Program-made: the position numbers and the translations under genes
Assembly (NCBI GenBank): GCA_013152945.1
Contig: JAADFL010000006.1
Location: 1-64,000, forward strand
From: Deltaproteobacteria bacterium
Lineage (GTDB): Bacteria; Myxococcota_A; JAADFL01
DNA length: 64,000 bases
Direction: 5' to 3'
Notes under the pieces: generated by a model
What the model was told of the DNA's origin: nothing
What the model saw: the letters and a program-made list of their open reading frames with translations, nothing else
Database searches by the model: none
Part shown: positions 1 through 64,000 of the stretch, piece after piece
Position numbering within the stretch: position 1 is the stretch's first letter
Layout of the letters: every line of letters starts with the position of its first letter

Positions 1-454
1 GACTGCAGACGCGGCCCGGCTCAACGCACTTTTCATACAGGCATAATTCACCGGCCTTGCAGCATTCTCCCCCGCACGGAAGCCTGCCGTCGGAACATAT
101 TTTCGGACCGGTGCCGGTGTCCGTATCGCTATCCGTATCGCTATCCGTATCAGTATCCGTATCGGTATCCGTATCGGTATCAATGTCAAGATCAGTATCT
201 GCATCACCCGCCTTTTTCGCGCACTTTCCTTCACGGCAATAAAAGCCCGTGCCACATTCCCGGTCAGTCGAGCAATCCTTTCCTGTATTGTCCCGGACAC
301 ACTTACCCAAGGCATGGTCACATACCATTCCAGAGCTGCATTCCCGGTCGACCAGGCACCTCTGCTCACTCTGTGAGGATGAACAGCCTTGTATCAGGAG
401 CGCTGAAAACGGCATTAACACAGCAATGAAAAATTCCAATACTTTATGTCTCAT
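1..454 (-). CDS. Cys-rich (DT)n lipoprotein, 3' end cut by window edge
   Basis: The reading frame is open from an ATG at 454 to the window edge, giving 151 residues without the C-terminus. It begins with a hydrophobic signal ending in a lipobox (LLIQGC, Cys at about residue 24), so a lipid-anchored exported protein is likely. Two short Cys-rich units follow (C-x2-D-x-E-C pattern), then about 30 residues of Asp-Thr/Asp-Ser repeat, then another Cys-rich segment. The architecture matches the lipoproteins at 6264-8333 and 11707-16382. Function is unknown. The Cys units resemble small disulfide-stabilised modules seen in deltaproteobacterial surface proteins. I am sure of the frame and of export, and not of any role. 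Confidence 0.75.
   Translation of the reverse strand, partial: MRHKVLEFFIAVLMPFSALLIQGCSSSQSEQRCLVDRECSSGMVCDHALGKCVRDNTGKDCSTDRECGTGFYCREGKCAKKAGDADTDLDIDTDTDTDTDTDTDSDTDSDTDTGTGPKICSDGRLPCGGECCKAGELCLYEKCVEPGRVCS
109..205 (-). repeat. (DT)n hexamer tract in the truncated lipoprotein
   Basis: On the minus strand this is a run of GAY-ACN or GAY-AGC hexamers coding for alternating Asp and Thr/Ser. The opposite strand gives a meaningless Ser-Val reading. Every unit is six bases, so gain or loss of a unit keeps the frame. Confidence 0.85.
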
Positions 455-619
455 GTGTCTACCCCAGTGCCAATGCAAGAACCAATCTTTCCATCCCCCC
501 GGATTCCGCCAAGAACAATTCCCTCGTGTCTTTTTGGTTCTTCAATTACTTTCTTCTCGATAAAGAATAACCGGAATCCTGCAAATTATGCAAACAGGAC
601 AAAGCCAATGGCCTTAAGA

Positions 620-2341
620 TCATTTCCTGGCCCACCTGCCCATCCAATAGGCAAACCTGAAATCAACGCCTGGTATAAGGGCTCCTCCGCCTCCGCCGTT
701 CACTTCGTAAGGATTCGAACGCCAGTAGTAGTTGCTTGCAGGCCGAATTCTCATGGGCACAGGCTGAACCGAGACTACTTTGCCGCCCCTTCCCAAATCT
801 GGATGAATGTCCAGCGTTGTGCCGTCTATGCCTTTACATACCCTGGTCGCTATCTCTTCTTCATCACAATTCACCCTGGCCTCATCGAAAAAAGGCGGTT
901 TCCAGAATTCTTGCAATGTTTCCAATCCCCTTTGCACTGCGTCCCGGTCCACACCTCCAACCGGCTGGATACCCGCTCCCTCTCCGCTTTTGGCAATGGC
1001 CCACACAAAATCATAGAATGTCTGTTTTTGTTCGATAGGCTGCCTTTCGCGGTTCGGCCTGTTATATAGTTGCTTGTCGACAGTCACAGTTATCGCTTTT
1101 CTGGCATCATCGACCTTCAGGTGCCTGGAAGACAACCATGCGCCGTCAAATGCCATGTTATAGTTCGAGTAATTCGAGCCCACACCTGCGTCAACAGTAA
1201 TCATATGGTCCCTGGCGATTTCGTGAAGCTTCCTTTTGCCTATCAACTCGTTTTCCAGGTAATCCCTTATTTTTTGATCGCCTGACGCATCAGCCAAGGC
1301 CGATACAGCGCCCAGGGCCATCAATGCATAAAAGCCATTGTCCACTCCGGGCAAGTAAGCCCTTTCGAGGTTGTTCTCGTTCATGTACCCATGAAACGTG
1401 GTTCGTCCGTCTGCATCAGGTATCTCCAGGTCGAAATCACCTTTGTCCCTATGATGAACCACCATGAGACCTTCTGCCAGGTCCCTTGCGTCCTCTGCAA
1501 GCCTTTCCTTGTATGAATCATCTATTTCTGGATCATCATGTATTACCTCAAAGGCCGCTCCAAAAGCCAGTGCCCAGCCGATGTACATGTCCCTGCTGCA
1601 TGAATCCACCCAAACGAAATCGGGATAGAGTCCACCCGAGTTGTCTTCTCTCCACGTTCCGTTGTTCTTCTCTTCGGGTAACGGGTTTCCGTTCCCATCG
1701 AACAGGGGTGTGGTCTCGGCCCGGCCATCCCCTGGAAGATCCTTCCTTGCTATGGCCCTGGCAATCACCCCCGGGGTTCCTGTAATAGCCTTGGCGATAT
1801 GCAGGCCGTCCAGGCCCGCAAGAAGTTGCTTCCTGGCCCGTACCACTTCTTCGCAGTCGTAACCCTGGTCCCTCAAAGTGCCGTACCTGAAGGCATCGGC
1901 GGCAATGCCGGCTCCGGCATATGCTCCCGGCGAGATGTGCCAGGCACTTACCACATCCGTAACCTTGTAGCCTGTCTCCGCCTCAAAGTCCCAGCTATCC
2001 GTATCCTGTAAAAAGCTCCTTATCGCCTCGCGCTTTTTTGTCCACTCCATGGGCACGGACAGGTCGCAGCTCATACCAGTCGCAAATGTATGAAATACAT
2101 GAAATTGCCTGTCAAACCTGAACGCCTTTGCCTCCAAGGCCGCATCATACCCATGCTCCAGTGGACCTGGAATCACGGATTCGAAGTGGTAGTCGTGGCT
2201 ACCGCAAGTGTTTTCACCCGGGTTCTTGTCTTTCGACCCTGAGCATCCAGCAACATTCAGTAATATCAAGGACGACAAAAAAAGAAGTGCGCATAATAAA
2301 TTGCTCTTGGATGGTCCTGTTTCAAGCTTCAAACAAGACAT
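620..2341 (-). CDS. Exported lipoprotein, possible alpha/alpha-toroid fold
   Basis: 573 residues from an ATG at 2341 preceded by GGAGGA. A longer frame starts with a TTG that lies inside this ribosome site and is not preferred. The N-terminus is a signal with lipobox NVAGC near residue 33. The body is rich in amphipathic helices with aromatic and acidic pockets (for example WVDSCSRDMYIGWALAFGAA and VDNGFYALMALGAVSALAD), which suggests an all-helical toroid such as occurs in glycoside hydrolases and lyases. This is fold-level inference; I recognise no catalytic motif. It is the last gene of a unit that starts with add; the gap to the gene upstream is about 24 bases. Substrate and role are unknown. 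Confidence 0.65.
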   Translation of the reverse strand: MSCLKLETGPSKSNLLCALLFLSSLILLNVAGCSGSKDKNPGENTCGSHDYHFESVIPGPLEHGYDAALEAKAFRFDRQFHVFHTFATGMSCDLSVPMEWTKKREAIRSFLQDTDSWDFEAETGYKVTDVVSAWHISPGAYAGAGIAADAFRYGTLRDQGYDCEEVVRARKQLLAGLDGLHIAKAITGTPGVIARAIARKDLPGDGRAETTPLFDGNGNPLPEEKNNGTWREDNSGGLYPDFVWVDSCSRDMYIGWALAFGAAFEVIHDDPEIDDSYKERLAEDARDLAEGLMVVHHRDKGDFDLEIPDADGRTTFHGYMNENNLERAYLPGVDNGFYALMALGAVSALADASGDQKIRDYLENELIGKRKLHEIARDHMITVDAGVGSNYSNYNMAFDGAWLSSRHLKVDDARKAITVTVDKQLYNRPNRERQPIEQKQTFYDFVWAIAKSGEGAGIQPVGGVDRDAVQRGLETLQEFWKPPFFDEARVNCDEEEIATRVCKGIDGTTLDIHPDLGRGGKVVSVQPVPMRIRPASNYYWRSNPYEVNGGGGGALIPGVDFRFAYWMGRWARK

Positions 2342-2365
2342 GTCATGTTCCTCCAAAATACCGTG

Positions 2366-3835
2366 TCAACTCGATTCAGATCCGGGCCCTCCGAAGGTGC
2401 GTATTAATTTCCTTGCCTCTGCAGCCTCCCTGGAACCGGGATAACCGGCTATGAGAAATTCCATTGTCTTTACAGCCTCCTCCGATCTGCCGAGCAACCT
2501 GTGGGACAGGAAGGCCGACTTGAGAAGCGCCCATGCAGCCTTTGGATGTTCTCGGAACATTGCCCCGAATTTCCTGTATGCAAGTGCGGATTCCTCTATC
2601 TGTGATCTTGCCTGTAGATGTTCCGCCACCAACAGCATTTCCTCGGGCGGAAGGACCTTCCTGGGATTGTTCGCTGAATCACGTAGATAGGCATTACAGA
2701 GTTCATCCAGCCGGGGCGCTCCGGTTGCAAAACCGGATCCTGCATTCGGTCGGGATATTATTTGCGGCCGGCTGTCCGGGGTTTGCCGGTCGTCATCCAA
2801 TTCAATCGGCTCCCGCTTCGCGGTTTTCATCGGCTCCTGCATGCGAACGGGAGGTTCTTGCTCTACTCTCGGCATTGTCAAAGGCATATGGGAGATGTCC
2901 GGGGGGCCTGGCCTCCTGATCACGCCCAAGCCGTATGATTCACCCCTCTTGTACACGAGCAACCCCAAAGCAGAAGCCGCCAAAAACCATGTGTAGAAAC
3001 TAATCACCCAGTGAAAATAACCGGGCAGAAAAATTTGCAGGTGAACCAATACAAAAATCGCGGCTGCAACGCCGGACAAGACCGCTCCTACCAGTTGCGC
3101 CGAGTAAAACATTGCACAAGCAACCAAGTACGCGCCCGGGCTTTTCAATATCAACCCTATTACGAGAAACGGATTCAATACGGCTACCACCGAATCTTCC
3201 ATGGCCGCCACTATTACGGCCATCGGCATGTAAAGGATTCCAAACAACGCCATGATTATGAAAACAGGATCCACAAGGGATCGAACCATGTCAACAGGCG
3301 ATAAACCCGGTACTAAATAGGGCCTCTTGAACAATAGGATATACAGGGCGAGGGGTATCCAAATCGTCCAACCTGCCAGGAGTAATTTTATCCCGGGAAG
3401 CAGAAGATCCTCCACCCAATCGGTAATGTCACCGGACAAGGGAACATCTACCTGTCCCCTGGACGCGTTGTGCACCGACATGCAAATGAAAGCGGACAGG
3501 ATTCCCCAAACTATGGCAAGGGCCAATAAAGAGAAAACGAAAAATATATTCAATCGCCCGAAAGCTTCGATTGCATAGCATAAGAAAGCGGCGCCACCTA
3601 TCGAGACCAAGCCATGCTTGCTCAGCGGTGAAACGAGGACACGGCCGATTAAAGGGCCAAAGCCCATTTCCTGCGGATCCAATGGTTCAGCGGTTCCGCC
3701 GCATATCCCGCATATTATAACCTTGTTGATACCAACTTCCCTGCTGCCTATGCAGGCCTTGCAAAGAAATTTGCCGCAAGTCTTGCAACGGTATAATGCC
3801 CTCCTTTCAGGATGGCTCGAGCAATTCTTTACCAT
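2366..3835 (-). CDS. B-box-like zinc finger / Yip1-like membrane / TPR protein
   Basis: 489 residues. The first 50 residues hold paired Cys/His ligands (CSSHPER, CKTCGKFLCKACI, CGICGG) like the B-box-type zinc finger often found at the start of deltaproteobacterial membrane proteins. Residues about 65-310 contain several long hydrophobic helices typical of a Yip1-like region. A Pro- and Arg-rich linker follows, then a helical C-terminus (residues about 385-480, with AYRKFGAMFREHPKAAWALLK) resembling one or two tetratricopeptide repeats. It sits 21 bases behind the HD-domain gene and ahead of the lipoprotein, in the same direction. An adaptor or membrane-organising role is plausible but not shown. 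Confidence 0.65.
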   Translation of the reverse strand: MVKNCSSHPERRALYRCKTCGKFLCKACIGSREVGINKVIICGICGGTAEPLDPQEMGFGPLIGRVLVSPLSKHGLVSIGGAAFLCYAIEAFGRLNIFFVFSLLALAIVWGILSAFICMSVHNASRGQVDVPLSGDITDWVEDLLLPGIKLLLAGWTIWIPLALYILLFKRPYLVPGLSPVDMVRSLVDPVFIIMALFGILYMPMAVIVAAMEDSVVAVLNPFLVIGLILKSPGAYLVACAMFYSAQLVGAVLSGVAAAIFVLVHLQIFLPGYFHWVISFYTWFLAASALGLLVYKRGESYGLGVIRRPGPPDISHMPLTMPRVEQEPPVRMQEPMKTAKREPIELDDDRQTPDSRPQIISRPNAGSGFATGAPRLDELCNAYLRDSANNPRKVLPPEEMLLVAEHLQARSQIEESALAYRKFGAMFREHPKAAWALLKSAFLSHRLLGRSEEAVKTMEFLIAGYPGSREAAEARKLIRTFGGPGSESS

Positions 3836-3856
3836 GAATGATTATCCCCCTGATTC

Positions 3857-4858
3857 CTATATCGAAGAAAAAACCCTAAGCTTCTTTGTTGAATTCCAAA
3901 GCCTTCTATCCCTTTCGGTCCACTGTGAATTGGCACGTGTTTCAGCAAGTATCTCCAAGCCGATATCGAGATCCCTCGACATCAGGTCTGAACGGTGTAC
4001 CAACAATGCCTCGATGGTCATAGGCTCCACAGGGGCACCCCATTCAAGTTTTCCATGGTGCGAAAGAATGATATGTCCTACGTGTTTCAAGTCTTGCGTG
4101 TATGGAATCTTCAACTTCTTGATAGCAGAGATGAACATGTGGTGTCCCATGGCCAGGTGACCGACCGTGCTGCCGTCGGGGTCGAAATCGATGGTTGTCG
4201 AATACCTGTATTCCCTGGTCTTGCCTATATCGTGAAGCACGGCTCCTCCCGCCAATACGCTGTAGGAAATTCCCTTGGTATCATAACCAAGTTCCGCCGC
4301 TGTTACTAAGCTGTTGACTGCAAACCTTGTAACCGACAGTGTATGTTCCACCAACCCGCCGAGCCTGGCATGATGCATCTTGACCGCTGCAGGCGCTACC
4401 TTGAACTCTCCTTCGAATTTCTTCAAAAGGTACTCGACAGTCTCCTTGACTTCACCTTTACACCGGTCTTCCACGATAGAGAGGAGCTCTTTGTACCTCT
4501 CATTCGGATCAAATTTCGACCTGGGAAGAAAGTCCAATGGTGTGGAATTCCCCTTGGGCTCTGAAACCTCCTTTACCTTCAATTCGATCCGCTCTTGCCA
4601 CTCGTCGACATCAGCTCTCAGGTGGATAACCTTTCCGGGAGCAATACCGCCAAGGGCACCCTGCCAATATTTTGCAGACATCGATTTTCCGGCCTTTGTC
4701 CTTATGCCCAGTACGGTATAAGGATCACCGTTCCTCTTCCGCTTTTGCTCAATTGTCTCAACCAGTGCCTCACCGTCGAAATAATCTCCGGGTTTTAAAT
4801 CTTCTTCCAAAGCTCCCTCCAATAAGCCTCTATATGCTCTCCTCTCGGCTTGGCTCAT
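3857..4858 (-). CDS. YhaM-like OB-fold / HD-domain 3'-5' exoribonuclease
   Basis: 333 residues. The first 100 residues form an OB-like nucleic-acid-binding region (KTKAGKSMSAKYWQG, VIHLRADVDEWQERIEL). The C-terminal half is an HD hydrolase domain with HHARLGGLVEHT and AVLHDIGK supplying the metal-binding His and His-Asp residues. This order and length fit the YhaM/CBF1 family of 3'-5' exoribonucleases, which trim RNA and single-stranded DNA. The ATG at 4858 shares one base with the stop of the upstream adenosine deaminase gene (TGATG), so translation is probably coupled. The co-occurrence suggests RNA turnover feeding nucleoside salvage, which is inference. Confidence 0.75.
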   Translation of the reverse strand: MSQAERRAYRGLLEGALEEDLKPGDYFDGEALVETIEQKRKRNGDPYTVLGIRTKAGKSMSAKYWQGALGGIAPGKVIHLRADVDEWQERIELKVKEVSEPKGNSTPLDFLPRSKFDPNERYKELLSIVEDRCKGEVKETVEYLLKKFEGEFKVAPAAVKMHHARLGGLVEHTLSVTRFAVNSLVTAAELGYDTKGISYSVLAGGAVLHDIGKTREYRYSTTIDFDPDGSTVGHLAMGHHMFISAIKKLKIPYTQDLKHVGHIILSHHGKLEWGAPVEPMTIEALLVHRSDLMSRDLDIGLEILAETRANSQWTERDRRLWNSTKKLRVFSSI

Positions 4859-6084
4859 CAATCAGACAGATCAAAGTCGGCCTCAAGCTCCTCGAACCTG
4901 TCAAGGACCTTTCTGACAAAAGCTCTTTTCTCCCTGTATGTCCCCGGGAAAAAAGACCTCTTGAAACCGTACACAATTGCGTTTTTTAGTTGCCTCCTGT
5001 TCATGTTGAACAGGTCGACCGCCAATTCGATCTCCCTCGTAACAGTGGTATTTGATACCAGCCTGTTATCAGTGCAAAGGCAAAATGACAGCTTGCTGTC
5101 GAGCATTTTCCTGAAGTTGTGTTCCTTCAGATCCTTCAACTCCGGATTCGTCTGCTTATTGCTGGTAAGACAGACTTCAATCGTTGTTCGACGATCGGCC
5201 ATGTACTGTATGAGATCCTGGCAATACGCCTTTGGATCGGTTATTGATTTATCTCTGACCTTGCTGGGTGAAAAGAGATGGTAACCGTGGCCGATTCTGT
5301 CCGCGTGGAGATCTGTTATGGCCTGAAAAATACTCTCTGCACCGTACGCCTCCCCGGCATGGACGGTTTTTTGAAGAAAATGCTTGTGAGCATACTCATA
5401 TGCCTGGACATGGTCTTCAGCAGGATACCCGTCTTCCTGGCCCGCCAGATCGAATCCGACAATCGGCAAGCCGAAATCATCCCGTAGGCGTACGGCCGTC
5501 CGTGCCAGTTCCAGGGATGCCTGGGCGTAAATCCACTTGGGATCGGCAAACCTGTGTACTTCCATGAGTCTCTTGAAATAAGCGGAAAAAGACGGCGCAA
5601 ACATGCGCATGGCACAAACAATGATGCCGCAATAAAAAGGTATGTCACGTCCATGCTTCACTCTGCCCGAATTGTTGTGCCTTTGGGCGGCCCTTTTCAT
5701 TCCCTTGTGCACCGCTTGGACGACCCTTTCAGCCGGAAAGTCATATCTTATGTGCAATTGCGGAGCGAAACGAACTTCCAGGTATCTTACACCTTCTGAG
5801 ATATTGTCTTCCACCAGTTCGTACGCCGCCCTTTCCATGGCTTCATCGTCTCTCAACACGGCAGTGGTATACTTGAACCCGTTCAGGTATTCACCCAAAC
5901 TCGAATATTGATCCTTGAAGACGAGTTCTCTCAAACCCGACTCTGTATTCGATGGCAACTTTACCTTGTATTTCCCGGCAAGTTCTATCAACGTCGAAAG
6001 CCTCATGGAACCGTCGAGGTGTACATGCAGGTCACTCTTGGGAATCGCCTCAATGAACTTGTGGCCTTGCTTTTTCTTCGACAC
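4858..6084 (-). CDS. add: Adenosine deaminase family protein
   Basis: 408 residues from a GTG at 6084, with AGGAGG seven bases upstream. Family enzymes hydrolyse adenosine to inosine and ammonia using one zinc ion. Visible motifs are the N-terminal zinc pair HVH (His20 and His22), HAGE carrying the third His and the catalytic Glu, RIGHGYHLF with the catalytic His, and CLCTDNR with the metal-binding Asp region (usually NTDDP). The protein is longer than most bacterial family members (about 330-350 residues) because of an insertion near residues 130-190. Related deaminases act on adenine or modified nucleosides, so the exact substrate is uncertain. It heads the minus-strand unit running to 620. 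Confidence 0.85.
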   Translation of the reverse strand: MSKKKQGHKFIEAIPKSDLHVHLDGSMRLSTLIELAGKYKVKLPSNTESGLRELVFKDQYSSLGEYLNGFKYTTAVLRDDEAMERAAYELVEDNISEGVRYLEVRFAPQLHIRYDFPAERVVQAVHKGMKRAAQRHNNSGRVKHGRDIPFYCGIIVCAMRMFAPSFSAYFKRLMEVHRFADPKWIYAQASLELARTAVRLRDDFGLPIVGFDLAGQEDGYPAEDHVQAYEYAHKHFLQKTVHAGEAYGAESIFQAITDLHADRIGHGYHLFSPSKVRDKSITDPKAYCQDLIQYMADRRTTIEVCLTSNKQTNPELKDLKEHNFRKMLDSKLSFCLCTDNRLVSNTTVTREIELAVDLFNMNRRQLKNAIVYGFKRSFFPGTYREKRAFVRKVLDRFEELEADFDLSD

Positions 6085-6263
6085 GTGAAAACCTCCTTGA
6101 CCTGTCTGTTTTTTTCACCAAAGCAAACAATAGGCTATGGCCTGTTCGAAAAACAGTCAACCCGGTCCAGGATCGTGTTTCCCTGCGATATCCAGGTATT
6201 GTTTGCCGGGGTAATAGATCGACCGGAAAATGAAGATACTGCGCTACAACCGGAATTGCTTCT

Positions 6264-8333
6264 TCAGAGGTCGTTGCATACCCCGTCACTCCCGGTATAA
6301 CTGCACCAAGTCATGGGCTGGGACATGTTGTTGCTCTCGTCGACCTCGGCAAAATCATTTCCCCAATCCACGTATGCAAAGGCAACGCCGATATACATTT
6401 CGTGCACTACCACCACCAAACCATCGTCAAGGCTCTCTCCGGGATCCAAATCAGCGTTAAAAGAATAATCTTCATCAGGATAGAAATCGAAAGAAGCCTC
6501 TCCCTTGCCTGACTCCTTGGCCACGACGGCGACCGTAACCCATCCCTTGAAATGGTCGGTGCTGCTGTTTACTATCCTGAAATGCACTGTAATCGAACTC
6601 TCGACTCCTTCACTCTCAAAACTCACGTACGAAATTCCTATGGTCAACTCGGTTCCTGTCACTGGCCCAGCATCCTCAATTGAAAAATCGTATCGCCCCC
6701 GGCCCGCGCCGATGATTTCAAACAAATAATGCCCGCTCCGTCCACGGGCTGAGTCTATAACAATTTTTTGTGCATCATTCCCGGGTGAGCATGAAAATTC
6801 GATGGGTTTGCCAGAAGAATCATAACGCCTGCTCACCTTGCGTTCATTGTCACTGTCGTACGTCCAATACCTGAGTGTTACATTCGTAGAGCAACCGGAC
6901 AACATGAGCTTGTATCGCCTGGTCGCATCCATGGGAGTCCAACTAATCCAATCCGTATCATCCGTCTCGTGCAGGTTGTGGTGCTGAACAGGGTCATCGG
7001 TCTTTATCTCGGTGGCACCTTTTACAGTGTCATCATCCTCGAACTCGTCACCTGCAACACAGTTCACGGTCACGTCCGTTACGTCGTCGGACAGGATTTT
7101 TCCCTTGCTCTTCATCACAGTGCAAAATTGTAGTTCGGGTTGGGAGTGAACCGCGACTTCGTAGTATTCGCCCGGTAAAAGCGCATTCGAGAACGTGTAG
7201 GTTCCGTCTTTCTTAACTGCCAACAGATCGGTTTGATTGTTCTCCAGTACAACTTCACCATCCAGGCCTGAAACCGTAACAGAAACCGTGTACGACATCT
7301 CGCATTTAGCTCCAACACAGTGAAGGTGGTATTCATCACCACCGGGACATGGGCTACATGCCTTTTCGCAGAGTAGGTAACCACTATTACAATCGATACT
7401 GCACCGGCCATCTGTGCATACGGGATTGCCATTGGGGTCGTCCGGGCAAGGCAGGCATCTTTGGCCGCAAGTATCCACTGAATCGTTTCTCTTACATTCT
7501 CCACTACACAAGTGATATCCCGAATCGCATTCTATGGTGCAACTCCCATTGAAGCAGCCGGGAGATCCATTCGGATCACCCGGACATGGAACGCACCTTC
7601 GGCCACACGAATCAGGTGATGAGCTGTTGAGACATTCCATGCCGCAGAAATGAAATCCCGGATCGCATTCGCATTCATGTAACATGGTATTACAACTTGC
7701 ATTGTCACTGCACTGTTCACTGAACGCACAACCCGGCCTGCATTCGGCCGTACCGAGATCGCAATAATAACCATCCGGACAAGGATCCCTGGAGCAATCG
7801 GGTGAACCTTTGCAGGTAGAGCCCTCGCAGACTTGTCCCTGCTTGCAGGGCCTGTCACATCCACCGCAGTGCCCGTGGCTTGACGAAACGTCCACACAGG
7901 CTCCACCGCAGTATTTGAGCTCCTCTGGACAGCGATCGGTATCCGTATCTGAATCACTGTCCGTGTCGGTATCCGCGTCAGTGTCCGAATCAGTGTCCAC
8001 ATCCAGGTCAATGTCCGTATCCGTGTCTGTATCGGAATCCGAGTCAGTATCGAGATCGAGGTCAATGTCCGTGTCCGAATCCCCCCGGCCCTTGCACTTT
8101 CCTATTTCCTCGCCTGCTTGCTTTTCGCAGGTTTCACCATCCTTGCAATCCCTGCTCGATGAACACCCCGTGATACACACCGAGTCAGCACATATCTGCC
8201 CCAAATTGCAATCATCGGAAGATGTGCATTTCTTTGCGGATGAATCGCCTGATGAGCAGGACATGGTCGAGACAGCCGTAAAACAAGCAAGGAATAAAAC
8301 AAGAATATTATTGACCGATTCAAACATCCTCAT
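6264..8333 (-). CDS. Cys-rich (DT)n lipoprotein with CARDB-like C-terminus
   Basis: 689 residues from ATG 8333, preceded by AAGGAGG; the frame extends seven codons further but without a ribosome site. The signal ends in a lipobox (VSTMSC). Order: two Cys-rich units, about 48 residues of Asp-rich repeat, five to six Cys-rich EGF/Dickkopf-like units (residues about 145-340), a carboxypeptidase-regulatory-like or prealbumin-type beta domain (VTVSGLDGEVVLENNQ), a pre-peptidase-like segment with DDTDWISW, and a CARDB-like immunoglobulin domain near the end (FAYVDWGNDFAEVDESNN). Probably a multidomain surface-anchored adhesin or binding protein. Function is unknown; the domain calls are from motif resemblance only. 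Confidence 0.75.
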   Translation of the reverse strand: MRMFESVNNILVLFLACFTAVSTMSCSSGDSSAKKCTSSDDCNLGQICADSVCITGCSSSRDCKDGETCEKQAGEEIGKCKGRGDSDTDIDLDLDTDSDSDTDTDTDIDLDVDTDSDTDADTDTDSDSDTDTDRCPEELKYCGGACVDVSSSHGHCGGCDRPCKQGQVCEGSTCKGSPDCSRDPCPDGYYCDLGTAECRPGCAFSEQCSDNASCNTMLHECECDPGFHFCGMECLNSSSPDSCGRRCVPCPGDPNGSPGCFNGSCTIECDSGYHLCSGECKRNDSVDTCGQRCLPCPDDPNGNPVCTDGRCSIDCNSGYLLCEKACSPCPGGDEYHLHCVGAKCEMSYTVSVTVSGLDGEVVLENNQTDLLAVKKDGTYTFSNALLPGEYYEVAVHSQPELQFCTVMKSKGKILSDDVTDVTVNCVAGDEFEDDDTVKGATEIKTDDPVQHHNLHETDDTDWISWTPMDATRRYKLMLSGCSTNVTLRYWTYDSDNERKVSRRYDSSGKPIEFSCSPGNDAQKIVIDSARGRSGHYLFEIIGAGRGRYDFSIEDAGPVTGTELTIGISYVSFESEGVESSITVHFRIVNSSTDHFKGWVTVAVVAKESGKGEASFDFYPDEDYSFNADLDPGESLDDGLVVVVHEMYIGVAFAYVDWGNDFAEVDESNNMSQPMTWCSYTGSDGVCNDL
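7936..8081 (-). repeat. (DT/DS/DL)n hexamer tract
   Basis: About 24 hexamer units coding Asp followed by Thr, Ser, Ile, Leu or Val. This tract is more degenerate than the one at 13078-13341, suggesting an older or slower-changing array. Confidence 0.8.
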
Positions 8334-8580
8334 GGCAGCCTCCTTATTTAACAAATGATGAGTCCGATATCATGTAACCGGTATTAATGGCAATACCGGG
8401 AGTGCAAAATTGAATGCCTGAGGTTTTTCATTCACACGGCAAGCATAAGAACTCGTGAAAAAAATGCCGGTCCATGCAGTAAGATCAAATGTTCTCTTAA
8501 TATAAAATACCTTCCTAGGGCTGTCAGGCACGTCCCAATTTCAAAACTGGACAAGTAGTAAAGCATGACAACCCGTATGC
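8334..8580. other. Intergenic region between divergent genes
   Basis: No credible gene is visible. The region is AT-rich and separates the minus-strand lipoprotein from the plus-strand small protein. It should contain the promoter of the lipoprotein, but I could not choose a convincing minus-strand -35/-10 pair. Confidence 0.5.
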
Positions 8581-8610
8581 TTGACAAATCAAGAAAAAAT
8601 ATCCTATTTT
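8581..8610 (+). promoter_or_regulatory. Probable sigma-70 promoter for the small protein at 8642
   Basis: A consensus TTGACA (8581-8586) is followed after 18 bases by TATTTT (8605-8610), about 30 bases ahead of the start codon. The surrounding sequence is A/T-rich. Assignment rests on consensus match only. Confidence 0.55.
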
Positions 8611-8641
8611 AAATTCCAATCTTTTTTGCGAGGTGAGAGCA

Positions 8642-8848
8642 TTGTCAAATACAGAGAAAAAGACAGACAAGAGAAAGCAGAGTTTGTACTTTCCGGAAGA
8701 TATGTTGAAGGAAATCAAGGAAGAAGCAGCAAGACAGGATAGATCTTTGTCCTGGATAGTACAAAAGGCATGGCAAATCGCCAGGATTCAAATCATGAAA
8801 TTCCCATCAGTTACAGACTTGGACGATAGTGACTTTTCAGACGATTAG
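8642..8848 (+). CDS. Small ribbon-helix-helix-like protein (TIGR04563-like)
   Basis: 68 residues from a TTG at 8642. An in-frame GTG at 8633 is possible, but that GTG lies within the ribosome site GAGGTGAG, so the TTG is preferred. The core KRKQSLYFPEDMLKEIKEEA followed by RQDRSLSWIVQKAW resembles a small family of myxobacterial proteins with a beta strand and two helices like the ribbon-helix-helix DNA-binding fold. I recall this family as TIGR04563, from memory. The C-terminus is acidic. It has its own promoter-like site and no obvious operon partner. A DNA-binding or regulatory role is likely by fold only. Confidence 0.65.
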   Translation: MSNTEKKTDKRKQSLYFPEDMLKEIKEEAARQDRSLSWIVQKAWQIARIQIMKFPSVTDLDDSDFSDD

Positions 8849-9077
8849 CAGTACGCAGCCTTGTCCGGGCTGGTCCTTTGTAACGCGCCGGGGGGATTTT
8901 TCGATACCAGTTTCTATTATTTCGTCCTCTCCATCCCAATAGGCTCACATGCTTTTGGTTGCTTTTTATTGCCTGCTGTTCGGCTATTAGACACCGATAT
9001 CCAAAGGCCGCTCCAATATACCAATAGTTTATGCAGGACAAAATGCCGCAAAAACCTCGCCGGGAGCTGCCAGCGGG

Positions 9078-10190
9078 TCAGGGCGTCCAGGTGGACAGGC
9101 CGATGGCTTCGTTCGGATTTGAGCCGGACAGGTAATATAGGTAGTAGACACCGTCCTTTATCAAGACCGAGGGGACAAAGGGACCTTTCTCGTCCCAAGC
9201 TCCCGGAGGGCCCGGGTCGAGGACGGGATTGGACGGCTCGCGGGTCCAGTTCACTCCGTCCGGGGACGTGGCCATCCCGATGCGCATCTCGTCAAGGAAA
9301 GTTGCGTCATTGAGACCCACATAGAACATTACGAAACGGTGACCGTCGTACACGACCGAAGGCGCGTAGACCGCACCGTTTTCCCAACTGTTTGACGGCT
9401 CGGCCGAGAAGACCGGGTTGGCCGGGTGGCGAGTCCAGGTTACGCCGTCCGGAGATGTGGCAAGCCCGATTGCGAAGCTTGCCCGAGACCAGTCGACGCC
9501 AGAGTACCACATGTAATAGGTGTCGCCGAGATGAATCACGGTAGGCGACTCGACCCAGCTCTGGTCCCAAGCCCCCGGCTTGCCGGGCGGCAGCACCGGG
9601 TTCTGCGGCGAGCGTTCCCAGTGTACGCCGTCGGAAGAGGTGGCCACGCCGATCTGCATGCCCACGGGCGGATCTTTCGCCTCCCTGTAGGCGCCGTAAT
9701 AAAGCAGGTAATTATTGGCCTCGCGCAGCACACAGACCGTCTCCACTCCACCCTGATCCCACTCTCCCTTGGCACCCTCTTTAAAAACCGGTCCGCCGGG
9801 CACTTGTTGCCAAGCCACACCATCGTAAGAAACCAAGGCCCCGGTGCGCACCGCCAGGGGGCCGGCGGCATCGAGTCGGCCACCTACCGACAGCCATGCC
9901 TTAAAGAGGACATCGGTGGAGTCGTACAGCACGCTGGGATCGCCAATCCCAGCATAGTCCCAGATTTGGCCGGAGGACCGGTAGAGTGGGTTATCAGGGT
10001 TGCGAACGAAGCGCACCCGGCCCGTGTCAGCGTCCGTGCCATCCAAAGATGCGTCAAGAGACTCGCCAAGACCCCGCTCGAGTTCCCCGTCAGGATCCGC
10101 GTCCGGTTCTCCGTCCCTCGAACCTGTCGAATTTCTGCAGCCGGAAATCAACAACACCAAGGCAAATAGAAAAGTACGACTGCGGCGCAT
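9078..10190 (-). CDS. Exported five-bladed-propeller glycosidase-like lipoprotein
   Basis: 370 residues from ATG 10190, with AAAGGAG eight bases upstream. The lipobox is LLISGC at about residue 18, followed by a low-complexity Asp/Gly/Glu linker. The rest holds four repeats of a blade motif, S-x-DGV-x-W followed by NPV (SYDGVAW, SSDGVHW, SPDGVTW, SPDGVNW), plus conserved GDPSVLYD and WVESPTVIHLGDTYYMWYSG. This fits the beta-propeller of the GH43/GH32/GH130/GH117-type superfamily, which acts on furanosides, mannosides or agar-type sugars. The substrate cannot be read off. Codon usage is clearly more G/C-rich than in flanking genes, which suggests acquisition by transfer together with the divergent neighbour. 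Confidence 0.7.
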   Translation of the reverse strand: MRRSRTFLFALVLLISGCRNSTGSRDGEPDADPDGELERGLGESLDASLDGTDADTGRVRFVRNPDNPLYRSSGQIWDYAGIGDPSVLYDSTDVLFKAWLSVGGRLDAAGPLAVRTGALVSYDGVAWQQVPGGPVFKEGAKGEWDQGGVETVCVLREANNYLLYYGAYREAKDPPVGMQIGVATSSDGVHWERSPQNPVLPPGKPGAWDQSWVESPTVIHLGDTYYMWYSGVDWSRASFAIGLATSPDGVTWTRHPANPVFSAEPSNSWENGAVYAPSVVYDGHRFVMFYVGLNDATFLDEMRIGMATSPDGVNWTREPSNPVLDPGPPGAWDEKGPFVPSVLIKDGVYYLYYLSGSNPNEAIGLSTWTP

Positions 10191-10358
10191 CGTATAGTCT
10201 CCTTTCATCGCAGGAACAGAATCACTGAAGGAAATATCAGAGCGACCGGTCTGCAGTCAAACGCGGCGCAAACTCTTCCCGCGTAATCCAGGGCTTTCCG
10301 GTCATGCTTGCAAGTACGTTCGGATACTTGGTAACCTTCCAACATGAGAGGCAATAAC

Positions 10359-11528
10359 ATGAAGATGTACCGTGATGAGACATTCATCGCCCTTTTGATG
10401 ACTACTCTCTCACTTGGACTATCCCTTTCGTGCGTCGGGCACGTGAAGACAGGTAATGAAACCGGCAACGACTCCACCGAGGCCATGGATGCAAGCGATG
10501 ACGCCGGGCCTGCCCATGATGCCGATGCCGAGGACCGGGCCGAGACCCCGGTGGACACTGGGGAGCGCGCCCATGATCTCACGGCCGATACGGCAGACCT
10601 GTACGACATGGACGGAGACATGGAGCACGAAACCGGCACCGAGCAGGAGCAGGCTCACGGCCAGGTCCTGTTCGAAGAGCCTTTCGAGGATACTGCCTTC
10701 TCCTCAAGGGGTTGGTACGACTCTCCCAAGGGCGACCTGTCGTCGTCCGAACACGTTCAAGGCAGCACTCGGTCGTTCGAATGCAGGTTCAGGAGGGGCG
10801 CCAAGGGATGTGAGGGCGGCACACCCGGCCGGCACCATTTCCAGGAGACCGGCTCCGTGTACTTGGGCTACTGGGTGAAGTACAGTGCGAACTACATCGG
10901 CTCGGGCCATCCTTACCATCCGCACGAGTTCCACTTCGTTACCAACAAGGACGACAAGTGGGTAGGCCCGGCTTACAGTCACCTGACCACCTACACGGAG
11001 CAGGTTGGCGGAGTCCCACGTATAGCGCTCCAGGACAGCAAGAACGTGGACCTAAACTGCATCCTGCTCAACAACGACAGCTTCGTGGGCTGTGACGGCT
11101 CATTCAAGGACTATGTATTCACGGAGAACAGGTCCGTATGCTCCTGTAACGGGTTGCTCGGCGACCTGGACGGCCGCGACTGCTTCAGCACGGGCAACGG
11201 GAGCTATTACAGCTCACGCTTCTGGGACGCAGGCGAGAAGATGTTCAAGGATGAGCAAGGCCAGTACTACAAAAACGATTGGCACTTCATAGAAAGCTAC
11301 TTCGCGATGAACTCGATCGAAAACGGCGTCGGCATACCCGATGGAGTAATCCAGTACTGGTACGACGGCAAGCTAATAATCGACTACCACCACATACTCA
11401 TGCGCACGGGTGCAAATCCCGACATGCGCTTCAACCAGTTCATAATCGCCCCATACATAGGTGACGGGTCTCCCGTAGACCAGACCATGTGGGTAGACAA
11501 CCTCACCGTAGCCACGGCCAGGCCGTGA
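10359..11528 (+). CDS. Exported lipoprotein with polysaccharide-lyase-like jelly-roll domain
   Basis: 389 residues from ATG 10359, chosen because AGAGG precedes it; an in-frame ATG at 10344 is possible. The signal ends with a lipobox-like LSLSC, and an Asp/Glu-rich linker follows (residues about 25-105). The folded part (about 110-389) starts VLFEEPFEDTAF and ends with YWYDGKLIIDYHHILMRT and MWVDNLTVA, the layout of concanavalin-like polysaccharide lyases and carbohydrate-binding modules in which the last strands form WVDNL. Several Cys residues could form disulfides. It diverges from the propeller lipoprotein at 10190 with a short shared intergenic region and has the same GC-rich codon use. 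Enzyme activity is unproven. Confidence 0.65.
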   Translation: MKMYRDETFIALLMTTLSLGLSLSCVGHVKTGNETGNDSTEAMDASDDAGPAHDADAEDRAETPVDTGERAHDLTADTADLYDMDGDMEHETGTEQEQAHGQVLFEEPFEDTAFSSRGWYDSPKGDLSSSEHVQGSTRSFECRFRRGAKGCEGGTPGRHHFQETGSVYLGYWVKYSANYIGSGHPYHPHEFHFVTNKDDKWVGPAYSHLTTYTEQVGGVPRIALQDSKNVDLNCILLNNDSFVGCDGSFKDYVFTENRSVCSCNGLLGDLDGRDCFSTGNGSYYSSRFWDAGEKMFKDEQGQYYKNDWHFIESYFAMNSIENGVGIPDGVIQYWYDGKLIIDYHHILMRTGANPDMRFNQFIIAPYIGDGSPVDQTMWVDNLTVATARP

Positions 11529-11706
11529 GGCGGCTGCTGCCGACTGCCCGGAAGGACCTACGGGTTCAGTCTTCTCAAGGACTCTGATGGATTAATGACG
11601 TGCTTGAACACTTAGGCGATTATTCCGCATCCAGTATAAGCGGCCTTCCTTGACCAGGCATGGATGTTTTGGCTATTATTTTGAGAAGTTGCGAATGGAG
11701 GCCCAA

Positions 11707-14313
11707 ATGCGGTTCAATACCCGAAAGCTCCTGGGTTTCACTCTGGTCTTTTTCTCAGCCCTTTCTTGCTCCAGTGGAGGGAAAAATACAGGAAACAACA
11801 ATGAGGTGCCACAGACATGCAAAAGATCCATAGACTGTTCAATCGGCAATGTGTGTGACACGACAAGCGGCAAGTGCGTAAAGGGCGAGTGCTCCAATGA
11901 CACGCCCTGTCCGGGGAACAAGGTTTGTACTGACTTTAGTTGCAACGACAAGTGCAAGTCGGATAGTGACTGCGCTACGGGAAGTTCGTGTTTCGTCCCT
12001 GATGGACGTTGTTATGGCGGAGAAAAATGCACCAGCACAGGTGACTGCAGGGCTCCCGAGGGCTCCCTTAACAGGGTGACATGCAATGAAAAAAACGGAC
12101 TATGTGAAACGAACTTTCAAGCTTGCACGGCACAAAACGGGTGGGATGTGTGTGCAGCCGGTGAATACTGTCATCTTTCCGGTTGGTGCGCTCCCCAGCC
12201 CTTGTTTTGTAACGACAGCTCCTGTAGACCCGGCACGCATTGTAACAACGAAACAGGCAAGTGCGACCCTGACCAAGGCTGCAAGCAAGGCTTCTGCGAG
12301 GACCCGGTAGATAAAAAATGCAGGTTGTGTTCGTGTACTTCGGACACTCAATGTGATACTGGTGAATGGTGTGACCAACTCGGGACAGGAATGTGCAGGG
12401 GAAAGTGTGGCGACACTTCAGACTGTCTCGAAAAAGAGCTTTGCGATAAAGAAACCGGCCGGTGTCAACCCGATCGGACATGCGGCCTTGCTGATGAATG
12501 TACTAATGGCCTTTGTGACTGCGACAAGGGTCTGATATGCTGGGTTGATCCAAGCAAGGAAGGAACCTCACAATACTGCCTGTTCTCTTGTGATCCTGTC
12601 TCTCCGGCATCAGGCTGTGCCACTTCATGGCGATGTTATCCTCTGCCTGACGACCAGGGAAAATATGATTCCCATCGTGGAGCCTGTATCGAAATGAATC
12701 ACGGAGGCGACTCGGGCATGGACTGCTCCGAGCAGATACCCTGCGAATGGGATCTTCTGTGCATAGAGGGCAAATGTCGAGATCTCTGCGATCTGGACAA
12801 ACCATCGTGTGCTTCCAATGCCCAATGTGTCAACTATCATGGCATCGGAGTCTGCCAACCTGAACCTTCATGTATCTCCGATGACGAATGTGATCCACCC
12901 GATTTGATCTGTGATATTACACAATCACCAGGCAAGTGCGTCCAGGGATGCACAAAAGTCGGTTGCGAAAAGGGATACCTATGTAATGATCAAACAGGCA
13001 GATGTGAAAAAGACTACTCATGCGAAACAGACCAGGATTGTAATCCACCTGAAACCATATGTGAAGAAGTAGGAGGTGATACCGACACCGATACCGATAC
13101 TGATACTGATACCGATACTGATACCGACACTGATACCGATACTGATACCGATACTGATACTGATACTGACACTGACACAGACACTGACACCGGCACCGAC
13201 ACCGATACCGACACTGATACCGACACCGATACCGATACTGACACAGACACTGACACCGGCACCGACACCACCACCGACACCACCACCGACACCGGCACTG
13301 ACACCACCACCGATACCGGCACCGACACCACCACCGACACATCAGGAGCTCCACCAAAAAAAGAATGCATTGCAGGCTGCAAGTTTACCAGTTGCGAGCC
13401 GCCCCTGATCTGCAACACTAACACAGGCCGCTGTGACCAGGGCTGCTCCGGGGACGACGAGTGTGCTCCTCCTGACTCTGTGTGTATCAACAACCAGTGC
13501 GTGGATGGATGTCTCAAGGCCGGATGCAAACCACCACTTGAATGTAATGAAAAAAGCGGGAGATGTGAGGAAAACACATGTTCCTCGGATAATGATTGTA
13601 AGCCGCCCGACACGATTTGCGATCTTGATGATACACTCCAGTGTATAGCGGGATGCAAAACAACGAGTTGTCCGGGCGGGTACTCATGCAATGAGAATAC
13701 CGGCAGGTGTGATCCGAAATGCACTTCGGATGCAGAATGCGGACCGCCTGACAAGGTATGTGAGGCAAACAGATGTGTATTCGGTTGCACTTACAATGAC
13801 GATCCCAAGTGCCCGCAGACCCAAACGTGCGACGAGACAACAGGCAGATGCAAGCCGATATTCTGCGAAAAAGACGCTGACTGCTCACCCCCTGATTTTG
13901 TTTGCGACTTTTCGACAAGCGTATGTGCCCCGGGATGCGCTGCAGCCGGATGTCCTCAAGACCAGTCGTGCAACCAGCAGACCGGACAATGTATTTGCAA
14001 CACCGCGGGTTGTGCGTGCACAGGCAACCAAGACTGCACGACCGGACTTTTCTGCGGTCCAATCTCCAAGCGCTGCACGGCATTTTGTTCCAGTGACTCG
14101 GATTGTTCCCAATACCAGGGGTACTGCAGCGGCGCCACAGGAACCTGCGTTAAAGACTGCAAGCATATAGGTTGTCAATGTTCCGGCATCTTCTCTTGCG
14201 AACTAGGACTTACTTGTGATGGCGGCATATGTACAACATCCTGCACGACTGACGACGATTGCGGAAACAAGAACAGGTTCAAGTGCGACACAGACAAATG
14301 TGTAGAGAAGTAA
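11707..14313 (+). CDS. Large Cys-rich (DT)n lipoprotein, tandem paralogue 1
   Basis: 868 residues from ATG 11707, with GGAGG eight bases upstream; the frame continues upstream to a TTG at 11650 without support. The signal ends in lipobox ALSC. Cys-rich repeats of roughly 35-50 residues occupy almost the whole protein, with the recurring pattern C-x(2-3)-D-x-D-C-x-P-P-x-x-x-C followed by GC, then C-N-x-x-T-G-x-C. Between residues about 457 and 545 a long Asp-Thr tract interrupts them. The repeats recall Dickkopf/EGF-like disulfide modules. The next gene is a paralogue with matching order of units. The role is unknown: a rigid, extended, lipid-anchored surface stalk would fit the sequence. Confidence 0.8.
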   Translation: MRFNTRKLLGFTLVFFSALSCSSGGKNTGNNNEVPQTCKRSIDCSIGNVCDTTSGKCVKGECSNDTPCPGNKVCTDFSCNDKCKSDSDCATGSSCFVPDGRCYGGEKCTSTGDCRAPEGSLNRVTCNEKNGLCETNFQACTAQNGWDVCAAGEYCHLSGWCAPQPLFCNDSSCRPGTHCNNETGKCDPDQGCKQGFCEDPVDKKCRLCSCTSDTQCDTGEWCDQLGTGMCRGKCGDTSDCLEKELCDKETGRCQPDRTCGLADECTNGLCDCDKGLICWVDPSKEGTSQYCLFSCDPVSPASGCATSWRCYPLPDDQGKYDSHRGACIEMNHGGDSGMDCSEQIPCEWDLLCIEGKCRDLCDLDKPSCASNAQCVNYHGIGVCQPEPSCISDDECDPPDLICDITQSPGKCVQGCTKVGCEKGYLCNDQTGRCEKDYSCETDQDCNPPETICEEVGGDTDTDTDTDTDTDTDTDTDTDTDTDTDTDTDTDTDTDTGTDTDTDTDTDTDTDTDTDTDTGTDTTTDTTTDTGTDTTTDTGTDTTTDTSGAPPKKECIAGCKFTSCEPPLICNTNTGRCDQGCSGDDECAPPDSVCINNQCVDGCLKAGCKPPLECNEKSGRCEENTCSSDNDCKPPDTICDLDDTLQCIAGCKTTSCPGGYSCNENTGRCDPKCTSDAECGPPDKVCEANRCVFGCTYNDDPKCPQTQTCDETTGRCKPIFCEKDADCSPPDFVCDFSTSVCAPGCAAAGCPQDQSCNQQTGQCICNTAGCACTGNQDCTTGLFCGPISKRCTAFCSSDSDCSQYQGYCSGATGTCVKDCKHIGCQCSGIFSCELGLTCDGGICTTSCTTDDDCGNKNRFKCDTDKCVEK
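13078..13341 (+). repeat. Long (GAYACN)n coding hexamer tract
   Basis: About 44 uninterrupted hexamers coding Asp-Thr, with Gly-Thr and Thr-Thr variants towards the 3' end. Blocks of nearly identical DNA (GACACCACCACC) recur inside it, as expected of recent internal duplication. It is the longest tract in the window. Confidence 0.9.
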
Positions 14314-14351
14314 TATCACCGGCTTCAATTCAGGTTCGACGGGGTGATTCC

Positions 14352-16382
14352 ATGAAACCTGGGCAAGAGAGTTACTTGAACGGCCTGAATATCACCATAC
14401 TTGGTATTGTCATTACCCTGATGACAGTGATTGCTTTTTCGTGTTCCAACTCGAACAAGAATGGCGGCGACACGGATACCGACCCGACTTGTTCCCATTC
14501 ATCCGACTGCCCATTGCACTGGATTTGCGATGAGAAAACAGGCTATTGCGTTAAAGGAGAATGTGCAGAAGACCTGCCCTGTCCGGATGGCGAGGTATGC
14601 AAGGACAGAGCCTGTATCGAGAGATGTTCCGCTGACAGTGACTGCGCCGGTGCACAAAGGTGTTTTCCACCTGATGGGCTTTGTTACGGTGGAGAATACT
14701 GTAATTCCGACAATGATTGCAATGCTCCCGCCGGCAGTAACAGGCGTGTCACATGCAACCTCCAGCAAAAAATTTGCGAGGCGCGTTTTACGCCATGCAC
14801 AAGTGAAAATGGGTGGGACGTTTGCCGGGATGACGAGTACTGCCATTCCTCTGGCTGGTGCGCACCCAGGCCGGCGATTTGCACATCCGACACTTGTCCG
14901 CCAGGAACATTCTGTAATCACCAGACAGGCAAGTGCGAAAATAATCCTGAATGCGATCCCGGGTATAAACCCGATCCTGTGGACGGCAAATGCAGGCTGG
15001 GTCTTTGCACTTCCGACGGGGAATGTATGGCAGATGAGTGGTGTGACTTGATGGGCATTGGCATGTGCAGGGGAAAATGCCAAGATGACACTGGTTGCCT
15101 TGACGGAGAGAAATGTGACAAGTCTTACGGTAAGTGCGTGAAGGACATGGGATGCCAGGAAGGAGACGAATGCACCGACAAGATGTGCGAATGCGGTCAT
15201 GGCCTGATTTGCTGGCAAGACCCTGACAAGGACCCGGAACATGAATACTGCCTCAAATCATGTGCTCCTTTCTCCGGTGTATCCCAGTGTCCGTCAGAGC
15301 AAAAATGTACTCTTTTAGCTGACAAACAGGGAAATTTCGAGTCGAACCGCGGTGCATGTCTTGCACAGAGGCCGGGGGCCAAGGTCGGGGAAGCCTGTGA
15401 TGATTCGACATTATGTGAAAGAGATCTCTTTTGCAGCCATGGTATATGCCGCAGGTCCTGTGATCCAAGCGACCCTGCATGCGGCAACAATGAAATCTGT
15501 GTCGACTTCCACGATGTCGGCCTGTGCGAGCCGAAACCAACCTGCAGTTATGATTTGGACTGCAATCCCCCCGAAACCATTTGTGACCTGTCCTCTTATC
15601 CCGGAGCCTGTATCCAAGGTTGCAACCAGGCAGGGTGCAACGGCCAAAATTCCTGTAATACCGAAACAGGAAGGTGTGATCCGGGAAGCTCTTGCGTGCA
15701 GGACAAGGATTGCGGGATTCCAAATTATGTCTGCATAGAAGAGCATTGCTCGGCAAGTTGCATATTCAGGGGTTGTAGACTACCTCTTTTATGCAATCAC
15801 ACCACAGGCAGGTGTTCTCATGGATGCACGGTCGACCTGGATTGCGGACCACCTGAAAAAATATGCACTGAAGGAGAATGCGTGCAAGGTTGCTCGGGTT
15901 CCGGTTGCCCTGCACTTGAAACCTGTGACGCCACTACCGGCAGGTGCTCAAAAGACGTATGTGAAAACGACAAGGACTGTAATCCGCCGAATACTATATG
16001 TGATTACCAGGTGACCAAGCTCTGCGTGCCGGGATGTATTGGTGTCGGGTGTAACGGCCAAGGCGAAATCTGTGACACCAAGAGCGGCAGATGTATCAAG
16101 TCATGTGTCATGGATTCAGACTGCAATCCCCCAAAAGAAACCTGCCGGTCCGGCAGATGCTCACCAAGCTGCCTGTCGCCTGATGGACAGGAATGTCCTT
16201 CAGGAACCGAATGCGACCCGGTTACAGGCAGGTGTAAACCCACCTTTTGCTCCAAGGATTCTGATTGCGATCCGCCTTATTTCGTTTGTGATTTTGGAAC
16301 AAGCTTATGCGTACATGGTTGCATTACTAATGGATGTGGTCCCAACCAGACTTGCAACCAAACAACAGGACGATGCCAATAG
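14352..16382 (+). CDS. Cys-rich lipoprotein, tandem paralogue 2
   Basis: 676 residues from ATG 14352, 38 bases after the stop of paralogue 1; an overlapping longer frame from 14259 is not the gene. The signal ends in a lipobox (VIAFSC). The Cys-rich units follow paralogue 1 nearly one for one at the N-terminus (SADSDCAGAQRCF, NGWDVCRDDEYCHSSGWCAP). The long Asp-Thr tract is reduced to DTDTD near residue 43, and the terminal Cys units are fewer. The two genes are therefore an old tandem duplication that differs in linker length. Same direction and short spacing suggest co-transcription. Function is unknown, with surface anchoring likely. Confidence 0.8.
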   Translation: MKPGQESYLNGLNITILGIVITLMTVIAFSCSNSNKNGGDTDTDPTCSHSSDCPLHWICDEKTGYCVKGECAEDLPCPDGEVCKDRACIERCSADSDCAGAQRCFPPDGLCYGGEYCNSDNDCNAPAGSNRRVTCNLQQKICEARFTPCTSENGWDVCRDDEYCHSSGWCAPRPAICTSDTCPPGTFCNHQTGKCENNPECDPGYKPDPVDGKCRLGLCTSDGECMADEWCDLMGIGMCRGKCQDDTGCLDGEKCDKSYGKCVKDMGCQEGDECTDKMCECGHGLICWQDPDKDPEHEYCLKSCAPFSGVSQCPSEQKCTLLADKQGNFESNRGACLAQRPGAKVGEACDDSTLCERDLFCSHGICRRSCDPSDPACGNNEICVDFHDVGLCEPKPTCSYDLDCNPPETICDLSSYPGACIQGCNQAGCNGQNSCNTETGRCDPGSSCVQDKDCGIPNYVCIEEHCSASCIFRGCRLPLLCNHTTGRCSHGCTVDLDCGPPEKICTEGECVQGCSGSGCPALETCDATTGRCSKDVCENDKDCNPPNTICDYQVTKLCVPGCIGVGCNGQGEICDTKSGRCIKSCVMDSDCNPPKETCRSGRCSPSCLSPDGQECPSGTECDPVTGRCKPTFCSKDSDCDPPYFVCDFGTSLCVHGCITNGCGPNQTCNQTTGRCQ

Positions 16383-16524
16383 AAAATTCTGGGGCTTTTG
16401 TAAAGAAGGAAAAATGTAATTGCTTAAAGATTTATTTACATACACTTTTCCTGCGAGAGCCACGTGTTATTCCTGAAATGAATAGAAGAGGAGTAATAGT
16501 AATATCTCAATTGAATCAACGCAT

Positions 16525-16785
16525 TCAGCGTCGTCCACCACCACGGCCATGGGCCAAATCTACGCGGATCCTGCGGCCATCAAGCTCTGTTCCGTCAAGT
16601 TCGAGTGCATTCTGTGCATTGCTCTCCTCTGCAAATGTTACGAAACCGAAGCCGCGTGAACGTCCGGTCTCCCTGTCCATGATTACCTTGGCCTCCGTAA
16701 TTTCACCGTAACTCGAGAAAGTCTCGCGAAGTTTCTCGTCATTAACAGCCCATGGAAGACCGCCCACAAAAAGTTTGTTAGACAT
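16525..16785 (-). CDS. Small RRM RNA-binding protein
   Basis: 86 residues from ATG 16785, with AGGGG upstream; six extra N-terminal codons in the frame are not needed. It is a single RNA-recognition motif: RNP2 LFVGGL (residues 5-10) and RNP1 RGFGFVTF (44-51) with the aromatic residues that stack on RNA bases, and a Gly/Arg-rich tail (HGRGGGRR). This matches the small bacterial RRM proteins of cyanobacteria and deltaproteobacteria, thought to act in RNA stability or cold response. It stands alone, convergent with the Cys-rich lipoprotein pair. Confidence 0.9.
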   Translation of the reverse strand: MSNKLFVGGLPWAVNDEKLRETFSSYGEITEAKVIMDRETGRSRGFGFVTFAEESNAQNALELDGTELDGRRIRVDLAHGRGGGRR

Positions 16786-17034
16786 CAAAGAACCCCTTTG
16801 CACCTAGAGCCGTGCTCCCGTTCCTCTATGGCACGGCTCCCCGACAGTGAGTCGAAAGCTCCCTCTCCCTGTCGGGCCGGGAGAGAAAAGCAAAAAAACC
16901 AAGAGCAAATTACATTACGGCTTTTGGAAGTGCAAGTAAATAATCCCATGTGTGATAGCCGAATTAAAATGTCAGTGGTACTGCCGAATGAATATGTCAG
17001 TAGGAAGGGAATTCGTCCCATACGGATTCAGGCT

Positions 17035-17280
17035 GTTCGCAACAATTCCAAGGGCAACGCCCCTGGAATCGTTGGCACCAAACGATCCCCCCTCGCCCGT
17101 TCTGCGGGAGAGGGGGACAAAAGGGGGTGAGGGCGGTGGAAAGCCGGCCTGTTCCAGGAGATAAAATACAAATTATAAGGATGGGATCTCGCATGGGCGG
17201 CTCGAACCGCCCCTACTTCATGAAATAACAGCATATTTTAGGCACCCTGAAAATCAACCTGGGTGGGGAGGGCTACCAGG
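17035..17280 (+). repeat. Dispersed repeat, copy A (about 240 bp)
   Basis: This block matches, in inverted orientation, the block at 44015-44265. Shared parts in order are a GGAATCGTTGG core, a CTCGCCC-TGCGGGAGAGGG hairpin, a GGTGAGGGCGGTGGAAAG stretch, CTCGCATGGGCGGTTCG with a GGGCGG-CCGCCC palindrome, TGAAATAACAGCATATTTTAGG and AACCTGGGTGGGGAGGGC. It contains no coding frame. A small non-autonomous mobile or REP-like element is the best reading. The remainder of 16786-17372 shows nothing else I can name. Confidence 0.75.
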
Positions 17281-17372
17281 TTAAACCATTGCCATATTTT
17301 TTCCCTGCATTCCACCAGTACAAGATATTTATTGGCAAAGGCCCTAATATGATGGTGACTTATATGACAGGT

Positions 17373-18269
17373 TCATTCTTTTGTTTTTAACTTGTCGCAC
17401 AAATCCGGCCAAGCAGGGCAGCAGCGGCTCCTGTTGGTCCCTATTACCTCGTCTTTATCATTCATAACCGTCTGGTCCGGCGGATAGATAGCGTCGAACA
17501 CACCTCTTGCCAGCCGGCAATCCACCTCAACGGCAGGCGGATGGTCCTGCCCCCAGAAACACGGCTCCTGGGAAGGTTCGCTGTCACAACAATCTTTTTC
17601 AGTCGGCACATAAAACGCCCAGCCCTGGCCAACCTGCACCCTGTATGAAAACTTGCTTGTTTCAATATCCCTGCCGCCGGAAGTCTTGCCATAAAATTTC
17701 AGTGTCACTATGAAATATGTCCTGAAACCAGCCGGCATGGCATTCCAAAAATCGAGCTTCCGCAATATGCCACCCACGTCTTCCGGGACCACGGGTATGC
17801 ACTGGACGTACCTTCCACCCGGAGGAATCGTCAACGTCACCAAATCACGAAATCCCTGGGTTCTCGGATAATCGGTTACAAAATTGCTTTCACTTCCTAT
17901 TTCAGATCTCAAGTCCGGGCCCCAATCATACCGCACTTCGTAACTACTAATGGTGACCATGTTGGACTCACCCTTCAGGTTCGTCACATCCCTGGTTTCC
18001 TTCAGAAGGTTCAAAATCTCCGGGCACATCCAGTAATTATCCCTGATAGCCACATCCCAGGCACCGACAGGTGCCACATCCTTGTTGAGCGTTACCTGCC
18101 CACTTCCGGAAGACATGCTGACTTCCACCTCGCAGTTGTTATCACTATCCGGTATGATATTGTTGACTACCATAAGAGATTGTTGATCACTGATACATCC
18201 GGATGCACTGATCAACAGCACCAGGCAGGCAGCATATTTTCTATTTATTTTTTGAACTGCCGTACTCAT
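17373..18269 (-). CDS. Lipoprotein encoded directly behind pilQ
   Basis: 298 residues. The signal has a lipobox (ISASGC, Cys about residue 26). The mature part contains beta-rich segments (VEVSMSSGSGQVTLN, FRTYFIVTLKFYGKTSGG) and two Cys clusters near the C-terminus. I recognise no family. It begins only 23 bases after pilQ ends, on the same strand, with GGTGGAGGAAGG before the ATG, so it is probably the last gene of the pil operon. A role as an outer-membrane lipoprotein aiding secretin assembly or anchoring the pilus machine is an inference from position alone. Confidence 0.7.
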   Translation of the reverse strand: MSTAVQKINRKYAACLVLLISASGCISDQQSLMVVNNIIPDSDNNCEVEVSMSSGSGQVTLNKDVAPVGAWDVAIRDNYWMCPEILNLLKETRDVTNLKGESNMVTISSYEVRYDWGPDLRSEIGSESNFVTDYPRTQGFRDLVTLTIPPGGRYVQCIPVVPEDVGGILRKLDFWNAMPAGFRTYFIVTLKFYGKTSGGRDIETSKFSYRVQVGQGWAFYVPTEKDCCDSEPSQEPCFWGQDHPPAVEVDCRLARGVFDAIYPPDQTVMNDKDEVIGTNRSRCCPAWPDLCDKLKTKE

Positions 18270-18292
18270 GGCCTTCCTCCACCTTTTTCCTT

Positions 18293-20485
18293 CTAACGGG
18301 CTCCGATTATGGAGCGTGTCCTGTTTACTATTCTAGGCGTCAAGAATATAAGAAGCTCGGTCCTCTCATCAGAGGTTCCGTGAGCCTTGAACAGCCATCC
18401 CAAAATGGGTATATCCTTCAACAATGGTATTCCCCACTCTCCATAGGTTGACTTTCTGGTATATATACCACCAATGACTGTAGTCTCACCATCTCTCACG
18501 AGTACCTCTGTTTTTGCCTCTTTTTTGAGAATTGTCGGATCGCCCATTGCACCGGTTCTGGAGAAATCCGGCTCATTCTTCGTCGCCTTCACCCGCATCA
18601 TGATACTACCATCGGCTGTCACATGTGGAGCCACGGCCAGCTTCAATGTTGCGTCGACAAAGACCGTGCTCACTCCAGATGCGGAAACCACGCTGATTGG
18701 GATGGAAACACCTTGCTGTATCTTCGCCTCCTTGTTGTCCAGGGTGGTTATTCTCGGGGAAGACACAATCCTTATCTTGCCTTCTCTTTCCGCTGCCGAA
18801 AGTCTAAGGGAAAGGTTGAAGGTATTCCCCACACTGCCGAAAATAAAGCCCAGCGCGCCACCTGTTCCTCCACCTACCGCAGCCGGTAAGTTTACCACAT
18901 AATCAGGGCTCGTCGAAGTTCCCCTAACATCATTTTTCTTGTCGTCCGCGCCACCTGCAATACCGAAGTTGCTTGGGAACACCAAACCTGTAGGGTTTCC
19001 GTTGGCCGAACTCATGGTGTAATGAGTTCCCCATTGTATACCAACATCTCTCTTGAAATCCGAATTGGCTTCCACGATCCTGGCCTCGATGAGAACCTGG
19101 GGAGTTTGCGTATCCAGTCTGGCTATAAGCCCTTCTGATTTCACGAGGACATCCACCACGTCTTTTACAATTATGACGTTGGTGCGTTCATCAACACTGG
19201 CCGTCCCCCTGTCCGACAACAAATCCTTCACCTGGTCAAGCAAATCCGTTGCCTTCCCATAGTTTACCGGGATCAACCTTACCTTGAGCGGCTCCAATTT
19301 CCTCTTGGCCTTCTTTCTGGCCAGGGCCATCTCTTTTTCCTTTTCCAATACCGTAAGCGGAGCCACCCTTATTATATTACCTTCCCTTTCCTGCCCAAGA
19401 CCCTTGGTTTTCAAGATGATGTCCAGGGCTTGATCCCAAGGCACATTTACCAAGCGAACCGTTACCTTGCCAGACACATCATCGCTGGTAACGATATTCA
19501 AATGCGATACCTCGGCAATAAGCCTTAGAATATTGTGCACATCCGCATCCTTGAAATCGAGACTTATCCTTCTGCCTTTGTACTTCTTTGCACCGGCAAC
19601 CAATCCTGCGTGTAAACCCGTCTCAGCCGTATAGCCTGCAGCCCTCGCAGGTGAAGAAGACAAGACTTTGGGCCTGGCCGCAATTTTTTCTCTTGCCGGA
19701 TCTTTGAATTCCCATACCAGGGTATTCTTGTTCTTCTTGAGCCTGTTGGCTACGTCCTCACTCAACTTGACCACAACTCTGGTTCCATCGTCAGTACGAT
19801 ATGCCGAAATCGCCTCAACTGCTCCCGGAAAGGCTGTAGTATCCAAGGTTCTTTCCAGGCGTGCAGGTAAATCAGCACCGGGAATCAACATCGATATTTC
19901 GCCGGGCTTGGTCTTGTCGATCTGATGATCGAGCGGAGCATTCGCACTTATTGATATTTTCGAAATACCCTTGGCCCTCGAGAAGTTCACGCCCAGTATT
20001 TCAGTCGCCTTCTTTATCTTCTTGCCATGGTTTATGAGAGGAGTAATGTCATTGGCCTTTTTTCGGGCCACGGTTACCAACAGGTCATTACCATCTGCAG
20101 TTACGTCGTAACCTGTTTCCCCGGTCAATCTGATTACAAGCCTTCCTATCGCCCCACCAGGCCCGTCACTGAACTGGGTTGCTGAAATTCCGGCGATTTC
20201 GCCCCTGCCACTACCAGGACTCTTCAAGCCGCTCACATCCGCATTTTGGAGATCCACTACTATCCTGGGGGGGTCTCCGAGCTTGAATACGGTGAACTGG
20301 GGCGTCTCGGTACCATGAATACGTAACAGAGTTTTATCGCCCATATGACTCAACTCTGCTGTTTTCAAGATGTTGGTCGATACGCTGGTTTCCCCTGCCG
20401 TGGCATCTGCCATATACAAGATGACAGATACAACCATGGCAGAACCAATAATGCGCAAGATTCGGCGTTTTCCGTAGGGTCTCAT
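18293..20485 (-). CDS. pilQ: Type IV pilus secretin PilQ
   Basis: 730 residues from ATG 20485, with AAAGGAGT before it. The product forms the outer-membrane ring through which type IV pili pass. A signal segment lies near residues 12-32; two AMIN-like peptidoglycan-binding domains follow (about 40-125 and 150-250), then a secretin/TonB short N-terminal domain (SLDFKDADVHNILRLIAEVS), an N1 KH-like domain, and the secretin barrel (about 440-725) with VLIEARIVEAN, the Gly-rich VNLPAAVGGG region, and the closing VPILGWLFKAHGTSDERTELLIFLTPRIV. Last of the conserved pilMNOPQ order; 31 bases after pilP. Confidence 0.95.
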   Translation of the reverse strand: MRPYGKRRILRIIGSAMVVSVILYMADATAGETSVSTNILKTAELSHMGDKTLLRIHGTETPQFTVFKLGDPPRIVVDLQNADVSGLKSPGSGRGEIAGISATQFSDGPGGAIGRLVIRLTGETGYDVTADGNDLLVTVARKKANDITPLINHGKKIKKATEILGVNFSRAKGISKISISANAPLDHQIDKTKPGEISMLIPGADLPARLERTLDTTAFPGAVEAISAYRTDDGTRVVVKLSEDVANRLKKNKNTLVWEFKDPAREKIAARPKVLSSSPARAAGYTAETGLHAGLVAGAKKYKGRRISLDFKDADVHNILRLIAEVSHLNIVTSDDVSGKVTVRLVNVPWDQALDIILKTKGLGQEREGNIIRVAPLTVLEKEKEMALARKKAKRKLEPLKVRLIPVNYGKATDLLDQVKDLLSDRGTASVDERTNVIIVKDVVDVLVKSEGLIARLDTQTPQVLIEARIVEANSDFKRDVGIQWGTHYTMSSANGNPTGLVFPSNFGIAGGADDKKNDVRGTSTSPDYVVNLPAAVGGGTGGALGFIFGSVGNTFNLSLRLSAAEREGKIRIVSSPRITTLDNKEAKIQQGVSIPISVVSASGVSTVFVDATLKLAVAPHVTADGSIMMRVKATKNEPDFSRTGAMGDPTILKKEAKTEVLVRDGETTVIGGIYTRKSTYGEWGIPLLKDIPILGWLFKAHGTSDERTELLIFLTPRIVNRTRSIIGAR

Positions 20486-20516
20486 TGGCCCACTCCTTTC
20501 GCGCGGCGCCAAGCCG

Positions 20517-21116
20517 TCACGGATGGAGCTCCTCCTTATCCAGCGGCAATCGCATTGATATCTTGTTGACTATCAATCGACCGTCCACTGCGCGGTAGTG
20601 CTCACTGATGACAACTTTGTTCCTTTTGATCTCCGTGACCTTTCCCCAATTTTTCCCAACCAGGGTTCCTCGTTTGATTACATATCCCTTGTCGTCCGGG
20701 GTCTCCACCATTGCCCTGGGATTGGATATACCCCACACAATGGCAACTAGCTTCAGTTGTCCTATTTCATACTTTTGCAAGGGACCCAAGGGCCTTCCTT
20801 TTTTCTCTGTTTCCGGCAGCATCATTTGGAAATAAGATTTGAACGGATCCCGCTTTCCAATTGGCGTATACACATAGCCTAGCAATTCAACGGGCTTTTT
20901 TTCCTGAATCGTCGTCTTTGCCTTGGCTACTTTGACTGGTCGTTGAACTCTACCCTTCTTCACCACAGGCTTTGTCTGTCCACCTCCAAAGATGTCATTC
21001 ACGAAATCACACCCGGACATAAGCAAAAGGGCAAGCACCACAATGCTTACAATACCGCCAAAGGTAAAGCCGCGCCTAGTGCTGGCGCCGCCGCTTTTTC
21101 TTTCCCTTGCCACCAC
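20517..21116 (-). CDS. pilP: Type IV pilus assembly lipoprotein PilP
   Basis: 199 residues from a GTG at 21116 (a GTG at 21113 has better spacing to AAGGAGG). The signal ends with lipobox LLMSGC. A basic linker precedes the PilP beta domain, which shows YTPIGKRDPFKSYF, LGPLQKYEIGQLKLVAIVWG and YVIKRGTLVG. It bridges the inner-membrane PilN/PilO pair to the secretin. Its first 41 bases overlap the end of pilO, so translation is coupled. Confidence 0.93.
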   Translation of the reverse strand: MVARERKSGGASTRRGFTFGGIVSIVVLALLLMSGCDFVNDIFGGGQTKPVVKKGRVQRPVKVAKAKTTIQEKKPVELLGYVYTPIGKRDPFKSYFQMMLPETEKKGRPLGPLQKYEIGQLKLVAIVWGISNPRAMVETPDDKGYVIKRGTLVGKNWGKVTEIKRNKVVISEHYRAVDGRLIVNKISMRLPLDKEELHP

Positions 21117-21693
21117 GGGCCTCCTTGGGCTCTACGAAACGAAAAGTGGTTGCGACACAACTGGCCTTCAAGACAATTTTCCCGCTCTTATCCGATGGGT
21201 CCTTGAGCTTGATATCACCAATATTGACAATCCTCGATAGCTTGGCCACTTTGTCAAAAAATACTGCTATCTCAGGGTATGATCCCTGCAGATTTATGGA
21301 AACTGGAACTTTCGCATAAAAACCTACTATCTGTTCAGCCATGGGTTCGAAAAGATCTATAGTTAAGCCCGATTTCTCGGCCAGATTTGATATCTTTTGC
21401 AACAAGCTTGGAATTTCACTTTTCTTTGGAAGCAATGCAAGTGATTCCTTCAGTTGTTGATCGAGCCGTTCGACTTCACGGCGATACTTCACGAGGTTCT
21501 GTGCAATCTGCTTCTTTTCTTCCAACTCTTGATTGAGAGTACCGAGCCGGGCTCTTAATCGTTTTTGGGTGGTTCTCTGCTGATCGAACACCATGAAGTA
21601 GTACATCATCACCAGTAAACCGGACAGCAGCAGCAACCCCAGTATCTTTTGAAGCGGCGGGGTCTTTGCAAATTTTTCCAGGAAGTCACCCAT
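21076..21693 (-). CDS. pilO: Type IV pilus inner-membrane protein PilO
   Basis: 205 residues. A short cytoplasmic tail, one membrane helix (about residues 18-38), a coiled coil (about 40-95, rich in Glu/Lys/Gln) and a C-terminal ferredoxin-like domain with YAKVPVSINLQGSYPEIAVFFDKVAKLSRIV cut across its middle as in PilO/GspM-type proteins. It pairs with PilN to form the periplasmic alignment complex. The C-terminus is strongly basic (KGKKKRRR), an unusual feature that overlaps the pilP start. Confidence 0.93.
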   Translation of the reverse strand: MGDFLEKFAKTPPLQKILGLLLLSGLLVMMYYFMVFDQQRTTQKRLRARLGTLNQELEEKKQIAQNLVKYRREVERLDQQLKESLALLPKKSEIPSLLQKISNLAEKSGLTIDLFEPMAEQIVGFYAKVPVSINLQGSYPEIAVFFDKVAKLSRIVNIGDIKLKDPSDKSGKIVLKASCVATTFRFVEPKEARGGKGKKKRRRQH

Positions 21694-21708
21694 TAAGCGC
21701 CCCTTCCC

Positions 21709-22260
21709 CTAGCTCGCCTTTCCGTACACTACGGAACACGCGAGTTCGAACTCCTTATATTCCAAGGAACCGGCCTTCTTGTGCTTGACAGTATGCAACT
21801 TGACATTTTTGAAGTACGGCGACTTTTCGAGAGCACGCAAGAAATTTGCAATGACCTCGTTGTTCATCGCAGCTCCATGCATGGAAATCTCTGTTCCGTC
21901 TTGAGACAATTCGACCAGCCATACCTTTTTGGGAATCCTCTGTGAGAGGTCATCCATCATTCTCACCGGCCCTGTCTTCCCACGCTTTAATGTATCGATA
22001 ACATCAAGGCGTTTTTGAAGCTCCGCCTTTTTCTCCTTTATCTGCTTGACCTCACCAATGACATTTTCCAGTCTCTTGATCTCCTTCCTCACCTCGGAAA
22101 TTTCCGATTTCAGCTTTTCGATTTGTTGTTCCTCGTAGTCGTACCATGTGTACAGCGCTACTCCAATCCCCAATAAAATCACTACGAACAATATAAGCTG
22201 TTGTTGCCCATACTCACGCTTGCGCGCGGCTTTGACCGGGAGGAGGTTTATCCGAATCAT
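21709..22260 (-). CDS. pilN: Type IV pilus inner-membrane protein PilN
   Basis: 183 residues. It begins with the conserved MIRINLLPVK segment that binds the groove of PilM, followed by one membrane helix (about 22-42), a coiled coil (45-95) and a periplasmic domain with PKKVWLVELSQDGTEISMHGAAM. The ATG overlaps the pilM stop by four bases (ATGA). It is separated from pilO by 15 bases. Confidence 0.95.
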   Translation of the reverse strand: MIRINLLPVKAARKREYGQQQLILFVVILLGIGVALYTWYDYEEQQIEKLKSEISEVRKEIKRLENVIGEVKQIKEKKAELQKRLDVIDTLKRGKTGPVRMMDDLSQRIPKKVWLVELSQDGTEISMHGAAMNNEVIANFLRALEKSPYFKNVKLHTVKHKKAGSLEYKEFELACSVVYGKAS

Positions 22261-23324
22261 TTGTCTCCGACCCTCCTTAAGCCGAGTCCCACCGATACTG
22301 CGGCCATTGGTGCGATATCTCTCAGGTACGCAGGATCAAAGTGCTTTTCATTGATTTCGATATTACGAAATGGATCCATAACCTCAACCGGAACAGCGAC
22401 CTTGCTTTCGATTGTCTTCACAAGTGCAGGAATCTTGCCGGTTCCACCTGACACGAAAATTTTTCCGAACTGTGCATCCACACTCGTTGCCGCATAGAAA
22501 TCCAGTGATCTCTGGATTTCCGCAGCCAGGGTTTGTGAAACGTTCTGAATGACACTTTCCACCTCTTGAGGAACAACCGAATCCGAATCCGCTCCCAGAT
22601 CACCACCCAGCTTCAGTGCCTCTGCCTCGTCATAGCTCACGTTGAGTTGTTTCTGAATTTCCTCTGTGTACTGATTGCCTCCCATTGAAATATCTCTCGT
22701 AAAAGTCGCAATTCCATTTGCCACCACATTGATATTTATCACACTGGCGCCGATGTTCAAAAGCACGATGGTTTCGTCCTCGGGCATGGAATAGTTGGCC
22801 TCAAAAGCATTCATTACGGCGAATGCATCCACATCCACGACCATGGGCTGCAGGCCCGCCTCTTGTGTGACCGCAGTATAGTCGTTTATTATATCTTTCT
22901 TGGCCGCAACCAGTAAGACTTCCATCTGACCCGCGTCGTTGGGGTTCGGGTTCAAAATCTGGACATCGATGTTCACGTCATTGATATCGAATGGTATGTA
23001 CTGCTCTGCTTCCCATTGAATGGATTCTTCCAATTCTTCCTCTGTCATCAATGGAATGTTAATCTTTTTAATAATGACGGAATGCCCTGAAACACTGATA
23101 GTCACATGCTTCTTCTTGATTTTCAGACTTGAAGTCAGGCTTTGAATAGCTTCTACGATGGCTGTTGAATTCATCAGCGCTCCGTCCACGATTGCCTCGG
23201 GGGGTAAAGGAGCGACCCCGAAATTGATGAGCTGAGCCCTCCCCTTTTTGGTTTCCTTAAGCTGAACCAGCTTTATCGAGCTGGAACCAATATCCAATCC
23301 TAACAATAGGGGTTTCCTTGCCAT
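22257..23324 (-). CDS. pilM: Type IV pilus actin-like ATPase PilM
   Basis: 355 residues. The family has an actin/FtsA-like fold on the cytoplasmic face and recruits PilN. Visible are the phosphate-1 loop LLGLDIGSSSIKLVQL, MTEEELEESIQWEAEQYIPFD typical of PilM, a second nucleotide loop TIVLLNIGASVININV, and the adenosine motif IFVSGGTGKIPALV. It is first of the pilMNOPQ set, 63 bases behind the small XRE-type regulator. Confidence 0.95.
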   Translation of the reverse strand: MARKPLLLGLDIGSSSIKLVQLKETKKGRAQLINFGVAPLPPEAIVDGALMNSTAIVEAIQSLTSSLKIKKKHVTISVSGHSVIIKKINIPLMTEEELEESIQWEAEQYIPFDINDVNIDVQILNPNPNDAGQMEVLLVAAKKDIINDYTAVTQEAGLQPMVVDVDAFAVMNAFEANYSMPEDETIVLLNIGASVININVVANGIATFTRDISMGGNQYTEEIQKQLNVSYDEAEALKLGGDLGADSDSVVPQEVESVIQNVSQTLAAEIQRSLDFYAATSVDAQFGKIFVSGGTGKIPALVKTIESKVAVPVEVMDPFRNIEINEKHFDPAYLRDIAPMAAVSVGLGLRRVGDK

Positions 23325-23387
23325 CAGCGTCCCTCTTTCCCTTTGGGCTAGGGTTCGCTACCGGTCCAAATGGATCCGGCACACATC

Positions 23388-23660
23388 TCAGCTATCCTCT
23401 CTGGTCGGGCCAAAGACCTTTTCAGCATCTTCCAGCTTCAGACCGAGTGCAAGGATTATTTTTCTTTTTGTGTCCATTCTACAGCTCTTGCCGTTTTCCA
23501 CCCTGTCGATTGTCAAAGCTGAAAGTCCTGCTTTCCTTGCCAGTTCGGCCTTGCTCATCAGTCTCTGTTGCCGGTACCGCTGAACATTGTTGTTTCGCTC
23601 CCGTTGCCTGTCCCGATCTTTTGATTCCCTTCTATTCTTTTTCATGGCAGTTGGTCCCAT
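23388..23660 (-). CDS. XRE-family DNA-binding protein upstream of pilM
   Basis: Up to 90 residues; the ATG at 23660 and one at 23645 are both possible, and neither has a strong ribosome site. A very basic N-terminus (about 30 residues, Arg/Lys/Gln-rich) precedes a helix-turn-helix of the Cro/CI type: LMSKAELARKAGLSALTIDRVENG followed by KRKIILALGLKLEDAEKVFG. It probably binds DNA and lies 63 bases ahead of pilM on the same strand. Its 5' flank is extremely AT-rich with a palindrome and a direct repeat. Control of the pil operon and of itself is a reasonable inference. Confidence 0.8.
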   Translation of the reverse strand: MGPTAMKKNRRESKDRDRQRERNNNVQRYRQQRLMSKAELARKAGLSALTIDRVENGKSCRMDTKRKIILALGLKLEDAEKVFGPTREDS

Positions 23661-23729
23661 AGGGTTTTGACTTAGTCATCGTATCCTTCCTTTTTCCAAC
23701 GTCCCCAGGATGACAGTTGAAGTACATTC

Positions 23730-23790
23730 TGTCAAGTATTTTTTTATCTTTGATACTTAATTTAAGTTAAATTATATTAAATTATATAAT
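23730..23790 (-). promoter_or_regulatory. AT-rich palindrome and 10-bp direct repeat ahead of XRE-pil operon
   Basis: A perfect 13-base palindrome ACTTAATTTAAGT lies at 23755-23767, followed by two identical copies of TTAAATTATA at 23767-23776 and 23777-23786. A minus-strand TTGACA is at 23735-23730, but no good -10 follows at the right distance. The cluster looks like an operator plus A/T-rich upstream element for the regulator gene. Confidence 0.5.
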
Positions 23791-23888
23791 ATTTTGGGGT
23801 TATTTTAAAACTTACCGCTATATATGGTGTACATTAACTACATTTTTTTTCGATCCTGGGGGATGTGAAAAATTATCGGCAACGGCTC

Positions 23889-26126
23889 TTAAAACTCGAA
23901 CATCAATCCTGCAAGAAAGCTATTGTCTGAAAGATCAAAACCATTTCCACCAAAGTTGTCCACCCAGTCGAACACTCCTTCAAAGAACAGGTAGGTGTTA
24001 TTGACTCCTGCCTCTACATCAAAAGTAGAAGCTACGGCCGGTTCCAGGATATCCAATAGAAACTGGATACCCACGCTACCACGAAGCCCGAATTTACCTC
24101 CCATGGCGTCATTTCCGTTGAAATCCGCCACATTGCCGACACCATTCAGGATCCACCAAATATAGTATATCAGGCCACCCTTGACATAGGGTACGACCGG
24201 CACTCCGAACTCGTTCTGAAGCCAATCGAACCTGTACACAGCCAACAGGTAGACAGGCAACACATTGAATACCGTGGTATCCGACGTCTTGGTCCCGCTG
24301 TCCACTTCAATACCCTTGCCCAAATGCTGGGCGAATCCCAGCCCGCCTGCCACTGCAATTGTGCCAAAGGCATGGAATACCTCCCAATCCAGTTCAAGCT
24401 GGGTCATCAAGGACTTGCTGTCACCATAGATATCCCGAAACGGCTTGGAACCGGAAAACTCCGAATCAATGGCAGGATAGTACGGCCCGAATTTCAACTC
24501 AAAAGCGAACATCCTGGGTGACTCGGCCTTTGCCTGGCTCCCGGAAATAAAAATCGCCAGGAATATCAGGGCCAAAACAGGCCCTTTACCCCTGCCCCTT
24601 CCAACAAGCAGTCCCATTAGCGAGAGTCCGAGAGCCAACATAAGGTATGAGCCGAGAACTACAACTGCGTTCGATACTCGAGCAAAGATATCCAATACCG
24701 AACGAACTTCATGTTTCAAAACAGGATGTGCGTTGATGTACCCGGCAGCACCAGGACCCAGAGAGTAGTACAGTGCAGTGCAACCAAGCCCTGCAGGAGT
24801 CGCGTCAAGCACTTGGTCCCTGAACCGCCTCAATTGCCTTACCCTGGGATGGTCGTATGATCCGTAAACCGTAGTCGCAATAAAACAGAACCCGCCGTCT
24901 TCACTGCCACCTTCTTTCTTGTAGTGCTCAAATCCGTCATCAACCAAGATCGGCGATGTTTCCAGGATGTCAGATGGCTCACTCTCATTGCCTGCATCGT
25001 CCACAGCCGTGACTGCCACCAGGTACTTTCTCCCCATCTTCAAGCCGTCTATTTGATACCGGGTCGCGCTCAGTAGATCCGAGTAGGCCCATCCGGCAAA
25101 AGGATTCTCTTCCGTATCCGTGCCTGTGTCCGTATCGGTGTCCGTATCAGTGTCCGAATCTGTATCAGTGTCCGTGTCTGTGTCTGTATCGGTGTCCGTG
25201 TCTGTATCTGTATCTGTGTCCGTGTCTGTATCTGTATCTGTGTCCGTATCCGACCCATTTGCCAGAATCAACAAACCTGGTGCGGCACCGACCAAGCCGT
25301 TCACAACAGGCTGATCAGCATCCTTCCAGTAAACCTTGTAAAACAAGGTTTCTCCATCACCTGCAGACGATGGCCGGTTCCATGACACCTTCACATTGTT
25401 TTCCCCTGGGGTTACCTCGATGTTCTCCGGAGGACCAGGTGCATCGAAATCCCAACGTATCGTAAGACTTCCATCCAGGTTCTCCACCGTCTGTCCGCCA
25501 AAGCCTGATTGATCCACGACTTCTCCGTTGTCGAGTGAAATATCTATGGACGTGCTGCCTGAACTCCCTGAACAATCGGATATGATATCTGAAGGCATCA
25601 ATTTTTTTAGGCTGTCCGAACTCGGGTAGTCTTTTGTAGTCTGTGAAGTGAACTTGAAGCCATTGTCCTCTTCAAGGACCGTGGTTCCCCACTTCAACTT
25701 GTAATCGAACTTTACTGTTTCCCCCTCGTACCCGCCCTCCATGCTGGATTTCCAAAAATCTCCACCCGGGTGCCATGAGAATGAAATAACATCCTTGTTC
25801 TCCTGGCACTCGGACTTGGAAATTACAATTTCCTCGGGTGTTGTCTCGACTTTCAAATCAGCGGCTTCAACCTGTGGTGAAAGAACGAACTGCATGGAAG
25901 CAAGCAAAGTCAAAGTGAAAAGCACAATATAGGGACCGGGAATGGTATGCCTTTGATTATTCGGCCAGGCATGGAACAAACCAGAGCATTTCGTTCCTGT
26001 TGAACAGAGTGCTCGAATCACTTCATCATTTTGCCGCACCAACAACCGGGAATTCCCGGATGGGTGCGGGAGACAACTTTTGTTATGGACCCTAATCACC
26101 TTCAGCCTCCAAGAGAGCGTTGGCAA
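23889..26126 (-). CDS. Fibronectin III / (DT)n / CFI-box protein fused to outer-membrane-type beta barrel
   Basis: 745 residues as an open frame; the true start is unclear, because the first 65 residues look unlike a signal and the hydrophobic export segment (YIVLFTLTLLASMQFVLSP) comes later. Order: beta-rich N-terminal domain, fibronectin type III-like domain (GPPENIEVTPGENNVKVSW) interrupted by an Asp-Thr tract, the second half of that domain, a CFI-box (CFIATTVYGSYDHPRVRQL, LRRFRDQVLD, YYSLGPGAAGYI) and a membrane helix. Then comes a second signal-like stretch (GPVLALIFLAIFISGSQAKA) leading into about 215 residues with alternating beta strands ending in LAGLMFEF, typical of an outer-membrane barrel. 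The last part is usually a separate protein. Confidence 0.7.
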   Translation of the reverse strand: MPTLSWRLKVIRVHNKSCLPHPSGNSRLLVRQNDEVIRALCSTGTKCSGLFHAWPNNQRHTIPGPYIVLFTLTLLASMQFVLSPQVEAADLKVETTPEEIVISKSECQENKDVISFSWHPGGDFWKSSMEGGYEGETVKFDYKLKWGTTVLEEDNGFKFTSQTTKDYPSSDSLKKLMPSDIISDCSGSSGSTSIDISLDNGEVVDQSGFGGQTVENLDGSLTIRWDFDAPGPPENIEVTPGENNVKVSWNRPSSAGDGETLFYKVYWKDADQPVVNGLVGAAPGLLILANGSDTDTDTDTDTDTDTDTDTDTDTDTDTDTDTDSDTDTDTDTDTGTDTEENPFAGWAYSDLLSATRYQIDGLKMGRKYLVAVTAVDDAGNESEPSDILETSPILVDDGFEHYKKEGGSEDGGFCFIATTVYGSYDHPRVRQLRRFRDQVLDATPAGLGCTALYYSLGPGAAGYINAHPVLKHEVRSVLDIFARVSNAVVVLGSYLMLALGLSLMGLLVGRGRGKGPVLALIFLAIFISGSQAKAESPRMFAFELKFGPYYPAIDSEFSGSKPFRDIYGDSKSLMTQLELDWEVFHAFGTIAVAGGLGFAQHLGKGIEVDSGTKTSDTTVFNVLPVYLLAVYRFDWLQNEFGVPVVPYVKGGLIYYIWWILNGVGNVADFNGNDAMGGKFGLRGSVGIQFLLDILEPAVASTFDVEAGVNNTYLFFEGVFDWVDNFGGNGFDLSDNSFLAGLMFEF
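25112..25253 (-). repeat. (GAYACN)n tract inserted in a fibronectin-like domain
   Basis: About 23 hexamers, almost pure Asp-Thr, lying between two halves of what otherwise reads as one fibronectin III-like domain. This placement is unlike the other tracts, which follow lipoprotein signals or lie between Cys-rich modules. Confidence 0.85.
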
Positions 26127-26410
26127 TAATCCAGCCTGCCTTAGTTATTTACAACCGTAGCGCATGATAAGCAAGTTTCACGCCATCAAGATGGCTAAAA
26201 AACACCCCGGTAGGCAGAACCATGCTTATCTGCCGGAAATCAATTGACAGAAGACAACATAAACATGGATTGCCATCCGGCATGGGCCCAACCAAGGCAT
26301 GTTACAGGCGGCCCGCCATGGCCGTCGGCCGGTAAACTTTGACATTTTGACAATCAAGACGTTTTCAAAGCTCATCGGCGGACATTATGACAAGGCATGG
26401 AGTACGCGGA

Positions 26411-27448
26411 TCAGGGCTTTGCTTTCAATGCGCCGTGGTCATGCATCAATTCCGCTATTTGGACGGCATTCAAGGCAGCGCCCTTACGCAGGTTGTCCGC
26501 CACTATCCAGAGGGAGAGACCGTTCTCAACAGATGTATCCCGCCTTATCCTGCCGACCATTACCATGTCATTGCCTGCTGCGTCCAGGGCAGTAGGGTAG
26601 ATATCCTTATCAGGTTCGTCCAACACCTGGATCCCTGGAAACGTTCTTAATGCCTCCATGGCCTCATTCGGATCCACGGGCCTATCCGTTTCCAGCCAGA
26701 CCGCCTCGCTGTGAGAATGGAACACCGGGACCCTAACTGTTGCGGCAGAGATCCTCAAACCGGGTAAGCCCATGATTTTCCTGGTTTCCAAGACCATTTT
26801 CATTTCTTCCGTCGTACACCCGTTTTCCAGTACATCTCCAATCTTCGGAATACAATTGAATGCTATCTGCCTTGGAAATCTTAAGACCTCGACAGGCCGG
26901 TTGTTGTAAAGAGATACCACTTGGTTCGATAATTCATCCATGGCACTGCGTCCTGCGCCACTAACCGCCTGGTATGTGGCTACCACCACTCTCTTCAATC
27001 CGAACAGGTCATAAATCGGCTTTAATACGACCACCATCTGGATAGTGGAACAATTCGGGTTTGCCACGATTCCTTTCACAGGCCTCCTGTCCAACTCGTG
27101 AGGATTTACTTCGGGAACAACGAGAGGGACATCCCTGTCCATTCTGTATTGCGATGTATTGTCAATGACCAGGGCTCCGGCACCCACAGCTTCACTGGCC
27201 CATTTTTTCGTAACCCCGGCGCCGGCGGAAAACAAGGCTATATCAATATGTTCGAAACAACCGGGGGACAACGGCCGTAAAGGGACACGTGAATCATTGA
27301 AATGAATTTTATTGCCGCTTGATTGAGGGGATGCGAAAACACGCAATTCCTTCACCGGAAGACGACATTCTGCCAATATGGATACCATCTGCGAGCCGAC
27401 AGCCCCTGTTGCACCAACCACTGCTATATTGTAACCGGTCTCATCCAT
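26411..27448 (-). CDS. asd: Aspartate-semialdehyde dehydrogenase
   Basis: 345 residues from ATG 27448; the longer frame begins at a TTG. The enzyme reduces aspartyl phosphate to aspartate semialdehyde with NADPH, supplying lysine/diaminopimelate, threonine and methionine. The N-terminal Rossmann motif is VVGATGAVGSQM; the catalytic Cys is in VANPNCSTIQM; substrate-binding residues are in RVPVFHSHSEAVW; and NxxxKGAALNAVQ is seen near the end as DNLRKGAALNAVQIAE. It is the last gene of the rpsB-to-asd cluster, 70 bases behind tsaB. Confidence 0.95.
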   Translation of the reverse strand: MDETGYNIAVVGATGAVGSQMVSILAECRLPVKELRVFASPQSSGNKIHFNDSRVPLRPLSPGCFEHIDIALFSAGAGVTKKWASEAVGAGALVIDNTSQYRMDRDVPLVVPEVNPHELDRRPVKGIVANPNCSTIQMVVVLKPIYDLFGLKRVVVATYQAVSGAGRSAMDELSNQVVSLYNNRPVEVLRFPRQIAFNCIPKIGDVLENGCTTEEMKMVLETRKIMGLPGLRISAATVRVPVFHSHSEAVWLETDRPVDPNEAMEALRTFPGIQVLDEPDKDIYPTALDAAGNDMVMVGRIRRDTSVENGLSLWIVADNLRKGAALNAVQIAELMHDHGALKAKP

Positions 27449-27518
27449 TTTCTTCCATGCCTCAAGATCCAAGTCAAAATTTCAAGGATACCGCCGGGTT
27501 CGAGCACACATCCAGCTA

Positions 27519-28205
27519 TTATGGAGCACTGTTCTTCCTGATATCAACTCCCCGCAAGTACATGGGTACGACGGATGCGGGATCATCATACACTCCTTCC
27601 ATCAAACGTTCCCTGCCGATCCAGGCAACAGACGCCGGCCTTTGTAAATTATTTTCACCTGGAATGAATATCCCCAGGTCGCCGATTATCCCGGCAAGCA
27701 AACTCCCATAGCGTAAAGCTCCATCCCCGCAAACCAGCACCTTTTCACCCTTTTCCCTGATAATTTCTCCCAAGGCATTCGGTTCATATACGCCCGGTTC
27801 TTGGATGCGCTCCCGGCCGCCCTTTGAATATGCTGCGGCAAATACCTGCCCTCGCTTTGCGTCCAGTACCACCCAGACCGGCATGTCCGTCCATGCCGCG
27901 AGCCTGGCCATGGCATCAAAGCCCGATACCGCAGCCAGGGACAATCCAAGTCCCATGGACAAACCTTTTGCCGAAGACAAACCGACCCTCACACCTGTGA
28001 AGGAACCAGGTCCTATCGATACGGCCAGTCCCTGGATGTCGCTGTACCCGACACCACTCCATGCAAGCAAAAAATCGATCCTGCTCATCAATGTCCTGCC
28101 ATGCCCGCCACGTGGAGCAATTACGATCTCCCCGACAACCCCCGCAGAATCGACCAGAGCAGCCCCTCCATGCCTGGTTGCCGTATCTATACCCAGTACC
28201 AACAA
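27519..28205 (-). CDS. tsaB: tRNA threonylcarbamoyladenosine biosynthesis protein TsaB
   Basis: 228 residues from a TTG at 28205 (a second TTG at 28202), five bases after rseP. It starts MLVLGIDTATRHGGAALV and contains VSIGPGSFTGVRVGLSSAKGL, the signature of the inactive kinase-like partner of TsaD. With TsaD and TsaE it makes the t6A base at position 37 of tRNAs that read ANN codons. The partner genes are not in this window. Confidence 0.93.
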   Translation of the reverse strand: MLVLGIDTATRHGGAALVDSAGVVGEIVIAPRGGHGRTLMSRIDFLLAWSGVGYSDIQGLAVSIGPGSFTGVRVGLSSAKGLSMGLGLSLAAVSGFDAMARLAAWTDMPVWVVLDAKRGQVFAAAYSKGGRERIQEPGVYEPNALGEIIREKGEKVLVCGDGALRYGSLLAGIIGDLGIFIPGENNLQRPASVAWIGRERLMEGVYDDPASVVPMYLRGVDIRKNSAP

Positions 28206-28210
28206 TCAGT

Positions 28211-29881
28211 TCACCCGAAAAAGAACCTTCTGATATCATTCCAGAAAGCCAGACCCATCAACATGATGAGGAGTGACAACCCGACAAGATTGACAGCCTC
28301 TCTTGTTTTTAAGCTCATGGGTCTTCGCCTCGCGCCTTCGATCAGGAGAATCAGGATTTGCCCTGAATCCAGCAAAGGAATGGGAATCAACAGGTTCAAC
28401 AACCCCAGACCGATACTTATCAGCCCAAGCACCTTGAGCCAAGGAGTCAAGCCCGCCTCGGCAGCCCTTGCCGCAACCGAGAAAATCATGATCGGACCAC
28501 CCAGGCTCTTGGTCGAAATCTTTCCTGTAATCATCTTGTAGAGTCCCCTGACTGTCACGTCCACGAATCCCCAAGTTTCTCTAAAAGACCGGCCTGCAGC
28601 AAATAACAACCTCTCATTATTCGGAACCATGACCATGGGTCGACGCTCACCATGGAGTAAGGAATACGCGCCTACTTGGTAGACCTTGACCTGGCGTCCG
28701 AGTTCATCCTCTTTTTGCTTGGCCTTTAGTGAGAGTTGGATGCCGACCTCGCTTCCCCGGCGGATCACCACCAAATCCACGGGCTTTCCAGAGGCAGCCA
28801 CCTGGTTCGCCAGGTCTGCAAAATCATCCCATGCCGGCACATCCCGGCCCTGGACACTTTTTATTCTATCACCGGGCTCCAAGCCCGCCTTGGCCGCAAG
28901 TCCGTCCGGATCCACCCTCCCAATATAGAGATCACCGGATTCCAAGCCTCTTGCAGGACTACCTTCAACAGCAGGTGGGAGCACAATTTCGATGACCTTT
29001 GCGTCACCGGATTCACTTGTCCCATAGCGGCCTCTTGGAACAGGCCTTGGAAAAGGCCGTCTTGAAACCGTTAACCTGACATTCTTTCCCGCGGCTTTTG
29101 TCAACATCTCCTTGACCTGTAAAAAACGCTCTACCGGTTTGTCGTCGATCTTCAAAATTCTGTCACCTGTACGCAATCCGGCCTTGTACGCAAGAGAAGA
29201 TGGTTTATCGATACCGATTACGGCCGGCCTGAACATGACTGAAAAACCTACACGAAAAACCTGATGCTTTTCCCCGAAGTTGTCTTCCACGGACTTCTTG
29301 GCCGGTGTAACCACAATCTCACGGATACTGCCGTGTCTCTTTACCTTGAACTTCAATGGATTGGCTCCAAGCTCCTGTATCACCGCGGGCACTTCACTCC
29401 AGTAATGAATCTTTCGTCCTGATATCTCGACAATCCTGTCACCGGGTTCGAAGCCAGCGGCCTGGGCGGGGCTGTCCATCATCACCTCACCGATATAAGG
29501 TCCGGGACGCTCGCTTGCAGCCAGGTACACGAAAAAGAATATGACCACCGGCAACACCAGGTTGGACAGGGGACCAGCCGCATAGATGACGGCCTGCTTC
29601 CACCTCGGAATGGCCCGTAACGATCTCTCTCTTTCCGCAGCATCCACAGGCTCATTCGGTTCCTCTCCCAGTGCCTTCACATATCCGCCCAAAGGCACCC
29701 ATGCAACCTGGTATTCCGTCTCACCTTTCCTGAATCGCAACCCTGGAATCGCCTTTCCAAAGCCTAATGAAAATTTCAGCACCTTGACACCAAAAGCCTT
29801 CATGGCCAAAAAGTGCCCCAACTCGTGTATGAATATCAGTATGCCCAAGAGGAAAACAGCGCCAAGAAGCTGAATCATCAT
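28211..29881 (-). CDS. rseP: Site-2 (RseP-type) membrane metalloprotease with three PDZ domains
   Basis: 556 residues; the usual family length is about 350-450. The zinc site HELGH is at residues 19-23 and the conserved LLDSG (503-507) closes the active site in the penultimate helix. Between the first two and last two membrane helices lie three PDZ-like repeats, each with a GFEPGDRI/GLRTGDRI/GLEPGDRI core (about 128-195, 222-300, 315-395). Family members cut anti-sigma factors or leftover signal peptides within the membrane. The ATG overlaps the dxr stop (ATGA). Position after dxr and cdsA is the classic order. Confidence 0.93.
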   Translation of the reverse strand: MMIQLLGAVFLLGILIFIHELGHFLAMKAFGVKVLKFSLGFGKAIPGLRFRKGETEYQVAWVPLGGYVKALGEEPNEPVDAAERERSLRAIPRWKQAVIYAAGPLSNLVLPVVIFFFVYLAASERPGPYIGEVMMDSPAQAAGFEPGDRIVEISGRKIHYWSEVPAVIQELGANPLKFKVKRHGSIREIVVTPAKKSVEDNFGEKHQVFRVGFSVMFRPAVIGIDKPSSLAYKAGLRTGDRILKIDDKPVERFLQVKEMLTKAAGKNVRLTVSRRPFPRPVPRGRYGTSESGDAKVIEIVLPPAVEGSPARGLESGDLYIGRVDPDGLAAKAGLEPGDRIKSVQGRDVPAWDDFADLANQVAASGKPVDLVVIRRGSEVGIQLSLKAKQKEDELGRQVKVYQVGAYSLLHGERRPMVMVPNNERLLFAAGRSFRETWGFVDVTVRGLYKMITGKISTKSLGGPIMIFSVAARAAEAGLTPWLKVLGLISIGLGLLNLLIPIPLLDSGQILILLIEGARRRPMSLKTREAVNLVGLSLLIMLMGLAFWNDIRRFFFG

Positions 29882-31059
29882 TCACCGTCCCTTTCGCTTC
29901 GTCCTTTTCGTGCGAGCAAATCTTCGGCCCTCACCCGGGCCTCGGCCAATAAATCGATTACCTGGTCAAGGGACGACGGATTACCCGAAGGCGCGTCATT
30001 CAGTACCTGCTCCACCAGCCAGGCAATACGGAGAAATTCCAACCTCCCGGACAAGAAGGCATCTACCGCCACTTCGTCGGCAGCACAAAGCGCAGCTACT
30101 GCCGCCTGGCCCTTTGAAAGCGCCCGCCTCGCAAGTGACAGGCATGGAAACCGGCCGACATCGGGCTCCTGGAAAGTCAAGCCCCCCAGGGAAGTCAGGT
30201 CCAGAGGCTGCAAATCGAGTTCCAGCCTTTCCGGACAACTCAATGCATACGCAATAGGCAGCTTCATGTCAGGATTACCAAGCTGCGCGACAATCGCCCC
30301 ATCCTTGTACTGAACCATGCCGTGTACGACGCCCTCGGGATGGACTAATACGGATATGTCATCCCCTGGTAGATTGAAAAGCCACCTGGCCTCGATAACT
30401 TCGAGGCCCTTGTTCATCAAGGTCGCGGAATCGATTGTTACCTTCCTGCCCATGTTCCAAACAGGATGCCGTAATGCCTGCTCCGGGGTAACAGCAGCCA
30501 AATCATCAAGGGTCATGTTTCGAAATGGTCCGCCCGAGGCGGTCAGAAAAAGCCTTTTGACCCCTATGGGTTCCCTTCCGCCCATTACCTGGAACAATGC
30601 AGAGTGCTCACTGTCTATGGGCCGTACCTCGCCGCCGGCTTTGGCAGCCTCGGTAAGCAGAAGCGGTCCCCCCAATACAAGCGCCTCCTTGTTGGCCAAA
30701 GCCAGGTTCTTGCCCGCCTTTGCCGCTTCGAAAACAGGAATCAGCCCGGCCGTGCCGGACATGGCTGCAACAACAAGGTCGACGTTTTCAGCCAAAGCAG
30801 CACGGGACGCAGCCTTGGGACCGTGAACTATCCGGACATGTGAAAGTTGTTTATCGGATCGCAATATATCCGCAGGCCCTACTTGCTCACAAGCAATCAA
30901 GCCGGCCCCAAACTCCAAGGCCTGCCGTCTCAACAGCTCCGGGTTGCTGCCCTTTGCAGCCAATGAAACCACCTTGAACCTGCCCGGATGCCTAGCCACC
31001 ACATCGAGAGTCGATCTCCCGATGCTCCCCGTAGATCCGAGAAGGGCAATACCTTGCAA
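29878..31059 (-). CDS. dxr: 1-deoxy-D-xylulose 5-phosphate reductoisomerase
   Basis: 393 residues from a TTG at 31059, with AAGGAG six bases upstream. It makes methylerythritol phosphate with NADPH, the committed step of the non-mevalonate isoprenoid route. The Rossmann loop is LLGSTGSIGRSTLDV; metal and substrate residues lie in PIDSEHSALFQ and TASGGPFR; and ATLMNKGLEVIEA is the conserved C-terminal motif. The downstream genes uppS and cdsA use isoprenoid and lipid precursors, which fits the cluster. Confidence 0.96.
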   Translation of the reverse strand: MQGIALLGSTGSIGRSTLDVVARHPGRFKVVSLAAKGSNPELLRRQALEFGAGLIACEQVGPADILRSDKQLSHVRIVHGPKAASRAALAENVDLVVAAMSGTAGLIPVFEAAKAGKNLALANKEALVLGGPLLLTEAAKAGGEVRPIDSEHSALFQVMGGREPIGVKRLFLTASGGPFRNMTLDDLAAVTPEQALRHPVWNMGRKVTIDSATLMNKGLEVIEARWLFNLPGDDISVLVHPEGVVHGMVQYKDGAIVAQLGNPDMKLPIAYALSCPERLELDLQPLDLTSLGGLTFQEPDVGRFPCLSLARRALSKGQAAVAALCAADEVAVDAFLSGRLEFLRIAWLVEQVLNDAPSGNPSSLDQVIDLLAEARVRAEDLLARKGRSERDGE

Positions 31060-31069
31060 GGTCGACTCC

Positions 31070-31933
31070 TTACAGCGGATGAAGCCACATGGCGTATATC
31101 AAAACAACCGGTCCGGTGAAAAGCACCGCATCCATTCTGTCCAGTATTCCACCATGCCCTGGCAATATAGTCCCTGAATCCTTTACACCCCGGGCCCGCT
31201 TAAAAACAGATTCAACCAAGTCTCCGACTTGTCCGAAAATCCCTCCAAAAAGGCCGAGGATTAATGCATCCGTTATGGTCAGGCCGGGAAAATAGATCAC
31301 TTCCGACAACAGGAGCCACGCCACTCCCATGAACAACCCCCCGATTGCACCCTCCCAGGTCTTTTTCGGGGACACCCGGGGAAAAAGCTTTCTCTTGCCC
31401 AGAAAACGACCGGAAAAATAGGCGCCCGTGTCGTTCAACCAATTGAGCCCGAGCAAGACCAGGATCCAACGCCAGCCGACCCCGGTCCCGCCTATATCAC
31501 GAATGACGGCAAGACATGCGAACAATACCCCGCAATAGACAGCGCCCAGTAACATGTACCCGCTTTGGTCCATGGCCTCCTTCGGGTCAGGGGTGGAGAA
31601 AAGATGAAAAAGCATTGCCAAGATCGGAGCAAAAATACCCAACCACAACAATACCGGCACGAAATACACCGGTTGATGCTCCATATGGCCGTTGCCATGC
31701 ACGTATTCCAGCATCAACAGGAAAGATCCGGTAAAATAGGAAAGTCCCAGGATGATGGAGGTCATTCTTGCCGAAAACGTGTCCTGCGTCATCCGGGCGA
31801 ATTCATACAACGCCACCAAGCAGGCGATTGATGCAAGGGCCCACCATCCCCAATCCGGCCCAAGGATCAATAGGGCCAGTAAACCCGGCACCACGACCAA
31901 CGCCACCATTACCCTGGCCGCGAGATTACTCAT
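31070..31933 (-). CDS. cdsA: Phosphatidate cytidylyltransferase
   Basis: 287 residues, mostly membrane helices. It converts phosphatidate and CTP to CDP-diacylglycerol. The family signature is visible near the end: FGQVGDLVESVFKRARGVKDSG, then LPGHGGILDRMDAVLF with the metal-binding Asp residues. It lies 35 bases behind uppS and 10 bases ahead of dxr. Confidence 0.95.
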   Translation of the reverse strand: MSNLAARVMVALVVVPGLLALLILGPDWGWWALASIACLVALYEFARMTQDTFSARMTSIILGLSYFTGSFLLMLEYVHGNGHMEHQPVYFVPVLLWLGIFAPILAMLFHLFSTPDPKEAMDQSGYMLLGAVYCGVLFACLAVIRDIGGTGVGWRWILVLLGLNWLNDTGAYFSGRFLGKRKLFPRVSPKKTWEGAIGGLFMGVAWLLLSEVIYFPGLTITDALILGLFGGIFGQVGDLVESVFKRARGVKDSGTILPGHGGILDRMDAVLFTGPVVLIYAMWLHPL

Positions 31934-31968
31934 TACGATCTTCCCGGATCGACTTCATACATGGGTTC

Positions 31969-32682
31969 TCAATCATTCCTCACCTGTGTGCCTACAAGGC
32001 CGAACCGTCTATCCCTGCTCTCAAACACGTCCAATGCACGAAACAGTTCCTTTTTCCGGAAGTCCGGCCACAGGGTCTTCGTAAAGTAGAGTTCGGTGTA
32101 CGCCAATTGCCACAACAGGAAATTGCTCACCCTTTGTTCCCCACCGGTCCTTATCAGTAAATCCGGATCAGGCTGGCCCGAAGTGTAGAGGTTGTCATTT
32201 AGCGCGTTGAAATCTATTTCTTCAGGTTCCAGGTCTCCTCTCGAAACCGCCCTGCAAATCAACCTCGCCGCCCTTGCCAGTTCCTCCCTCCCCGAGTAGG
32301 AGAGCGCGATATTGAGCACCATGTCATTATTGTGGGCAGAGTCTTCAATGACTTCTTCAAGTAGTCCGTTCACCCAGTCAGGCAGTCTTTCTATTTCTCC
32401 GATTGGGTTCAGCCTGATACCATTATCCAACAACTTCTTCTTTTCCTTGCGCAGGTAAATGGAGAGCAATTCCATGAGGCCGTCAACCTCGTCTTTCGGC
32501 CGTCCCCAGTTCTCGCTGGAAAACGCATACAAAGTAAGATGGGGGATGTTCAGCTCCCTGCAGGCGGTCACCACTACGTCAACCGAACGGGCTCCACGCC
32601 GATGGCCTTCCAGCCTGGGCAGCCCTTTCCTCTCGGCCCAACGTCCGTTCCCATCCATAATGATCGCCACATGGCGGGGCAA
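31969..32682 (-). CDS. uppS: Isoprenyl transferase (undecaprenyl diphosphate synthase)
   Basis: 237 residues from the TTG at 32682. Cis-prenyltransferases chain isopentenyl units into the undecaprenyl carrier for cell-wall synthesis. Motifs: HVAIIMDGNGRWAERKG with the catalytic Asp, LTLYAFSSENWGRP, ALSYSGREEL and DLLIRTGGEQRVSNFLLWQ with YTELYF. The TTG lacks a nearby ribosome site, while GGAGGT sits nine bases before an in-frame CTG at 32697 overlapping the frr stop. The real start may therefore be five codons upstream. Confidence 0.94.
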   Translation of the reverse strand: MPRHVAIIMDGNGRWAERKGLPRLEGHRRGARSVDVVVTACRELNIPHLTLYAFSSENWGRPKDEVDGLMELLSIYLRKEKKKLLDNGIRLNPIGEIERLPDWVNGLLEEVIEDSAHNNDMVLNIALSYSGREELARAARLICRAVSRGDLEPEEIDFNALNDNLYTSGQPDPDLLIRTGGEQRVSNFLLWQLAYTELYFTKTLWPDFRKKELFRALDVFESRDRRFGLVGTQVRND

Positions 32683-32693
32683 TCTACGGCCGG

Positions 32694-33251
32694 TCAGAAT
32701 TCCAGTACCTCCTTTTCCTTGGCCTGGACCATCTCGTCGACCTTTTTCGTCCCTTCGTCGGTTCGTTTCTGCACCTCGTCAATGGCCCGGTGCAGATCGT
32801 CTTCGGATATTTCGCCGTCTTTCTGAAGGCTCTTGAGCATCTCCTTGGCATCCCTCCGGTGATTTCTTATGGCAATCTTGCTGTCCTCACCGGTTCTCCT
32901 TACGACCTTCACCAGTTCCTTTCTTCTTTCCTCGGTCAGGGAAGGGATAGGAAGCCTGATAATATTTCCGTCGTTCATGGGATTCAGTCCCAGGTCGGCC
33001 CCGCTAATCGCCTTCTCGATGTCCGATAACACGTTCTTATCCCAGGGATTTATAACTATCAACCTGGGTTCCGGCACTGCCAGAGTAGCCATCTGGTTCA
33101 ACGGCGTGGGCGTGCCATAATAGTTAACCTTGATACCATCAAGCAAGGTAACGGAAGCCCTGCCTGTTCTTATTCGAGCCAAGTCCCTCCTCAAAGCGTC
33201 ATGGCTCTTACTGATGGATTCTTCCAACTCCTTGATCGTATCATCGATCAT
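32694..33251 (-). CDS. frr: Ribosome recycling factor
   Basis: 185 residues, exactly the family size, from ATG 33251 preceded by GGGAGGT; the longer open frame upstream is spurious. It splits the post-termination ribosome together with EF-G. Motifs: LARIRTGRASVTLLDGIKV, YYGTPTPLNQMATL, NPWDKNVLSDIEKAI and LTEERRKELVKVV. It lies between pyrH and uppS as in most bacteria. Confidence 0.97.
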   Translation of the reverse strand: MIDDTIKELEESISKSHDALRRDLARIRTGRASVTLLDGIKVNYYGTPTPLNQMATLAVPEPRLIVINPWDKNVLSDIEKAISGADLGLNPMNDGNIIRLPIPSLTEERRKELVKVVRRTGEDSKIAIRNHRRDAKEMLKSLQKDGEISEDDLHRAIDEVQKRTDEGTKKVDEMVQAKEKEVLEF

Positions 33252-33300
33252 CTGCACACCTCCCACGACTATTGCTTCTTTGATAGGCTCCCGGCTTATT

Positions 33301-34023
33301 TCACGTTTCTTCGTCTGAAACCAGGGTGCCGATTTTTTCATGATTGACCGCTCTCTTGATGTTTCCGGGCACTGTAAGATTGAAAACCACCAGGGGCATA
33401 CCATTCTCCTTGCAAAGAGAAATGGCCGTCAGGTCCATGACCTTAAGACCACGCCTCAATACTTCCTGGTAAGTCAACCTGTCGAAAAAAACCGCCCTGG
33501 GATCCTCCTTTGGATCGGCATCGTATACGCCATCGACCTTGGTCGCCTTGAAAAGCACATCCGACTTGAGTTCTATGGCTCTTAGTGCCGCGGCCGTATC
33601 AGTTGTAAAATACGGATTCCCTGTGCCGGCGGCCAGCATTACCACCCGTCCCTTTTCAATATGATGTAACGCCTTCCTGCGAATATAGGGCTCCGCCACT
33701 TGATCCACCTTCATGGCGGACATTACCCGTGCCTCTATACCCGACCTTTCAAGGTTGTCCTGCAAGGCAAGTGCGTTTATCACGGTTGCAAGCATTCCCA
33801 TGCTGTCGCCCTGGGCTCGATCGATTCCCGCCTTGCTCAATGCAGCGCCACGGACCATATTGCCGCCTCCCACGACCACGGCCACCTGAGTTCCCGCCAA
33901 TACCACCTCACGTATCTCACCGGCAATGTCCTCGAGAACATCAGGGCTCAAGGTCTCGCCACTATCACCGGCCAGGGCCTCTCCCGATAATTTCAACAGT
34001 ACTCGTCGATAGGGCGCTTTCAA
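33301..34023 (-). CDS. pyrH: UMP kinase
   Basis: 240 residues from a TTG at 34023, after a GGAGGAGGGGG purine run. It phosphorylates UMP to UDP using ATP and belongs to the amino-acid kinase fold. Motifs: [61 protein letters not shown] and [13 protein letters not shown]. Gene order tsf-pyrH-frr is conserved. Confidence 0.97.
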
Positions 34024-34097
34024 AACAACCCCCTCCTCCGCCTAATCATTCTTCCTTAGCTTAATAGCTCTTCACGGACCAAGGCAAAGAACAGGAC

Positions 34098-34718
34098 CTA
34101 CTCCTCGCCCGTGTCTTCCTGCCCTTCCCCGAGCCCGAACCTCGCGAATCGCCTTATCTCGATCTTTTCACCGATCTTGGCCCGGAGCTCATCCTGGAGC
34201 TGCTGTACGGTTCTATCCTGGTCCTTGACAAAAGCCTGCTCCATCAAAACGACTTCACGGCGCCATTTCTTAAGCTTACCATCGACTATCTTGTTTACAA
34301 TATTTTCGGGTTTGCCTTGTTCGAGAGCCTGGGCCTTGTAGATTCGGCTCTCTTTGTCAATTTCCTCTTGGTCCAGTTCTTCCGGTTTGACGCACAATGG
34401 GGCCGTCGCAGCGATCTGCATTGCAACGTCCTTCACGAATTGCTGGAATTCCTCGTTCTTTGCCACAAAATCGGTTTCGCAATTTACTTCCACGAGCACA
34501 CCAAGCTTACCGCCCGGATGGATATATGAATGAATAAGTCCTTCCTTGGCGGTCCTGGCCTGTCTTTTCTTGGCAGAGGCCAGGCCCTTTTGTCTCAGGA
34601 ACTCCACGGCCTTTTCCGTGTCACCACCGGTTTCCTGTAGGGCCTTCTTGCAATCCATCATTCCGGCGCCGGTCTTTTCCCGTAACGCCTTTACCTGCTT
34701 TGCGTTTATTTCCGCCAT
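34098..34718 (-). CDS. tsf: Elongation factor Ts
   Basis: 206 residues from ATG 34718, preceded by GAGGAGTGAGGAA. It recharges EF-Tu with GTP. The N-terminal UBA-like domain (VKALREKTGAGMMDCKKALQE) and the core TDFVAKNEEFQQFV exchange motif are present. The protein is of the short type, like that of Thermus and cyanobacteria, and lacks the extra core half seen in the 283-residue Escherichia protein. It starts four bases after rpsB ends. Confidence 0.96.
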   Translation of the reverse strand: MAEINAKQVKALREKTGAGMMDCKKALQETGGDTEKAVEFLRQKGLASAKKRQARTAKEGLIHSYIHPGGKLGVLVEVNCETDFVAKNEEFQQFVKDVAMQIAATAPLCVKPEELDQEEIDKESRIYKAQALEQGKPENIVNKIVDGKLKKWRREVVLMEQAFVKDQDRTVQQLQDELRAKIGEKIEIRRFARFGLGEGQEDTGEE

Positions 34719-34722
34719 TTCC

Positions 34723-35670
34723 TCACTCCTCTCCCGCAGCCTGATCCGTCTTGGCATTCACCGGATCTGTTGCACCGCTCGATTCCTGCACTTTTTCCTC
34801 CCCGCCGATTCCCGACTCCGCTGTTCCGGCCTCGCCGGTATCCTCTTTTTCTTCTTCAACCTTTTGCACATTGGCCTCCTTTGGAATAACACCCTTACGC
34901 TGCACGGCAGTGGACCCTTCGGCCTCAAGTTTCTCGCCCGGAACCACCTCCCGCGATTCCCTGGCTTCGGCTTCCACGATCTTGTCCTTGGCCTGCTTGC
35001 GTCCTTCCAGCACGGCATCGGCTATGGCCGAAGCAAAAAGCCTGATCGACCTTATGGCATCGTCGTTGCCCGGTAATGGAAAATCGATCGGATCCGGATC
35101 GCAATTCGTATCCGTTATTGCTATGACCGGGATTCCCAGCTTGTTCACCTCCGCAACTGCAATGGCCTCCTTCGAGGGATCCACTACAAACAAGACATCC
35201 GTAGGCTTGGTCATTTCCTTTATACCGTCCAGATTTCTCTTGAGCTTGAAGAGAAGTTTCTCTTTCTTCAACGCCTCTTTCTTGCTCAGCTTTTCGAATC
35301 CGCCTTGTTCCTTTTCTTTTTCCAAGGCAATAAGACGGTCGATACTACTCTTGACGGTTTTGAAATTGGTCAGGGTTCCTCCCAGCCACCGGTGGATCAC
35401 GTAATATTGTTCACACCGCTCCGCTTCCTGCCTGATCACCTCCTGTGCCTGTTTTTTCGTCCCGACAAAGAGAACCGTTCCGCCACTGGCCACTGTCTTC
35501 ACAACAAAGCTATATGCCTTGTGGAACATCCTCATGGTCTTTTGCAAGTCGATGATGTAGATTCCGTCCCTGGGGCCATAGATGTACGGCTTCATCTTCG
35601 GGTTCCAACGTTTGGTCTGATGACCGAAGTGAACCCCTGCATCCAGCATCTGTCTCATTGAAATACTCAT
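34723..35670 (-). CDS. rpsB: 30S ribosomal protein S2 with acidic C-terminal extension
   Basis: 315 residues from ATG 35670, with AGGAGG five bases upstream; the open frame extends 81 codons further without meaning. Conserved segments are [46 protein letters not shown] and [22 protein letters not shown]. Most S2 proteins are about 240-260 residues; here about 60 Glu/Lys/Ala/Gly-rich residues follow, presumably disordered. It is the first gene of the long minus-strand cluster ending with asd. Confidence 0.96.
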
Positions 35671-35812
35671 GGAAACCTCCTGCTTCCGGGTTAAGCCTCC
35701 GCCCACGTGCGGTTTCCTCCGCCAAAACACCGTCCGAAACGGATCGGCACCCGAGGCGGGCCCACGCGGTGCGTGTGTTCTACCCGGCCACTTTGACCGG
35801 GCGAGATATGGC

Positions 35813-35841
35813 TCAATATCACAGGCTCGCACCAAGGGCAA
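35813..35841 (-). promoter_or_regulatory. Candidate promoter for the rpsB cluster
   Basis: Read on the minus strand, TTGCCC (35841-35836) is followed after 17 bases by TATTGA (35818-35813), about 145 bases ahead of the rpsB start. The intervening leader contains a CCCGG-CCGGG stem, which may be part of an S2 autoregulatory leader. Neither site matches the consensus fully. Confidence 0.4.
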
Positions 35842-35906
35842 GCAGGAAATGGCAGTAAGCAACACCGCTTGACTCCAGGATGTCGAAGTCATACCCCGGT
35901 TCCTGT

Positions 35907-35935
35907 TTGACACAGGGTCGCACGGTCCCTATTTT
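35907..35935 (+). promoter_or_regulatory. Sigma-70 promoter for sufC
   Basis: TTGACA (35907-35912), a 17-base spacer, and TATTTT (35930-35935), 32 bases upstream of the sufC start. Its form is the same as the site at 8581-8610, supporting both as vegetative promoters in this genome. Confidence 0.6.
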
Positions 35936-35966
35936 AATGCACCGGTTGAATACGCGGAGGAGCGAC

Positions 35967-36752
35967 ATGCTTAAAATCGAAAATCTTCACGTTGAAATCA
36001 AGGGCAGGGAAATCCTGCATGGTATCTCATTAGAGGTTCCGGATGGGGAAGTACATGCCCTGCTTGGACCCAATGGTTCGGGAAAGAGTACCTTGCTCAT
36101 GGCTGCCATGGGATTTTCCGGGTACGCCGTTACAAAGGGCCGGGTACTGCTTGACGGAAAAGATATCACCCACATACCCATCAACGAACGGGCACGGGCC
36201 GGACTAGGCATCGCATTTCAAAGGCCTCCCATAGTCAAAGGGATTAAAACGAAACATCTGGTTGCAATTTGCATGAACAACGGAAAGATACCGGGGCAAG
36301 ACACGAGCATGCGTAAGGACGTGGAAATTCTTGCAGAGGATATGCACTGCCGGCCGTTCCTGGACAGGGAGCTCAACTCAGGGCTGTCCGGAGGTGAAAT
36401 GAAACGTTCCGAACTCATGCAACTGTTGGCCCAGGATCCAAGGATGGTTCTGCTGGACGAGCCCGAGTCGGGCGTGGACATAGAGAACATCGCACTGCTC
36501 GGCAAGGCAATAAATAGGTTGCTGGGCAGGAACCCGGAGCCGAATGGAAAGGAATCGCTGAAAGAAAAACGAATTCAGAGGAGGAGATCCGCATTGATAA
36601 TCACCCACACCGGACACATTCTGAATTACCTGTTCTCTGATCGGGGTTACGTGATGATCGACGGGTACATAGCATGTGAAGGTAATCCCAGGGAACTTCT
36701 CGGCACCGTGGAGAAGTACGGGTACAAGGAGTGCTTGAAGTGCGTGGTATAA
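35967..36752 (+). CDS. sufC: Fe-S assembly ATPase SufC (SmsC-like)
   Basis: 261 residues from ATG 35967 with GGAGGAG before it. It is an ABC ATPase with Walker A GPNGSGKST, Q-loop AFQRPP, signature LSGGEMKRSE (the SufC form of LSGGQ), Walker B MVLLDEPESGVD and the switch His in LIITHTGHILNYL. A 20-residue charged insertion near residue 190 (NPEPNGKESLKEKR) is uncommon. SufC powers the scaffold that builds iron-sulfur clusters. It is followed by only one SufB/D-type gene, as in the two-component SUF-like minimal (SMS) arrangement of anaerobic prokaryotes. No sufS, sufU or regulator is in the window. Confidence 0.92.
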   Translation: MLKIENLHVEIKGREILHGISLEVPDGEVHALLGPNGSGKSTLLMAAMGFSGYAVTKGRVLLDGKDITHIPINERARAGLGIAFQRPPIVKGIKTKHLVAICMNNGKIPGQDTSMRKDVEILAEDMHCRPFLDRELNSGLSGGEMKRSELMQLLAQDPRMVLLDEPESGVDIENIALLGKAINRLLGRNPEPNGKESLKEKRIQRRRSALIITHTGHILNYLFSDRGYVMIDGYIACEGNPRELLGTVEKYGYKECLKCVV

Positions 36753-37802
36753 ACAAAAAACAGGAGAAATTCCTCAAGGTCGGAATAGACATCGAAGAGG
36801 ACTCCAGGAGCGGCACATTCATACAGGAAGAGGACAAGGTGGTTTCCTGCGGTGTGAAACAACAAGGAGTCGAGTTACTGCCCGTAAGGGATGCAATAAA
36901 TGGTAATTACAGGGAATACTTCGGAAAAGCACTGTCCGATGAAAGCGATCTCGATGATTTTTCAAATGGTTACTTCATACGGGCGTTACCGGGCGCCCAT
37001 CCGCTGTTTCCTGTTCAGGCCTTGCCTTTACATGTCCGAGGAAGGCTCGGTACAACAGGTCCACAACATCGTGGTGGCGGAAAATGGTTCGGACCTCAAT
37101 GTCTTGACAGGTTGTACATCCGGATCGAGCAGCGGCACCCATCTCGGCAACTCGGAATTCTATGTAAAAAAGGGTGCAACACTGCACTTCACCATGATCC
37201 ATGCCTGGGGGGAGGAGGTGGAAACCCTTCCCAGGACCGCTGTCATAGTTGAAGAAGGCGGCACCTTCATATCAGACTACATATCCATGCAGCCCGGAAA
37301 GAAGATAAAGATGTACCCTGCAGCATACCTGAAGGGCCCGGGTGCCACGGCCAGGTTCAACAGCGTTCTCGTGGGCCTGCCCGGGACATTAGTGGACATC
37401 GGTTCAAAGGTCTACCTACAGGCCGAAGGAACACGGGCCGAGGTCATCTCCAGAACCGTGTCCCTGGGAGGTGAGATAATCGCCAGAGGACGCCTGGTCG
37501 GAGAGGTCCCGGGAGTCAAAGCTCACTTGGAGTGCAAGGGCCTGCTCCTGCATCCTGAAGGAAAGATCTTGGCAATTCCCGAGCTTGAGGGCCGTGCCGT
37601 TGATCTCGAGATGACCCACGAGGCTGCAGTCGGCAAGATCGACAAGGAGGAGGTCGAATATCTTATGGCCAGGGGAATGTCAAAGGAGGACGCGATTTCG
37701 GCAATAGTTCGGGGCTTCCTGAATGTCGAAATCCTCGGGTTGCCTGCCAAGCTCAAGCAGGACTTGGACGAAATAGTATCCGAAAGCAACAAGGCAAGTT
37801 GA
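36740..37802 (+). CDS. SufB/SufD-family scaffold protein, split by a one-base frameshift
   Basis: Starts at GTG 36740 (AAGGAG eight bases upstream; an in-frame GTG at 36731 also exists) and overlaps the end of sufC. The first frame reads to [19 protein letters not shown], and the family sequence then continues one base later as [18 protein letters not shown]. One extra T near 37022 therefore breaks the gene. Joined, it gives about 353 residues, the size of the single SufB/D subunit of minimal systems. Conserved parts are [20 protein letters not shown] and the terminal [20 protein letters not shown] with VRGFL. As sequenced, the first frame stops at 37252. It could be a sequencing error, a recent lesion, or less likely programmed +1 shifting. 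Confidence 0.8.
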
Positions 37803-37946
37803 AGGCTCAAACAGGTTATTAGAGTCGTTGCTGACGGTTTTTCCGGTATTCGGGTTGTGTGTGGGCGATGGATCGGAGTGATTGGCAAGGCGCTATAACA
37901 AAGGCCGTTCCTTGACCAGGAACCCGGCAGGCAATATGTTCAGGCC

Positions 37947-39395
37947 ATGTTGAAGTTACTGCTGGTACGACCACTATTAAGACTGGAGAAAGCCGGAAAA
38001 GACGCCTTGCCCCCTCCTCTCGGCATCCTATCCCTGGCCGCATATATACGGAGCAAAGCCCCGGGCCTTGCCGAGACAAGGATAATCGATGAAAACATCA
38101 AAGCCATGAATGGCAATGCATGGAGCTCTTTATTGGAAGATTTCAGGCCCGACGTCGTGGGAATCAGCGCCATGTCACTGGAACTCGGCAGGGTCAAATT
38201 TCTCGTGCGCTTGCTCAAGACGTGGAATGCCGGCCTGCCGATAGTTCTGGGCGGGCCTCTGGCATCATCCCGGACAAAAGACATACTCGGTGAAACCGGG
38301 GCGGATGCAGCCGTGACAGGAGAAGGAGAAAAAGCATTCCTGGAACTGCTGGAGGTATTGTCAAACGAGCGCCTTCCCGTGAATGCGGCGATCCCGGGCG
38401 TGGTTACCGTTACAGACCCTCCTGACAAGGAGCCCGGCGTTCCAGAGTTGTTGCAGGACCTCGACGAATTGCCCTTTCCTGCCTTCGATCTCGTCGATCT
38501 CGATCCCTATTGGCGCAATCCGCGACTGACACCGGTAAGCAAAAGCAGACGATACCTGCCCCTGTTCACATCCAGGGGATGCCCTTACAGGTGTTCATAT
38601 TGTCACAATATATTCGGCAAGCGTTTCAGGGCCATGTCGCCGGACAGGGTTGTCGAAGAAATCCAATACCTGCACCAAAGGTACGGTGTCGATGAATTCG
38701 AGATATTCGACGATATTTTCAACCTGGACCGGGACAGGGTGATGTCAATATGTTCCGGGATCAGGAAAAAGGGACTTAAAACCCGCTTCTCTTTCCCAAA
38801 CGGCTTGCGGGGAGACAAGCTGGACAGGGAAATCATCACCGAGCTGAGCTCCGTTGGCACTTACCACATAGCCTTCGCAATCGAGACCGCGACGCCGAGA
38901 TTGCAAAAAATGATCAATAAAAACATAGACCTGGATCGAATACGCATGAACATCTCTACAGCACACAAACTCGGAATATTTACATGGGGTTTCTTCATGC
39001 TGGGTTTTCCGACAGAGACCAGACGCGAGGTCCTGGATACGATACGCTTTGCCAGGAGCCTCGACCTCCATGGCGCGTTTTTCTTTATGGTAATCCCGTT
39101 CGAGGGGACCAGGCTCTTCGAAGAGTCTATGGTAAAGGCCGGACAGCCCGAACACAACTACAATTACTTCTATGCAGAGAGAAGCGCTTCGGAGAAAATC
39201 TCCGCGCACGAGCTGGAGAGGCTTCAGACAATGGCTTACATGAGTTTCTACCTGAAACCCCAGAGGTTACTCAGGTTGGCCCTGGACTTTCCCGGTAAAA
39301 AAACCGAACTGGCAGCCGACGCTGCCAAGCTATTCTACTATTCGGGAATCGAACGTTATTTCACCAATCCGTTACGAAAATTCTTTTCAGCTTGA
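37947..39395 (+). CDS. B12-binding-domain radical SAM protein
   Basis: 482 residues. The N-terminal 130 residues resemble a cobalamin-binding fold (PPLGILSLAAYIRSKAPG, DVVGISAMS, LPIVLGGPLAS), although the DxHxxG cobalt-ligand motif is not evident. The radical SAM core starts with TSRGCPYRCSYCHN, giving the CxxxCxxC iron-sulfur ligands, and continues with FEIFDDIFNLDRDRV and GFFMLGFPTET. This belongs to the large BchE/MiaB-like B12-radical SAM group that methylates or rearranges lipids, hopanoids, antibiotics or peptides. The substrate is unknown. It stands alone downstream of the suf pair. Confidence 0.85.
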   Translation: MLKLLLVRPLLRLEKAGKDALPPPLGILSLAAYIRSKAPGLAETRIIDENIKAMNGNAWSSLLEDFRPDVVGISAMSLELGRVKFLVRLLKTWNAGLPIVLGGPLASSRTKDILGETGADAAVTGEGEKAFLELLEVLSNERLPVNAAIPGVVTVTDPPDKEPGVPELLQDLDELPFPAFDLVDLDPYWRNPRLTPVSKSRRYLPLFTSRGCPYRCSYCHNIFGKRFRAMSPDRVVEEIQYLHQRYGVDEFEIFDDIFNLDRDRVMSICSGIRKKGLKTRFSFPNGLRGDKLDREIITELSSVGTYHIAFAIETATPRLQKMINKNIDLDRIRMNISTAHKLGIFTWGFFMLGFPTETRREVLDTIRFARSLDLHGAFFFMVIPFEGTRLFEESMVKAGQPEHNYNYFYAERSASEKISAHELERLQTMAYMSFYLKPQRLLRLALDFPGKKTELAADAAKLFYYSGIERYFTNPLRKFFSA

Positions 39396-39589
39396 ATTTC
39401 ATTGGAAGTAAAAAACTTTTTGAGCTTGAAGGAATTTTAATGATAAGAGTTGGGTGACATCACCTGATTTTGGGTGATCAATCCTGTTTTTTTGAGTTGC
39501 GATAGGGCGCTTTTTGACCGGAGAAGTGGATCTTTAACTGCCAGGCTGCATTTCCATCCGTTTTTAGGCGCAAAAACCCCTTATTCAGT

Positions 39590-39850
39590 GTATCAGTGCT
39601 TTGAGAGTCGCCCTTGTGCCGTCCACAAGCAGATGCACCTTGTAGCCGAACCACTTGATAATCTTCCCTCACTTGCTCCCGTCTTTTCGAACGGCTCTGT
39701 CAGGGTTTGAAAAACCGGAGAAATCAACGTATGGCCACCATCTCCAGTTGAAATATCCTGGTGCACCCGGGGGAATAAACATTCCAGCCCCCTGGATCAC
39801 CCTGTCTTAAGGCAAGTTTACCACGGGTCGAACGGCTTGGAGTCAAATAT
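39590..39850 (-). pseudogene. Decayed IS transposase fragment
   Basis: Minus-strand translation gives RQGDPGAGMFIPP, then PGYFNWRWWPYVDFSGFS and NPDRAVRKDGSK, then GKIIKWFGYKVHLLVD, the sequence of a DDE-type IS transposase. A run of five C/G at 39788-39792 shifts the frame, and a TGA at 39669-39671 replaces an expected Trp. Nothing recognisable precedes or follows. The rest of 39396-39964 contains no gene. Confidence 0.75.
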
Positions 39851-39964
39851 TACTTGACTTCTATATCCCATTAACTTACTAAGATTTCCAATATCCCGGA
39901 ACGTGGCGAGCCTTGAGTGCAAGCCCCGGGCCATGCCGCGAACAGCTCGATCTGGAGGTGTGAG

Positions 39965-40669
39965 ATGTTTCTCTTCGAAAACGCTCCCTACCTTGACTGG
40001 GAGACTCTTTCCCCGGTTACCCGGCTGCTGATGAACCAGCTCCACTACATCGCCTTCACCTTCATGGTGGTGGTGTACACGTACTGGATAGTACAGATTT
40101 TCAAAATGCCCGCCGCAAAGGAAGGCACACCGCCGAGGGGGGACCATGACAAGGGAATCCGCTATGCATACATGACGCTGGCAATGCCGTGGGAACTGGA
40201 AAGCACGCGCAAGCACCTTGGTCGCTGGTTCCAGTTCGCCTTTTTCCACATAGCAATGGCAGCCGGTATTGCCACCGCCTTCGTGATGCCTATATCACAC
40301 CAGGCTATGCGTAACCCTATAGTCATTCTCGGATTGCAGGTGATCTTCGCCATAGCGGTACTCGTGGGGCTAATCCGACTGTCCCGAAGGATCTTTTTGC
40401 CGGCCATAAGGAAGATAAGCCACCCGGATGACTACTTCTGCCTGTTCCTCCTGGTCGCATGGATGGTCGCGGGCATACCCGCCGTCACTCAGAAGAACGA
40501 GGCTTCGCTGACTGCGTTTTACGCCTTGGCTACGTTTTTCCTGTTCTACGTCCCCTTCAGCAAGATCTCTCACTACATCTATTGGTTCTTCCTCCGTTAC
40601 CACATGGGCAAGCACTTCGGCCACAGGGGCGTATACCCGAAGAAATCGGTAACCGACAGTATTGCATGA
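39965..40669 (+). CDS. NarI/DsrM-like membrane cytochrome b subunit
   Basis: 234 residues from ATG 39965, with GGAGGTG upstream. There are five predicted membrane helices. Histidines sit where NarI/DsrM/HdrE-type proteins bind two b hemes: QLHYIAF in the first helix, FFHIAMAAGIATAFVMPISHQ in the next, and FSKISHYIYWFFLRYHMGKHFGH at the end. Such proteins exchange electrons between the quinone pool and a cytoplasmic iron-sulfur partner. Here the partner gene begins 22 bases later. The codon use is GC-rich, like the rest of this operon and unlike the genes on both sides. Confidence 0.8.
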   Translation: MFLFENAPYLDWETLSPVTRLLMNQLHYIAFTFMVVVYTYWIVQIFKMPAAKEGTPPRGDHDKGIRYAYMTLAMPWELESTRKHLGRWFQFAFFHIAMAAGIATAFVMPISHQAMRNPIVILGLQVIFAIAVLVGLIRLSRRIFLPAIRKISHPDDYFCLFLLVAWMVAGIPAVTQKNEASLTAFYALATFFLFYVPFSKISHYIYWFFLRYHMGKHFGHRGVYPKKSVTDSIA

Positions 40670-40691
40670 TAAAGCAAGGAGGAGCGATACT

Positions 40692-42446
40692 ATGAAGCGT
40701 TCGGAAAAGGCACAAAAGGTCGTCGATGGATTCCAGGAGTCGGTAAAGTTGAGGCAGATGCTGCTCTCCCTTGCGGGTTGCGCTCACTGCGGCCTTTGCA
40801 ACGACTCATGTCATTACTATTTGGCCACAGGTGATCCAGAGATGACTCCCGCCGCCAAATCTGACAAGATCAGGCGGCTGTACAAGTATCACAATGATCG
40901 GCTCGGCCGTATCTTTCCCTGGTGGGTCGGGGGCGAGACCCTCAAGACAGACGAGGATCTGGAAGAGCTCAAGGACATAGTGTACGGATCCTGTACCATG
41001 TGCAGGCGCTGCACGTTCAATTGTCCCTTCGGCATAGACACGGCCCTCTTGATGAGAACCGCTCGCGGTTTGATTACCGCACAGGGAGTGGCGCCGGAAG
41101 GAATACTGAGCGTTATGAAGGACCAGTGGGAGATAGGCAACCAGATGGGTGTCACCCCGAAGGACTACATCGAGACCCTCGAGTGGCTGGAGGAGGAGGT
41201 CCAGGACGAACTCCCTGATTTCAAGGTGCCTATAGACAAGGAAGGCGCGGATATCGTGTACGTCATCAACCCCAGGGAGGTCAAGTACGCCCCGCAGTCG
41301 CTCATGGCGGCATTCAAGATATTCCACTTGGCCGGGGAGAACTGGACCATGCCGAGCCAAGGTTGGGACAACACCAACTTCGGCCTTTTCTCAGGCGACA
41401 ACAAGCTCGGAGCCCACATGGGCAACCTTGCCTTTAACCAAGCCAAGAAGCTCGGGGTGAAAAAGATGGTGATCTCCGAGTGCGGTCACGGCTTCAGAAG
41501 CACCAAGTGGGAATCCCCCAACTGGGCCAAGGCCAACCCCTTACCGTTCGAGATCGAGAGCATCCTGGAGACCATGGTGCGTTACGTGAACCAGGGACGG
41601 ATCGTGCTGGACCGCACCCGGAACAAGGAGCCGGTCACTTACCACGACCCATGCAACCTGTCTCGCAGCGCCGGCATAACCGAGGAACCGAGGTTCCTGC
41701 TCAAGCGCTCCTGCATGGACTTCAGGGAGATGTACCCGAACAGGCAGGACAGCTTCTGCTGCACCGGCGGAGGCGGCGCCATGTCCATGTCCGAGTACGC
41801 CTCTAAAAGGATCGAGGTAGGAAGAATCAAGGCCGATCAGATCCGAGCCACAGGAGCCAAGCACGTTGCCACCGCCTGCCACAACTGCGAGGACGGTCTG
41901 TCCGACCTGGTAAAGCACTACAAGCTGGGCGTGACGGTCAAGAACGTGTGCGAGTTCGTGGCCGACGCCTGCGCCCTCCCCGAAGAGAAACGCAAGCTGG
42001 TTTCCATGCCCATCGCGGACATTGCCAAGGGAAAGAAGATCCTGGTCATCGACGATCAGCCTGATGTGGTCCAGTACCTGGAGGCCTTCCTAAAGGATCA
42101 GGGATTCAGTGTTGTAATCGCCATGAACGGAGCGCAAGGCTTGGCAAAGGCCAAGCAGGAGAGGCCTGACCTGATCACCTTGGATATAACCATGCCGGGC
42201 AAGTCCGGCATAGAGGTCTTCACCGCCTTGAGAAAGGATCCCGATACCAAGGATATTCCGGTGTTCATAATCACCGGGGTCATGAACTTCAGGCAACTTA
42301 TGTACTACCGCGAAGTCATGCCGCCGGACGCTTACATGGAGAAACCGATCGACACGGAGGCCCTGCTCTTGAACTTGAGGAGGCTCCTCGACGAGAGAAA
42401 ACACGGCTCAAAGCCGGCGGACACGGCCAACATGACCGCCGTGTAG
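40692..42446 (+). CDS. DsrK/HdrD-like iron-sulfur oxidoreductase fused to a receiver domain
   Basis: 584 residues from ATG 40692, with AAGGAGGAG upstream. Two 4Fe-4S motifs lie at Cys30/33/36/40 (CAHCGLCNDSCH) and Cys101/104/107/111. A CCG-type domain follows with ISECGHGFR, DPCNLSRSAGI, CCTGGGG (Cys356-357) and ACHNC (Cys396/399), the catalytic cluster site of heterodisulfide-reductase-like proteins such as DsrK and HdrD. Residues about 447-565 are a complete CheY-like receiver: ILVIDDQ acidic pair, phosphoacceptor Asp498 in LITLDITMPG, IITG and the MEKP lysine. I know of no standard DsrK with this addition. It lies between the membrane partner and a histidine kinase. Confidence 0.88.
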   Translation: MKRSEKAQKVVDGFQESVKLRQMLLSLAGCAHCGLCNDSCHYYLATGDPEMTPAAKSDKIRRLYKYHNDRLGRIFPWWVGGETLKTDEDLEELKDIVYGSCTMCRRCTFNCPFGIDTALLMRTARGLITAQGVAPEGILSVMKDQWEIGNQMGVTPKDYIETLEWLEEEVQDELPDFKVPIDKEGADIVYVINPREVKYAPQSLMAAFKIFHLAGENWTMPSQGWDNTNFGLFSGDNKLGAHMGNLAFNQAKKLGVKKMVISECGHGFRSTKWESPNWAKANPLPFEIESILETMVRYVNQGRIVLDRTRNKEPVTYHDPCNLSRSAGITEEPRFLLKRSCMDFREMYPNRQDSFCCTGGGGAMSMSEYASKRIEVGRIKADQIRATGAKHVATACHNCEDGLSDLVKHYKLGVTVKNVCEFVADACALPEEKRKLVSMPIADIAKGKKILVIDDQPDVVQYLEAFLKDQGFSVVIAMNGAQGLAKAKQERPDLITLDITMPGKSGIEVFTALRKDPDTKDIPVFIITGVMNFRQLMYYREVMPPDAYMEKPIDTEALLLNLRRLLDERKHGSKPADTANMTAV

Positions 42447-42520
42447 CATCGGCGCGGTCTCAATGCATGCTCGCGCCCCAGTGTACGTCCGCCCGGGGTT
42501 GCGATCAGGAGGCTCTGGCC

Positions 42521-43972
42521 ATGTCGGAGGTTATAACTTTCGTAGGCGGCGACTCGCCGACCAGCAAGCTCGGTTACGAGGAGATTTTCAAAGCTACCCC
42601 GTGCTTCCTTACGGTCCAGGATCACAACTATCGGATAATCTCCGCAAACGATCTGCACAGGAAGGTGTTCGGCGAGGGCATCGGCAAGTACTGTTACGAG
42701 GTGTACAAGAAGCGCACAGAGCGGTGCCGCGACTGCCCTGTCAACGAGACCTTCGAGGACGGTCTCATCCATCGCAGCGAGCAGGATGTGGTGCTGCCTG
42801 ACGGGCGTAAGATGCCCATCCTTGCTTACACCGCGCCTATAACCGATTCCGACGGGACGGTCACCCACGCAGTGAAAGTGAGCGCCGACATCACGCCTGT
42901 AAAGCTTCTCGAGGAAAAGCTGCGCGAGAGCCGTGAGCGCTTCAGGCTACTTTTCGAGGAGGTGCCCTGCTACATCTCGGTCCAGGATCGCGATCTCAAG
43001 ATAGTACAAGCCAACAGCGCCTTCAAGCGCGACTTCGGAGACTACATAGGCGCCGCCTACTGCTACGAGGTGTACAAGCGCAGGGGAGAACCCTGCATCA
43101 GATGCCCTGTGGCCAAGAGCTTCAGCGACGGCCGGAGCCACCAGAGCGAGGAGGTGGTCATCGCGCGAGACGGCCAGCCTATAAGCACGTTGGTTATCAC
43201 CGCCCCGATACTCGACACGAACGGCAAGGTGATCCAGGTCATGGAGGTGTCCACCAACATCACGGACGTTCGGAAGCTGCAGGATCAGCTCTCCCAGCTC
43301 GGCCTCCTCGTGGGCTCCATCTCCCACGGCATCAAGGGCCTGCTCACCGGGCTGGACGGCGGCATGTACCTAATGAACACCGGGTTTGAGAACAACCGTC
43401 CGGATAGGATCGAGAAAGGCTGGAAGATGATCCGCCGCAACGTGGAGCAGGTCAGGAGCATAGTGCTGGACCTGCTCTACATAGCCAAGGAGAGGGAGCC
43501 CGAGTGGCATGAGGTGGACATACTGGAGCTGTTGAAGGACGTGTCCCGCATGTTCGCAAAGAAGGCCGCTGATATGGGCATAAAGCTCCGGGTGGAACTG
43601 GCCCCTGACATAGGCACCGCCCAGGCGGACCAGAAGTCCTTGAAGGCCAGCCTGGTCAACATACTGGAGAACTCAATAGACGCATGCCGCGTGGACACCA
43701 AGGATGTAAGTCACAGTATATCGCTGGTTGGAAACGGTTCGACCGACGAGGTCACAATCGTGGTGGAGGACAACGGGATCGGCATGGACCAGGAGACCAA
43801 GTCCTTGATCTTCAGCCTGTTCTTCTCCTCAAAGGGAATGGAGGGCACGGGTCTGGGCCTCTTCATAGCCAACAAGGTGGTGGAAAAGCACGGAGGCACC
43901 ATATCGGTCGAATCCGAGCCCGGCAACGGAACGCGCTTCACGATCAAGCTCCCCAGGCAGAGGCGGGAGTAA
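42521..43972 (+). CDS. PAS-PAS sensor histidine kinase with paired Cys motifs
   Basis: 483 residues from ATG 42521 with AGGAGG upstream. There are no membrane helices, so it is cytoplasmic. Two PAS domains (about 18-125 and 142-250) each carry the same signature, CYEVYKKRTERCRDCP (Cys58/69/72) and CYEVYKRRGEPCIRCP (Cys181/192/195). Next come the phosphorylation helix ISHGIKG (His269), then ATP-binding boxes: NILENSIDA, VEDNGIGMD, FSSKGMEGTGLGLF and NGTRFTIKLP. The Cys triads could bind a metal or cluster, or sense thiol redox state. It follows the receiver-fused oxidoreductase by 74 bases, and no separate response regulator is nearby. Confidence 0.9.
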   Translation: MSEVITFVGGDSPTSKLGYEEIFKATPCFLTVQDHNYRIISANDLHRKVFGEGIGKYCYEVYKKRTERCRDCPVNETFEDGLIHRSEQDVVLPDGRKMPILAYTAPITDSDGTVTHAVKVSADITPVKLLEEKLRESRERFRLLFEEVPCYISVQDRDLKIVQANSAFKRDFGDYIGAAYCYEVYKRRGEPCIRCPVAKSFSDGRSHQSEEVVIARDGQPISTLVITAPILDTNGKVIQVMEVSTNITDVRKLQDQLSQLGLLVGSISHGIKGLLTGLDGGMYLMNTGFENNRPDRIEKGWKMIRRNVEQVRSIVLDLLYIAKEREPEWHEVDILELLKDVSRMFAKKAADMGIKLRVELAPDIGTAQADQKSLKASLVNILENSIDACRVDTKDVSHSISLVGNGSTDEVTIVVEDNGIGMDQETKSLIFSLFFSSKGMEGTGLGLFIANKVVEKHGGTISVESEPGNGTRFTIKLPRQRRE

Positions 43973-44014
43973 GTTACCGGATTAGGCGGTCATCACCCTG
44001 GACTAGGCCCTCCC

Positions 44015-44265
44015 TACCCGGCCCTCCCCACCCAGGTTGGTTTTCAGGGTGCCTAAAATATGCTGTTATTTCATGCACTAGGGGTGGTTCGCGAACCGCC
44101 CATGCGAGATCAAATCCAAACGATTTGTTTTTTTATCTCCTGGACCAGGCCGGCTTTCCACCGCCCTCACCCCCTTTTGTCCCCCTCTCCCGCAGAGCGG
44201 GCGAGGGGGATCGTTTGGTACCAACGATTCCAGGGGCAACACCCATGGAATTTTTGACATTTTAA
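44015..44265 (-). repeat. Dispersed repeat, copy B (inverted)
   Basis: Reverse-complement match to the block at 17035-17280, including the GGTTGGTTTTCAGGGTGCC end, the AATATGCTGTTATTTCATG segment, a GGTTCGCGAACC palindrome and the GTCCCCCTCTCCCGC hairpin. The two copies differ at scattered bases and in the loop around the palindrome. No coding frame is present. The rest of 43973-44365 is unremarkable apart from being the 5' region of rpmE. Confidence 0.75.
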
Positions 44266-44365
44266 TTCGGCTACCACACAGAAAAAAATTTTATTGACTT
44301 TCTGATGATTATGCAGTACCCAAAGTGGATCATTTGTCCGGAGTTGCCGGGCACGGAGGCTTGCG

Positions 44366-44578
44366 ATGAAGAAAGGCATTCATCCGGAGTATAAACCGGC
44401 CACTATAACTTGTGCCTGCGGTAATGTCATTGAGACACATTCCACGAGGGGAAGCTTCAGCGTCGAGATTTGTTCGGCTTGCCATCCATTCTTCACCGGT
44501 AAGCAGAAACTCGTGGACTCTGCAGGACGGGTAGAGCGCTTCAAGAAAAAATACGCAAAGAGATACGGCGGTAACTAG
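44366..44578 (+). CDS. rpmE: 50S ribosomal protein L31 (zinc-binding form)
   Basis: 70 residues. [20 protein letters not shown] and [25 protein letters not shown] are the family pattern, with four Cys ligands (CACG and CSAC) marking the zinc-containing type, which bacteria replace with a Cys-free paralogue under zinc shortage. It is followed by DUF1385 and prfA, a conserved neighbourhood. Confidence 0.97.
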
Positions 44579-44635
44579 CAATTTCAACATAGTAAGTTCT
44601 AAATCAGTGGGGCTGTCCCGGAGGGCTGTCTATTC

Positions 44636-45655
44636 ATGAGTGAACGCCCGTACGTGGGAGGGCAAGCGGTCATTGAAGGGGTAATGATGCGTGGACCGCG
44701 CTCCCTGGCCATTGCGGTAAGACGACCAGGGGGAGAGATAGTCATCAAAGACTCACCTTGGCGATCAATATGGGAAAGGTACGCCTTTTTGAGATGGCCC
44801 TTTTTCAGAGGAAGCATAGTCCTGCTGGAAACCCTGATCAATGGAATCCAGGCCTTGTCGTTCTCTGCAGAACAGGCTTCCATCGAAAATGCCAATGAAG
44901 CCACCGGGGACCAGGGATCACCCGGTCTCACGGGCTTTGCCATGTACGGAACACTGGCAATAGCCCTTGCATTCGCCATCGGTCTCTTCGTAGTACTTCC
45001 GCATCTGTTGACCTTGAGTATCGGCTGGATGAGCGGCATCGAATTGGATGTGAATTCAATTTGGTTCCACATCATAGATGGCGGAATCAAGGCGATAATA
45101 TTCCTGGTTTATGTGTTTTCCATCGGTTTGCTGCCGGATATCAGACGAGTGCTGATGTACCATGGCGCGGAGCATAAGACAATATATACATATGAGAACC
45201 ACGAGGAACTTGTTGTAGAAAACGCCAGGCGCCACAGTACGAGACATCCGAGATGCGGGACAGCCTTTCTGCTCATAGTGATCTTTATTTCAATAATTGT
45301 TTTCGCATTGGCATTCGTATGGCTTCCGCCGCTTACCGGAAACCGGGTTGCGGATACTGTCATCGTAATACTCATTAAGCTCCCCCTGTTGTTCCCTGTA
45401 GGGGGAATTGCTTATGAATACCAGAGATTCGTGGCCAAAAGAATGGGCAGTACATGGGTAAAGGCCCTGGCATGGCCCGGCCTTGCAATGCAGGGACTGA
45501 CCACCAGGGAACCTACGGACGACCAGTTGGAGGTGGCCATCGCATCAATGAAGCAGGCCCTTTGGAGAGAGGCTGCGGGTCCGGAAGCCAAGGCGCCTGT
45601 TGGTTCAGACGAACTGATCCACGTCAGGGACTATATGTCGGTCGGGGCGGAGTGA
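44636..45655 (+). CDS. DUF1385 family membrane protein
   Basis: 339 residues. It begins RPYVGGQAVIEGVMMRGPRSLAIAVRR, the hallmark of DUF1385 (YqhQ-like). About four membrane helices occupy residues 95-250, with EHKTIYTYEN and RHSTRHPRCGTAFLL between them, as in family members. Biochemical function is unknown; in many bacteria the gene stands between rpmE and prfA, as here. Its stop is three bases before the prfA start, so the two are co-translated. Confidence 0.92.
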   Translation: MSERPYVGGQAVIEGVMMRGPRSLAIAVRRPGGEIVIKDSPWRSIWERYAFLRWPFFRGSIVLLETLINGIQALSFSAEQASIENANEATGDQGSPGLTGFAMYGTLAIALAFAIGLFVVLPHLLTLSIGWMSGIELDVNSIWFHIIDGGIKAIIFLVYVFSIGLLPDIRRVLMYHGAEHKTIYTYENHEELVVENARRHSTRHPRCGTAFLLIVIFISIIVFALAFVWLPPLTGNRVADTVIVILIKLPLLFPVGGIAYEYQRFVAKRMGSTWVKALAWPGLAMQGLTTREPTDDQLEVAIASMKQALWREAAGPEAKAPVGSDELIHVRDYMSVGAE

Positions 45656-45658
45656 GGC

Positions 45659-46744
45659 ATGTTCGAGAGCCTGGGTAAGGTAGTAGACAGGTACGAAGAA
45701 TTGGGCCGCCTCCTGTCGGATGAGAAGGTCATAAAAGACCGGAAAGAATTCATCAGGCTAAGCCGCGAATATGCCGAGGTCGGCAGGGTGGTTGGAGCAT
45801 ATAACAAGTACAAGAAAACAGAACAGGAACTGGCGGATAGCAAGGAACTCTTGTTGGACAAGGACCCGGAGGTCAGAGAATTGGCCGGCCAGGAAGTGGC
45901 CGAGCTTGAGGCGAGGCTTGAAAGAGAAGAAAATGAACTCAACGAGTTGCTTCTGCCAAAAGATCCAAGGGACGATAAGAACACGTTCATCGAAATCAGG
46001 GCGGGAACCGGCGGCGAGGAAGCAGGACTTTTTGCCGCCGACCTGCTTAGAATGTACGTCAGGTTTGCAGAAAGAAGGAATTGGACGACCGAGATCATAA
46101 GCTCAACCCAAACCGATCTTGGAGGATTCAAGGAAGTCGTCCTCCTGGTCAAGGGAGAACAGGTCTATAGCAGGCTGAAATATGAAGGAGGGGTTCACAG
46201 GGTTCAAAGAGTCCCGGAAACAGAGGCACAGGGAAGAATACATACCAGTGCCGTAACAGTAGCCGTCATGCCCGAAGCCGACGAAGTGGAACTCGACATA
46301 GACGAAAAGGATCTGAAGATAGATGTATTCAGGTCCAGCGGCCCGGGAGGACAATCGGTTAATACAACAGACAGCGCGGTCAGGATCACTCATCTTCCCA
46401 CCAACACGGTTGTGATATGTCAGGACGAAAAATCGCAGCACAAGAATAAGGCAAAGGCCATGAAGGTCTTGAGAGCCAGGCTCATGGACAGGCTCACAAG
46501 GGAGCGGGACAGAGAAATGGCTGAAGAACGTCGCATAATGGTAGGATCCGGTGACAGGAGCGAGCGAATAAGAACCTATAATTTCCCACAGGGGAGGGTA
46601 ACGGATCACAGGATCGGATTGACATTGTACAAACTCGACCAAGTGTTGGACGGTGACCTGGAACCGGTAATCGAGCCCCTGGCGCTCCATTTCAGGGCCA
46701 AGAGCCTGCGTGCGGGTGAATCTGACAATGGCAGGTCTGACTAG
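45659..46744 (+). CDS. prfA: Peptide chain release factor 1
   Basis: 361 residues. The GGQ loop [20 protein letters not shown] that triggers peptide release is intact, preceded by [22 protein letters not shown] and followed by [22 protein letters not shown]. The codon-reading region has [13 protein letters not shown] just upstream. Family length and the prmC neighbour (which methylates the GGQ Gln) support release factor 1 rather than 2. Confidence 0.97.
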
Positions 46745-47606
46745 AAGAGCCGGGGATCGGTCCCTCGGCAGGATACTGGGCTTGGCAGCCGAATACCTTG
46801 GTGATAAGGGCTGTCCGTCTTCCCGTTTGGACGCCGAGCTACTGCTCGCGGAAGTCCTCGGGTGCGAAAGGATAGATTTGTACCTTGATCATAACAGGCC
46901 CCTGGAAGAGAGGGAGCTTCAAAAATATCGCGACCTCCTCCAAAAGAGATCTTCAGGACTTCCTGTTGCAAGAATTTTGCAGAAAAAGGGGTTCTGGTCA
47001 CTTGACTTGCTTTTAAACGATTATACTTTGGTTCCAAGGCCGGAAACAGAGATCCTGGTCGAGGCTGCGTTGAAGCGGGCCCAGAGGCTGGACTTGGAGA
47101 AACCACGTATCCTGGAAATCGGAACAGGGGCGGGAGGAGTGGCATTGGCATTGGCCAGGGAACTTCCAGGCGCACGAATGACTGCTACCGATATTCAGGC
47201 CGAGGCCATTGATGCGGCTGTTGAAAATGCATCCCGCAACAAATTGGATGGCAGGGTCGAGTGGCTGGTCGGAGACCTGTATGAACCGGTCCGGGGACGC
47301 CTTTTTGACATGATTATCATGAATCCACCCTACCTGACCACAAAAGAAATACATAATGCTCAAGTCGAAGTCAGGTCGGGTGATGCCAACCTGACCCTGG
47401 ATGGAGGGGAGAACGGAATGGCGGTCATTGAAAGGCTTATCCGTGGATCGGCGGAATCACTGGACCACAAAGGCGGTTTGCTCGTGGAGATGGCATCACA
47501 AAGAGCAGCCGAAACAAGGGAAATTGCGATTTCATCCGGTCTGTCCGTAGAAAAGGTCCATTTGGACCTGGCTGGAAAAGAGAGGGTACTGGAGGCCGCT
47601 GTTTGA
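46728..47606 (+). CDS. prmC: Release factor glutamine methyltransferase PrmC
   Basis: 292 residues from ATG 46728, overlapping the end of prfA by 17 bases (a GTG at 46710 is an alternative start). It methylates the Gln of the GGQ motif in release factors. Motifs: an N-terminal helical domain with [29 protein letters not shown], the SAM loop [16 protein letters not shown] and the catalytic NPPYL. The pairing with prfA is standard. Confidence 0.96.
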
Positions 47607-47719
47607 AACGGCATTTAATAAATATGAAATTACATAAACATTTTTTCCCGTTTTTTCGGAATAAGGGTCACTAATAATAGGAAGAGGTTTATAAAGGGCA
47701 TGTTGGGCTTCAGGTAAAA

Positions 47720-49513
47720 ATGGGCGGCAGGATACCCGATACTGTTGTTGCAGAAGTCAGAGATCGCACTGATATCGTGTCAGTAGTACAGAGATTCGTG
47801 TCATTGAAGCGTTCCGGCCGGAACTATACAGGATTGTGCCCGTTTCATGCCGACAAGGATCCTTCGTTTACGGTCAGTCCGGAACGCCAGATATTCCATT
47901 GCTTCGGATGTGGAAAGAGTGGAGATGTCTTCAGGTTCATCATGGAAATACAGGGGCGAACCTTTCCAGAGGCGGTCAGGGACTTGGCCGATGAAGCAGG
48001 AGTGAAAATTCCGGAGACCGGTTACGTTCTTTCCAAGACCGACAAGGATAAACGGGCAAAATTTCTTGCGATAAACGAGCTGGCGGCAAGTTTCTACCAA
48101 AGAGAACTACGGGCCGGCACAGGCCATACCGGAATGACATACCTCCAATCGAGAGGACTGGATAATGAAACTATAGAAAAATTCAGGCTGGGTTTTGCGC
48201 CTGACGGATGGCAGGGACTTACGGATCATTTGAGACAAAAAGGGTTGCCCCTGCCCCTGGCGGCGGAGCTTGGTTTGCTGGCCCGGGGTGCGAGGGGTTA
48301 TTATGATGTCTTCCGAAACAGGCTGATGTTTCCTATCATGAGCAGGAAAGGAGAAGTCATAGCTTTCGGCGGAAGAGCGCTGGGCACAGAACAAAAAGGA
48401 CCGAAATACCTGAATTCGCCCGGTTCGTCGATTTACCACAAGGCATCCGTCCTGTACGGTCTTTCACAGGCCGCACCTGCCATAGCAAGGAATGGCTCGG
48501 CCGTCATTGTGGAGGGATATTTTGATTTACTGTCCCTTGTTTCGAACGGCTTTGAACACATAGTGGCTCCGTGTGGAACCGCTCTAACGACACAACAATT
48601 ATATACGCTCGCCAGGTTGACCAGAAAGATCTATGCGGTTTTCGATGGAGACCAGGCAGGTTTCAAAGCTGTTGAAAGGGGTGCTCCATTGATGTTGAAG
48701 GCAGGCCTTGCCCCAAAGGCCGTGTTCCTGCCGGAGAACATGGACCCGGATGATTTTGTCAGGGAAAAGGGAGCAGATGCCTTTTCAAGGCTCCTGGAGG
48801 AGGCACCACCCATCGTGGACGCCTTGATAAACCGGGTTGTTGAAGTCTCCGGGCCGTCCATTTCCGGGCGTGCCGCAGCGGCAAAGAGGCTATCGCCCGT
48901 TTTATCGGCTATTACCGACCCGGTCGAACGGGACATGTACATCCAAAGGCTGGCCGAAACCATTGGAACGGGAAAAGAGGCTGTACTCGCGGGCATGCTC
49001 GGCAATACAAGGTCACAAGGCGGGCCGCCCAAAAATCTACAGGATGAATTTCCCGGTTCACGGCAGGAGAACCTATTGATCAAGCTCCTTGCATTCCACC
49101 CGGAATTAATCCAAACAGCGCTTGATATCGGTGCAAAGAATCTGGTCAAGGGCCGGGATGCGGCCCTTTTCCTGGATGCGGCCTCAAGGGGCGAGAGATC
49201 GGCCGCCGGTCTGCTCGGGGCACTCGACAACGAAGCCACAAGACATGACATCGGTGCTGACATGGTCCTCGGTAGGGATCCTGCCGGGCCTTACCCGGAG
49301 AAAACCCTGGTTGAGTGCCTCGACATGATGAGAAAAAAAAACCAGAAGGACAAAAGGCGCAAGATTTTACAGGCTTTGTCCAAAGGAGGCACCGAGGAAG
49401 ACCTGAAGCGTTTCCAGGAAATGGTGCGAAGCGAAAGAGAAGACGGTTCCACGGCTATCAGTGCCGTGGGCACGGAAAAATCAGCATCCGGCGAGGTTGA
49501 AAATGGCGAATGA
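47720..49513 (+). CDS. dnaG: DNA primase DnaG
   Basis: 597 residues. It makes RNA primers for replication. An N-terminal CHC2 zinc ribbon ([24 protein letters not shown]) precedes the catalytic core ([12 protein letters not shown]-like region, AFGGRAL, PKYLNSP) and the TOPRIM domain with IVEGYFDLL and VFDGDQAG. The C-terminal helicase-binding region is present but divergent. The gene overlaps rpoD by 11 bases. Confidence 0.97.
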
Positions 49514-51257
49514 CATGAGCAGAAAGGAAGTCAAGAAACTGGTTGATCAGGGAAAGAGACAGGGATACCTGACATACGATGAAATAAACGAGGCCCTTCC
49601 CCCTGACATGGTCAGTTCCGAACAGATCGAAAACGTTATGGGAATGCTGGAAGATCTTGGTATCGACGTTGTGGACGACGCATCCAAGGTATCGGCGAAG
49701 ATAAGGGCAAAGGTGGCGAAGGCAAAGGGTTCAAACGACGAGTCGGAGCCTGAAGTATTCGTCAAGAGTAGCGATCCCGTAAGGCTCTACCTACGAAAAA
49801 TGGGTTCTGTCAGCCTCCTGACCCGCGAAGGGGAAGTTGAGATCGCGAAGAGAATCGAGGAAGGCGAACTCAAGGTAATGGATGCCGTTCTGTCTTCACC
49901 AATGGCAATAGGTGAAATTATCGGCCTGGCCGACAAACTTAGAGAAGGAGCGCTGAGAGCCAGAGACGTGGTCAAAAACACGGATGATGATGACGACGAT
50001 GAAATTGCGCCGGATGAGGCAGCAAAGCGTGAACGTATCATCGAGCTGATAATGAAAATTAAAAAAACAGAACAACTCATGCGAAAAGCCGAACAAAGGA
50101 TGAAAGACAAGAACCTTTCGGAAAGCAGGAGAAAAGCTGCGGCAAGGCAGACCGAGAAATACCGCCAGACGCTGAAGGAGGCACTGTACGAACTTCGTTT
50201 GAGCAAAAAGCAGATAACCAGAATCGTCAATCGGCTGAAGGCCCTGGTCATGCGTGTCGAGTCATGTGAATATGAGATATTTGTGTGCGAACAACAGGTC
50301 GGTATGAGTGCAAAAGAATTCAGGCAAGCCCTGAGGGACATCAAGAAGAGTCCTAAAAAAAAGAAAAAAATCTTACGAAAAATTGGCCTGTCCGAAGATG
50401 CAGTACAGGAGATTGACCGCGCCATCAAGAACTCGCGCGCAAAAATCAAGAGAGTGGAACGGGAAGCAGGGGTAAAAATAGACAACCTCAGACACACGTA
50501 CGAACAAATTCAGGAAGGTGAAAGACAGGCCGAACTGGCCAAGGGAGAACTGGTCGAAGCCAACTTGAGACTGGTTGTTTCCATTGCCAAAAAATATACC
50601 AACAGGGGTTTGCAGTTTCTGGACTTGATCCAGGAAGGTAACATAGGACTTATGAAGGCTGTGGATAAATTCGAGTACAGGCGGGGGTACAAGTTTTCCA
50701 CATATGCCACCTGGTGGATAAGACAGGCCATTACCCGGGCCATTGCCGACCAGGCGCGGACGATCAGGATACCAGTTCATATGATAGAGACGATAAACAA
50801 ACTGATCAGGACCAGCCGCTATCTCGTTCAGGAGTTGGGCAGGGAGCCAAACCCTGACGAGATAGCCGAAAAGATGGAACTGCCTCTGGATAAAGTACGT
50901 AAGGTATTGAAGATAGCAAAGGAACCAATCTCCCTTGAAACTCCGATCGGCGAGGAAGAAGACTCCCACCTGGGTGACTTCATTGAAGACAAGCAAACCG
51001 TATCGCCGTCGCAGGCCGTCATCAACATGAACCTTTCAGAGCAGACCAGGAAGGTGCTCGGAACACTCACTCCAAGGGAGGAGAAGGTCTTGAGGATGCG
51101 CTTCGGTATCGGTGAAAAGTCAGACCATACCCTGGAAGAGGTTGGCCAGGATTTCGAGGTCACCAGGGAGCGCATCAGGCAAATCGAGGCCAAGGCATTA
51201 AGGAAGTTGAGACATCCTTCGAGGAGTAAGAAACTCAAATCTTTTGTAGATACCTAG
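49503..51257 (+). CDS. rpoD: RNA polymerase primary sigma factor RpoD
   Basis: 584 residues from ATG 49503. Region 1.1 ([23 protein letters not shown]), region 1.2 ([21 protein letters not shown]), a charged non-conserved insert of about 200 residues with a run of Asp, region 2 ([43 protein letters not shown]), region 3 and region 4.2 ([24 protein letters not shown]). Regions 2.4 and 4.2 predict recognition of TTGACA/TATAAT sites, fitting the promoters at 8581 and 35907. It is co-transcribed with dnaG. Confidence 0.97.
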
Positions 51258-51502
51258 ATCCTTTTCCCGAAGCAAAGTCATTTGCGAGTTTTTTTTCATC
51301 CCATCAAGCAACTGATGCTTCCGGTGAAGCATAACGGTCAGAATCGTTACCGATGCTATAATCCGTAATTCCAATCGGGCCAAGGCCTTGATTATCGTTA
51401 ATGACAAATCATGCACAAGAAACAAATTTTGCCTTGCCTTTATATCGTGAAACTAATAGACTCTCTTTCTTTGAAAAGGGGCGGCATTATGCTGTCCCGG
51501 TA

Positions 51503-51575
51503 GGGCCCATAGCTCAGCTGGTAGAGCTACCGGCTCATAACCGGTCGGTCGTAGGTTCGAGTCCTGCTGGGCCCA
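51503..51575 (+). tRNA. tRNA-Met (anticodon CAT)
   Basis: The cloverleaf folds fully: acceptor GGGCCCA/TGGGCCC, D stem GCTC/GAGC, anticodon stem ACCGG/CCGGT with loop CTCATAA (CAT at 51536-51538), T stem GTAGG/CCTGC with loop TTCGAGT. The genome gives CC after the discriminator A but no encoded CCA end. It is of the elongator type; a CAT tRNA for isoleucine AUA codons cannot be excluded by eye. It sits downstream of rpoD. Confidence 0.93.
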
Positions 51576-51782
51576 CCCTCCATAGACTGCAAGGAGGAAG
51601 ATGCCGGGTCCATTACGAGAAACTGCTATTAATTACGCCGTAAATCGGACGAGGGCACGGTCTTGGCGCTATCCATCGCTTGTTATGAGCAATGCGGAAA
51701 TATCGTTGTTTTTCAAAGGAAATATAATATATTTTTTTCTATCCGGAAAAGGGTTCAACCCGGATGTTGAGGAGGGTTTGCC

Positions 51783-52571
51783 TTGCTAGAGCACTTGCGA
51801 AACTTGGTGAATTTGCAGGAGGTAGATGCGAAAATCCATCGTCTGAAAAAGGAGAGACAAGAGATTCCGGAAAAATTGAATGACTTGGAAAAAGAACTTG
51901 AAAAGGCGAACCTTGGGTACACTGAACAAAAAGCCAGGCTGATTGAAGTGCAGAGAGATCACAAGATAAAGGAACAAGCTCTTGATGATGAAGAGGAAAA
52001 CCTCAAGAAGTGGCAAAAACGTTTACTTGAAATAAAAAATACAAGGGAATACGTGGCCCTCCAGCGGGAAATTGAATCCCAAAAACGCTCGAACAGCCAA
52101 CGCGAGGAAGAAATTCTACTCATGCTCGAGGAAATTGAGGTGCTGGGCAAAAACGTGGCCCTCCTGGAAGAATCCTACAAAGAGCTTGAAAAAAAACGGG
52201 ATAGTGAAAAGGCCGCAGTGGAACAAAAGATCATCGAAATCGATAAAGAAGTGCAGAGGCTGGATAAGGAAAGACGGGAACGACTTAGCAAGGTTGAGCC
52301 TGAATTGCTGGCCAAGTACGAGCATATCAGGGACAGGAGAGCAGGTATCGGTGTGGCTCTTGTAAGGGATGGACATTGCCTGGCATGCATGATGGGTCTC
52401 CCTCCCCAGCTCTATAACGAACTAATGCGCTACGATGCGGTTCATACTTGTCCGAGCTGCGGTCGAATACTTGTATGGGAGGGTAAGGGGAAAACCGCAA
52501 TACATCTACAGGACCAAACCGCCAAGGGCTTGGAAGAAAACGTGGAGAAAAACGATGACAAATCCAATTAG
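51783..52571 (+). CDS. COG1579 coiled-coil zinc-ribbon protein
   Basis: 262 residues from a TTG at 51783 with GGAGGG before it. Residues about 5-180 form a long coiled coil (LVNLQEVDAKIHRLKKERQE at its start). The C-terminus has a zinc ribbon, HCLACMMGLPPQ and HTCPSCGRILVW, with four Cys ligands. The CMMG form of the first half is typical. COG1579 proteins are widespread, often near nucleic-acid genes, and have no settled function. The last 17 bases overlap the next gene. Confidence 0.88.
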   Translation: MLEHLRNLVNLQEVDAKIHRLKKERQEIPEKLNDLEKELEKANLGYTEQKARLIEVQRDHKIKEQALDDEEENLKKWQKRLLEIKNTREYVALQREIESQKRSNSQREEEILLMLEEIEVLGKNVALLEESYKELEKKRDSEKAAVEQKIIEIDKEVQRLDKERRERLSKVEPELLAKYEHIRDRRAGIGVALVRDGHCLACMMGLPPQLYNELMRYDAVHTCPSCGRILVWEGKGKTAIHLQDQTAKGLEENVEKNDDKSN

Positions 52572-53685
52572 TTTCAAAATCACAGTGTCACTGGCTGCAG
52601 GGGTAATGCTCTCAATCGGATGTGCGGGGCAACAGACAAAAAGTAATGCCGAATCCTCTGCCGGCAGAGAAGCTGCTGAAAATCAGTCTGTTGCAAAACA
52701 GTCCGGTGCTAATGTGGGGCAGGAACAAGAAAACAAGCAGGGAGCGGCAAAATCAGCCTGGAAGACTCCCAGCGGATGGTACTACAAAGAGTCATTCGGC
52801 AAAGGTAATTTCGTACACATGCCGGTCTGCGTGGCTGCGGACCAAGACAGGGTTATAGTGCTCGACTCGACGGGCGCACATACGGATAAAAACACCCAGG
52901 TCTTGATTTTTGACAACAACATGAAGCTCCAGGCCAAAGTAGAGGTGCCCCTCGGAACCGGCGAGGCAAGACCCCATGGTCTTGCAATAGCTCCGGACGG
53001 AACCATATACCTTGGAATAGATTCAATGGATGGAGACAACCAAGTGGCAGGCTTGGCCAAGGTTGTGAGTTCAGGACAAAACTACACTTATGAATACCTC
53101 GGGCAGGTCGACCGGGCGGTTGCAGAATATGGCATAGCAACGGATGAGAATGGAAAGGTATATCTTACGGACGCAGGCACCAATCGAATAATCACGGACG
53201 CCCTGGGTGTGGCTTCCAGCTTCAAGGGACCCGGGGACACCGAAGACTATCCAACCAGAGGGCTGGCCGTCGAGCCTGGTTCGCGTACACTATTGACTCA
53301 CACCATGAAAGGAGGCACCTTCAAGCTGGTCCGTTACTCAATCAATGGAAAGCTGCTTAAAGAGATGGCCATCTCAAAAGTGGCTGAGCGCCTGCCATGG
53401 TACTATGACGAGATAGACGTAGCCCCGGATGGCAGGATCTTTGTTACGGACTATGGAAACAGAAAAGTTCTTGTGCTGGGAAAAGATGGCGGCTTGGAAG
53501 CATCCCTGACATGCGATTCGTGCAGGGGACCGGTGAGTAGCGGTAGCGCCGAACGGCAGGATATACGTAGCCGACTTTCGGAGCAAGGAGATCCACGTTT
53601 TCGAACCCATGTATTGACCAGGAATCACCCCGCACCGCAAGTTACACGTTCCCTCTCACCCATCCACTCCCCCCAACCAAGTTGA
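52555..53685 (+). CDS. NHL/beta-propeller lipoprotein with frameshifted C-terminus
   Basis: 376 residues from ATG 52555, overlapping the COG1579 gene. The lipobox is LSIGC at about residue 23, followed by a Gln/Ala/Asn-rich linker. The rest holds NHL-like blades (GLAIAPDGTIYLGID, GIATDENGKVYLTDAG, EIDVAPDGRIFVTDYGNRKV). From about 53536 the frame loses its pattern and ends in Arg/Ser/Pro-rich sequence. Dropping one base (A at 53536) restores VAVAPNGRIYVADFRSKEI and a stop at 53617, completing the last blade. The gene is therefore frameshifted, by error or mutation. The role is unknown; such propellers bind proteins or RNA. Confidence 0.75.
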   Translation: MTNPISFKITVSLAAGVMLSIGCAGQQTKSNAESSAGREAAENQSVAKQSGANVGQEQENKQGAAKSAWKTPSGWYYKESFGKGNFVHMPVCVAADQDRVIVLDSTGAHTDKNTQVLIFDNNMKLQAKVEVPLGTGEARPHGLAIAPDGTIYLGIDSMDGDNQVAGLAKVVSSGQNYTYEYLGQVDRAVAEYGIATDENGKVYLTDAGTNRIITDALGVASSFKGPGDTEDYPTRGLAVEPGSRTLLTHTMKGGTFKLVRYSINGKLLKEMAISKVAERLPWYYDEIDVAPDGRIFVTDYGNRKVLVLGKDGGLEASLTCDSCRGPVSSGSAERQDIRSRLSEQGDPRFRTHVLTRNHPAPQVTRSLSPIHSPQPS

Positions 53686-54096
53686 TTTTTCATGTTTCAC
53701 TTTCTAAAGGCCAAATTAAGGCATGGCATGCATGTAATAACCTGCAAAGGGGTTTATCTTTTTTATTTGGATGACAGGTTTTCGGCACCAGGTATGGCAA
53801 ACAGAACATGTGAAACCTCAAAAAACAGGAGATGTACACTCCTTGGCCTTTGATAGGTACAAGAGCCGGTGTTCATTTCATAAGGGCAAGGACAGTATGC
53901 TTCCTCGAGGTTATTATGCCCTTTCTTAGGTGTCCACAAAATCGGGGCAGAGCCACTTATTTTTATTGCCGGGTTGTTGTCAGGAAAAAGAACGGTATTA
54001 TTCCGGCTCCAATTCTGTGCAATGTTACTACTTGACAGGTAATGGCCTGGCATAGGAAAAGAACTCCTGTTGACTGTCATAAATAGGAGGGCTTCG
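53686..54096. other. Intergenic stretch with a partial repeat end
   Basis: No gene is supported; the open frames here look random. Around 53670-53700 the sequence CCAACCAAGTTGATTTTTCATG resembles the outer end of the dispersed repeat, so a solo or decayed end is possible. The final 20 bases carry AGGAGGG for the next gene. Confidence 0.45.
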
Positions 54097-55005
54097 ATGT
54101 TTCTCTTTAGAAATATGAAATCAGCAGCGCTGTTTGGGTGGGCTGTTGCATGGTTCTGTATTGTTGCAACAGGCTGCGAGAATTCTAATTGTACGAAATA
54201 CAATCAGGGCCCGGATTGTGATGTTGATACCGATACCGATACCGACACAGATACCGACACGGACACCGACACGGACACGGACACGGATACAGGCCTGCAA
54301 TGTTTGGAAGACTCGGTTGATTGCGGCCAAGACGAGGAGAACGTTTTCGGTGTATGTGTAAAGAATTCGACTGTTGCACTAAAGGGCGGAACCGTTTCGC
54401 TCGGAGAGAACGGGACAAAATCGGCCCAAGTGCCTGACTTCAAAATAGACAGGACCCTTGTAACCAATGAAATGTACCTTGCCTGCGTAGCCTGCAAGAA
54501 GTGCACAAGACCCAAATACGACGGATCGTTTACCGGCAGGGAACCGTACTTCGGTAATAAGGAATTTTCAAACTACCCGGTGATATACGTGAATTGGAGC
54601 CAGGCAAGAGAGTTTTGTCAGGCAAGGGGTATGGATCTTCCCACAGAGGCACAATGGGAGTACGCGGCCCGCGGTGAGGAGGCGCGAAAATACCCGTGGG
54701 GCAGTGACGATCCAACACGGTCTCTTGCAAACTACAATTACAACATCGGCGATACCAGTGAAGTGGATCACTACGCCAAGGGCGTTACTCCTGATGGTGT
54801 TTTCGACATGGCAGGCAATGTCTGGGAGTGGACCCTGGACGGTTTCTCCGAGAACTATGCACCTGACGACAAGCAGGAGATCAAGGTTATAAAGGGTGGC
54901 TCGTTCGGCTCCAGTGCTGACGAATTGCCATCGTACATAAGGCAAAGCGAGCACATGGAGAGTTCCATGTCCACCATCGGCTTTAGGTGCGTTGCAGCAA
55001 ATTAG
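54097..55005 (+). CDS. Formylglycine-enzyme-like (SUMF1) domain lipoprotein with (DT)n linker
   Basis: 302 residues from ATG 54097 with AGGAGGG upstream. The lipobox is VATGC near residue 27; then 22 or so residues of Asp-Thr, then Cys-rich linker, then the FGE-sulfatase domain: TLVTNEMYLACVAC, YPVIYVNWSQAREFCQARGMDLPTEAQWEYAARG, YPWGS, VFDMAGNVWEWT and GGSFGSS with IGFRCV. In true formylglycine-generating enzymes two active-site Cys occur near the GG[SA]W/RCAR region; here only one is evident, so this may be a binding rather than catalytic version. The next gene follows by 10 bases. Confidence 0.85.
   Translation: MFLFRNMKSAALFGWAVAWFCIVATGCENSNCTKYNQGPDCDVDTDTDTDTDTDTDTDTDTDTDTGLQCLEDSVDCGQDEENVFGVCVKNSTVALKGGTVSLGENGTKSAQVPDFKIDRTLVTNEMYLACVACKKCTRPKYDGSFTGREPYFGNKEFSNYPVIYVNWSQAREFCQARGMDLPTEAQWEYAARGEEARKYPWGSDDPTRSLANYNYNIGDTSEVDHYAKGVTPDGVFDMAGNVWEWTLDGFSENYAPDDKQEIKVIKGGSFGSSADELPSYIRQSEHMESSMSTIGFRCVAAN
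54226..54291 (+). repeat. (GAYACN)n tract in the SUMF1-type lipoprotein
   Basis: Eleven hexamers of nearly pure Asp-Thr, between lipobox and folded domain. The shortest of the substantial tracts. Confidence 0.85.
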
Positions 55006-55015
55006 GGGTGAAGTC

Positions 55016-55918
55016 ATGGATATAACGAGAAGAGATGCATTGAGAATGACAGGGGCTGCCGCTGCTGCGGCAGGTGTCGGCGTTATTTCGCCCAAGTTAT
55101 CGGCCCGGGTCGATGGCGGTCTTCCTTTGCCGACTCCGGCAAAGACGAGGGAAAGAGTGTGGAAGAATGACGGCCGGTATTTCGTACAGGACACGGTGGA
55201 TGTATCAGAACTGGACAAGGGCGTAATAAGGGCCAGAGTGGACGGCAAGTGGCGTGGATTTGCAATCCGCGAATTGAACAATGATTTCGTAAACTGGAAC
55301 ATGAACAAGCGCATAGAAATGATGGACAACATGATGTCCCAAAATTTCGGTATATACAACGATGCCCACAATGCGGCAGTGGCGACTTACGGCGCATACC
55401 GGGGAGACAGTGCATTCAGCATAAACGTTGCTTACAAGGGTATTGGATGGATCCCGACCCCGGATCACATGGACGAGAAAATCAAGGAATACGAAGATAA
55501 CGCCGGCGCATCCATGCCGGACAAGATGAGTATAATCAAGTCCGGTTACATCAAGAAAGAAATCTGGCGAAAGAATGTAATAGGAAGCCTGGAACTCTAC
55601 ACCACCAAAAACTACGAGACTCACTCATTCCTGAACCAGGTGACCAACCCGGTGTCTTCCATAGTCTTTCTCGATTCACCTCCGTCATTCAAGGTGCAGA
55701 CCATAGCCAGGTTGATGCATCCTGAAGATCCCAACCTCACTGAAGACGAAAAGAGCATGGTCAAGTGGATAAACTATGCACACCAGTTCTTTCACGGGAA
55801 TCCTCCCCTAATGGTCGGTTTCATTGCCGTGGCCTACTATGTGGTGGAACAGTTCGATAATTCACCCTGGGGCTCCACAGACGATGCAGGAGGCCACAGG
55901 GTAGTGCCGAACATGTAA
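55016..55918 (+). CDS. Tat-exported protein of unknown function
   Basis: 300 residues from ATG 55016. It starts MDITRRDALRMTGAAAAAAG, a twin-arginine signal ending near LSARV, so it is exported folded, often with a cofactor. The mature part has no family I recognise; it is rich in Asn, Met and aromatic residues and contains ELNNDFVNWNMNKRIEMMDN and MVKWINYAHQFFHGNPPLM. The Tat route and His/Met content would suit a metal or heme protein, but no binding motif such as CxxCH is present. It lies 10 bases after the SUMF1-type gene and is probably co-transcribed. Confidence 0.7.
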   Translation: MDITRRDALRMTGAAAAAAGVGVISPKLSARVDGGLPLPTPAKTRERVWKNDGRYFVQDTVDVSELDKGVIRARVDGKWRGFAIRELNNDFVNWNMNKRIEMMDNMMSQNFGIYNDAHNAAVATYGAYRGDSAFSINVAYKGIGWIPTPDHMDEKIKEYEDNAGASMPDKMSIIKSGYIKKEIWRKNVIGSLELYTTKNYETHSFLNQVTNPVSSIVFLDSPPSFKVQTIARLMHPEDPNLTEDEKSMVKWINYAHQFFHGNPPLMVGFIAVAYYVVEQFDNSPWGSTDDAGGHRVVPNM

Positions 55919-56131
55919 GAGTTGTGAGCAGTATGAACCTGTCATCCGCCCGGTCTTTGCTTGGCTGCTGAATGTAAGCAAAGCCATGTTTGAATTGTGT
56001 GACTCAACAAGGCATACAGTGATGGAATGGATGGCCCCCTTAAAGCTTTGTTGACGCCTTACCCAAATATGCTGTTGAATCATGAAAAAATTAGAGCTAA
56101 ATTTAAGATCATTGCCATCGTGGAGGTCAAC

Positions 56132-57484
56132 ATGAATACATTGAAGGCACTTCGGTTTTTTCTGATCACAATTATTTTCCCTCTTTTCATTTTGCAGGGC
56201 TGTGGGAACGGTTCTTCGCCGAACAAGACAGGAGACTCGGACATAGATACTGATACTGATACCGATTCCGACACCGACGCTGATACGGATATGGATACCG
56301 ATACGGATACGGACACTGATACAGGAACCCATACAGGCCCGTGCAAGACGGATACGGACTGCGGTGCTCCTGCAAAGGTATGCAATGATGGAGATTGCGT
56401 GCCGGGTTGTCACATGCCCGGGGGCCAAAAGTGCCCTTATGGAAAAAATTGCGACCCAAGCACGGGAAGGTGTTCCAATGGAGGAGATGTGGACACGGAT
56501 ACGGATATAGACACAGACACAGACACTGATACTGATACTGATACTGATACCGATACCGGTACCGACACTGACACGTCGGGTTATCCTTGTGCCGATCCCG
56601 GGGCAGGATTCAATGAAAACAATCCCGGAATAAACGTATCATTGACAATTTCCGTAATCGACATGATGGCACAGCCGACCGGCGTGGCTGCCGGCGCCTT
56701 TTTGCCAACGGCAAGAGAAGACTTTGAGCCCAATGACGACAAGGAATCCAAGATACCGCTGGATTCGTGTGTTGTGGTGAAAAACGAGGAAAAGCAGCCC
56801 AAGTGCACGTCTGATACGGATTGCAGTCCTGAACAAAAATGCCTTCCCGACAAGGACAACAACGGCCAGCCTATCAAGAACAGTGAACACTGTGTAACAC
56901 AACGGGACCCCATGGATGTAGGTCCTTTCACAATAGATGGATTCAACGGCGGCAGAATGACATTCAATTACAATACAAATCAAAACGGTGCATACACGGC
57001 CACACAGGACGGCTCCATGGACCCTGGCAAGATAGCCACAGGAAAGAAGTACATAATACGGGGAAATGGTGACACCGGCAAGGGTCTGGGGCCGTTCGGG
57101 GGAAGCTTATACGTTCCAAAAAAGATGCAATTGACTTACCCCGAAGTGAGCCAGGGACAGGGCGGCCTGCCGGAGATTACGGTCGATACCAATTCCGATC
57201 TCAAACTTGAATGGAGCGGCGGGAACCTTGATGGGACCGTGCTGATTTCGCTTACAGGCGGTTCCATGCAAGGAGGCGCCACGGTCGAATGCCGTGTCTC
57301 GGATGATGGAAGCTTCACCATTCCTGCAGACAAGGTACAGGCTGCCGGACTGGCTCCGTACTCCTTCTTCAACATGCTTTCACTCACGAGGAAATCAATA
57401 GGCAGGATTTGTGGTCAGGGCATAACGGTCTGTGACGTAAGCAGCGAAATGACCATGCTTGTGAACGTGGCGAAGGCACAATGA
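56132..57484 (+). CDS. Lipoprotein with two (DT)n tracts and a Cys-rich unit
   Basis: 450 residues from ATG 56132 with GGAGGT five bases upstream. The signal ends in lipobox ILQGC. Order: first Asp-Thr tract (residues about 36-67), one Cys-rich unit (CKTDTDCGAPAKVCN, NCDPSTGRCSNG) of the same type as in 11707-16382, second Asp-Thr tract (about 119-148), then a beta-rich globular C-terminus with another short Cys-rich insertion (CTSDTDCSPEQKC). The C-terminus is unlike any fold I know. Probably a surface-anchored binding protein related in design to the other lipoproteins here. Confidence 0.75.
   Translation: MNTLKALRFFLITIIFPLFILQGCGNGSSPNKTGDSDIDTDTDTDSDTDADTDMDTDTDTDTDTGTHTGPCKTDTDCGAPAKVCNDGDCVPGCHMPGGQKCPYGKNCDPSTGRCSNGGDVDTDTDIDTDTDTDTDTDTDTDTGTDTDTSGYPCADPGAGFNENNPGINVSLTISVIDMMAQPTGVAAGAFLPTAREDFEPNDDKESKIPLDSCVVVKNEEKQPKCTSDTDCSPEQKCLPDKDNNGQPIKNSEHCVTQRDPMDVGPFTIDGFNGGRMTFNYNTNQNGAYTATQDGSMDPGKIATGKKYIIRGNGDTGKGLGPFGGSLYVPKKMQLTYPEVSQGQGGLPEITVDTNSDLKLEWSGGNLDGTVLISLTGGSMQGGATVECRVSDDGSFTIPADKVQAAGLAPYSFFNMLSLTRKSIGRICGQGITVCDVSSEMTMLVNVAKAQ
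56234..56334 (+). repeat. First (GAYACN)n tract of the two-tract lipoprotein
   Basis: About 17 hexamers, Asp-Thr with Asp-Ser, Asp-Ala and Asp-Met variants, directly after the lipobox region. Confidence 0.85.
56486..56575 (+). repeat. Second (GAYACN)n tract of the two-tract lipoprotein
   Basis: About 15 hexamers, separated from the first tract by one Cys-rich unit. Two tracts bracketing a single module suggest the hexamer array duplicated with or jumped around the module. Confidence 0.85.
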
Positions 57485-57530
57485 CGGCGGCGTAAATCGA
57501 CCTCTACGGTGCTCGAAGGGAGGGCCGTGC

Positions 57531-58283
57531 ATGGGATGGATGGGAAAGATTCTGGGCGGGGGCCTCGGATACATGTTCGGCGGGCCGCTCGGCGCCGTGT
57601 TGGGTGCAGCAGTGGGCCACGGCTTCGATCTTGCGGAGCACGATGAGTCGTACGGCGACCGGCATGCGGAATTTCTCGATGATCAGCGCCAAGCCGCGTT
57701 CTTTACCGCAATGTTCTCGATGCTGGGAAAGCTCGCAAAAGCTGATGGAGTAGTTTCAAAACAGGAAATCGAAGTTGTGGATAATTTCATGCGAAGTGAG
57801 CTGGGACTGAATGAAGAAGGAAGAAGACTGGGAATAAGGATATTCGAAGAGGCAAAGAACAGCAATACCAGCTTCAGCGACTTCGCCGAGCATTTTTACC
57901 AGGTGGTCGGCGGAAAACCACAGGTCCTGAACAACATGATGGACCTGCTCATGAGAGTCGCCATGGCCGACGGCGTGCTTGATCCGGGGGAAGAAGCAAT
58001 GCTCAAACAGGCAGCCCGGATCTTCAATATCCCGGTCCAGGATTTCGAAGAGTTCAAGCGGTCACGGGGAAACGACCTGAATGCATGTTACGCAGTCCTT
58101 GGAGCAAGCCCTGACGATTCCATGGAAGAGATCAAACACAAGTACAGGAAACTGGCGCAGGAGTACCATCCTGATGTCATAATGGCCAAGGGCCTGCCCG
58201 AAGAATTCATCAAGTTTGCGAACCAGAAGTTCCAGGAAATACAGGACGCATATGAAAAAATCCGTGCAGCACGGCACGGGTAG
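57531..58283 (+). CDS. TerB / DnaJ co-chaperone (DjlA-like)
   Basis: 250 residues. A Gly-rich hydrophobic N-terminus (MGWMGKILGGGLGYMFGGPLG) could insert in or lie on the membrane. A TerB-like helical domain follows (FTAMFSMLGKLAKADGVVSK and LLMRVAMADGVLDPGEEAML, the acidic repeats of TerB). The C-terminal J domain has CYAVLGASPDDSMEEIKHKYRKL and the DnaK-activating HPD (EYHPDV). Layout matches DjlA, an inner-membrane DnaK partner. It lies 46 bases after the lipoprotein gene. Confidence 0.9.
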   Translation: MGWMGKILGGGLGYMFGGPLGAVLGAAVGHGFDLAEHDESYGDRHAEFLDDQRQAAFFTAMFSMLGKLAKADGVVSKQEIEVVDNFMRSELGLNEEGRRLGIRIFEEAKNSNTSFSDFAEHFYQVVGGKPQVLNNMMDLLMRVAMADGVLDPGEEAMLKQAARIFNIPVQDFEEFKRSRGNDLNACYAVLGASPDDSMEEIKHKYRKLAQEYHPDVIMAKGLPEEFIKFANQKFQEIQDAYEKIRAARHG

Positions 58284-58546
58284 AAGAAAAATCTTGTACT
58301 GACAAACTCGTTTTTCAGCTCCGCCCCGGGGCCTGGCGGAATGCATCTCATTCGATTGAAAGGAAAGTATAATCGTCTTCAGCATGTTTTCTCTGCCGGC
58401 TTAAAGGCGTCGACAAGTTTATTTTGACAAAAAATGTTCACCTGCCAACCAAACCAACCCAACCAATGAGCCCATGAAAAGAGAAACTTATGAACCCTTT
58501 TCCGGTCCTGCCCAGGCATTATTCCCTGTTGAAAAATAAGCATGCC

Positions 58547-59611
58547 TCATCTTGCACACCTGACCCACCTGGACGGGTTTATTGTCCTGCCCTTGTACCT
58601 GATCTCGAAGTACAGTTTGGGCTTTCTGACCGAACCGGTATCACCTGTTCTGCCGATTATTTCACCGGCTCTTACTTCGCTTGCATCAGACACGTCGATC
58701 TTGGAAAGGTGCGCGTAAAGTGAATAGAACCCGCCGCCGTGGTTCAGGATTATCACCTGACCAAAGGCCTTGAACCAGCCCGAGTAAGCTACCTTACCGT
58801 CAAAGATCGCCATGATCTCCTGTCCTACTTTTGTATCGAAACTCAACCCCGGATGCCTGATTTCAACTTTGAGCACAGGATCTTCCAGCACGCCGAAACC
58901 CCGTTTGATGCGGGCATGCACCGGGCAAATCATCCTTCCCCTGGCCATTCGGAATGCCCTGCCGGAAACAAGGGTGTTTTTTTTTGGATGTGAAAGCATG
59001 TCTTTCATATGCTTGATGGCCTGCAGGCTCTCGTTCAACCTTTCTCTTCGCATTCCCTCGTTGTGCATTATTTTTTCGAGCAGGGCCTGTTTGTTTTTTC
59101 GCTCTCTTTGAGCATCCTGCTGAGCCCTTAACAGTGCGCCCTTCAGCTCGGTAAAGGCCTTTTTTTTCGCTTCCAGGTCCCTGTGCGTCTCATTAAGTTT
59201 CCTGATGGTATTTCCATATTCCCTTATCCGGCCGGAATCCTTTCCCAGTAGAACCTGCAGATAATATAACCTGGCCCTCATGTTCTTTATCGAGTCCTTT
59301 CCGAGGAGCAGACCCACAAGCCCTTCCCTGGAAATGCGTGATAGGACTCTTAATCTTTTTTTCAGCCCGGCCCGTTGCCTTTCCAGCCGCGCCTTTAAAT
59401 TCATGGACAAGGACTCTCCTTGCCGAATCGATTTCTCGGTTTCTTCTATCTTCCGGTGAATCCAATCCAATTCCCTGGATCTGCTCTGTATCTCTTTGTC
59501 CAGTTGCTCGATACGCTCCAGCAATGAAGTCCGGTCCTGTTGCAAACCGGCCAGGACCGGCAATACCAAAAAAAAGACAGCGTATTTCGAGGATGCCCGG
59601 ACGGTTTTCAT
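58547..59611 (-). CDS. EnvC-like murein hydrolase activator (degenerate LytM/M23 domain)
   Basis: 354 residues with an N-terminal signal. A coiled coil covers about 25-215, then a LytM domain (about 235-350). The zinc residues of active M23 peptidases are not kept: the first motif reads EIRHPGLSFDTKVG and the final HxH is replaced by KPKLYFEIRYKGR, just as in EnvC. EnvC-type proteins do not cut murein but switch on amidases when pulled by FtsEX. The gene follows ftsX by seven bases, which supports this assignment strongly. Confidence 0.88.
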   Translation of the reverse strand: MKTVRASSKYAVFFLVLPVLAGLQQDRTSLLERIEQLDKEIQSRSRELDWIHRKIEETEKSIRQGESLSMNLKARLERQRAGLKKRLRVLSRISREGLVGLLLGKDSIKNMRARLYYLQVLLGKDSGRIREYGNTIRKLNETHRDLEAKKKAFTELKGALLRAQQDAQRERKNKQALLEKIMHNEGMRRERLNESLQAIKHMKDMLSHPKKNTLVSGRAFRMARGRMICPVHARIKRGFGVLEDPVLKVEIRHPGLSFDTKVGQEIMAIFDGKVAYSGWFKAFGQVIILNHGGGFYSLYAHLSKIDVSDASEVRAGEIIGRTGDTGSVRKPKLYFEIRYKGRTINPSRWVRCAR

Positions 59612-59618
59612 CGTATGC

Positions 59619-60500
59619 TCACTGGCATTTCTTCAAAACGCTTCCTATGGCGAGAAAGCTGCCCGTTATTCCCAGCAATGCCCCGGCTGCAGCCAAGACA
59701 AACATTATCGGGGGAGCCAGGAAAAACACGTCCGTCTTGCCAAAGGCCAGGGATAAAAGTTCTTTCGCCTTTGGGGCCGCCGCCTCGTAAACAAGCAGTA
59801 AGGTTGCCAAGGCCAGCCCGGCTCCGATAATGCCTTCCAGTGCGCCTTCCACGAGAAAAGGTGCCCTTACGTATGAATCGCTTGCGCCCACGAGCTTCAA
59901 AACTTCTATCTCGTCCCGCCTGGAATAGATGGACGACCGCAAAGTACTTGCGACAAGAAATGCCGAGACAAAGAGTGCAGCCATACCGATGATTATGCCC
60001 GCGTACACCATGAACTTGATCAATGCTTCGAGTCGTTCCAGCCAAGATCCTCCATAGTCGACTTCATCTACTCCGGGCAAGGCGGACAAGGAGGTGGAAA
60101 GAGTCTCGAGAGATTTTTTCGATGTGTTTTTCGGTATCACCTCGATTGATCTGGGAAGAGGATTGCCCTGGACCGCATCAAGCAGGCCCTGCACCTTTGC
60201 AATGGATGATTGGAGCCTTTGAAGTGCTTCTTGTTTGTCTACGAGGCGGACTTCAAGAACGCCAGGCAATTTGGCAGAGGTCGCCCTGAGCAACTCTGCA
60301 TCTGCATCGTCGCTGAGATATGCAATGACAACCGCCTGGGTTCGCACACCACCGACCATGAGATACAGGTTTTGAACCACCAGGCTGTAACCTCCAAGGA
60401 GGAGCAGGGACGCTGCGATTGTACCAATGGTGAGCATGGTGGAACCCGGGTTTCGGCGCAGGTTGTACACGGTCTCTTGCAGGAGTAAATCAGGCCTCAT
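59619..60500 (-). CDS. ftsX: Cell division permease FtsX
   Basis: 293 residues. An N-terminal cytoplasmic tail and first membrane helix (MLTIGTIAASLLLLGGYSLVV), a periplasmic domain with LPGVLEVRLVDKQEAL typical of FtsX, then three further helices in a FtsX/MacB core (IIIGMAALFVSAFLVASTLRSSIYSRRDEIEVLKLVGAS). FtsX passes ATP-driven shape changes from FtsE to EnvC across the membrane. The start shares one base with the ftsE stop. Confidence 0.94.
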   Translation of the reverse strand: MRPDLLLQETVYNLRRNPGSTMLTIGTIAASLLLLGGYSLVVQNLYLMVGGVRTQAVVIAYLSDDADAELLRATSAKLPGVLEVRLVDKQEALQRLQSSIAKVQGLLDAVQGNPLPRSIEVIPKNTSKKSLETLSTSLSALPGVDEVDYGGSWLERLEALIKFMVYAGIIIGMAALFVSAFLVASTLRSSIYSRRDEIEVLKLVGASDSYVRAPFLVEGALEGIIGAGLALATLLLVYEAAAPKAKELLSLAFGKTDVFFLAPPIMFVLAAAGALLGITGSFLAIGSVLKKCQ

Positions 60501-61168
60501 CAGTTTTCCGGCAATCCCGGCTCCAGGCGTCCCTTCTCCAGGCGGAGTACCCTGTGAGCGCGTGCCTGGATGAGATCATAGGCATGAGTTGCAAGCAGGA
60601 CCGTTGTTCCCCTGACATTTATCCTTTCAAAGAGTTCCAGGATTTCCAGTGACATTTCCGGGTCCAGATTGCCTGTGGGTTCGTCGGCGAGGAGCAGCAC
60701 GGGTTCGACCACGAGCGCTCTTGCGATTGCCATCCTCTGTTTTTCTCCTCCAGACAGGGCCGGAGGATAGGCGTCCGCCTTGTGGCGAAGTCCCACCCAA
60801 GCAAGCATTTCTTCCGCCTTGGCTCTTGCCTCCTTTTTTCCAAGCCCCTGTACACGCACGGCAAGAGCAATGTTTTCCACTGCCGTAAGCCTGTCTATAA
60901 GCCTGAAGTCCTGGAATACCACTCCAATCCGTTGCCTCAAGGCGGCTATTTCATGTCTCTTGGGCCTGGTGATGTTTTTCCCATCGAACAGGATTTGCCC
61001 ACGTGTAGCACTTTCGGCTCCGAAAAGGAGTTTGAGCAAGGTGGTCTTGCCTGCGCCGCTCCTGCCTGTAAGGAATACGAATTCACTTCTCTCCACCCTG
61101 AAACTGACCTCTTGCAATGCAATCAGATCATGCCCGTACGTCTTGGTGACGTGGAAGAGCTGGATCAC
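60500..61168 (-). CDS. ftsE: Cell division ATP-binding protein FtsE
   Basis: 222 residues. Walker A TGRSGAGKTT, Q-loop VVFQDFRLIDRLT, signature LSGGEKQRMAIARAL, Walker B LLLADEPTGNLDPE and switch His in LLATHAYDL. FQDFRLID and TGNLD are typical of FtsE. It works with FtsX at the septum. It starts two bases after the small conserved gene upstream. Confidence 0.95.
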   Translation of the reverse strand: MIQLFHVTKTYGHDLIALQEVSFRVERSEFVFLTGRSGAGKTTLLKLLFGAESATRGQILFDGKNITRPKRHEIAALRQRIGVVFQDFRLIDRLTAVENIALAVRVQGLGKKEARAKAEEMLAWVGLRHKADAYPPALSGGEKQRMAIARALVVEPVLLLADEPTGNLDPEMSLEILELFERINVRGTTVLLATHAYDLIQARAHRVLRLEKGRLEPGLPEN

Positions 61169-61170
61169 GA

Positions 61171-61785
61171 TTATTGCTCCTTGCCGGAAGTGTTTTCTCG
61201 TGATGTTATGAAATCGATTACTACCTGGTCGAAACTACGTTCGGTTAAAATATCCGCGCCGAAAATTTTGGGCTTTCCATTTGTACTGGGGCGCTGTTCC
61301 TTTCCGGGTTGAAGCCCGGCACCGGGCCGTGTGGGCGATGTGTGAGGATTTACTGTCAGCCCGGCCCCGGCTCCTGCATCATGGCCCGGCAAAGGAGGTT
61401 TCTTGCTTGAAGAATGATCCGGTGCAACAGAGATCGCTACCTCGCTTTTTGCCTTAGGGCGGTCTTTTTCTTTAGAACCCGTTTCAACTGCGGGAAAAAT
61501 CCCGCTCGGTGTAACATCAGCCAATTTTGAAATGGTCGAGTCGAATTTGCCGTTGAAGAGTTCGTGCATGATTGTCTTGTGCTGCTCCTGCATGAGCTTG
61601 CGAACGGCATCCTCGTTTTCTCCTCTTTTGATTAATTCGCCGTACATCGTCTTCCTGGATGCGACGATGTTGCCGCCAAGGAAAATATGTGTGGTTATAA
61701 CAGGAACGGCAGGGCCGGAGTCTTCCGTCTGTACATGGAATGACTTTTCTTTGTATCTTACATTGTGGTTGAAACCAGGGATCAT
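61171..61785 (-). CDS. Conserved small protein ahead of ftsE
   Basis: 204 residues from ATG 61785; the longer frame is unsupported and the ribosome site GGGAG lies nine bases before this ATG. The first 90 residues (MIPGFNHNVRYKEKSFHVQT, THIFLGGNIVASRKTMYGEL) match a small family I remember from deltaproteobacteria whose function is unknown. The remainder is a Pro/Gly/Lys-rich linker and a short C-terminal helix (RSFDQVVIDFITSREN). Two bases from ftsE, so it is in the same operon. A link to cell-division control is possible but not shown. Confidence 0.7.
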   Translation of the reverse strand: MIPGFNHNVRYKEKSFHVQTEDSGPAVPVITTHIFLGGNIVASRKTMYGELIKRGENEDAVRKLMQEQHKTIMHELFNGKFDSTISKLADVTPSGIFPAVETGSKEKDRPKAKSEVAISVAPDHSSSKKPPLPGHDAGAGAGLTVNPHTSPTRPGAGLQPGKEQRPSTNGKPKIFGADILTERSFDQVVIDFITSRENTSGKEQ

Positions 61786-61853
61786 AATTATTTTCTCCCT
61801 TGCCTCGCCTGCCTTATTTTGCTTCCAATAATAAACATTATCACATATTTCTA

Positions 61854-63005
61854 TTACGAAGGCCCTTTTTCCGCAAGCCTGGCCTTGAGCATGGACAGGA
61901 ATTTTTCGCGGACACCGGGTTCCTTTGTCGAAAGCCGTCGTGCCGCCCATGCCAAATCCAATTCGCCATGTATGAACAACCAGGCGGAGAAGTCGTTGTT
62001 GAGTCCATGATTTTCGAATACTTCTTCAGGACAGCGGCTTATGCAATCCGCGAGATCCCGAAGATTGTGCGCCTTGGCTATTACCTTCCCCTTTGGTGTT
62101 TTGAATACAAAGTCTCCGAATCCCAAATGGGCAGCCATCAGGTTTTTCAATTCCGCCAAGAGCAGGTTTGATCCCTTCCACAGGAATACCGCTGAAGCAG
62201 CCTCTACTTCATGCACAATTTCCCTGTCATGGGATTGAACTATGATTGGTATGTTAGGCGCCCGTTCCTTTACATACCTGGTCAGCATAAGCCCGGCTTT
62301 TGGATCGAGTTTACCGTTCCTTGGGAATTCCAAGTCCGAAATGACACCCAGGAGCCCTTCTTTGCTCTCCTCGAAACATTGTTTGGCTGATTCGAAGTCC
62401 CGGCGATAGAGCAATAGGGGCCGGTTCGGCGTATCCGCCCACTCGTCCGCCTTGCCCTCCGGTTCATCCCGCCCAGCCAATTCCATTGCATTTCTCCGCA
62501 ATGCATCGAAGAGCAAGGGTATATATCTTGAGGCAAATCCTGCATCGTCTTCTACAAGCATAAGTGCCGCCCATTTTCTAACCAGGCGCTCGTGCTCGAA
62601 TGTAAACTCATCCTCGACAAGTTTAACAATCCAATGAAGCAGGGATGTGCTTCCATACCAAATGAAAACGTAATCAACACCCTTTATTTCAGGAACGGCC
62701 AATGCAGGCCCGGCATAGCGATCCTTGCCGGTTACCACCACTACCGGCAGGCCGGGCTGGATTTCCTTGACCTTTCTGCCGAGTTCAAAGCAGGACATGT
62801 CCGGAAGATCGAGGTCGGCCATTACCATATCCGTTTCTTGCATGCGAACCATGTCCAGCGCTTGCGAGGCCTTGTTAGCCAGCATGAATTCAGGAGCCCT
62901 GGAAATCGTGTCATTATCGTCCATACCGTGTTGCCGGAAGCCTGCCTGTCTCAAAAGGAACGCGTCGTACCTGGAACCCACAAGTATCAATTGCTTTACT
63001 TTCAT
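61854..63005 (-). CDS. Tandem receiver-domain protein
   Basis: 383 residues. It begins KQLILVGSRYDAFLLRQAG and has two receiver-like domains. The first contains MVMADLDLPDMSCFELG and VVVVTG; the second starts LMLVEDDAGF and has VISDLEFPRNG and IIVQSH. Both keep the phosphoacceptor-type Asp, although the lysine of the second is unclear. The C-terminal 80 residues hold LADCISRCPEEVFENHGLNN and FSAWLFIHGELDLAW. A similar N-terminal pair precedes the PEP-binding domain in some deltaproteobacterial PEP-synthase-like proteins, but that domain is absent here. It lies 68 bases upstream of the small conserved gene. Confidence 0.75.
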   Translation of the reverse strand: MKVKQLILVGSRYDAFLLRQAGFRQHGMDDNDTISRAPEFMLANKASQALDMVRMQETDMVMADLDLPDMSCFELGRKVKEIQPGLPVVVVTGKDRYAGPALAVPEIKGVDYVFIWYGSTSLLHWIVKLVEDEFTFEHERLVRKWAALMLVEDDAGFASRYIPLLFDALRRNAMELAGRDEPEGKADEWADTPNRPLLLYRRDFESAKQCFEESKEGLLGVISDLEFPRNGKLDPKAGLMLTRYVKERAPNIPIIVQSHDREIVHEVEAASAVFLWKGSNLLLAELKNLMAAHLGFGDFVFKTPKGKVIAKAHNLRDLADCISRCPEEVFENHGLNNDFSAWLFIHGELDLAWAARRLSTKEPGVREKFLSMLKARLAEKGPS

Positions 63006-63549
63006 TTCTCTTCACATTCTGATTTCATGGCGCCTATTCTTCACGGGCTGTATATAGACACCGGCCGTACTGCAATTTGAACTTGTAAGAGTCTAGCGCA
63101 GCTCTTGAGATAGCTCAAGACAGGATCTATAACCCCTGATTCCGCGTGCACGCGTGCAACCGTTCCCAGGTTGGTTTTCACGCTGCCAAAATTTATTTGA
63201 AATTATACGATGTTACATAATGTTGAAATCAGGCGGGTACCCCATTAAAAGTTATTACGGGCTTTTTAATAAATTGGCATATGCCATGGTAACACTGTAA
63301 TCAATCACCTTGAGAAGGGCATTCTAGGGAAGGGCATTCTACGAACCAGGCCCCCAATTCACCATGTCGAGGCATGCGATGGTCGATTGCAGATCTTCTT
63401 GCTGGACGCAACTCTCCGATATTACGTCGAAAAATAAAAATCCCGGACATCAACCTCGGTCGGGTACCTTCTATTCGCTTGCAGTCCGTTCCCTCCATGA
63501 TATAAACAATAGCAGATATTGTTTTATAAATTTGGAGGTAAAAAGCGAG
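63006..63549. other. Intergenic region with a partial repeat end
   Basis: No gene is supported. CCCAGGTTGGTTTTCACG at about 63165-63182 matches the outer end of the dispersed repeat at 44015-44265, followed by unrelated A/T-rich sequence. A short direct repeat GGGCATTCTA occurs twice near 63317-63342. The promoters of both flanking genes must lie here, but I could not pick them. Confidence 0.45.
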
Positions 63550-64000
63550 GTGAGTACAGTCCCGTATTGGGAGTATGCAACAATAATTATATGTTTACTC
63601 CTTTCAGGCTTTTTCTCTGCATCTGAAACAGCACTTACCGCCATATCCGAGGTCAAGGCCGGACATTTGATCGAAAGGTACCCCCGCTTGGGTTCCGGCT
63701 TGCAACTCTGGACCTCAAAGCCGGCCATGGTGCTGACATCGATTCTGGTAGGCAACAATCTTGTGAACATCGCAGCATCGGCCGTTGCAACAGACATTTC
63801 AGCCAGGCTGTTCTCTTCTTCCAGTTTGCCTATAGCCATTGGAATTATGACTTTCCTTGTACTGGTTTTCGGTGAGGTAATGCCCAAAAACTCGGTAAGG
63901 GCCAAGCCGGAAATGTATGCCATGATCTCTACACACATCCTGAGGCTCTTCTATTACGCCATTTGGCCGGTGACAATCCTGCTTTACGGCATCACCAAGG
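63550..64000 (+). CDS. DUF21/CNNM (CorC-HlyC family) membrane protein, 3' end outside window
   Basis: 150 residues from a GTG at 63550, with GGAGGT 11 bases upstream, open to the window edge. Hydrophobic helices with LSGFFSASETALTAISEVK and VLVFGEVMPKNSVRAKPE are the DUF21 signature of CNNM/CorC-like transporters involved in magnesium or cobalt efflux. The CBS-pair and CorC_HlyC parts, if present, lie beyond the window. Confidence 0.88.
   Translation, partial: MSTVPYWEYATIIICLLLSGFFSASETALTAISEVKAGHLIERYPRLGSGLQLWTSKPAMVLTSILVGNNLVNIAASAVATDISARLFSSSSLPIAIGIMTFLVLVFGEVMPKNSVRAKPEMYAMISTHILRLFYYAIWPVTILLYGITK

Follow-up and report, generated by a model that had tools for sequence, protein, structure and literature searches.

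A receiver-fused iron-sulfur subunit and its adjacent histidine kinase: a candidate phosphorelay on a membrane oxidoreductase of dsrAB-bearing bacteria

Introduction

The closest described systems are the membrane complexes TmcABCD of Desulfovibrio, adjoined by a DVU0259-type response regulator, HmcABCDEF of D. vulgaris, and DsrMKJOP/DsrMK. The hmc operon of D. vulgaris is accompanied by the receiver Rrf1 and the Rrf2 regulator, a parallel to the receiver and the rrf2 gene of the loci described here. How electrons are divided among the redundant Dsr, Tmc, Hmc and Qmo complexes in sulfate and sulfite reducers is an open question; for Tmc and Hmc, the partners on the cytoplasmic side are unsettled (PMC4215793). 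It has been reported that Tmc and Hmc genes lie beside genes of response regulators and histidine kinases (PMC5109826).

The Locus

The window, i.e., the whole 64,000-nt stretch of DNA analysed, contains at 39965–43972 three co-directional genes, for a cytochrome b, an iron-sulfur protein and a PAS-PAS histidine kinase. The iron-sulfur protein, referred to as KR, is a DsrK/TmcB/HmcF-like CCG protein whose reading frame runs on into a receiver with intact catalytic residues. The features are as follows:

39396..39964, no strand assigned: non-coding, degraded sequence retaining a transposase-like remnant, at the site of rrf2 in most relatives
39965..40669, + strand: NarI/HmcE/TmcC-like cytochrome b, the membrane subunit (234 aa)
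40692..42446, + strand: KR (584 aa), iron-sulfur CCG protein resembling DsrK, TmcB and HmcF, with the receiver at its C-terminus
40779..41024, + strand: two 4Fe-4S motifs of KR (C30/33/36/40 and C101/104/107/111), invariant alignment columns
41652..41888, + strand: CCG domain of KR (C321, C356-C357, C396, C399), predicted non-cubane 4Fe-4S site
42030..42407, + strand: receiver domain of KR (D454/D455, D498, T528, K551), nearest curated family DVU0259/DivK
42521..43972, + strand: soluble PAS-PAS histidine kinase, 483 aa, with H269, N380 and the G1/G2 boxes intact
42575..42901, + strand: PAS1 of the kinase; C58, C69 and C72 are invariant (motif CYE...C..CP)
42953..43273, + strand: PAS2 of the kinase; C150, C181, C192 and C195 are invariant, a candidate redox or metal site

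The genes are separated by gaps of 22 bp and then 74 bp. For the kinase, which ends at 43972, the start at 42521 is preferred over that at 42467 because AGGAGG directly precedes it. Domain searches confirmed the three same-strand genes of the preliminary description, with a receiver-bearing CCG protein and a soluble kinase, as well as the absence of a DNA-binding response regulator near the operon. A second receiver of the same class as that of KR was not found anywhere in the 64,000 nt.

The Cytochrome b and Iron-Sulfur Subunits

In the cytochrome b, H95, H203 and H220 are invariant in 13 relatives. Its matches to the curated families HmcE (9e-11; 41.8 bits, cut-off 275), TmcC (4e-9; 36.2 bits, cut-off 240) and DsrM (2e-5; 24.1 bits, cut-off 300) all fall far under the cut-offs, and the NarI Pfam match is sub-threshold (19.3 vs 22.9 bits). 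KR has a single CCG domain (Pfam CCG, 6e-11) and finds its best curated match in TmcB (1e-98), at 330.5 bits against a cut-off of 735; for HmcF the corresponding values are 318.7 and 750, and for DsrK 261.7 and 400. Since KR lies under the NCBIfam cut-offs by which membership was judged for all three families, it is, on these scores, a separate subfamily of CCG iron-sulfur proteins. The pair belongs to the CCG-domain membrane oxidoreductases (HdrD/DsrK/TmcB-like protein plus NarI-like cytochrome b) by the features that define this superfamily: a single operon encodes a protein with two 4Fe-4S motifs and one CCG motif, together with a NarI-like subunit whose histidines are conserved. The complex had been called DsrMK-like; the class of cytochrome b and CCG protein was right, but the curated scores lie nearer TmcB/HmcF and HmcE/TmcC than DsrK/DsrM.

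In the AlphaFold model of KR the CCG part matches EtfD (9ojn) and the receiver matches DivK. The mean pLDDT is 72, with cluster loops <50, a quality at which the receiver–CCG interface is unreadable.

The Fused Receiver and the Kinase

The special feature of KR is its C-terminal receiver (Response_reg, 6e-20, residues ~447–572), which possesses the acidic pair, Asp, Thr/Ser and Lys of two-component receivers as well as their fold, which matches DivK and other receivers. The acidic pair D454/D455, the phospho-acceptor D498 (codon 42183–42185), T528 and K551 are invariant among KR relatives. The best curated match is DVU0259 (6e-26); this is the nearest family rather than an assignment, as the fused receiver scores 90.9 bits and the free receivers discussed below 99–110 against a cut-off of 160 (NF045717). 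Between the final cysteines of the CCG domain and the acidic pair lie 54–75 residues, a short and conserved spacing, and the fused receivers keep alpha4 positions of their own (R534, L536, Y538, V542, P545). In the receiver tree a branch with support 88/99 sets all 15 fused receivers apart, and the fusion trait requires one change, compared with 11.9 when labels are shuffled; by this phylogeny, the fusion arose once.

In the kinase, the two PAS domains precede a HATPase_c domain (3e-25). The phospho-acceptor H269 (codon 43325–43327), N380 and the G-boxes are invariant among its relatives, which are devoid of a transmembrane segment. Comparison of the kinase profile with the PDB matched the catalytic half and returned no match for the Cys-rich PAS domains. 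Kinase orthologues (>690 bits) adjoin KR, and weaker members of the family adjoin single-domain receivers, one of them inside the operon of another DsrK/FeS/NrfD complex. Homologues of the kinase do not consistently sit beside ordinary response regulators: the neighbours of those examined are single-domain or DsrK-fused receivers, with no DNA-binding response regulator among them. The adjacent DNA-binding partner that marks an orthodox transcription-controlling pair is absent here.

Distribution and the Dsr Pathway

A search for the same gene order recovered cytochrome b/DsrK-receiver/PAS-PAS kinase loci across phyla, in Desulfobacterales, Myxococcota, Acidobacteriota, Gemmatimonadota, Poribacteria, Latescibacterota (interrupted by masked bases) and the window's own phylum. 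Fourteen other loci, each from independent genomes, have the fusion intact, so it is not an assembly artefact. In most relatives rrf2, encoding an Rrf2-family transcription factor, lies upstream of the operon; it has been lost at the window's locus. Rrf2 occupies the place where a multihaem cytochrome had been expected by analogy with tmc. Two further candidates were discarded: an apparent cytochrome b–DsrK fusion in L022 (an 816-aa frame), whose 238 additional codons are read in a different frame from the genuine cytochrome b gene (7294–7965), and a small open reading frame of L032 proposed as DsrD, for which Pfam gave no match.

The occurrence of KR follows that of dissimilatory sulfite reductase. 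In a 188-genome sample of the phylum, KR occurs in 4/5 dsrA-positive and 0/183 dsrA-negative genomes (p ~1e-7, a value that overstates certainty, as genomes are not independent draws). Among KR genomes from the other collection, 9/11 pass the dsrA cut-off and the remaining two have dsrA-like fragments; DsrC was found in five of six KR carriers tested. Canonical DsrMKJOP is encoded separately in the window's genome, on C217, with DsrK (735 bits) and DsrM (525 bits) above their cut-offs.

A free single-domain receiver is present in all 16 KR genomes, where it adjoins the KR–kinase operon, a second pair termed DsrM2-DsrK2, or both; the one of the window's genome comes after DsrK2. Those tested carry no output domain, and most loci have two receivers per kinase. 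DsrK2 likewise occurs in 16/16 KR genomes, with a free receiver ≤1.5 kb away at 10 of 15 full loci, compared with one of ten loci of other DsrK-like paralogues. This co-occurrence suggests a tie between DsrM2-DsrK2 and KR. The TmcB profile retrieved three TmcB-like loci in the phylum (710–718 bits, two on short contigs), none with an adjacent free receiver of the KR-associated class; at one of them an NtrC-like regulator and a kinase are found further away.

Proposed Mechanism and Alternatives

The operon can be rationalized as a quinone-linked oxidoreductase of the TmcBC/HmcEF/DsrMK class with a receiver on its iron-sulfur subunit and a kinase for this receiver, gating electron flow; we put the probability of this reading at roughly 55%. 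The soluble kinase would sense the cytoplasmic redox or sulfur state via its Cys-rich PAS domains, autophosphorylate on H269 and pass the phosphoryl group to D498. The phosphorylated receiver, on its short linker to the CCG domain, would shift contact with the iron-sulfur protein or a partner, and so gate electrons between the quinone pool and an acceptor in the cytoplasm, for which DsrC or a different thiol carrier of the Dsr pathway is the likeliest candidate. Phosphotransfer, catalytic effect, electron partner and sensed signal are inferred. The recurrence of the arrangement across phyla in bacteria with sulfite reductase suggests that phosphorylation directly controls an enzyme of sulfur respiration.

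The preliminary description had the kinase acting on the oxidoreductase rather than on transcription. Recurrence of gene order and fusion, invariant phospho-residues and kinase neighbours devoid of DNA-binding domains partly support this, but most relatives have Rrf2 upstream, and the module thus does not do without control of transcription. A simple circuit of one kinase and one target is incomplete because relatives offer the kinase at least two possible acceptors, the fused receiver and a free one. The same kinase probably also phosphorylates the free DVU0259-type receiver serving the second complex, DsrM2-DsrK2, and the circuit may therefore balance two electron routes into the Dsr pathway. 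We tentatively extend this to a general scheme, in which one redox-sensing kinase would switch electrons post-translationally between two quinone-linked complexes, that of KR with its fused receiver and DsrM2-DsrK2 with the free one bound to it, in dsrAB-bearing bacteria of several phyla.

The fused receiver could instead serve docking or sensing. By analogy with the cbb3 oxidase, a presumed source of signals to RegB/PrrB, the oxidoreductase might be the sensor, with the receiver tethering the kinase, electron flux tuning it, and the free receiver and its partners as the real output. A kinase that has no membrane segment would need such tethering to read a membrane complex, and one class of free receivers accompanies the module in every KR genome. 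We nevertheless regard this as rather unlikely: pure tethering has no need of the full set of catalytic residues kept in the fused receiver, the kinase has Cys-rich sensor domains of its own, and an output domain is missing from the free receivers tested.

Less probable still, the free receiver, which would control DsrM2-DsrK2, might be the main target of the kinase, leaving the fused one as phosphate sink or specificity filter, in the manner of the sink CheY1 of Sinorhizobium chemotaxis. The paired receivers of most loci and the frequent position of the free one next to DsrM2-DsrK2 would agree with this, but a sink requires neither a covalent link to the iron-sulfur subunit at conserved spacing nor conserved alpha4 positions of its own.

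Most kinases act on transcription, and ordinary gene regulation through a DNA-binding regulator encoded elsewhere, the operon being a chance or loose cluster, would suit the frequent upstream Rrf2. Regulators described as DNA-binding also occur in the tmc/hmc clusters of D. multivorans (PMC5109826), but the in-frame fusion recurs across phyla, the receivers adjoining kinase homologues are single-domain and Rrf2 proteins have no receiver, which makes this reading very improbable.

Comparison with Known Systems

Phosphorelay control of such an enzyme had been thought undescribed. The open-access literature searched gave no description of a DsrK/TmcB/HdrD-type protein with a fused receiver, but the neighbourhood of tmc/hmc with regulator and kinase genes is in print (PMC5109826), and KR with its kinase is therefore a variation on this known association, not a new kind of arrangement. 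Like Tmc, the KR operon combines a CCG iron-sulfur protein with a small cytochrome b, but here the iron-sulfur subunit itself carries the receiver, which in Tmc is the product of a neighbouring gene. Neither TmcA nor TmcD was seen beside the KR operons inspected, nor any CxxCH protein directly adjacent that could represent TmcA, a type II cytochrome c3; some published Tmc operons likewise do without TmcA (PMC10553843). With Hmc the operon shares the HmcE/HmcF-like pair; no further subunits (HmcA–D) were found at the KR locus, and KR loci differ from hmc in having no NrfD, ferredoxin-like or 16-haem subunits, a fused receiver and an adjacent kinase. The logic of cytochrome b plus CCG protein and the tie to dsrAB-bearing genomes are those of DsrMKJOP/DsrMK, whose canonical DsrK, in contrast, carries no receiver.

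KR gives a reason for the clustering of response-regulator genes with tmc and hmc, and the covalent receiver makes direct control of the complex testable by one residue, D498. Receivers fused to enzymes under histidine kinase control are familiar from CheB, PleD/WspR and RpfG. The outputs of these regulators are signalling enzymes, whereas KR would have as its output the iron-sulfur protein of a respiratory complex in the membrane; if true, His-Asp control of a respiratory oxidoreductase would add energy metabolism itself to the outputs of two-component systems, next to DNA binding and signalling enzymes.

Operon organization and family assignment

The three genes proposed in the preliminary description were all found in the window as claimed, including the receiver on the iron-sulfur protein, here termed KR:

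39965-40669, cytochrome b gene (cytb), first gene of the operon
40692-42446, KR, starting 22 bp after the cytochrome b gene
42521 (start as taken), histidine kinase, 74 bp after KR, with AGGAGG directly 5' of the start

In KR, a pair of 4Fe-4S motifs and a single CCG domain precede the C-terminal receiver. The kinase has a catalytic domain in addition to two PAS domains, with no membrane segment predicted in its relatives. Gene spacing and recurrence are the basis for the operon structure; in scans for promoters and terminators, matches were no more numerous than in shuffled sequence. The component parts of the system belong to known classes. The best NCBIfam matches of KR are TmcB (1e-98), HmcF (6e-95) and DsrK (1e-77), all scoring far under the curated cut-offs, and the NCBIfam family closest to its receiver is DVU0259 (6e-26), which we take to be a single-domain receiver close to the tmc genes of D. 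vulgaris.

In most relatives an Rrf2-family regulator gene is located 5' of cytb (Pfam Rrf2, 1e-27 to 1e-42). The corresponding position in the window (39396-39964) is occupied by degraded intergenic DNA with a minus-strand transposase-like remnant (VDGTRATLKALIH). Approximately 2 kb upstream, a SufC-like ATPase and a SufB/D-like gene of Fe-S cluster assembly are present (35880-37802), separated from the operon by a B12-binding radical SAM gene.

Recurrence and conservation

A one-genome-per-species scan identified eleven relatives of KR, and searches of the window's phylum yielded four further genomes. Every complete relative carries the receiver fused in frame, cytb directly 5' and the kinase directly 3', such that the three-gene order, for which a search of other genomes had been suggested, recurs in several phyla. 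As to the incomplete relatives, the kinase of genome G007 is apparently split across two contigs, and locus L021 is interrupted by masked bases. The genomes, mostly metagenome-assembled, include ones labelled as Desulfobacterales, Myxococcota, Acidobacteriota, Gemmatimonadota, Poribacteria and Latescibacterota; gene calls beyond the window were made heuristically, with a homology check only for the genes discussed. The alignments show no variation in the receiver's acidic pair, phospho-acceptor Asp, Thr and Lys or in the kinase's His, Asn and glycine boxes. When 37 receivers were placed on a tree, a single branch (support 88/99) separated the 15 fused from the unfused ones, and the fused/unfused state changes once, versus 11.9 times with shuffled labels. 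The tree is consistent with a single fusion event that spread in part by horizontal transfer, as KR occurs in only 5/377 genomes sampled from the phylum.

Link to the Dsr pathway and proposed mechanism

The dsrA gene exceeded its cut-off in five of 188 phylum-sample genomes, and KR was present in 4/5 of these compared with 0/183 of the others (p about 1e-7, ignoring the relatedness of genomes). Among the KR genomes from the other collection, 9/11 passed the dsrA cut-off; the remaining two contain dsrA-like fragments at contig ends or next to a gap. DsrC was found in five of six carriers tested; the genome of the sixth (G316) is incomplete and showed no more of the module than the kinase and a receiver. 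This co-occurrence of KR with dsrA and DsrC points to a function of the operon in the Dsr pathway. In related complexes, DsrC is the predicted target of the CCG proteins (PMC10553843; PMC4215793).

The invariance of the PAS cysteines in 10/10 aligned kinases (C58, C69 and C72 in PAS1; C150, C181, C192 and C195 in PAS2) suggests that these domains may sense redox state or metal. Within the fused proteins, the distance from the last CCG cysteines to the receiver acidic pair is short and fairly constant (54-75 residues), and R534, L536, Y538, V542 and P545 of the alpha4 region are conserved. For these reasons, it is favoured that phosphorylation of the receiver Asp (D498) would change how accessible or active the CCG site is. 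The AlphaFold model of KR supported both domain folds and gave no support for a receiver-CCG interface. A free single-domain receiver might exert an equivalent effect on DsrM2K2, a second DsrM-DsrK-like pair.

Free receivers and DsrM2K2

A free receiver adjoins the KR operon in most loci. In the three genomes lacking one there in the first survey (G000, the window's own, G236 and G387), the best-matching receiver is located directly 3' of DsrM2K2. DsrK2 was found in 16/16 KR genomes, although in G385, where the contig ends, only its C-terminal part is present. Of the 15 full DsrK2 loci, 10 have a free receiver no more than 1.5 kb away; for other DsrK-like paralogues of these genomes the figure is 1/10 loci (Fisher p 0.012). 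In the genomes of the remaining five DsrK2 loci (G007, G178, G378, G379, G380), the receiver is beside KR instead; therefore every KR genome has a free receiver beside the KR operon, beside DsrM2K2, or both. Locus L017 has the KR operon and DsrM2-DsrK2-receiver side by side in convergent orientation. Canonical DsrK is a different protein from DsrK2: in G000, the DsrMKJOP on contig C217 is over its curated cut-offs (735 and 525 bits) and DsrK2 falls below the cut-off.

On contig C167 of the window's own genome, DsrM2-DsrK2 is followed by a free DVU0259-type receiver (L028:7029-9279). An Rrf2 gene is found at L028:10021-10632, and farther upstream on the contig are a class III multihaem cytochrome and a TAT-type Fe-S protein.

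Kinase neighbourhoods

Kinase homologues were not consistently found beside ordinary response regulators, an arrangement that would have spoken against the preliminary description. The top homologues in the phylum (>690 bits) adjoin KR, and weaker ones (G007:C26, G000:C103, G178:C89) adjoin single-domain receivers; these placements are for homologues other than G178:C308 (L053). The G007:C26 homologue resides within the operon of another DsrK/FeS/NrfD complex.

This operon-like region (L038:1015-10653) encodes another receiver-linked redox complex: a sigma-54 activator, a DsrK-like protein, an Fe-S protein, an NrfD that carries fused class III haems, the same-family kinase and two free receivers. 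On the strand opposite to an adjoining KR operon, L012:1686-6354 (NarI-like cytochrome b, DsrK-like protein, free receiver, HAMP/PAS kinase) is a parallel module with the receiver unfused. The PAS-HK paralogue of G000:C103 (L029:2640-4728), 35% identical, is flanked by two single-domain receivers and preceded by genes for a GGDEF-like protein and a small methyltransferase-like product. Two DsrK-like matches (G000:C88:2357-3670, G377:C26:6579-7859) count one in-frame TGA, which could reflect either read-through where the gene ends or selenocysteine encoded within a CCG protein.

Comparison with known systems

The preliminary description regarded direct phosphorelay control of such an enzyme as undescribed. 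The open-access literature yielded no report of a DsrK/TmcB-type subunit with a fused receiver, or of such a complex being controlled by phosphotransfer; the association itself is already known at the neighbourhood level, with Tmc and Hmc gene clusters adjoining response regulators and histidine kinases (PMC5109826). If confirmed, the phosphotransfer mechanism would be new to respiration.
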